A stretch of 21,805 nucleotides of DNA, from the IMG/VR virus record IMGVR_UViG_3300046318_000345, positions 1 to 21,805 of that record. The stretch is one strand, 5' to 3'. This stretch comes from a virus. This document shows, piece after piece, positions 1 to 21,805 of this stretch. The translations under genes were made by a program, and so were the position numbers. Every line of letters begins with the position of its first letter. Position 1 is the stretch's first letter. A model generated the notes under the pieces. The model did not search any database. It was not told the origin of the DNA and saw nothing but the letters and a program-made list of their open reading frames with translations.

Positions 1-1509
1 ACCTTTACGTGGTGTGAAAGTATTTGGATCGTATACTAATGGAGTCATGATTAATGGAACGTATGGAGCATAAACTGCACCTGTTTCCAAGAATTGAGAT
101 CCTCTGTAACCCATCAAGATTACGTTCTCAGTCATGTAAGGGTTTTTGTAAACTTTGTAACGAGAATTCAAGTTACCAACTTTTTGAACACCCATTGCAA
201 ATTCCATTTTGTCACCGTTTGTATCAGCAGCATATCCAGGGATTGATTCCAAGATTGTAGCTACAGAAGGAGAACATACTAAGAAGTTAGCTCCACCTCT
301 TAAAGTTTTTTGGTGAATTTTGTTAGATACTTTTTGGATTTTAGTTCCTAAAGTTCCGAACCATTGACCTTGAGTGTTGTAGAAATCTGAACTAGCGTTA
401 GACCAAGCACCATTTACATAGTTTTTGTTGTTTACTGCTGACCATCTTTCAGTTGTTGCAGCATCTTGGATCAACATGTCTAACAATTCTAAATCGATCT
501 CCATAGAGATGTACTCAGAAAGTAAAGATGTTAATTCAGCTTCAGCATCAATTGAATGGTAAGCATTCAAATCTTGTGCGAATTCTGGAGTCCATTGAGC
601 TTTTAATTTTCTTGTTTTAGCAACAATAGATTCAGAAGCTAATGATACGTTGATTTCTGGAATAGAGATTGTTCCGTTTGCTGGATCAATAGCTCCGTCT
701 TCGAAGTCTCCTCTTGTGTTGTCAGTTGGTTGTACGTGGTAAATAACTTTACCAGTTACTGTAGCTTGGTTTAAGAAAGCTGTGTCATCAACTACGAATG
801 TTACTGTATTTCCTGATACTGTAGTTAATTCTGGGAAAGATGTTACGTTAGTAGATCCTGAGTACAATCTGAAAGCTCTTACTCCTTTTTTGTCAAATGC
901 TACAGATGATAAATCAACTGCTACAGTTTTGAAGTCAGCTGGGTTGATACCGTCTTGGTAAGCGATAGATGCTGATGTAGCTGATCCTGTTGCGTTAGCT
1001 GTTACAGTAAATTCTTTAGCGTTAATTGAATAACCGAATTGACCTGCACCATATAAACCACCTGATACTTCTTCGTCTACTGCCAATTTATCGTTAGCTG
1101 TAGAAACGTTTCCGTATAAGTTCTCTCCTGCTGTTCTTCCGTTTACTGAAGTACCGTATTTGAAATCCAAATAGAAAACTAGACCTGAAGGTAAGTTCAT
1201 TGGTTGTACAGAAACGAAGTCTTTAGATGCGATTTGAGCGAATACTTTACGTACTAATGGTAAAGCTACTCCTGCCCACTGCTCTGCATTACCTGTACCA
1301 GTACCCATTGCACCGTTACCTGTAGTGTTAGCTTCAGATACTAATTGTTTTGCTTGATTCTCAAGAATCATAGCCATGTTGTTTTTCTCGATTTCGTTAG
1401 AAATACCTTCTAACAATCCAGATTTAGCCCATTTACCTGACAATCTAGCTGCATCAGCTTGTAAAGTCTTGTAGTTGTTAGACCCTTCTAATAATTGATT
1501 TAATTCCAT
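1..1509 (-). CDS. 23: Major capsid protein, T4 gp23-like (C-terminus off the window)
   Basis: This is the main shell protein of the phage head, translated from an ATG at 1509 with 503 codons visible and no stop before the left edge. The N-terminus matches the T4 gp23 layout: a KW..LLEG segment, an ILENQ segment (T4 has IFENQ), a flexible Gly/Thr stretch and then the VQPMN.PSGLVFYLDFKYG segment of the capsid fold. Further on are TPEFAQDLNAYHSIDAE, the EYISMEIDLELLDML helix and a TPRKG stretch at the edge. T4 gp23 is 521 residues, so probably little is missing. As in T4, an N-terminal propeptide is probably removed by the prohead protease; VSE at 57-59 and ILE at 48-50 fit its (I/L/V)xE rule. 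The gene lies 31 bases after the scaffold gene in the same unit. The identity is firm; the cleavage site is inferred. Confidence 0.96.
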   Translation of the reverse strand, partial: MELNQLLEGSNNYKTLQADAARLSGKWAKSGLLEGISNEIEKNNMAMILENQAKQLVSEANTTGNGAMGTGTGNAEQWAGVALPLVRKVFAQIASKDFVSVQPMNLPSGLVFYLDFKYGTSVNGRTAGENLYGNVSTANDKLAVDEEVSGGLYGAGQFGYSINAKEFTVTANATGSATSASIAYQDGINPADFKTVAVDLSSVAFDKKGVRAFRLYSGSTNVTSFPELTTVSGNTVTFVVDDTAFLNQATVTGKVIYHVQPTDNTRGDFEDGAIDPANGTISIPEINVSLASESIVAKTRKLKAQWTPEFAQDLNAYHSIDAEAELTSLLSEYISMEIDLELLDMLIQDAATTERWSAVNNKNYVNGAWSNASSDFYNTQGQWFGTLGTKIQKVSNKIHQKTLRGGANFLVCSPSVATILESIPGYAADTNGDKMEFAMGVQKVGNLNSRYKVYKNPYMTENVILMGYRGSQFLETGAVYAPYVPLIMTPLVYDPNTFTPRKG

Positions 1510-1540
1510 TTTAAATTGAATGTGTTTTAATTTTTATTTT

Positions 1541-2725
1541 TTAAATAATTCCTGCCAATCTTTGCATTCTTTTTACTGTTTCAGATACTTCAGAAATAAT
1601 TTCTGGATTAGCTGGTCTAGCTGTTGTACCTGTAGCTTTAGATGCGAATGACTTGTGTTCTTTAATTGTAGTTGGTTTTGCCACTACATTTTTAGAAACT
1701 GTTTCGAAAACTAATTTTACTTCTTTAACTGTCTCTGCTTTGTCGAATGCTGCGATAACATTAACTTTTTGAGATTCAGATAAGTTGTTTGCTTTAAATA
1801 CTCTATTTACATAAAGTAATTTTGCGTTTAGAAGATTAACCTCTTGAAGTTGTCCTCTTAAAGTTTCAACAGTTGCTAATGCTTCTGCTAAGTCCTCATC
1901 AACTCCTTCGTTTGGTCCTGGTCCTCCTGGTTTGTTAAGACCTAAACCTTTACCACCATGAAGTTTGTCACCAACACTGTCGATCCATTTTTCAAATGCA
2001 TCTCCGTATTTAGCAGCAAGTGCTTTCATTTCGTCAGCTAAGCCTTCTTCTAACTCTACTTCGTTAACAGCTTCTCCTTTAGTAAGACCTAAACCTTTAC
2101 CTCCGTGGATTTTGTTACCTACATAGTCGATAGCTTTTTCAGCTGCGTCTCCTACTTTTTTGCTCAAGTCTGCGATACCTTCTTCAACTCCTTCTTCCAT
2201 TTCTTCAGATTGCTCTAATTCAGAAAGTAATTCGTTAATGTCGATTTCTTCTTCTTCACCGTTTTCTACTCCAGTCATATCGTCAGCGTATTCTGCTGCT
2301 TCTTCTTCTGGTGTTTCTGCTTCTTCGTGCTCAATTTCTTGATTAACGATTCCACGGATTAAATCTTTCAAATCTTCGATAGACATATCTTCGATTTCTA
2401 GATCTTCTTCTTCGCCTGCTTCTTCCTCAGCTCCTTCTTCTCCTTCTTCTTCTCCTGCTTCTTCTTCAGACTCTTCTTCTTCCTCCTCTTCAGCTTCTGC
2501 TACGTTACCGTGTGCAGTATCTGTTTCTGGATTGTTAATCAAATCAACCTCGTTCATTACTTCTTCGTCTTCTGCATCTTCCATTTCTTGAAGTTTTGCA
2601 GCTAACATGTCTTTTAAGTGAGGTGTCAATGATTCTTCTAAAGCTTCTTTAGCGTTGGCAATTGCAGCTTCACGAATAGTTTTAGCTTCAGCAATAGCTT
2701 GCTTTAATAAATCTTTGTTTGACAT
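1541..2725 (-). CDS. 22: Prohead core scaffold protein, gp22-like, with duplicated module
   Basis: A 394-residue, strongly acidic protein directly before the capsid gene, the position of T4 gp22, the main inner scaffold around which the prohead forms and which is then degraded. Residues 1-60 are a charged helix, 77-180 an almost continuous Glu/Asp-rich tract, and about 290-345 a conserved helical segment containing LLYVNRVFKANNLSESQK and VKEVKLVFETV, which I recognise from gp22-like scaffolds. The C-terminus is RMQRLAGII. Unusual is a tandem repeat at residues 183-216 and 228-265, both ending HGGKGLGL(T/N)K and each preceded by (V/L)EEG, a plausible prohead-protease site. The start ATG follows a 98-base leader with two hairpins and a TATTTATA motif. 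Role by position and C-terminal similarity; function of the repeats unknown. Confidence 0.85.
   Translation of the reverse strand: MSNKDLLKQAIAEAKTIREAAIANAKEALEESLTPHLKDMLAAKLQEMEDAEDEEVMNEVDLINNPETDTAHGNVAEAEEEEEEESEEEAGEEEGEEGAEEEAGEEEDLEIEDMSIEDLKDLIRGIVNQEIEHEEAETPEEEAAEYADDMTGVENGEEEEIDINELLSELEQSEEMEEGVEEGIADLSKKVGDAAEKAIDYVGNKIHGGKGLGLTKGEAVNEVELEEGLADEMKALAAKYGDAFEKWIDSVGDKLHGGKGLGLNKPGGPGPNEGVDEDLAEALATVETLRGQLQEVNLLNAKLLYVNRVFKANNLSESQKVNVIAAFDKAETVKEVKLVFETVSKNVVAKPTTIKEHKSFASKATGTTARPANPEIISEVSETVKRMQRLAGII
1931..2044 (-). repeat. Scaffold-protein repeat copy B
   Basis: Encodes residues 228-265 of the scaffold protein, from GLADEMKALAA to HGGKGLGLNK. It is four residues longer than copy A at its start and matches it best over GDA.EK.ID.VG.K.HGGKGLGL. 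Confidence 0.85.
2078..2179 (-). repeat. Scaffold-protein repeat copy A
   Basis: Encodes residues 183-216 of the scaffold protein, from GIADLSKKVGD to HGGKGLGLTK. Paired with copy B at 1931-2044; the last part is nearly identical at protein level and well conserved at DNA level. Confidence 0.85.
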
Positions 2726-2745
2726 AATGTTTGTTTGTTTGTCGT

Positions 2746-2816
2746 ACGTCTATTGTAGATTGTGAGACGTAATAATGTTTTACTTTGTAGTAGATATCAC
2801 ATAAGGATCGTGATAT
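2746..2816 (-). promoter_or_regulatory. Two hairpins in the scaffold-gene leader
   Basis: Two inverted repeats lie between the putative promoter and the scaffold ATG. The first pairs 2794-2800 (ATATCAC) with 2810-2816 (GTGATAT) around a 9-base loop. The second pairs 2745-2751 (TACGTCT) with 2765-2771 (AGACGTA) around a 13-base loop. Neither is followed by a T-run, so they are not terminators. They may shape or stabilise the abundant scaffold-capsid mRNA; that is inference. Confidence 0.45.
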
Positions 2817-2823
2817 ATTCTTA

Positions 2824-2831
2824 TATAAATA
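2824..2831 (-). promoter_or_regulatory. TATTTATA motif upstream of scaffold and capsid genes
   Basis: The coding strand reads GTGTATTTATATAAGAATA between the terminator and the scaffold gene. It is 98 bases from the ATG at 2725, much farther than the other copies, giving a long leader. Since the terminator upstream isolates the scaffold-capsid unit, a promoter must lie in this stretch, and this is the best candidate. Confidence 0.45.
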
Positions 2832-2845
2832 CACACGGTTTTTCT

Positions 2846-2879
2846 AAAACAATAAAATCCACCTTTATGGGGTGGATTT
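2846..2879 (-). terminator. Intrinsic terminator after the 78-residue gene
   Basis: Coding-strand hairpin AAATCCACC, loop CCATAAA, GGTGGATTT, nine base pairs, followed by a T-rich tail (TATTGTTTT). It ends the terminase-to-protease unit and isolates the scaffold-capsid unit. It shares the 17-base core CCACCCCATAAAGGTGG with the terminator at 9431-9449. Confidence 0.88.
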
Positions 2880-2882
2880 GTG

Positions 2883-2901
2883 ATTTGCAAATTGCAAATT
2901 G
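2883..2901. repeat. Short tandem TTGCAAA repeat
   Basis: ATTTGCAAATTGCAAATTG sits between the stop codon at 2911 and the terminator, a seven-base unit repeated in tandem and partly palindromic (ATTTGCAAAT). Function unknown; it could be a protein-binding site or slippage-derived sequence. Confidence 0.6.
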
Positions 2902-2910
2902 TGTAATGTT

Positions 2911-3147
2911 TTACTGTATATGACCTAGTAAATATAGTGTCTCTTCTATGTTAGACTCAACATCGTCAAAGTCACTTTCATTGGAAGCTATCTGATTCTC
3001 TCTCTTATACTGCTCTAAAATGTCTAGTGCGGCTTCTAAGTGTCTCTTAATATGAGTTGATGCTGTGTTTAGATCTAACTGCTCATTTAAAGCTGTTTTG
3101 CTTAAATGATTTGCTTGCCACTTATGTATATCAAAATTACTTTCCAT
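2911..3147 (-). CDS. Small acidic hypothetical protein between protease and scaffold genes
   Basis: A 78-residue protein I do not recognise. It has no transmembrane segment or signal peptide. Residues 18-50 look helical with heptad-like hydrophobics (HIKRHLEAALDILEQYKREN), followed by an acidic helix ending in YLLGHIQ. Its ATG overlaps the TAA of the protease gene (TAATG), which suggests translational coupling. It is the last gene before a strong terminator, so it closes the terminase-to-protease unit. Its place between the gp21-like and gp22-like genes makes a minor role in head assembly possible, but the sequence shows no more than that. Confidence 0.75.
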   Translation of the reverse strand: MESNFDIHKWQANHLSKTALNEQLDLNTASTHIKRHLEAALDILEQYKRENQIASNESDFDDVESNIEETLYLLGHIQ

Positions 3148-3725
3148 TATGCTCTTAGTATGTTATTTAAAATAGTATCCAATTTGTCGTACTTACCTGC
3201 TTTTACTTTTCCTTCATTCAATGAGATAGGATTCATAAATGCTCCTTGAGTAGATGGATTAGAAACAAAGTCCCAACATACTAACTCAAAATCTGGTTGT
3301 ACCATTAAAGTACCTTCGTTTGTTTGAGTTACAGATCCTGTACCTCTTGATGAAATACCTATTGTATGTCCTCCTTTTACTATCTCCTTAACGATGTTAC
3401 CTGCTGGTGTGTTAAGTAACTCAACTCTACCCATTAGGTCTTCTCCATCCCACCATAGTTCTTTTACAACGTGTGATGCATTCTTTAAAGAAACAATAGC
3501 TGATTCTGGATGATCTAATTCTCCGTAGGCGTTACCCACTTTAACGAAGTTCTCTATGTAGTTGTTTACTTCTTGTTCAAGAATTTCTCTCTTATAGATT
3601 CTTCCGTTTTGATTCTTGGCTCCTGCTCTCTGCATAATACCTACTACTTCAAATATACCTGGTTTGGTTTTTGATTCAGTAAGTACTGCTTTAAATGGAG
3701 TTACATTTACTAATAAATTACTCAT
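3147..3725 (-). CDS. 21: Prohead core protease, T4 gp21-like (peptidase S80 type)
   Basis: This serine protease matures the T4-type prohead by cutting scaffold and capsid proteins. The 192-residue length is close to T4 gp21 (212). Visible landmarks are GIMQRAGAKNQNGRIY (residues 29-44), the catalytic His in GELDHP (H72), the nucleophile Ser in GISSRG (S125 or S126) and the acidic residue in WDFVSNPS (D152), giving the His-Ser-Asp order of this family. The C-terminal tail is short and basic. The gene follows the 362-residue head-region gene after one base (TAAGATG) and overlaps the next gene by one base. It is expected to act inside the prohead; hydrophobic-x-Glu sites in the capsid and scaffold proteins fit its specificity. 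Confidence 0.95.
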   Translation of the reverse strand: MSNLLVNVTPFKAVLTESKTKPGIFEVVGIMQRAGAKNQNGRIYKREILEQEVNNYIENFVKVGNAYGELDHPESAIVSLKNASHVVKELWWDGEDLMGRVELLNTPAGNIVKEIVKGGHTIGISSRGTGSVTQTNEGTLMVQPDFELVCWDFVSNPSTQGAFMNPISLNEGKVKAGKYDKLDTILNNILRA

Positions 3726-3726
3726 C

Positions 3727-4815
3727 TTAGTTTAATAAGTCTTTTAGTGATACCTTTATTTCCATCATGTCTCTTTGTGCCTGTACCCATGCATCTGAAT
3801 TCATTGCTCTGTCTGATGGTGATTCGTATCCTGGGTCCTCTTCTTGATCTGGTTGATTCATCCAGTGTTGACTGTAGTCATAGTCGGCAAATATCTGCTC
3901 GATACCTTTGTTGTATCCGTATATTTGATGATCATCTAAAAAATCTGCTAAAGAAGCACTGTTTTCGTCTTCATCCGGACCTGTCATGATATCGAAAATC
4001 ATGTCTGTATATCCGTAGATTTGATTATCATCTAGATAATCTGCTAGTTGACTTTTGTATTCACCGTCTGATTTAGGTCCTTGCATTTCGTATACCTCTT
4101 CCTCTTCTTGTAATGCTTGTTTGATTAAGTTCTTAAGTCCTTCTTTCAAAGTAGCTTTTTTCATTCCGTTGAATGTATCAACAGTATTTTTTGCTGTAGC
4201 ATCTACCATTTTATCGTGAAGATCAACTTTAGGATTAACTCCTGCTAATTGATTAGTATAAAATATAGCATCTTTCTCTAAGTTTTTAGATACTTTAGCT
4301 AACGCTTTTGTATATTCTTCTGGGGTTGGTGTTCCATGAACTCCTAATACTTCTAACTCAACTCTTAATCCTCTAAGGATTTGTTCGTATGGATACTTGT
4401 CCATATCGTTAGTTGGTTTGTATCTATAATCAGTTAAGCTCTTTTTGGTAAGTTTAGCTTCGTTTAGATTCTCATCCAATTCAATTCCAGCAGCTTTAGC
4501 TACTTTTTCTCTAGCTTGACCATGTAGTGAAGTTAGTTTTGCTTTTACTTGAGCTAATCCCTCTTTACCTTTTACTTTTAAGAATGATTTTAGCTTGTCA
4601 AGATTGTCCGTTTCTAATGTGTGTTTCCATACATCTGCAAAAGACTCTTCAGCTTCTTGGATCATTCCTCTATTTTTAAGGATAGTAACTGCATCAGCAT
4701 ATCCGTTAAAACGAGTAATAAGGTTAGGATGTTGCATTCTAGCCTCAACTATGAACTGATCTTTAGTGAATTTACCCTCTTGAATTCCGTTATATTTTTC
4801 TTGTAGTGTTCTCAT
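3727..4815 (-). CDS. Conserved head-region protein with C-terminal duplication
   Basis: A 362-residue protein lying where T4 carries the prohead core genes 67 and 68, between portal and protease. The N-terminus (YNGIQEGKFTKDQF, HPNLITRFNGYADAV, residues 8-43) resembles a segment I associate with uncharacterised structural-type proteins of marine tailed phages. Residues 60-120 and 165-235 are Lys/Glu-rich helices. The C-terminal part is acidic and holds a near-perfect duplication: residues 257-276 and 289-308 both read LAD(Y/F)LDD(N/H)QIYGY followed by a divergent hydrophobic helix. IQEG at 11-14 is a possible prohead-protease site. I infer a prohead core or virion role from position and composition; no enzyme motif is visible. 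It ends one base before the protease start. Confidence 0.8.
   Translation of the reverse strand: MRTLQEKYNGIQEGKFTKDQFIVEARMQHPNLITRFNGYADAVTILKNRGMIQEAEESFADVWKHTLETDNLDKLKSFLKVKGKEGLAQVKAKLTSLHGQAREKVAKAAGIELDENLNEAKLTKKSLTDYRYKPTNDMDKYPYEQILRGLRVELEVLGVHGTPTPEEYTKALAKVSKNLEKDAIFYTNQLAGVNPKVDLHDKMVDATAKNTVDTFNGMKKATLKEGLKNLIKQALQEEEEVYEMQGPKSDGEYKSQLADYLDDNQIYGYTDMIFDIMTGPDEDENSASLADFLDDHQIYGYNKGIEQIFADYDYSQHWMNQPDQEEDPGYESPSDRAMNSDAWVQAQRDMMEIKVSLKDLLN
3892..4047 (-). repeat. Internal duplication LAD(Y/F)LDD(N/H)QIYGY in the 362-residue protein
   Basis: Two copies of a 20-residue unit at 3988-4047 and 3892-3951, separated by a 12-residue acidic linker. The first 13 residues differ at only two positions, the remaining helix diverges. 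Likely a small repeated binding module. Confidence 0.8.
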
Positions 4816-4816
4816 G

Positions 4817-5038
4817 TTATTTATTTTCGTCTAAGTAGTCAAACATCTTGGTGTGTGAAGGACGTGAAGGTCTTTGCACTGTTTTGTAACCTAATTTTTC
4901 TGCTGTTTTTGTAGCAATATTTTTACCTGCTCCTTTTTTAGAGAAAGCAAATGGTGTTGAATATGCTCCTGCTCCTGCAGATGTACTCATCTCCTCTAAC
5001 ACTTCTTGAAGTGCTTGAATTAGCATCGACTTTTTCAT
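4817..5038 (-). CDS. Small conserved head-region protein
   Basis: A 73-residue protein with an N-terminal amphipathic helix (MLIQALQEVLEEM, residues 5-17), then a small-residue stretch STSAGAGAYSTPFAFSKKG and a basic C-terminus with KTAEKLGYKTV. The AGAGAY.TPFAF segment recurs, from memory, in short proteins encoded beside portal genes of marine T4-like phages; I know no proven function. Its ATG overlaps the TGA-side end of the 284-residue gene (ATGA), and the next gene starts one base after its stop. By position it could correspond to a small prohead core component such as T4 gp67 or gp68, but no residue-level similarity supports that. Confidence 0.8.
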   Translation of the reverse strand: MKKSMLIQALQEVLEEMSTSAGAGAYSTPFAFSKKGAGKNIATKTAEKLGYKTVQRPSRPSHTKMFDYLDENK

Positions 5039-5889
5039 ACGTTCTTAAGCTCGTTTACTAACTCGTAATATTGCATAAGAGACACCAGGTGATTATCGTC
5101 TACTTTCTGTGTAGCCTTAACTGGTACTATTGCTTTGTATATCTCATCTAACTTAATCCTTACGATGTCGTCTGTCACTTTAGTCTTTAGTGTAGAGATT
5201 TGATCTTTAAGTTTTGTCATCTCTTCATTAACTACGTTTCTAAGTCTTGTAGATGAGTTAGCTGAGATGATAAACTCTTTTAGTATGTTTTTCTGCTCTG
5301 GAAGTAAGTCCTTGTATTGGTGGTTGAATTTCTCAAGTAGTATTTTATATGTCAAAAGACGTAAGTCCTTATCATACTTTGAATACTCTTCGATTAATGC
5401 ATTCTTAACTTGTCCTTCTGCTTGTTTACTTTGGGTAAGGTGTTCTAATAGTGTTGTCTTATTGTCCACAAATACATTAGGGTCAACTAAGTCTGGTGTG
5501 TTTTGTGCTTCCAATAAACAGTATAAGGCTGCAAGTGGTTTGTATGCCTCTACTTTAATCGAAAAGAACTCCTCCAAGTCGTAGTGACTTTTTAGTTCTT
5601 TTATCAATTCGTACTTTTGCTTCTTAAGAGCAGGAAGATCTAGTTTCCTAGATATCTCTACAATAGTTGATACAATGGTCTCTGCTTTCTTTGGGCCTAC
5701 TCCTTTGTTTTTAAGTACAAAATCATATAATTTAAACTCCTTTACAAGTGCTGTGTTACCTGTATAGAATTTTTTAATCACTTTGATTGCCGGAGATTCT
5801 TTTCTAGAAAGAGTATCGGCTGCCATTTGTTTTACCAATAGCTCAAATATAAGGCCTGTATTTTTGTATTTGGAATGTTTTATCTTCAC
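5035..5889 (-). CDS. Conserved alpha-helical head-region protein (GTG start)
   Basis: A 284-residue, mostly helical, Lys/Glu-rich protein between portal and protease genes. It begins KIKHSKYKNTGLIFELLVKQ, a segment I have seen at the N-terminus of uncharacterised proteins in other T4-like phages, which supports the GTG start at 5889; the next Met is at residue 22 and would cut off this conserved part. Residues 160-250 have a heptad-like pattern and could form a coiled coil, including EEMTKLKDQISTLKTKV. No catalytic motif, membrane segment or Cys cluster is visible. A TATTTATA motif lies 17 bases upstream in a 29-base gap after the portal gene, so it may start its own transcript. A head-assembly role is inferred from neighbours only. 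Confidence 0.8.
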   Translation of the reverse strand: MKIKHSKYKNTGLIFELLVKQMAADTLSRKESPAIKVIKKFYTGNTALVKEFKLYDFVLKNKGVGPKKAETIVSTIVEISRKLDLPALKKQKYELIKELKSHYDLEEFFSIKVEAYKPLAALYCLLEAQNTPDLVDPNVFVDNKTTLLEHLTQSKQAEGQVKNALIEEYSKYDKDLRLLTYKILLEKFNHQYKDLLPEQKNILKEFIISANSSTRLRNVVNEEMTKLKDQISTLKTKVTDDIVRIKLDEIYKAIVPVKATQKVDDNHLVSLMQYYELVNELKNV

Positions 5890-5906
5890 AATAGTACTGT
5901 CTTTGT

Positions 5907-5914
5907 TATAAATA
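5907..5914 (-). promoter_or_regulatory. TATTTATA motif upstream of the 284-residue gene
   Basis: On the coding strand this gap reads TATTTATAACAAAGAC, ending 17 bases before the GTG start. It nearly fills the 29-base gap after the portal gene. The same octamer stands 16-20 bases before three other start codons in this window, so I read it as a candidate late-promoter core. Promoter function is inferred from position and recurrence. Confidence 0.5.
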
Positions 5915-5918
5915 TAGA

Positions 5919-7784
5919 CTAATTATCTAAATCTTGGATATTATCTTCGTTTAGTAAGTCTGACGTTTCTGGTTGACTTTCTTCAAAGATCATTGTCTTC
6001 TTTGGTACAAATATATCTTTGTTTCTTAAGAATACAACTTTAGTATTGTTAGTACTTTCTTTTACATTCTCAGCATCGCTTGGATACCCACCTTTCATTC
6101 CATGTACTCCTAATCTATCTCTTCCTCCAGCTGGATCCTTTTGTGTACCTAAAATAGAGGCTTTAACTCTTGGACGTCCTTCTGGTTGTACGTCTCTCTC
6201 ATCATATCCTGGTGGAACTTCTCCCTGTTCTCTACTTCCGTAGATAGAAGCTAAGTCGTGAGGTGTACCAAATGATTGTCCTGATACTACTGGATCGTTT
6301 CCTTCGTTCTCAATTTGTGATATTCTGAACTCTCTCTTAGCATCTTCTCTAACTAGATCTCTCATCTCGTTATAAGTGTCTTCTGATAAGTTGAAGATGT
6401 GATCGTAAATGTAATCTGTTGAGAACAATTTAGTCTCTTGCATTTGACGAGCTAAGTCTATTTTCTCTTTTAATAGAGCTACTTTTTCTTGCTCGTAGAT
6501 GATTGATGGTGTAGTTAGCTTAATCTCAAAGTTAGTAAGAGATTCTCCTCTAAACCCTTGAGCATATAAATGCACCAATCCTATCTTAGTTAATTCACTC
6601 TCAAGTATTCTCTGTATTCTTTCAACTGATCTTGCAAAACGAATATCCTCAGATGCTAAAGTTGCTTTACCACTTAAGTCTTTTTCGTATCCAAAATACG
6701 CTTTTGGCACTTTTAGTGCAGCAAACATCTTGTCTCTTAAGTACTCAACGTCATTTGTTCCATCATACTCTAATCCTTTTGTAGTTTCAATACGAGTTGA
6801 AGTATCACCTCCACGAACTGGAAGGTAGAAATCCTCCATCATATTCATCATATTGAATCTCAAGTTGTATTCTCCTGTTTGAGGATCTACGTATGGAGTC
6901 TTTTTGATGCTGTTGATAGTCTTTTGCATGAACTGCTCTACCTCATTTGGTGGAATAGATCCTACATTAACATAGAACATCCTTTTCTCAGGAGCTCTCA
7001 TGATACGGTGAATTAGCATCGCATCTTCCATAAGAGTTAATTGCTTGTATATCTTACGAGCTGGTTCAATATGCGATCTACCGTATGGTAAGTAGTTTGT
7101 ATCTGATAGTAATCTGAAGTGGGCTACCTCGTAGTTGTCTAACGTAATAGTTGATTTGTTAGCCTTAGGTATGTAGTTTGGATCTGCTGATGAAGCTAAT
7201 CCGTCTGGATCGATTGAGAATATTACTTTTGAAGGTTGTGTTGGGTCTTGTCCCTCATAACGTACCATGTTGTATACCGTGTAAGGTAGTACATTATAAA
7301 CTCCAAATTCGTCTGAGATCTCTAGCTTTAAAAAGAAGTCACCATACTTACACATGTTACGAGTCCATGACCATAAGTTAAACTCAATATTCAATACATC
7401 GTAGTATAGGTTATATAATACTCTCTGGATACTCTCATCTGATGATTTGATAGAAAGAACTTCTCCCATATCATTCTTCAATGTAGCCTCATCTGCTAAG
7501 ATGTCTAATGTAGATGCAATAATTGGATCGGTGTCCATTGCTTCATAATCCGAATAAAGTTGAATTCTTAATGTTTGGTAATTAAGATTCGGATTAAATA
7601 TATTTTTGTTGTTATAGATATAGAGACGTGAGAATCTGTCTAATAGAGAGTTGGTTTGGTACTTACCAGTTGTTTGAATTTGGTTAGTATCCATTATCTT
7701 CAACTCATCCCCTCCTACGTTCCTTACTAGTATGTCAGTAGAGAATAATCGCTGTAGTGAAGAAAATAAATTTCTTTCTGCCAT
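5919..7784 (-). CDS. 20: Portal vertex protein, T4 gp20-like
   Basis: The portal forms the dodecameric DNA-entry ring at one head vertex and docks the terminase. At 621 residues it is longer than T4 gp20 (524). Family landmarks are DPIIASTLDILADE (86-99), NYEVAHFRLLSDTNYLPYGRS with EPARKIYKQLTLMEDAMLI in the middle, RIMRAPEKRMFYV and the clip/stem region ending MFAALKVPKAYFGYE.....ATLASEDIRFARSVERIQ. The extra length is mainly a C-terminal tail of about 120 residues rich in Gly, Pro and Asp, ending with an acidic stretch, which looks disordered. The gene starts 30 bases after the terminase stop and has a TATTTATA motif 16 bases before its ATG, with an A-rich leader and no Shine-Dalgarno. The assignment is secure; the tail's role is unknown. 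Confidence 0.96.
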   Translation of the reverse strand: MAERNLFSSLQRLFSTDILVRNVGGDELKIMDTNQIQTTGKYQTNSLLDRFSRLYIYNNKNIFNPNLNYQTLRIQLYSDYEAMDTDPIIASTLDILADEATLKNDMGEVLSIKSSDESIQRVLYNLYYDVLNIEFNLWSWTRNMCKYGDFFLKLEISDEFGVYNVLPYTVYNMVRYEGQDPTQPSKVIFSIDPDGLASSADPNYIPKANKSTITLDNYEVAHFRLLSDTNYLPYGRSHIEPARKIYKQLTLMEDAMLIHRIMRAPEKRMFYVNVGSIPPNEVEQFMQKTINSIKKTPYVDPQTGEYNLRFNMMNMMEDFYLPVRGGDTSTRIETTKGLEYDGTNDVEYLRDKMFAALKVPKAYFGYEKDLSGKATLASEDIRFARSVERIQRILESELTKIGLVHLYAQGFRGESLTNFEIKLTTPSIIYEQEKVALLKEKIDLARQMQETKLFSTDYIYDHIFNLSEDTYNEMRDLVREDAKREFRISQIENEGNDPVVSGQSFGTPHDLASIYGSREQGEVPPGYDERDVQPEGRPRVKASILGTQKDPAGGRDRLGVHGMKGGYPSDAENVKESTNNTKVVFLRNKDIFVPKKTMIFEESQPETSDLLNEDNIQDLDN

Positions 7785-7800
7785 TTTAATTTGTTTTATT

Positions 7801-7808
7801 TATAAATA
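7801..7808 (-). promoter_or_regulatory. TATTTATA motif upstream of portal gene
   Basis: The coding strand reads ACTATTTATAAATAAAAC, the octamer ending 16 bases before the portal ATG in a 30-base gap. This copy is embedded in the palindrome TATTTATAAATA, so it also contains TATAAATA in the coding sense, the only such case in the window. Candidate phage promoter core; the function is inferred. Confidence 0.5.
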
Positions 7809-7814
7809 GTACTC

Positions 7815-9389
7815 CTATCCTAATAGCCAGGATAAATCCTCTTCTCCGTTAGGTGTCTTCATAAGATAAGGATTATTTTGCATAGGAGCAACATTAAACA
7901 CAGCAGTATTTCTCTGATTAAGGCTTACAAACGAAGACATAGTAGCTCTTGATAAGTCCATACCCTGTTGTCTCATTCTAATAGCTGTATCTCGTACATA
8001 TAGTGCTGTAGCAAAAGGCATTACAAGGTCATCATTGTATCCTGTTTGAGCTTGAGCTTTTCCATTCTTCCAAATGAATACCCTTAGCTCACCTAATAAT
8101 CGTTTTGATTGTAATACAACTGATCTCTCTCTTACGTACTCTGTCATCTTAGCAATAACTAATGGACGAGTCTTTAGTGACATAGTAAATCCTGGAACTA
8201 GTTTATCCCTTTCGAATTTAGCCATATATGATTCAACTGTTTCAGTGTCTGATCTGGATGAGTAGTATAGGTTCTTGTACTCTCTTTCTAATATTTGTTC
8301 AATGGTTGACCATCCAATATTTGCATTCTCTACTACAAGTAGTGCATCGTTGTATTCAGATGCTATTCCTACAAGTACGTTTCCGAACTCCTTAGGAGAT
8401 AGTTTGCCTTTATATTCAGCAACTTGTGTTACTGTTTCAATATCAAATACGTGGAATGCAGAGTAGTCAGTAGAGTCTCCCCTAGCAACGTCGGCAACAA
8501 CCATATACGATTTAGTGTAGTCAGGTGATTCCCATACCCACAAGTTACCATCAACTCCTCTTTTCTCTGTAGGCTCCTTTACGTAGGTCTCTTCGTAGAA
8601 TGATAGGTTCTCAACCTCAATTACAGTATCTCCAGATGACATGAAATCGCAATCACACTCTTGTGCTGCATGCTTTTCTCCTAGTTGTCTTGTTTGCTCA
8701 TCTCTCCAAGATTGATCTCTTTCTGGATGTACATCCCATTTTAGTTTAACAGGTATAAATCCATTCTCTCCTGCTTCTGCTTTTTCCCATGTCTTATGGA
8801 ACCAGTTACCTACACCATTTGGAGTAGAAAGTGCCATACACTGACCTCCTGTAGCAAGAGTTTGTTGTGCTGCAGTAAACGTCTCTTCAATGTTATCAAT
8901 AAACGCTGCCTCATCAATTAGAAGTAGTGATACTGCTTCAGAACGTGCTGCATCTGAGTTAGATGATTTAGCTGCTATCTTAGATCCGTTCTTAAGTCTT
9001 AGTGATAGTTTGTTCTTCTCTGTAAACGGTAATTGTAGCCACTTAGGTAGATTCTCGTACATGAAAATCGTTTTGGTAACTAAGTTACGAGCTGTTGCTT
9101 GAGTAATAGCTAATGCTAGTACGTTCTTATCTTTGTGGAAGATCATTAACCATAAAGCATATGCTGAGGCTAATGTCGATATCCCTAACTGTCTTGACTT
9201 TAGTGTAACGATCATCTTCTCATCTCTAAATAGATGAAGAACTCCCTCTTGGAATGGGTATAGGTTGAATAGGATTCGACCTCTTGTTGGATGTTGTATG
9301 TAGCAATACTTCTTCATGAAGTAGGCTGGATCCTTAGCACACTTAATGTACTCTTGTGCAACTATTTGTTTTATATCCTGTTGTGACAT
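7815..9389 (-). CDS. 17: Terminase large subunit, T4 gp17-like
   Basis: This motor pumps DNA into the prohead and cuts the concatemer. The 524-residue protein (T4 gp17 is 610) has an N-terminal ATPase with a Walker-A-like KSRQLGIST (64-72), Walker B LLLIDEA (155-161, catalytic E160) and coupling motif STPNG (188-192). The C-terminal RNase-H-like nuclease shows VVADVARGDSTDYSAF (first Asp D300), the middle acidic residue in VVENANIG (E354) and NDDLV (D453/D454). All key residues are present, so it should be active. It opens a new transcription unit: a terminator lies just upstream and a TATTTATA motif ends 17 bases before the ATG. Its usual small-subunit partner is not recognisable next to it. 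In T4, tail genes 18 and 19 follow; here the portal follows directly. Confidence 0.97.
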   Translation of the reverse strand: MSQQDIKQIVAQEYIKCAKDPAYFMKKYCYIQHPTRGRILFNLYPFQEGVLHLFRDEKMIVTLKSRQLGISTLASAYALWLMIFHKDKNVLALAITQATARNLVTKTIFMYENLPKWLQLPFTEKNKLSLRLKNGSKIAAKSSNSDAARSEAVSLLLIDEAAFIDNIEETFTAAQQTLATGGQCMALSTPNGVGNWFHKTWEKAEAGENGFIPVKLKWDVHPERDQSWRDEQTRQLGEKHAAQECDCDFMSSGDTVIEVENLSFYEETYVKEPTEKRGVDGNLWVWESPDYTKSYMVVADVARGDSTDYSAFHVFDIETVTQVAEYKGKLSPKEFGNVLVGIASEYNDALLVVENANIGWSTIEQILEREYKNLYYSSRSDTETVESYMAKFERDKLVPGFTMSLKTRPLVIAKMTEYVRERSVVLQSKRLLGELRVFIWKNGKAQAQTGYNDDLVMPFATALYVRDTAIRMRQQGMDLSRATMSSFVSLNQRNTAVFNVAPMQNNPYLMKTPNGEEDLSWLLG

Positions 9390-9406
9390 ATTATATATGT
9401 ATATAA

Positions 9407-9414
9407 TATAAATA
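9407..9414 (-). promoter_or_regulatory. TATTTATA motif upstream of terminase gene
   Basis: Located between the terminator and the terminase ATG, ending 17 bases before it. The surrounding leader is almost pure A/T (ATTATATACATATATAATATG on the coding strand, split by the start) with no Shine-Dalgarno. Because a strong terminator lies immediately upstream, this unit needs its own promoter, which makes this copy one of the better-supported ones. A second copy occurs upstream of the terminator at 9455-9462. Confidence 0.55.
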
Positions 9415-9423
9415 TGGGGATAT

Positions 9424-9449
9424 AAAAAAACCCACCTTTATGGGGTGGG
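9424..9449 (-). terminator. Intrinsic terminator after the 250-residue gene
   Basis: On the coding strand the hairpin is CCCACC, loop CCATAAA, GGTGGG, followed directly by seven T. The T-run lies on the minus-strand 3' side, so it ends the right-hand transcription unit before the terminase gene. The 17-base core CCACCCCATAAAGGTGG is identical to the terminator at 2859-2875. Confidence 0.9.
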
Positions 9450-9454
9450 CTTAC

Positions 9455-9462
9455 TATAAATA
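9455..9462 (-). promoter_or_regulatory. TATTTATA motif just before a terminator
   Basis: A further octamer copy between the stop codon at 9470 and the terminator hairpin. It is 65 bases from the terminase ATG, and any transcript starting here would run at once into the terminator. It may be non-functional, or give short or attenuated transcripts. Reported because it matches exactly. Confidence 0.25.
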
Positions 9463-9469
9463 TATTAGA

Positions 9470-10222
9470 CTATTTGTCTTCTTTATCTTCTTTTTTGCTA
9501 GCGAATTTCTTTTCGAACTCTTTTCTCAATTTCTCTTCTGCTTTTCTTAGAGATAAAATATCTTTACGCATTTGCTTAACAGCTTTTTGGTCGATATGCT
9601 CTGCATTCTCTCCCTCTTCTAAAGATGATACTTTAGCCTCTAAAGCCTCAGCTACCTCTTTCATTCTGTTCATTTTGTATTTATGAGCTGCTTCGTTAGT
9701 TCCGTGCTCGATGTTAGACATCAACTCATCAATAGTTTTGTACTTTGGAAGTGGGTTTTCTTGAACCATCTCATCCTCTGCCATTGGAATCTCTTCTGCG
9801 ATTGGAGCTTCCTCAGCTACTGCTTGTGGAGCCATTCCTAAAGCTGCTTGAACCATCTCTACTAGAGCTTGTTCTTTAGCTGTCAATGTTGATTCTTCTA
9901 TTTGAGCTTCTTCTACAGCCTCTTCCATGCTATCCTCTTTCTTAGCCTCAGCTAAACCGATCTCTTTTGCTATCATTGCTACTTGTTGAGATGGTGCTGA
10001 TGGTGAGTGACTGTATTCTGAGTAGTCAATATCTCCTTTGTGGAATGCATCTTCTACTGCATCTAATAGCCTCTGATGCTCAGGTGTTCCTGGTTCGAAC
10101 ATGTCATCTACTGCATTCATTGTGCGATCGTATCCGTAATCGCTCTCCTCTTTAAGGATTTGTGCATTCTTTGTAAGTTTATTCTCTGATAAGAATGATC
10201 TTAAGTTAAAATTATCTGCCAT
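9470..10222 (-). CDS. Acidic, coiled-coil hypothetical protein, probably structural or scaffold-like
   Basis: A 250-residue protein with no recognised enzyme motif. It starts with FNLRSFLSENKLTKNAQILKE (cut here at its conserved part, residues 5-25 overall), continues with an acidic region (DDMFEPGTPEHQRLLDAVEDAF), has an Ala/Glu/Pro-rich low-complexity middle (about 95-160) and ends with a highly charged helix, probably coiled coil, from about 170 to 250 closing in KKEDKEDK. The composition resembles scaffold or head-core proteins more than enzymes. A TATTTATA motif ends 20 bases before its ATG and a terminator follows its stop, so it can be made as a single-gene transcript. Lying just before the terminase, it occupies the place a small terminase subunit might have, but I see no helix-turn-helix to support that. 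Confidence 0.75.
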   Translation of the reverse strand: MADNFNLRSFLSENKLTKNAQILKEESDYGYDRTMNAVDDMFEPGTPEHQRLLDAVEDAFHKGDIDYSEYSHSPSAPSQQVAMIAKEIGLAEAKKEDSMEEAVEEAQIEESTLTAKEQALVEMVQAALGMAPQAVAEEAPIAEEIPMAEDEMVQENPLPKYKTIDELMSNIEHGTNEAAHKYKMNRMKEVAEALEAKVSSLEEGENAEHIDQKAVKQMRKDILSLRKAEEKLRKEFEKKFASKKEDKEDK

Positions 10223-10242
10223 TTGTGTATTTGTTTTTTTGT

Positions 10243-10250
10243 TATAAATA
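10243..10250 (-). promoter_or_regulatory. TATTTATA motif upstream of the 250-residue gene
   Basis: The coding strand reads ACTATTTATAACAAAAAAAC, the octamer ending 20 bases before the ATG at 10222 inside a 30-base gap. The sequence immediately after the octamer (AACAAA) matches the copy before the 284-residue gene, suggesting the conserved block extends to TATTTATAACAAA. Promoter function inferred. Confidence 0.5.
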
Positions 10251-10252
10251 GT

Positions 10253-11506
10253 TTACTTTTTTGTTGAGTATGCTAATGTTAAATTACCTAATGCAACTCT
10301 GTTGATTTTTACTGCACTTTCACTGTCCTTAAGTTTAGCCTGTTCCTTAGCATCAACAATCTCAGCTGATGTAGGACTTGTCCATAGCATCAAGTAATCT
10401 ACTGAGTTTAAATAAGCTACCTTAATTGCGTTAAGATCCTTAAGTGGGCTAGTTTGCTCACTAGACTTGACCCATGGATGGTTTAGTAGCTTCCTAGTAT
10501 CTGAATGTACTTGTTCTGCTTCTTTTGGAGTATTTTCTGTTTGCACCAAATTACCCTCATCATCTAACTGTATTGTGTATTGGGTACCTTTTGTTACTAC
10601 GTACTTCTTATCTCCTATTTTGATTTCCTTAGACTGGTTGTCGATGCTATCCTCTGTATATGGAAAATCTGCTAGTAGCTTTTCCAATGCTAGTAAGTAC
10701 TCCTTAGGCACTTTATTAACGTCAACTAAACCTGCATCCACTACTCTAAATCGAGGTAATGTCTTGAAAGGTTGTATAGCTTTTCTAAAGGTCTCTAAAT
10801 GCTCTTGAAACTTAGTTCCTGCTATTCCTGCAGTACTTGCTAGAGCAAATTCTCTAGTACCTGTTCCTGATGGTAACTCTTTTATCTCTAATACCTTTCC
10901 TCCTGCTGTAATATCTTTTTCATTTGCTCCACCTATCTTAGCTCCTTGAATTGCTACTAATGGAATTAGCTCTCCTAATCCTCCTCTAAGTACTTTGTAG
11001 CTGTATAGGTTTGCAAATGCTTTTATGTAGGTATCCTTGTTCTGTACAAAGTCAGGAATACTAGCTGCTTTCTTATAGTTAGGATTAGCTAACGTAGCTT
11101 GAATTACGTTATCAGGAACCCTAGCTTGAGTTAGTATACCTTTTACGTACTCATCCTCATTGCTGATTTCGTCTTCTTGCTTTTCTTGTGCATCTTGACG
11201 AATAGGTTGATACGATGCTGCTGGTCCTCTTCCTTTATCCTTCTTTTGATACTGGTATAGTTGTGCTCCTGGTTTTGGCTTTTTTGTTGCTGTATCAAAA
11301 TCCTGCACTCTAACGTAGATATGCTCCTCTGCTCCTGGTACGTGAACGTAGTCATCATCAGATTGACTTTGCTTTCCTGCTTCTACGATACCATACTCAG
11401 AGTATATCTCTTTTAGTATTTTTAAATCATCTGGGTTATTCATGTCTGGGTACCCTTTCTTACATCTGTAAGCCCACTCCGTAACTAATTTATCTATAAC
11501 CTTCAT
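10253..11506 (-). CDS. Hypothetical protein with PD-(D/E)XK-like nuclease signature
   Basis: A 417-residue protein whose N-terminus (WAYRCKKGYPDMNNPDDLKILKEI cut to its core WAYRCKKGYPDMNN, residues 11-24) resembles a segment I know only from uncharacterised large phage proteins. Residues 175-215 carry a pattern that fits a restriction-endonuclease-like core: helix with E179 (GGLGELIP), then KDIT with D198, a short Gly turn and a strand ending LEIKE with E207 and K209. After it comes GTGTREFALASTAG, which could form the substrate-side loop. The C-terminal half (290-417) has beta-rich and helical parts without known motifs. The gene starts two bases after the preceding stop and is tightly packed with its neighbour. 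Nuclease activity is a hypothesis from the E-D-ExK spacing; a structural role is equally possible. Confidence 0.65.
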   Translation of the reverse strand: MKVIDKLVTEWAYRCKKGYPDMNNPDDLKILKEIYSEYGIVEAGKQSQSDDDYVHVPGAEEHIYVRVQDFDTATKKPKPGAQLYQYQKKDKGRGPAASYQPIRQDAQEKQEDEISNEDEYVKGILTQARVPDNVIQATLANPNYKKAASIPDFVQNKDTYIKAFANLYSYKVLRGGLGELIPLVAIQGAKIGGANEKDITAGGKVLEIKELPSGTGTREFALASTAGIAGTKFQEHLETFRKAIQPFKTLPRFRVVDAGLVDVNKVPKEYLLALEKLLADFPYTEDSIDNQSKEIKIGDKKYVVTKGTQYTIQLDDEGNLVQTENTPKEAEQVHSDTRKLLNHPWVKSSEQTSPLKDLNAIKVAYLNSVDYLMLWTSPTSAEIVDAKEQAKLKDSESAVKINRVALGNLTLAYSTKK

Positions 11507-11508
11507 TT

Positions 11509-13407
11509 TTATAGTGCTTCTGGTGTTTCTGGTTCTGCTGTCTCTTCTCCGCCTTCTGGTGCTTCTTCACCACCTTCTTCTGCTCCAAATTCTTCTCCTC
11601 CTGCTTCAGCACCTGGAAAGTCTCCTCCAGTACCTCCACTTGCGGCTGGTTCAGCTGCAAAGTCCTCTCCTCCTGGTTCTTCACCTTGAGTAATTGGTCC
11701 GTCTCTTAGCACTCTTCCAATACTATCTAATGCTTGTTGGTAAGCTGCTGTTCCTCCTAAGTAGTACCTCTTACCCTCAATGTTAGCCTGAAAATCCTTA
11801 CCCATCCATCTTAAGTCGAATGATTGTCCGTTCTTAAGTACTACTTTGAAAGTAGATGGCTTAGGTACTGTCCATCTTACATCCTCTACGAATTCATCGT
11901 ACTCTGGTGTAAGTAGGGATACTAGTGTCTTTTTTACTGTTGGGAACTTACCTAGTATTTCTTGAGTTGATGTTGGAAGAACTGCTTCTTGTTCTGTAAG
12001 TACCTCCACATATGCTTCAAGTATTGCTTCTTTTAAGTCATTTTTAGAGATAACATCTCTTCTGTGTTTTAAGTACTTATCAGTCTTATCAACTTTTCCA
12101 TCATTATCGATATCGTCATCTTCTTTTCCTACTGGATCTAGTGCTTCGTCAACTTTGTCGTACTTGCAGTTTTTACTACCTGTAAAATATGGAGTTGGAT
12201 GTGATGTCCCTTTTACGTGCACATGTCCACATTTGTGGCAGCATGTTCCTTTCTTTTCGCTCAATCCAACAACTACTGTTGAAGGTACTTGTTCATCTTT
12301 CTCAGATTGCATATACCCTGCTGTAATATCTAGATAATCTTCTGCTTTAGTTAACTTTGCTTGAACCCAAGCATCTAACTGCTCATCATCTCCTAACAAA
12401 TTCATTAACTTGCTTGCATTTGATTGGATAGACTTTAGTTGTGCTTTTGCCATTGATGATTCATCATCTGGCTGTAAATGATCGTCCTCTTGTAAAGCAG
12501 GTGCATTCATTTTGATAAAGTCGTCTGATACTGCAAATACTACTACCTTTCCTGCACCATTGTCAGATACCTCAAGATCCTCTAGGTTATAAGTTGCTTG
12601 TAACTTATCTGCTACTGCTTGTCCGATTTTCATTGCTTTTTGAATACCGTACTCTCTTTCTTGTCCTGATAGTGTTGTTTGTCCGTAAGCCTTTAAGTAG
12701 CCTTCTCCCTCTGGGTATTTTATAAATACTTTTAGGAAGTTAGGGTTGTTAGGATCCTTAGTAGCATATGGCTTAAAGTCCTGTGAGTTAAAGTTACCTT
12801 CTGCTATATTTTTATTGATTTGAGATTCGTCACCTGGTAATTCGTTAGCTGCCATGTCGTCATATTCTTCGTCTGAAGGAGTTGATACATATTTAACCAT
12901 TGCATCAGTTAGCTTATCCTGTAGTTGTGGTGTTGGAAGCGATACTTCGTTACCTTGAGTGATTAAGAAGTCACACAATTCAATAGGTCCTTGTTCTGAA
13001 TCTAAAGCGATTGACTTTAACTGAGGGCTTAGTATGAATCTAAAGGTATCTTGTCCTTTATCCTGTCCGTACTCTACGTGGATGTTAAACTTGTTAACTC
13101 CTACTCCTGTCAGTTTAAGTGATTTTAATTCATCACCTTGAGCTCTTAGTACTTTCACCAATGACTTAGCTACCTCATATCCTACTGCTCCAGATTCCTC
13201 TGTAGTGTATTTGTCGATACCTTCTTCTAGGTTCCCTTTTACGTTCTTACCTGATGCTGTTTTAATTGCAGCAATGTCTTGGTTGTCCGCAAGGTCCTTA
13301 AGTTCTTGATCATTCTTGTAATCAATGGTAGACTTATCTCCTTGTGTAGTTTTTATAAAGGCAGTTTTTTCTCCTGACTCTTTCAATCTTATTCTCAATT
13401 TTTTCAT
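11509..13407 (-). CDS. Large multidomain hypothetical protein with Cys/His cluster and EF-hand-like loop
   Basis: A 632-residue protein of unknown function. The N-terminal 300 residues have two alpha/beta-like segments (for example [20 protein letters not shown] and [12 protein letters not shown]). At 340-366 is a helix [20 protein letters not shown], a segment I associate with many short phage proteins. Residues 389-414 hold C389, C390, C393, H395, H397, H403 and C414, a likely metal site. Right after it, residues 432-443 form a textbook 12-residue calcium-loop pattern, [12 protein letters not shown]. Residues 500-570 form a small beta domain, and the last 60 residues are Gly/Glu/Ala low complexity. 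The gene lies after a 92-base gap with a TATTTATT motif. Probably a virion or assembly protein; this is inferred from composition and position. Confidence 0.7.
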
Positions 13408-13448
13408 ATTTTAATACCTAAAGATAGTACTTCTAATTCGATTATACA

Positions 13449-13456
13449 AATAAATA
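13449..13456 (-). promoter_or_regulatory. TATTTATT motif in the 92-base gap before the 632-residue gene
   Basis: The coding strand reads GCTATTTATTTGTATAATCG, with the octamer 41 bases before the ATG at 13407. A TATAAT hexamer follows closely and TTTG precedes, so more than one promoter type could be read here. The 92-base gap (13408-13499) holds no gene or terminator. Weak candidate. Confidence 0.3.
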
Positions 13457-13499
13457 GCAAATTATTTTATTGACAGTGGTATTTACCGTGTATATGTAA

Positions 13500-13748
13500 T
13501 TACTTCTGTGCTGTTGGTGTACTTGCTACTATTTGATTATAATCGCTCATACTTAGTGTCTTACCTTCGGAACTAAGCTCTATAGCTCTTTGAGTTACAC
13601 TATGCAAATCCATATCATCTTTAGCGTCCTCTCTTGCATATTCTAGCAATCGAATAAATAAAGGAACATCTACCGTAATAGTGTCTTGTGGATTTGGTTG
13701 ACCGTCAATTATCTCTTGAAGTAGTGAAGTTAGTTGTAGTGATTTCAT
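13500..13748 (-). CDS. Small conserved phage protein, function unknown
   Basis: An 82-residue helical protein. The central part (VDVPLFIRLLEYAREDAKDD, residues 27-46) followed by HSVTQRAIELSSEGKTLSM and a closing DYNQIVA resembles short conserved proteins of T4-like marine phages that I know only as hypothetical. There is no Cys cluster, membrane segment or nucleotide-binding motif. It begins 29 bases after the phosphoribosyltransferase-like gene and is followed by the 92-base gap with a possible promoter, so it may be the last gene of a sub-operon. Function cannot be deduced. Confidence 0.8.
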   Translation of the reverse strand: MKSLQLTSLLQEIIDGQPNPQDTITVDVPLFIRLLEYAREDAKDDMDLHSVTQRAIELSSEGKTLSMSDYNQIVASTPTAQK

Positions 13749-13777
13749 AGTATGCTCTTGTATCGAGGTATTGGTTA

Positions 13778-14296
13778 TTAATTATTGTCCCAATGCTTAT
13801 TGTACTGCTCCCACCAAAAGGTTAAATCCTGAGTGTTGTTATCGTAGTATTGTCCTACAAAGTCAGATTTAAACTTTGAGCTTGCATTTTCGTATGCAGC
13901 TAGGGTGTATATCTCTTGGGTTATCTTTAAATTGTCTTTAAGATGGTCTATTATAAATTGGTAATTAGAACCTCTAATGACTCCTGCTTCAACTAGTAGT
14001 ATTTTTTTGTTACTTAGTTTGTAACTATACAAGCTCATCAGTGCATCTAATTCACGCAAATAGGTAGAATCCCAGACTTGGTCTGGATATGGTACATCTA
14101 CACTAAACCCATCACACATCTCACCTTCGTGGCTTAGCAAATGCCTTAGTAGTTGACCTGCCATATTAGAGTAATCTGCAGATACCGATATAACTACTGT
14201 GTTACTTGCATTGAAGTTATTTTGTAGTAAAGTATTGCTGAGATTTACTATGGTATCTGTCTCCTCTTTTTGTGATATGTTTAGGTCGACTCTCAT
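13778..14296 (-). CDS. Phosphoribosyltransferase-like protein, probably degenerate
   Basis: A 172-residue protein. Residues 33-49 (TVVISVSADYSNMAGQL) and 98-113 (KILLVEAGVIRGSNYQF) resemble the first beta strand/loop and the PRPP-binding loop of type I phosphoribosyltransferases, where the usual pattern is a hydrophobic strand, two acidic residues, then TTGxT. Here the acidic pair is E103-A104 and the TTG part is IRG, so the key ribose-contacting acid and loop residues are altered. Either the fold binds another ligand or the similarity is only structural. The C-terminus is aromatic (LTFWWEQYNKHW). The ATG overlaps the preceding TAA by one base (TAATG). Assignment of the fold is tentative. Confidence 0.55.
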   Translation of the reverse strand: MRVDLNISQKEETDTIVNLSNTLLQNNFNASNTVVISVSADYSNMAGQLLRHLLSHEGEMCDGFSVDVPYPDQVWDSTYLRELDALMSLYSYKLSNKKILLVEAGVIRGSNYQFIIDHLKDNLKITQEIYTLAAYENASSKFKSDFVGQYYDNNTQDLTFWWEQYNKHWDNN

Positions 14297-14610
14297 TATT
14301 TGTTTCTGATTAGTAGCTCACCTAGTACCTCTAATCTCCCTACTTCACGTTGGAATTCAATTTGAGTCATATCGAGAGATATCTTTTTGTACGTATCCTC
14401 ATACTCTTGTTTTGCTTTTTCAAAATCAAGTGTTCCTTCTGTAGCTTTTTTGTAGTAAGGTAACTTTACCTTAAAGTGGTGCCAAGTTAGTAAAGCTAAT
14501 CCACCTTTCTCTTGAGCATTTGATGCTATCTTAGCAGCACCTTCACCTCTTGTTTTAGCGAAATCTGCCAATACCTCTTTTGCCTCTTTTATTAAATGGA
14601 GTAGTTTCAT
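14296..14610 (-). CDS. Small conserved helical phage protein
   Basis: A 104-residue, mostly helical, basic protein. The central TWHHFKVKLPYYKKA (residues 42-56) and the C-terminal QIEFQREVGRLEVLGELLIR (cut to 20) are the most distinctive parts and, from memory, recur in uncharacterised proteins of marine T4-like phages. There is no membrane segment and no recognisable catalytic motif. The ATG follows the 58-residue gene after one base (TAAGATG) and its stop overlaps the next start, so four small genes are translated in a chain. Role unknown. Confidence 0.8.
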   Translation of the reverse strand: MKLLHLIKEAKEVLADFAKTRGEGAAKIASNAQEKGGLALLTWHHFKVKLPYYKKATEGTLDFEKAKQEYEDTYKKISLDMTQIEFQREVGRLEVLGELLIRNK

Positions 14611-14611
14611 C

Positions 14612-14788
14612 TTACTTTGTAATTTTTACACAGATATCTTTTCCGTCCTTAGTACCTACGTACCTATAGCCCTTCCAACAGGCTTTCCCGTCAGAACCCT
14701 TTACCTTTTCAGATAGTACTTCTTTTACAAGTTCCCTCATAAAAGCCTCAACATCAGAGGGTAGTTTCTTACCTACCTTGTCCACCAT
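14612..14788 (-). CDS. 58-residue conserved phage protein with CWKGY motif, overlapping its upstream neighbour
   Basis: A short gene, ATG at 14788 to TAA at 14612. The N-terminus is helical (EAFMRELVKEVLSEKV) and the C-terminus carries DGKACWKGYRYVGTKDGKD.C, with two Cys and a Gly-rich beta-like layout; short CWKGY proteins occur, to my recollection, in many marine phages, without known function. It starts inside the 3' end of the 47-residue gene in another frame (20-base overlap), and the next gene begins one base after its stop. That tight chaining and the distinctive C-terminal motif make it convincing despite its length. The two Cys might bind metal or form a disulfide; neither can be decided from sequence. 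Confidence 0.8.
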   Translation of the reverse strand: MVDKVGKKLPSDVEAFMRELVKEVLSEKVKGSDGKACWKGYRYVGTKDGKDICVKITK

Positions 14789-14912
14789 ATAGTTTTTTGT
14801 AGCTCTTAGATGACTTTAACTTAGATGTCTTGCTCTTAGCATGAACACCTGGTCTTGATACTTTAGGTTTTTCTACTTTTACAACCGTAGAAGCTGATTT
14901 TGCTTTTGCCAT
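14769..14912 (-). CDS. 47-residue highly basic conserved phage protein
   Basis: A short Lys/Ser-rich protein: MAKAKSASTVV, then SRPGVHAKSKTSKLKSSKSY (residues 19-38) and a KKLYGGQGR end. The RPGVHAKSKTS...YGGQGR layout is one I recognise from short proteins in many tailed phages; no function is known to me. Its strong positive charge suggests nucleic-acid binding. The ATG at 14912 lies 16 bases after a TATTTATT motif and has AAAGGA in the leader, one of the few plausible Shine-Dalgarno-like sequences here. Its last 20 bases overlap the next gene in a different frame. Real gene status rests on conserved motif, start context and the otherwise empty 330-base interval. Confidence 0.8.
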   Translation of the reverse strand: MAKAKSASTVVKVEKPKVSRPGVHAKSKTSKLKSSKSYKKLYGGQGR

Positions 14913-14928
14913 GATAATTATCCTTTAG

Positions 14929-14936
14929 AATAAATA
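14929..14936 (-). promoter_or_regulatory. TATTTATT motif upstream of the 47-residue gene
   Basis: The coding strand reads GATATTTATTCTAAAGG, the octamer ending 16 bases before the ATG at 14912, directly after the TAG of the zinc-ribbon gene. One-base variant of TATTTATA at the same distance as the copies before terminase, portal and the 284-residue gene. Candidate promoter. Confidence 0.4.
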
Positions 14937-14939
14937 TCA

Positions 14940-15518
14940 CTAGTCTTGTAAATGCTTTCTAGCGTGTTGTAAGTAGTCCTTTAAGTGTTCTGATAGCTCG
15001 TTATCTGTCTTAGTTTTGTTTCCTTTCCAATCCTCGATATCTCCTTGTTCTGTTACGAAGGTATCGACTGAATTGATTGAGTCTAATATATACTGCTCTA
15101 CGTCTACTAGGAATGCTCTCAAACTTCCCTGTATCATAGCCTTTTCGTATGCATCATATAAACCTGCTTTTCTAAGCTCTGCTTCGTAGTTGATTACACA
15201 GTCAAAGCACATTCTATGTATCTTGTACATCTTCTGACTTAGGTGGTAGTTCATAGTACCTCCACATTTTGGACAAGTAAGTGGAGTCTGTAGTGCTTTT
15301 TTAGCAGCATCTAGTTTAGTAATATTCTGCTTAAGTCCATCCTTAATAGTCCAAGTACGTCCGTTCTCTTCCCAGATGTCTCCCTCATTGTGAACTTCAT
15401 GTGCCTTTTGGTACCCTACTCCGTCAACAGTCTTAGCTGAGAAGTCCTTATTAACTAGGTTCCTTGCTCTATTTACGTCTCTTGATTTAAACTCTTTTTT
15501 AAGTAAGCTCTCGCCCAT
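14940..15518 (-). CDS. Zinc-ribbon-like conserved phage protein
   Basis: A 192-residue protein. Residues 43-67 (HNEGDIWEENGRTWTIKDG, then KQNITKLD) and the four-Cys site C82-x2-C85 ... C104-x2-C107 (CPKCGG ... CFDC) form the recognisable core; a similar arrangement occurs in uncharacterised proteins of many marine phages. The Cys pairs, 18 residues apart, should bind one zinc. The N-terminus is basic (SRDVNRARNLVNK), suggesting nucleic-acid contact, and the C-terminus is helical with a charged end. It begins 20 bases inside the end of the HAD phosphatase gene, with the context AGGTTATG shared by two neighbours. The role may be transcriptional or structural; this is undecided. Confidence 0.8.
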   Translation of the reverse strand: MGESLLKKEFKSRDVNRARNLVNKDFSAKTVDGVGYQKAHEVHNEGDIWEENGRTWTIKDGLKQNITKLDAAKKALQTPLTCPKCGGTMNYHLSQKMYKIHRMCFDCVINYEAELRKAGLYDAYEKAMIQGSLRAFLVDVEQYILDSINSVDTFVTEQGDIEDWKGNKTKTDNELSEHLKDYLQHARKHLQD

Positions 15519-16086
15519 AACCTAACTCTTTTAATTGATTGATAACTGATTGTACGTCTCCGTCTTTACATTCGATTGCTATTCCTCCTTTAGCAGCAAA
15601 TGCTCTTAGGTTGGATGGTTTATCATCTATAAGGATTGCGTTCTCATTTGCAAAGTCTGCTTTTGCTGATCCAAATCTAAACTCTACAGGAGGTGCTGGT
15701 GATAGGTGGTTCCTAACCCACATCTTCTTTCCTAGTCTTGAAGTATTGTCTCTTGATGGAGAGGTTAGTATTGTTGGATGATATGGTTCAAGGAAGTCCC
15801 ACAGTTGCTTACCGTTGGGCATCCATTCCATTTCTGACCAGAATACGATTCCTACGTATTGATCGATCAGTTTCCAAAACTCTGTTTCTCCTTCTATTGC
15901 TGTAAAGTGCTTAGGTCTTGTAACCTTAGCTATTGTCTCTTTTGAGTAGTATTTTGGACCCTCTTTACGAAGCATCTCAAGGAACCTCTTTTCGAAGTCA
16001 GTTAGTACTCCATCCATATCACAGTACAATTTGTACTTAGGAACAAAGTCCTCTTCTGTAAGTAGTAGTTGTTTTAGTGTTCTCAT
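15499..16086 (-). CDS. HAD-superfamily phosphatase/nucleotidase-like protein
   Basis: A 195-residue hydrolase of the haloacid dehalogenase superfamily, probably cytosolic. Motif I is YCDMDGVLTDF (nucleophile D23 and acid/base D25), motif II is ILTSPS (S109), motif III Lys is likely K120 or K121 in GKKMWVRN, and motif IV is LIDDKPSN (D154-D155). The small cap between residues 30 and 100 and the D-M-D-G-V-L-T-D start resemble 5'(3')-deoxyribonucleotidase-like phage and bacterial proteins, so a nucleotide or sugar phosphate is a likely substrate. All catalytic residues are present. It lies 11 bases after the HExxH gene and its end overlaps the zinc-ribbon gene by 20 bases. Fold is firm, substrate inferred. 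Confidence 0.88.
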   Translation of the reverse strand: MRTLKQLLLTEEDFVPKYKLYCDMDGVLTDFEKRFLEMLRKEGPKYYSKETIAKVTRPKHFTAIEGETEFWKLIDQYVGIVFWSEMEWMPNGKQLWDFLEPYHPTILTSPSRDNTSRLGKKMWVRNHLSPAPPVEFRFGSAKADFANENAILIDDKPSNLRAFAAKGGIAIECKDGDVQSVINQLKELGYGRELT

Positions 16087-16097
16087 AACCTATTGTA

Positions 16098-16724
16098 TTA
16101 TATTATTGCTTTTATTCCTAATTGATTTGCCCTGTTTCTCCATAGTGTAAGTATTTCTTTCTTTTCTGCAACAGTTATTTTCTGTGAGTTTAGATAGTTG
16201 TCTACTACTTTTGAGAATTTGACCTTTTCCTTCTTAGCTCTGAAGTACATTCCTTGTAGGTTTGCATCTACCTCTTTGTCTAATTTAAAGTATTCTGCTC
16301 GAGGAAGCAAACGAGTATTTACCATTTGTCTAATAGCTGCATCATCCTCCATCATCTTACTTGGAACACTATTCCAACCCTCTCCATGAATAAGGTGCTC
16401 TATTTCATGTCTGAATAGGTCCTTTAGGTTCATCGATATCTCTTCCCAATAGTCTGGGATTAGTTTAGGATCTATTTCGAATCGTGCTTGAATAAAGTCC
16501 TCATCTTCGAGATCAGCATCATATCCTGCTCCTCCATCTACGTTTAACCTACTTAGTCCTTTCTTAAATACTATGTTAGCGTCTATATCAAAACATATGT
16601 CCTCAAGTTGGTAGGACGTATCTACTCGTACTCTTAGCTTGCCTTGTTCAAATCCCTCTTTCCAAGCATTAAATACTATTGAAGATGCTTCGTTAGCTGC
16701 CCTGTTGTACTTGTTGTTCCTCAT
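16098..16724 (-). CDS. HExxH metallopeptidase-like protein
   Basis: A 208-residue protein with FRHEIEHLIHGEG (residues 105-117), a classical zinc-metallopeptidase helix (H106, E107, H110). A likely third ligand is E151 in KEVDANLQGMYFRAKK, a spacing and context seen in phage gluzincin-like proteins. The N-terminal half (30-90) is beta-rich and acidic (VDGGAGYDADLEDEDF), and the C-terminus is basic and helical. There is no signal peptide, so it acts in the cytoplasm or the virion. It starts 32 bases inside the end of the three-domain gene, which itself ends with another HExxH domain, so two unrelated-looking metallopeptidase modules are translated back to back. The target protein is unknown. 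Confidence 0.8.
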   Translation of the reverse strand: MRNNKYNRAANEASSIVFNAWKEGFEQGKLRVRVDTSYQLEDICFDIDANIVFKKGLSRLNVDGGAGYDADLEDEDFIQARFEIDPKLIPDYWEEISMNLKDLFRHEIEHLIHGEGWNSVPSKMMEDDAAIRQMVNTRLLPRAEYFKLDKEVDANLQGMYFRAKKEKVKFSKVVDNYLNSQKITVAEKKEILTLWRNRANQLGIKAII

Positions 16725-18798
16725 AACCTTTTTGTTCGTTTTTTATTTTATCTTCCCAATTTCTAAAAGTGATATTACCTGTTAGGTATGCCTCTTTTTC
16801 TATGTCCATTAAATGGTCATCCTCATTTGTATTAGTTGTTTGAATGTTACCCAATCTCCCTTCCAAATTTTGCATGTGGTGAACCATCTCATGTGAGAAT
16901 GATCGTAATACGTCCTTAGGATTTCTTCCTAAAATATAAAGAACTACTTCTTTATTATTTGGATCGTAGTAGGCAGTCTTACCAAACAAGTCATTTGCTT
17001 GTTGTGGGTCTTTTACTGTTTTAATAGATGGGATAGGTGTGATGTTCATTCCCTGATCCATCATATATTCTAATAATGATGCAATGTATGGAGTGTAGTC
17101 GAACTTAGGCTCAACATCCTCTGGTAATGCTTTTTGGTAAGGTGTATAATCGAACCCTGATTGAGAGTCTTGTACTCTTGTAATGTAGATTCTATCCTGC
17201 TGAAACTCTGTTCTGAACTTAGTCTTGTCTAGCTGATCTCTTAGTTGATCGTATACGTTAACTAAATCTGCTCTATCCTTTGATGATATTGCTGAGGATG
17301 CTTGAATTGGTACTCCTGTTACGTTCTCTTTTACCTTGCTTTTTGTAGGAAAGAAACTCTCAAATACCTCATCAACTGCTCCTAACATCTTATCTTCGAT
17401 AGATGGTTCATCCTTTGGAGTTACTATTTCTATTACTTTCATCTTATCGTCTTTTGAAAGCACATTTGGTATCCACTTTCCGCTTACCATGTACTCCTTT
17501 GATTGTCTTATTTGTGTAGCAGAGAATTTATCATCCTCTTTACCTACAATAACTGGTAGAGTTTTTACTTCTACTTTAGGATACTTGTCTCTGTTTTTAG
17601 TAAACGATGTGAACTTACCTGCCTCATCAGCCATTGTACCTGTTATAATGTGGTCCACTTCTGATTGGTATTGATCTACCCAGTCATATACATCCTTAAT
17701 AGGTGTTATTTGGCTTAGGACAACCTCTACTGGTGTTGCTAAATACTTAGCGTATATCTCCCAAATTGCTTTTGACTGCTCTGGTGTGATAGCAACTCCT
17801 TCTCTTATCTTTGGTCCTACAAATATAATCAACTTATCTGCATTTTGAGATAGTACTCTTGCATTCTCATAGTGTGCCTTATGTGGTGGTTTAAATCCTC
17901 CTGCATAAAGTGCTACTGTAATTAACTGATCGTCATTACCTTCAGATAGAGTTTGTGCTACTTTTTCAAGTGCATCTTCTTTACCCTTACCCTTAGCTGT
18001 TCCTACTTCTCCTGATTTAACAGATACCATTGATCTGAATATACCTGCAATCCTGTTTTTAGATCTAGGATTGTTTAGCTTTCTAGCAATATCATCTAAT
18101 AAGTCCTCAAATGATCCATCAATATTAAATCCTTGGAATAGTATTTTAATAGTACCCCAATTAGTTGTTGACCATATTTCTTCTCTAGCTACTTCTTTGA
18201 AGTTCTCTAGCTTGACTTTTCTAAGACTTAACTTAACTGATGATAAGTTAAACTCATACTCCTCTCCTTTACTTAATGCAGGTACGTTTGAGATACCCAT
18301 TCTTCTCATTACATCTTGAGGATCTTGCTCCAGTAAAATCACTTTAGCCAATCCTATTAATAGTCCTTGCTTTTCAGCAGGTAAGTCTAAGAATGATCCT
18401 TTGAATACTGATTCTTCTTCTGTTAATGCAATGATGTTATCTACTTGAATGAACTCGTCTTTTTTTCCTGCAATAGGAAACAATACTGAGATTAGCTCTC
18501 CTGAGTTGTAGTATCTTCTACCTGTGTATTTTTCACTCTTAAAAGGAACGATTACATTCTGTGGTAGTTTATTTACAGCATCAATTAGTCTTTGCTTTAC
18601 CTCTTTCTTATCATCTCCTTCAAACCAAGTAATAATATCCAAGTCACCAAAGTCAGCTTTTGAACCTGCTTTTACAGATCCAGAAAGAGATGCTTTTTTA
18701 AATCCAGGTACATGCTTAAGTACTTGATCTACATATGCATTGAACGTAGATTGTACATCCTGTTTTAGTATCCTATTTCCTCCTGCTACTCCTGACAT
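16693..18798 (-). CDS. Three-domain protein: Pol-beta-type nucleotidyltransferase, HIGH-type nucleotidylyltransferase, HExxH metallopeptidase
   Basis: A 701-residue fusion. Domain 1 (about 1-160) is a Pol-beta-type nucleotidyltransferase: LSGSVKAGSKADFGDLDIIT gives the GS motif (G40-S41) and metal-binding D52/D54, with D120 in FIQVDNI as probable third acid. Domain 2 (about 292-445) resembles NMN/pantetheine adenylyltransferases: LYAGGFKPPHKAHY with H306/H309 of the HxGH motif (here HKAH) and FSATQIR (425-431) matching the second (I/S)SxTxIR motif. Domain 3 (about 580-690) carries FSHEMVHHMQNLEGRL, with H636, E637 and H640, and a probable third ligand in DIEKEAY (E667 or E669). A linker at 470-570 looks flexible. 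All active sites appear intact. It starts four bases after the second nucleotidyltransferase gene. Substrates are unknown; NAD or nucleotide chemistry is only a suggestion. Confidence 0.85.
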   Translation of the reverse strand: MSGVAGGNRILKQDVQSTFNAYVDQVLKHVPGFKKASLSGSVKAGSKADFGDLDIITWFEGDDKKEVKQRLIDAVNKLPQNVIVPFKSEKYTGRRYYNSGELISVLFPIAGKKDEFIQVDNIIALTEEESVFKGSFLDLPAEKQGLLIGLAKVILLEQDPQDVMRRMGISNVPALSKGEEYEFNLSSVKLSLRKVKLENFKEVAREEIWSTTNWGTIKILFQGFNIDGSFEDLLDDIARKLNNPRSKNRIAGIFRSMVSVKSGEVGTAKGKGKEDALEKVAQTLSEGNDDQLITVALYAGGFKPPHKAHYENARVLSQNADKLIIFVGPKIREGVAITPEQSKAIWEIYAKYLATPVEVVLSQITPIKDVYDWVDQYQSEVDHIITGTMADEAGKFTSFTKNRDKYPKVEVKTLPVIVGKEDDKFSATQIRQSKEYMVSGKWIPNVLSKDDKMKVIEIVTPKDEPSIEDKMLGAVDEVFESFFPTKSKVKENVTGVPIQASSAISSKDRADLVNVYDQLRDQLDKTKFRTEFQQDRIYITRVQDSQSGFDYTPYQKALPEDVEPKFDYTPYIASLLEYMMDQGMNITPIPSIKTVKDPQQANDLFGKTAYYDPNNKEVVLYILGRNPKDVLRSFSHEMVHHMQNLEGRLGNIQTTNTNEDDHLMDIEKEAYLTGNITFRNWEDKIKNEQKGYEEQQVQQGS

Positions 18799-18802
18799 AT
18801 TA

Positions 18803-19711
18803 TTACTTTTTATATTGTATTAAGTTAGAATTATCTGGTAAGAATTTACCTGTTAATGCCAATCTATCTTGATTTTGTATCCAGTATTCTTGTAGGTCTT
18901 CTGGTATGTCACATCTAGTTTTATCTAGGATTCTTAAGTAAGTGTCGTACACTCCGTATAAATCCTCTTTAGATAATCCTGCTTCTAGTGTCTCCATTAG
19001 TTTAAAGTAGTCTCCTACAGTATCTCTAGTTAGTTTTAGTCCGTAAAGACTGTTTAGTAGATCCACTGCTTGTTGAGGATTGTTTGCTACAATCTCTTGA
19101 GTGTCTCTATTTTTTACTCCATAGTTATGAGAGAATATATAACCCTTGTGTGAGAACAAAGAAACCATTAATTGGGTTCTGTGTAATCCTTTTACGTTTC
19201 CTGCATAGGTTGCTGAATGGTATGCAAATGATAACCAGTCTACATCTCCTACGTTAATATCAATCTGTACGTTTTGACCTACTACTTGGTTGGTTTCATC
19301 GTATTGTGGAAAAAGTAGAAACAATGCTCCTGCTCCTGATCCTTTTATGTCTGCTATAATCTCTGTATCGGCATCTAAGATCTTTTGAGCTACAGCAACA
19401 ATCACTGCTCGTTTCATTAACTGATCGTCAGTAGATGTTCTTGCTCTTTTTTTGAATCCTTGAAATAAGTCTTGAACGTGTTTCTCGTCTAATCCCCAAT
19501 CATTAATATCATCAAAGGATGACCCAGCTAATGCTAGGTCAATGTCCCCTGAGTAATCTTTTTTTCCTACAGATCCTAGTGTCTTCATCTCTCTGAAGAA
19601 TGGTTCTGCTTTAGGAAATATGTTCTTAAACTGTCTTAGGAATTCCTTAAGAGTTGGTTTAATGTGTTCTTTTTTTATTGGTGCTGTACTATCGAATACG
19701 TTTCCTCCCAT
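18803..19711 (-). CDS. Pol-beta-type nucleotidyltransferase-like protein
   Basis: A 302-residue protein beginning MGGNVFDSTAPI, a start seen (from memory) in uncharacterised nucleotidyltransferases of marine phages. TLGSVGKKDYSGDIDLAL (44-61) carries the GS motif (G46-S47) and metal-binding D56 and D58; VQIDINVGD supplies the probable third acid D151. The segment GAGALFLLFPQYDE before it and HRTQLMVSLFSHKGYIFSHN after it are typical of the fold's palm extension. The C-terminal third is helical. It precedes, by four bases, a second protein whose first domain has the same motif order (GS, DxD, D), so the two may be ancient duplicates or partners. The transferred nucleotide and the target are unknown. 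Confidence 0.85.
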   Translation of the reverse strand: MGGNVFDSTAPIKKEHIKPTLKEFLRQFKNIFPKAEPFFREMKTLGSVGKKDYSGDIDLALAGSSFDDINDWGLDEKHVQDLFQGFKKRARTSTDDQLMKRAVIVAVAQKILDADTEIIADIKGSGAGALFLLFPQYDETNQVVGQNVQIDINVGDVDWLSFAYHSATYAGNVKGLHRTQLMVSLFSHKGYIFSHNYGVKNRDTQEIVANNPQQAVDLLNSLYGLKLTRDTVGDYFKLMETLEAGLSKEDLYGVYDTYLRILDKTRCDIPEDLQEYWIQNQDRLALTGKFLPDNSNLIQYKK

Positions 19712-19772
19712 GTTACTTATTTAATGTGCCTAAAGATACGTAAATTATATCTACTATGCAACTATTATATTA

Positions 19773-19780
19773 AATAAATA
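19773..19780 (-). promoter_or_regulatory. TATTTATT motif in the 72-base gap before the nucleotidyltransferase gene
   Basis: The coding strand reads TACTATTTATTTAATATAATAG directly after the stop of the nuclease gene (here given in part as ACTATTTATTTAATA). The octamer is 61 bases before the ATG at 19711, farther than the 16-20 bases seen elsewhere. The gap (19712-19783) holds no terminator or gene. Weak promoter candidate for the enzyme cluster. Confidence 0.3.
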
Positions 19781-19783
19781 GTA

Positions 19784-20566
19784 TTAAAGTTTGATAGTAG
19801 TAGGATAACTTGCAAACTTAGGCTCAGTTGTTGGGTTTTCGATTTGGTACAGTTTGTATATCAGTTTAAATAATTCGAAGTTCTCTTCGATGTTATCTAT
19901 CACCTTTAACTCCCATCCTTTACCTTGTATCTTTTTACCACTCTTATCTTCTCCTCGAGTAGATGCTTTCAACCATAGAATAGCTGTTCTATCTATTTTA
20001 ATTCCTTTTGCTTCTTCTATTGATTTAGCATAGGCTGCTAATTGCAAGTCATACGATTTGTGTAAGCTATTTGATGTCTTAAAGTCAATTAACCAAGTCT
20101 CACCATTCATCTTAACAACTAAGTCAGCTGTTCCTGCATACTTGTAGGTATCTGAGTATGTAAATTCTTCTGTGAAGATTAGCTCAGGTTTAGCTATATC
20201 CCAGAATTGCTTGAACTTGATAATCATACCCCATACAAGTTCGTTGTACTTGGCATTACCATAGTCGTCCATCCAAGTTACTTCCTTACCATCTAGTAAG
20301 TCCTCAATTGCATTGTGAGTTTGAGTACCTTCGTCTCCAGCTCTTCTCATGATTATGTCTGAGTTGTGACCTACGTCTTTCAACCATGATTCAAAGAACT
20401 TATTCTTTGGCATGTACTGAAGTACTGTAGTTACTGAAGGATAGTATACTCCTTCTGATCTCTGATACACTCTTCGATCTAGAAAATTGATTTGTTTAAG
20501 TTCTGGTTGAAAATCTAACCTCTTCTTAGCATGCTCTGATAGGATGTTGTTTCCTTTTTGTATCAT
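19784..20566 (-). CDS. PD-(D/E)XK nuclease, RecB/Cas4-like
   Basis: A 260-residue nuclease with the complete RecB-type signature: H84 in GTQTHNAIEDLL (motif I), D148 in GTADLVV, D161 and K163 in LIDFKTS, and the QLxxY motif Q175/Y179 in DLQLAAYA. The N-terminus holds YYPSVTTVLQYMP, common in phage members of this family. Such proteins are metal-dependent single-strand or end-processing DNases used in recombination or host DNA breakdown. No helicase or Fe-S Cys cluster is seen, so it differs from typical AddB or Cas4 with cluster. Its ATG follows the primase stop after one base (TAATATG), which suggests a joint role in replication or recombination. Fold assignment is firm; exact task unknown. 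Confidence 0.92.
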   Translation of the reverse strand: MIQKGNNILSEHAKKRLDFQPELKQINFLDRRVYQRSEGVYYPSVTTVLQYMPKNKFFESWLKDVGHNSDIIMRRAGDEGTQTHNAIEDLLDGKEVTWMDDYGNAKYNELVWGMIIKFKQFWDIAKPELIFTEEFTYSDTYKYAGTADLVVKMNGETWLIDFKTSNSLHKSYDLQLAAYAKSIEEAKGIKIDRTAILWLKASTRGEDKSGKKIQGKGWELKVIDNIEENFELFKLIYKLYQIENPTTEPKFASYPTTIKL

Positions 20567-20567
20567 A

Positions 20568-21488
20568 TTATGATAGTTTATACCGTATGAGTTTACCTAG
20601 GTTCATCTCTTCGGCTTGTTGTACGTATCGAGTGAAATTCTCAAATCCCATCTCGCTCGGGTCTTTGTCTTGCATATCAACTAGATATACTTTTTTACCC
20701 ATGTTTAAAAATTGTTCTGTATATTGGAGTGCCTTTTTAAAGGCATCTTTATCTAATGCAATGTATATATCCTCTGCTCTGCTGGATACTATCTTTTTCA
20801 GTAGGCTGTTTGAGATTGACTTACCTAGAATTGGAACTGCATTCCTCTTTACTGCAATAGCATCAAATACACCCTCTACTAATATAATTGGCATATTCCA
20901 GTTAATTAGGTTCTCAAATCCTATAATGTCTTTTGATGCTTCAGGATTTCTATATTTGTGGTATGCATTCTCGAAAGTCCTTGCTACAAAAAAGTTAAGT
21001 TGATTGTTCTCGTTATATGATGGTACTATAATACGTCCAGCATATTCTCCTGATGTGCAGTATCCTATATTGTACTTTAAGAAATCGTGATCAGTAAACC
21101 CTCTTTTGTATAGGTAATTCTTAACTTTGTTAGCTATAACACTAGTTGCTGATGATTCATATACTGATTGGAACTCCTTTGGTAGTTCAACTGCTTTGAC
21201 AGGAGCATAAAATCTCTCCTCTCCTTTACCTATGTATTTAAGTATTTCATGAGCTTGTGCAGAAGGAACCTGTAGTTGTTTAAGTAGGGACTTAATAGTT
21301 CTTCCTTTGAATCCACATACCCAACACTCAAAAGGATTTTCTCCTTTTTCATTGGTATGAAAATTGATCTCTAGTTTTGGTTTATGGTGGTTACATTTAG
21401 GACAAGTAAATGCGTAGTTCTCCCTAGCTCTTTTGTGGGATTTGCCTAACACATTCTCGATAAAACCTAATAGTATTTGACTACTCAT
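20568..21488 (-). CDS. DNA primase, T4 gp61/DnaG-type
   Basis: A 306-residue primase that would make RNA primers for lagging-strand synthesis (T4 gp61 is 342). The N-terminal zinc domain is C29-x2-C32 and C55-x2-C58 (CPKC ... CWVC). The primase core shows GRIIVPSYNENNQL (151-164) and the TOPRIM motifs: ILVEGVFDAIAV with E205 and ALDKDAF with D246 and D248. The YRNPEASKDIIGFENL segment is typical of phage DnaG-like primases. All metal-binding acids are present. No helicase domain is fused, so a separate gp41-like helicase should exist elsewhere. It opens a unit after a terminator at 21522-21549; the 33 bases before the ATG contain no clear TATTTATA motif. Confidence 0.93.
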   Translation of the reverse strand: MSSQILLGFIENVLGKSHKRARENYAFTCPKCNHHKPKLEINFHTNEKGENPFECWVCGFKGRTIKSLLKQLQVPSAQAHEILKYIGKGEERFYAPVKAVELPKEFQSVYESSATSVIANKVKNYLYKRGFTDHDFLKYNIGYCTSGEYAGRIIVPSYNENNQLNFFVARTFENAYHKYRNPEASKDIIGFENLINWNMPIILVEGVFDAIAVKRNAVPILGKSISNSLLKKIVSSRAEDIYIALDKDAFKKALQYTEQFLNMGKKVYLVDMQDKDPSEMGFENFTRYVQQAEEMNLGKLIRYKLS

Positions 21489-21521
21489 CTATTTACGTAA
21501 CTAGTTAATAACCTAATATAC

Positions 21522-21549
21522 AAAAAAAGACTTGAATAAACAAGCCTTT
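21522..21549 (-). terminator. Intrinsic terminator after the right-edge gene
   Basis: Coding-strand hairpin AAAGGCTTG, loop TTTATT, CAAGTCTTT, then more T. Nine base pairs including one G-U pair that works only in the minus-strand RNA, which fixes the direction. It lies 12 bases after the stop of the kinase-like gene and before the primase gene. Confidence 0.85.
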
Positions 21550-21561
21550 CTGTATTTTTTT

Positions 21562-21805
21562 TTATACGTCTGTCATTTTTAGGTTACCCTGACTATCTAA
21601 CATGAAGTTATCTGGTCTAAGATCTAGCTCCTCAGGATCTATTCCTATTTCGCTTGCTTCTTTGTTTAATTTAGCTACAAACTCATCCGATACTTCACCT
21701 GTAAATGGTTTCATATTAGGCATTGTAATTATTGCTAGTTTTGGATTAACAACCTCTACATCTATAATTGGTACGAAGTATTGAGTGCTTTTTCCTTTTA
21801 GTATT
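21562..21805 (-). CDS. C-terminal end of a kinase-like phage protein (5' end off the window)
   Basis: Eighty codons are visible, ending TAA at 21562; the start lies beyond the right edge. The tail contains ELDLRPDNFMLDSQGNLKMT (residues 59-78 of the visible part) followed by DV and the stop. This is close to the protein-kinase catalytic loop and magnesium motif (HRDLxPxN...hLD..G..KhTDFG): D61 would be the catalytic base, N66 the metal-binding Asn and D79 the DFG Asp, with HR replaced by EL and FG by V-stop. Earlier, VPIIDVEVVNP and MPNMKPFTGE could be lobe-linking strands. Because the protein ends at TDV it lacks the whole kinase C-lobe after DFG, a shortened layout I recall from phage kinase-like proteins. 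Activity cannot be judged from this fragment. Confidence 0.6.
   Translation of the reverse strand, partial: ILKGKSTQYFVPIIDVEVVNPKLAIITMPNMKPFTGEVSDEFVAKLNKEASEIGIDPEELDLRPDNFMLDSQGNLKMTDV

Follow-up and report, generated by a model that had tools for sequence, protein, structure and literature searches.

A three-module enzyme chain in the head operon of a T4-like phage, a likely head-cargo polyprotein with predicted prohead-protease sites

We analyzed a 21,805-nt stretch of viral DNA (IMG/VR record IMGVR_UViG_3300046318_000345, hereafter the window) from an uncultivated T4-like phage. One of its open reading frames encodes a 701-residue protein, P701, with three enzyme modules. We consider it likely that P701 is a T4-like head-cargo polyprotein, which a gp21-type protease would cut into independent effectors for injection. 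The observations behind this reading are the modules and their catalytic residues, the location in a head operon, the shuffling of modules among relatives, and junction motifs well above controls. The features are listed in Table 1.

Table 1. Features of the window discussed in the text (↓, predicted or inferred cleavage point)
Feature	Position	Strand	Basis
Major capsid protein (gp23-type), cut by window edge	1..1509	-	Aligned with T4 gp23
gp21-type prohead protease, proposed cutter	3147..3725	-	phrog_207, E 6e-52; aligned with T4 gp21
Portal protein (gp20-type)	5919..7784	-	Operon place; nearly same start as immuto gp074, annotated gp20-like
Terminase large subunit	7815..9389	-	Place and start (MSQQDIKQIVAQEYIKCAKDP) as in the immuto gene annotated terminase large subunit
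NT5C/HAD phosphatase, leader MRTLKQLLLTE↓EDF	15499..16086	-	PF06941, E 1e-8; phrog_2643
ZN2, 208-aa second HExxH protein, overlapping the P701 end by 32 nt	16098..16724	-	HExxH and Glu
P701, 701 aa, three modules	16693..18798	-	ATG start; translated ORF
ZN1 (residues 561-701), zincin metallopeptidase	16696..17118	-	H636ExxH640, E667/E669; zincin fold matches on L003 homologue
Possible site 3, LPE560↓D561	17116..17127	-	Inside pLDDT<50 segment 545-564; [LIVMF]xE in last 14 aa before ZN1 in 46/55
Small helix-plus-two-strand segment (residues 492-560) between sites 2 and 3	17119..17325	-	AlphaFold 2 secondary structure
Predicted site 2, VKE491↓N492	17323..17334	-	Inside pLDDT<50 segment 483-501; [LIVMF]xE[GASN] in linker in 53/55
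NMN module (residues 287-491), CoaD/NMNAT-like, linker helix (467-491) at end	17326..17940	-	H306xxH309, SATQIR431; profile and fold
Predicted site 1, LSE286↓G287	17938..17949	-	Adjoins pLDDT<50 segment 287-290; [LIVMF]xE at junction in 55/55 homologues
NTA (residues 1-286), Pol X/Pol-beta-type nucleotidyltransferase	17941..18798	-	G40-S41, D52, D54, D120; invariant residues; fold match
NTB, 302-aa second nucleotidyltransferase-like ORF, directly upstream of P701	18803..19711	-	GS46-47, D56xD58, D151

An earlier note on this DNA had named three motif sets in P701, and all of them were found in the ORF, far beyond chance: G40-S41, D52-x-D54 and D120; H306-x-x-H309 and S426-A-T-Q-I-R431; H636-E-x-x-H640 and E667/E669. 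The AlphaFold 2 model contained confident domains (mean pLDDT 80.5). The full-chain prediction and per-domain structural search that the note had proposed recovered the expected folds (pol lambda, PPAT and, through the L003 homologue, a zincin). By the model, P701 is three intact, separately folded enzyme modules in one chain, and conserved residues, domains and fold matches agree with the families that had been named. P701 homologues shared 33-98% identity, and the catalytic residues were nearly invariant in many uncultivated phage relatives. The families were nearly invisible to curated searches with the P701 sequence: all Pfam and NCBIfam matches were below cut-off, and PHROGs gave weak matches only. 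The single-sequence PDB search was also weak, so profile and fold searches were needed.

In the NTA module, D52 and D54 were each kept in 65/65 unique relatives and D120 in 64/64. Residues 1-230 of P701 matched DNA polymerase lambda (4fo6) with Z 12.2 (178 aligned, rmsd 3.3), and the match to TdT reached Z 12.1. The G-S...D-x-D...D motif and the modeled palm fold place NTA in the Pol X/Pol-beta superfamily, with nucleotidyl transfer as its predicted activity. The neighboring NTB profile found no nucleotidyltransferase in the PDB. Its match to NTA was confined to the GS/DxD region and, despite an E of 1.2e-3, had a probability of 19%, a result that hints at a shared ancestor of NTA and NTB but does not demonstrate it.

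The folded part of the NMN module spans about residues 292-464. Among unique relatives, H309 was found in 135/135, R431 in 134/134, and position 306 was always H or T. The T/HxxH and S-x-T-x-x-R motifs and the Rossmann-like fold are those of the HIGH superfamily. The profile search matched PPAT 3nd5 (E 4e-6), and residues 292-463 matched phosphopantetheine adenylyltransferase 1gn8 with Z 12.8 (148 aligned, rmsd 3.3). CoaD was thus the best profile and fold match, although a fold does not show the substrate. The curated NCBIfam NMN/NaMN adenylyltransferase models gave P701 11.5-16 bits, below their cut-offs of 127-418. The module had been called NMN/pantetheine-adenylyltransferase-like. The CoaD/NMNAT-type fold bears this out. 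Its identity as an NMN adenylyltransferase cannot be taken as established, since the match to CoaD (PPAT) is slightly better in both structures and profiles.

ZN1 is folded at about residues 566-690, and H636, E637, H640, E667 and E669 were each present in 143/143 unique relatives. When the 74%-identical L003 homologue was modeled, its fold aligned best with zincins, namely Wss1 (Z 8.1), IrrE (7.7), ArdC (7.2) and lethal factor (6.7). Foldseek with a ZN1-ZN2 model against the PDB returned nothing below E 0.001. ZN1 is assigned as a zincin on its motif, its conservation and VIA-align Z scores of 6-8 for the model. ZN2 kept its HExxH and downstream Glu in 86-87/87 sequences; its profile had no match in the PDB, and the fold search with the ZN1-ZN2 model mostly covered ZN1. 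ZN2 was fused in frame to P701 homologues in immuto gp088 and in L003-L007, L009 and L015. The immuto protein is 907 aa long because of this fusion, whereas ZN2 of the window is a separate overlapping ORF. In gp088 the predicted cut motifs are LAE at NTA/NMN, VKE at NMN/ZN1 and VMAE at ZN1/ZN2. A sequencing frameshift behind this split is not favored, since a 98%-identical contig (L001), maybe of the same phage species, is split likewise.

The P701 gene sits among portal, terminase, prohead protease, scaffold and capsid genes. Portal, terminase, protease and capsid genes all lie within the window, and the protease gene is 13 kb from P701 in the same operon. The NT5C/HAD family also occurs as a domain fused into a cargo protein of a related locus (L049). 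The T4-like head operon, the protease sites at the junctions and the strand were absent from the earlier note.

T4 gp21 cleaves after L/I-x-E (PMC9026906). The capsid protein of the window has an inferred maturation site, QLVSE59↓ANTTG at 1330-1341, which aligns with the T4 gp23 site FLTE↓AEIGG (VSE↓A with LTE↓A). Site 2 of P701 resembles it. The predicted disorder in P701 coincided with E286, E491 and E560, and the sole pLDDT<50 segment of the ZN1-ZN2 model (126-129) lies immediately before VMAE132↓G. P701 holds 12 matches to the short [LIVMF]xE motif, several of them within folded domains. Linkers were compared with shuffled sequences, a mirror motif, and motifs with D, K or N in place of E. 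Of 142 non-redundant linkers, 126 carried the motif; after shuffling, 73 did. There were 197 sites against 98.6 in shuffles (z 12.7), while the mirror motif gave z 0.9 and the D/K/N variants z -0.6 to 0.5. Without junctions anchored on E, z was 9.3 (mirror 0.9). Related phages do not supply independent linkers, but z was still 8.3 in a 50%-identity set. Inside domains, [LI]xE was slightly depleted (384 vs 420). The shuffled, mirror and D/K/N controls speak against E-rich linkers alone as the source of the motif.

The same signal ended the leaders of standalone modules. NTB leaders were mostly 13-18 residues long and very varied in sequence, and 29/30 ended in [LI]xE↓GGN, as did 17/18 in loci not fetched with the NTB pattern. 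Standalone ZN1 and NMN genes had similar leaders. In the packaging block of immuto, 20/21 ORFs carried [LIVM]xE within their first 26 aa; for ORFs outside the block the figure was 68/176 (Fisher p 3.5e-7). P701 itself lacks an N-terminal targeting leader ending in L/I-x-E and begins MSGVAGG at the module; its MSG start is at the cut position, where a fusion (L233) reads TLNE↓SG. NTB of the window also lacks a leader, and its MGG start is at the cut position where others read xE↓GG. At the ZN2 boundary the window phage has lost the protease signal. A candidate element for head entry is the isolated helix that precedes site 2, since one ZN1 gene (L021) begins with that helix. Judged by sequence, gp21-type motifs stand at module and propeptide boundaries, as in T4-type head cargo, and mark predicted cleavage sites.

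Searches for relatives gave 95, 449 and 205 related places, and in one further case at least 232. This supports, for aquatic phages, the note's belief that related fusions exist unstudied in marine phages. In relatives, the modules occurred alone, reordered, or fused to a second zincin or other effector-like domains. Many had the adenylyltransferase and zincin without the N-terminal nucleotidyltransferase. Such free shuffling fits independent cargo enzymes, not coupled catalysis. Among deposited phages, relatives were found only in four immuto records, plus a weak match of Synechococcus phage B23 to ZN1. Flavobacterium phage immuto gp088 (YP_010114595.1; 72.5% identity over 98% of P701) is the only close relative among isolates. 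No relative was found in bacterial and archaeal genomes, so at that sensitivity P701 is not a host gene or a common prophage gene.

Under the head-cargo reading, P701 would be expressed late together with the head proteins and enter the prohead core. The gp21-type protease would then cut at the [L/V]-x-E linker sites E286↓G287, E491↓N492 and probably E560↓D561. The products would be a Pol X-like nucleotidyltransferase, a CoaD/NMNAT-like adenylyltransferase and a zincin. They would be injected with the DNA, and each may serve as an early effector in the new host, independently of the others. No virion proteomics was found for this phage group.

The cutter could instead be internal: ZN1, alone or together with ZN2, would cleave the linkers, either ahead of packaging or once injected. 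Self-processing of this kind was put forward by Iyer et al. 2017 for phage P1 DdrB and others; zincins are the hub domain of polyvalent proteins and are proposed to free the modules (PMC5512222). The invariance of the zincin residues (143/143) is consistent with it. However, the linker signal is of the gp21 type, with controls at chance, and it also ends leaders of standalone modules, NTB among them, whose chain lacks a zincin. A standalone ZN1 bears a leader too, and the zincin may act on host proteins instead. None of the tested features linked linker cutting to the built-in zincin. P701 may cut itself, but we regard this as unlikely. The earlier suggestion of proteolytic release was a good guess, as cut signals lie in the linkers; the likely cutter is the prohead protease, not the built-in zincin.

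Alternatively, P701 could be an auxiliary metabolic enzyme of the usual sort, which supplies NAD in the infected cell as an NMN adenylyltransferase and is fused to the rest by chance. The immuto homologue is annotated as 'NMN adenylyltransferase', the HIGH fold carries H/TxxH and SATxxR, NMNAT is structurally nearly level with CoaD (2r5w, Z 12.5), and the authors on S-SCSM1 propose a NAD role for its virion NMNAT (PMC9602691). This is nevertheless quite improbable: NCBIfam scores are far below cut-off, the gene belongs to the head operon and is punctuated by protease sites, immuto has no annotated NadV-like gene, and the other modules are left unexplained. The note had pictured a coupled fusion, in which a nucleotide product from module 2 would be attached to a target by module 1, with release controlled by module 3. 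Three intact active sites in one chain are compatible with this, as is the order in the architectures mapped, where a HIGH-type transferase, either PPAT-like or NMNAT-like (as in L202), nearly always came after NTA. But NTA is missing from many relatives, ZN1 and ZN2 are also found by themselves or with their order exchanged (L063, L151, L155), and flexible linkers with cut signals set the modules apart. In view of the free shuffling the proposal is not supported, and we give it very little credence.

The head-cargo reading relates P701 both to polyvalent proteins and to the T4 internal proteins. Like the polyvalent proteins of Iyer et al. 2017 (PMC5512222), it is a large multidomain protein with at least two different enzymatic domains, judged by folded modules and conserved catalytic residues; it has a zincin-like HExxH hub domain, lies near virion genes, would comprise injected enzymes, and shuffles its modules. 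In that paper, Pol-beta NTases (polb-NTase) are assigned only to polyvalent proteins of conjugative elements, and the zincin is credited with processing; a text search of it found no CoaD/NMNAT-type module. P701 differs in that it belongs to a T4-like phage and combines Pol X-like and HIGH-type transferases, with gp21-type sites separating the modules. The T4 internal proteins and Alt resemble the proposed cargo in their prohead-core packaging, ejection and exchangeability, and have a short N-terminal capsid-targeting leader that ends in L/I-x-E and is cut by gp21 (PMC9026906). T4 cargo has terminal propeptides, whereas here enzymes are concatenated with a site per junction, and P701 has no leader. 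Cyanophage virion transferases are of the HIGH superfamily like module 2, in T4-like virions and with T4-like leaders (pattern MKxFxxFLxE↓, e.g., MKKFSAFLNE↓AERS). Two of these cytidyltransferase/NMNAT proteins, S-SM1 T4-GC190 (PMC3037559) and S-SCSM1 ORF91 (PMC9602691), have been detected in purified virions. They are distant from module 2 (24% identity, E 4e-3), and those examined (376-425 aa) had no Pol X-like or zincin module. We found no description of such a polyprotein in the open-access literature.

A broader proposal is that uncultivated T4-like phages infecting aquatic bacteria deliver several effectors by means of protease-signal cassettes. Every module would bear a prohead-protease signal or follow one, modules could be concatenated, split and reshuffled, the head protease would always free separate injected enzymes as the head is assembled, and a Pol X-like transferase would be among the cargo. 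We hold this tentatively, as a possibility somewhat short of even. If the head-cargo reading is true, injected effectors of T4-like phages from marine and fresh waters could be recognized directly in sequence by a short cleavage signal together with their place in the head operon. Most such effector genes in the T4-like group are unannotated, and the families here fall below curated cut-offs. The reading would also offer a testable account of how polyvalent proteins come apart into working units, namely through the capsid protease and not the built-in zincin, and the puzzling nucleotidyltransferases published from cyanophage virions would extend to a wider packaged-enzyme system.

P701 is a single open reading frame from an ATG start. 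It holds every motif that the earlier note had read in it: G40-S41, D52, D54 and D120 in the Pol X-like nucleotidyltransferase module (NTA), H306, H309 and SATQIR ending at R431 in module 2 (NMN), and H636-E637-x-x-H640 with E667 and E669 in the zincin metallopeptidase module (ZN1). Relatives were collected from uncultivated viral contigs, 95 with P701 as the query and 449, 205 and at least 232 with single modules. Among unique relatives, D52 and D54 were present in 65/65, D120 in 64/64, H309 in 135/135, R431 in 134/134 and all five zincin residues in 143/143. The motifs are not chance matches. All three modules fell below the cut-offs of standard domain libraries. Because module 2 missed the NMNAT cut-offs by a wide margin, "HIGH-type adenylyltransferase" is a better label for it than "NMN adenylyltransferase".

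P701 was modeled with AlphaFold2 from a 47-sequence alignment. The mean pLDDT was 80.5, and the low pTM (0.45) is what would be expected for independent domains. In structure comparison of the model, residues 1-230 aligned with family X DNA polymerases: pol lambda (4fo6) at Z 12.2 over 178 residues (rmsd 3.3) and TdT at Z 12.1. Residues 292-463 aligned with CoaD/PPAT (1gn8) at Z 12.8 over 148 residues (rmsd 3.3), and the score for the NMN adenylyltransferase 2r5w was slightly lower (Z 12.5). A profile search of module 2 agreed with this fold (PPAT 3nd5, E 4e-6). The zincin module was modeled in its form from locus L003, jointly with the second zincin (ZN2) of that natural fusion (pLDDT 86.5). 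The top structural neighbors were zincins with moderate Z values (Wss1, 8.1; IrrE, 7.7; ArdC, 7.2; anthrax lethal factor, 6.7), and Foldseek gave no significant match to this model in the PDB, so it is chiefly the invariant HExxH...E motif that carries the zincin assignment. The earlier note had tied its reading to the expected fold in all three regions. Modules 1 and 2 have it in the model, and its absence from module 3 is unlikely, given the zincin neighbors and the invariant motif.

Profile HMMs for NTA, NMN, ZN1, ZN2 and the second nucleotidyltransferase-like protein (NTB) were used to map 244 loci. The architectures included NMN-ZN1, NMN-ZN1-ZN2, NTA-NMN-ZN1, NTA-NMN-ZN1-ZN2, ZN1 alone, ZN2 alone, ZN2 before ZN1 and, in L233, HIGH transferase-NTB-NTA. 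Added segments included a zinc-ribbon-like one and, in L049, an NT5C/HAD phosphatase of a type also encoded in the window. In L018, residues 555-596 between NMN and ZN1 gave a sub-threshold Pfam hit (E 4.5e-4) to an ADP-ribosyltransferase toxin domain of the HYD1 type, a resemblance that would suit an injected effector. YHxT segments of similar look were seen in L151 and L155. In L012 (5001-8151), the polyprotein is interrupted at the NMN-ZN1 linker, where extra sequence is inserted, and the locus has two ORFs, of 547 and 522 aa, that overlap. A recurrent pairing of Pol X-like and HIGH-type transferases is suggested, because NTA is also paired with another, NMNAT-style HIGH-type transferase (GRFQPFHKGH and GRFQPFGKHH) in L202 (residues 287-513) and L233 (residues 1-243). 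Such shuffling is how independent cargo modules would behave, and the coupled assembly line proposed in the earlier note was not borne out.

The genes of the window form a T4-like head operon, with capsid, scaffold, prohead protease, portal, terminase, several ORFs of no assigned function, P701 and NTB in order.

Features of the head operon in the window
Feature	Position	Strand	Remark
Major capsid protein	1-1509		Cut by the window edge
gp21-type prohead protease	3147-3725	-	phrog_207, E 6e-52
632-aa head-operon protein	11509-13407	-	28-letter motif around residues 420-461
NT5C/HAD phosphatase-type ORF	15499-16086
ZN2	16098-16724	-
P701/ZN2 overlap	16693-16724		32 nt, different frames
P701	16693-18798	-	701 aa
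NTB	18803-19711	-

Flavobacterium phage immuto was the only isolate with a close P701 relative (72.5% identity over 98%), and it shares the gene order. In immuto, the counterparts of P701 and ZN2 form one 907-aa protein by in-frame fusion, and many relatives are fused likewise. The split seen in the window is also present in the near-identical contig L001. The ZN2 start of the window (MRNNKYNRAANEASS) has lost the usual E/GRYD boundary (slashes mark known or predicted cut positions). The motif of the 632-aa protein is common to several PHROG families (phrog_4359, phrog_764 "cytidyltransferase") and cyanophage S-SM1_191. Because QueC, QueD, QueE, FolE, QueF-like and DpdA are annotated in immuto 18607-37015, a 7-deazaguanine modification of its DNA is suggested.

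T4 gp21 cleaves after L/I-x-E (PMC9026906). In the capsid alignment, QLVSE/ANTTG of the window lies opposite the T4 gp23 site FLTE/AEIGG, so the protease specificity seems to be kept, with V tolerated. [LIVMF]xE occurred in the last 40 residues of 126/142 non-redundant leaders and linkers, against 73 in shuffles (197 sites against 98.6, z 12.7). Controls with D, K or N at P1 (z -0.6 to 0.5) or with the mirror motif (z 0.9) stayed at chance; Q at P1 (z 3.1) and spacing one residue longer (z 4.2) gave signals far below that of the main motif. Because the ZN2, NTB and rare fused NTA starts had been anchored on a Glu, the test was repeated on junctions without such anchoring, giving z 9.3, or 8.3 at 50% redundancy (mirror 0.9-1.0). 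In domain interiors, the motif was slightly rarer than expected. Among NTA-NMN-ZN1 proteins, the first junction had it in 55/55, and the second linker had it with G, A, S or N at P1' in 53/55. P701 segments with pLDDT below 50 were 287-290, 419-423, 464-471, 483-501, 545-564 and the C-terminus; three of them coincide with predicted sites E286/G287, E491/N492 and E560/D561. The only such segment of the ZN1-ZN2 model (126-129) is immediately ahead of VMAE132/GRYD.

The same motif ends N-terminal leaders, and NTB is the clearest case. Outside the subgroup starting M-GGNV, 30 distinct leaders precede GGN, mostly of 13-18 residues and very different in sequence (MISFAKFFKTKQILAE, MLQFSFSNYYKTVSLLSE, MIKLTSLLKQILNE); in 29/30, [LI]xE ends exactly at the module. 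Part of this set was fetched with a pattern itself starting [ME]GGNVF, so 17/18, from loci fetched by other modules, is the fairer figure. Standalone ZN1 genes begin MTKLTYLLTE/MYAEPSK, and fused ZN1 follows PLNE (PLNE/MYAEPSE). The NTA-NMN junction of L018, KLFKGLVRELILPLIE/AD, resembles the leader MNSLVKALIQPLLE/AM of genes with NMN as the first module. Gene starts coincide with the predicted cut position: the start of P701, MSGVA, corresponds to TLNE/SGSA in L233. In the immuto packaging block, [LIVM]xE occurred within the first 26 residues of 20/21 ORFs, against 68/176 elsewhere (Fisher p 3.5e-7). Leaders of families such as MENFDLKKFLVENKLT and MKKSQLRxIIKEAL are present on many small head-operon proteins of no assigned function in immuto and the window, and they resemble additional capsid-targeting sequences. 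P701 and the NTB of the window have no N-terminal leader, a weak point for packaging. The isolated helix before site 2 (P701 residues 467-482) may substitute for one, since a similar stretch opens the standalone ZN1 gene of L021.

Cyanophage cytidyltransferases, which lend outside support to packaging, belong to the HIGH superfamily and are weakly similar to module 2 (24% identity, E 4e-3). Their leaders, MKKFSAFLNE/AERS (S-SM1_190), MKKFSAFLSE/AERS (Syn9), MKSFLQFLKE/AAES (S-SCSM1), MKSFSQFLTE/TTAT (P-SSM2) and MKSYKEFLSE/ARQK (S-H38), all have Glu at position 10. The start of T4 IPIII is very similar to them. The first 10 residues of IPIII are enough for targeting (PMC9026906). S-SM1_190 is T4-GC190, which was found in purified S-SM1 virions (PMC3037559), and the S-SCSM1 transferase was likewise found in virions, with further cases listed by the authors (PMC9602691).

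Cargo that carries a targeting sequence is classical for T4. Polyvalent proteins, defined by Iyer et al. in 2017, are multi-enzyme, zincin-rich, encoded near virion genes and likely injected, and their zincin was proposed to release the parts (PMC5512222). P701 has their sequence-level features, but its set of domains is different and it carries predicted head-protease sites at its joints. In the open-access papers searched, we found no polyvalent protein described as having gp21-type sites that separate its enzyme modules. We infer that P701 would enter the prohead, that the gp21-type protease would cut it and that the parts would be injected and act early.
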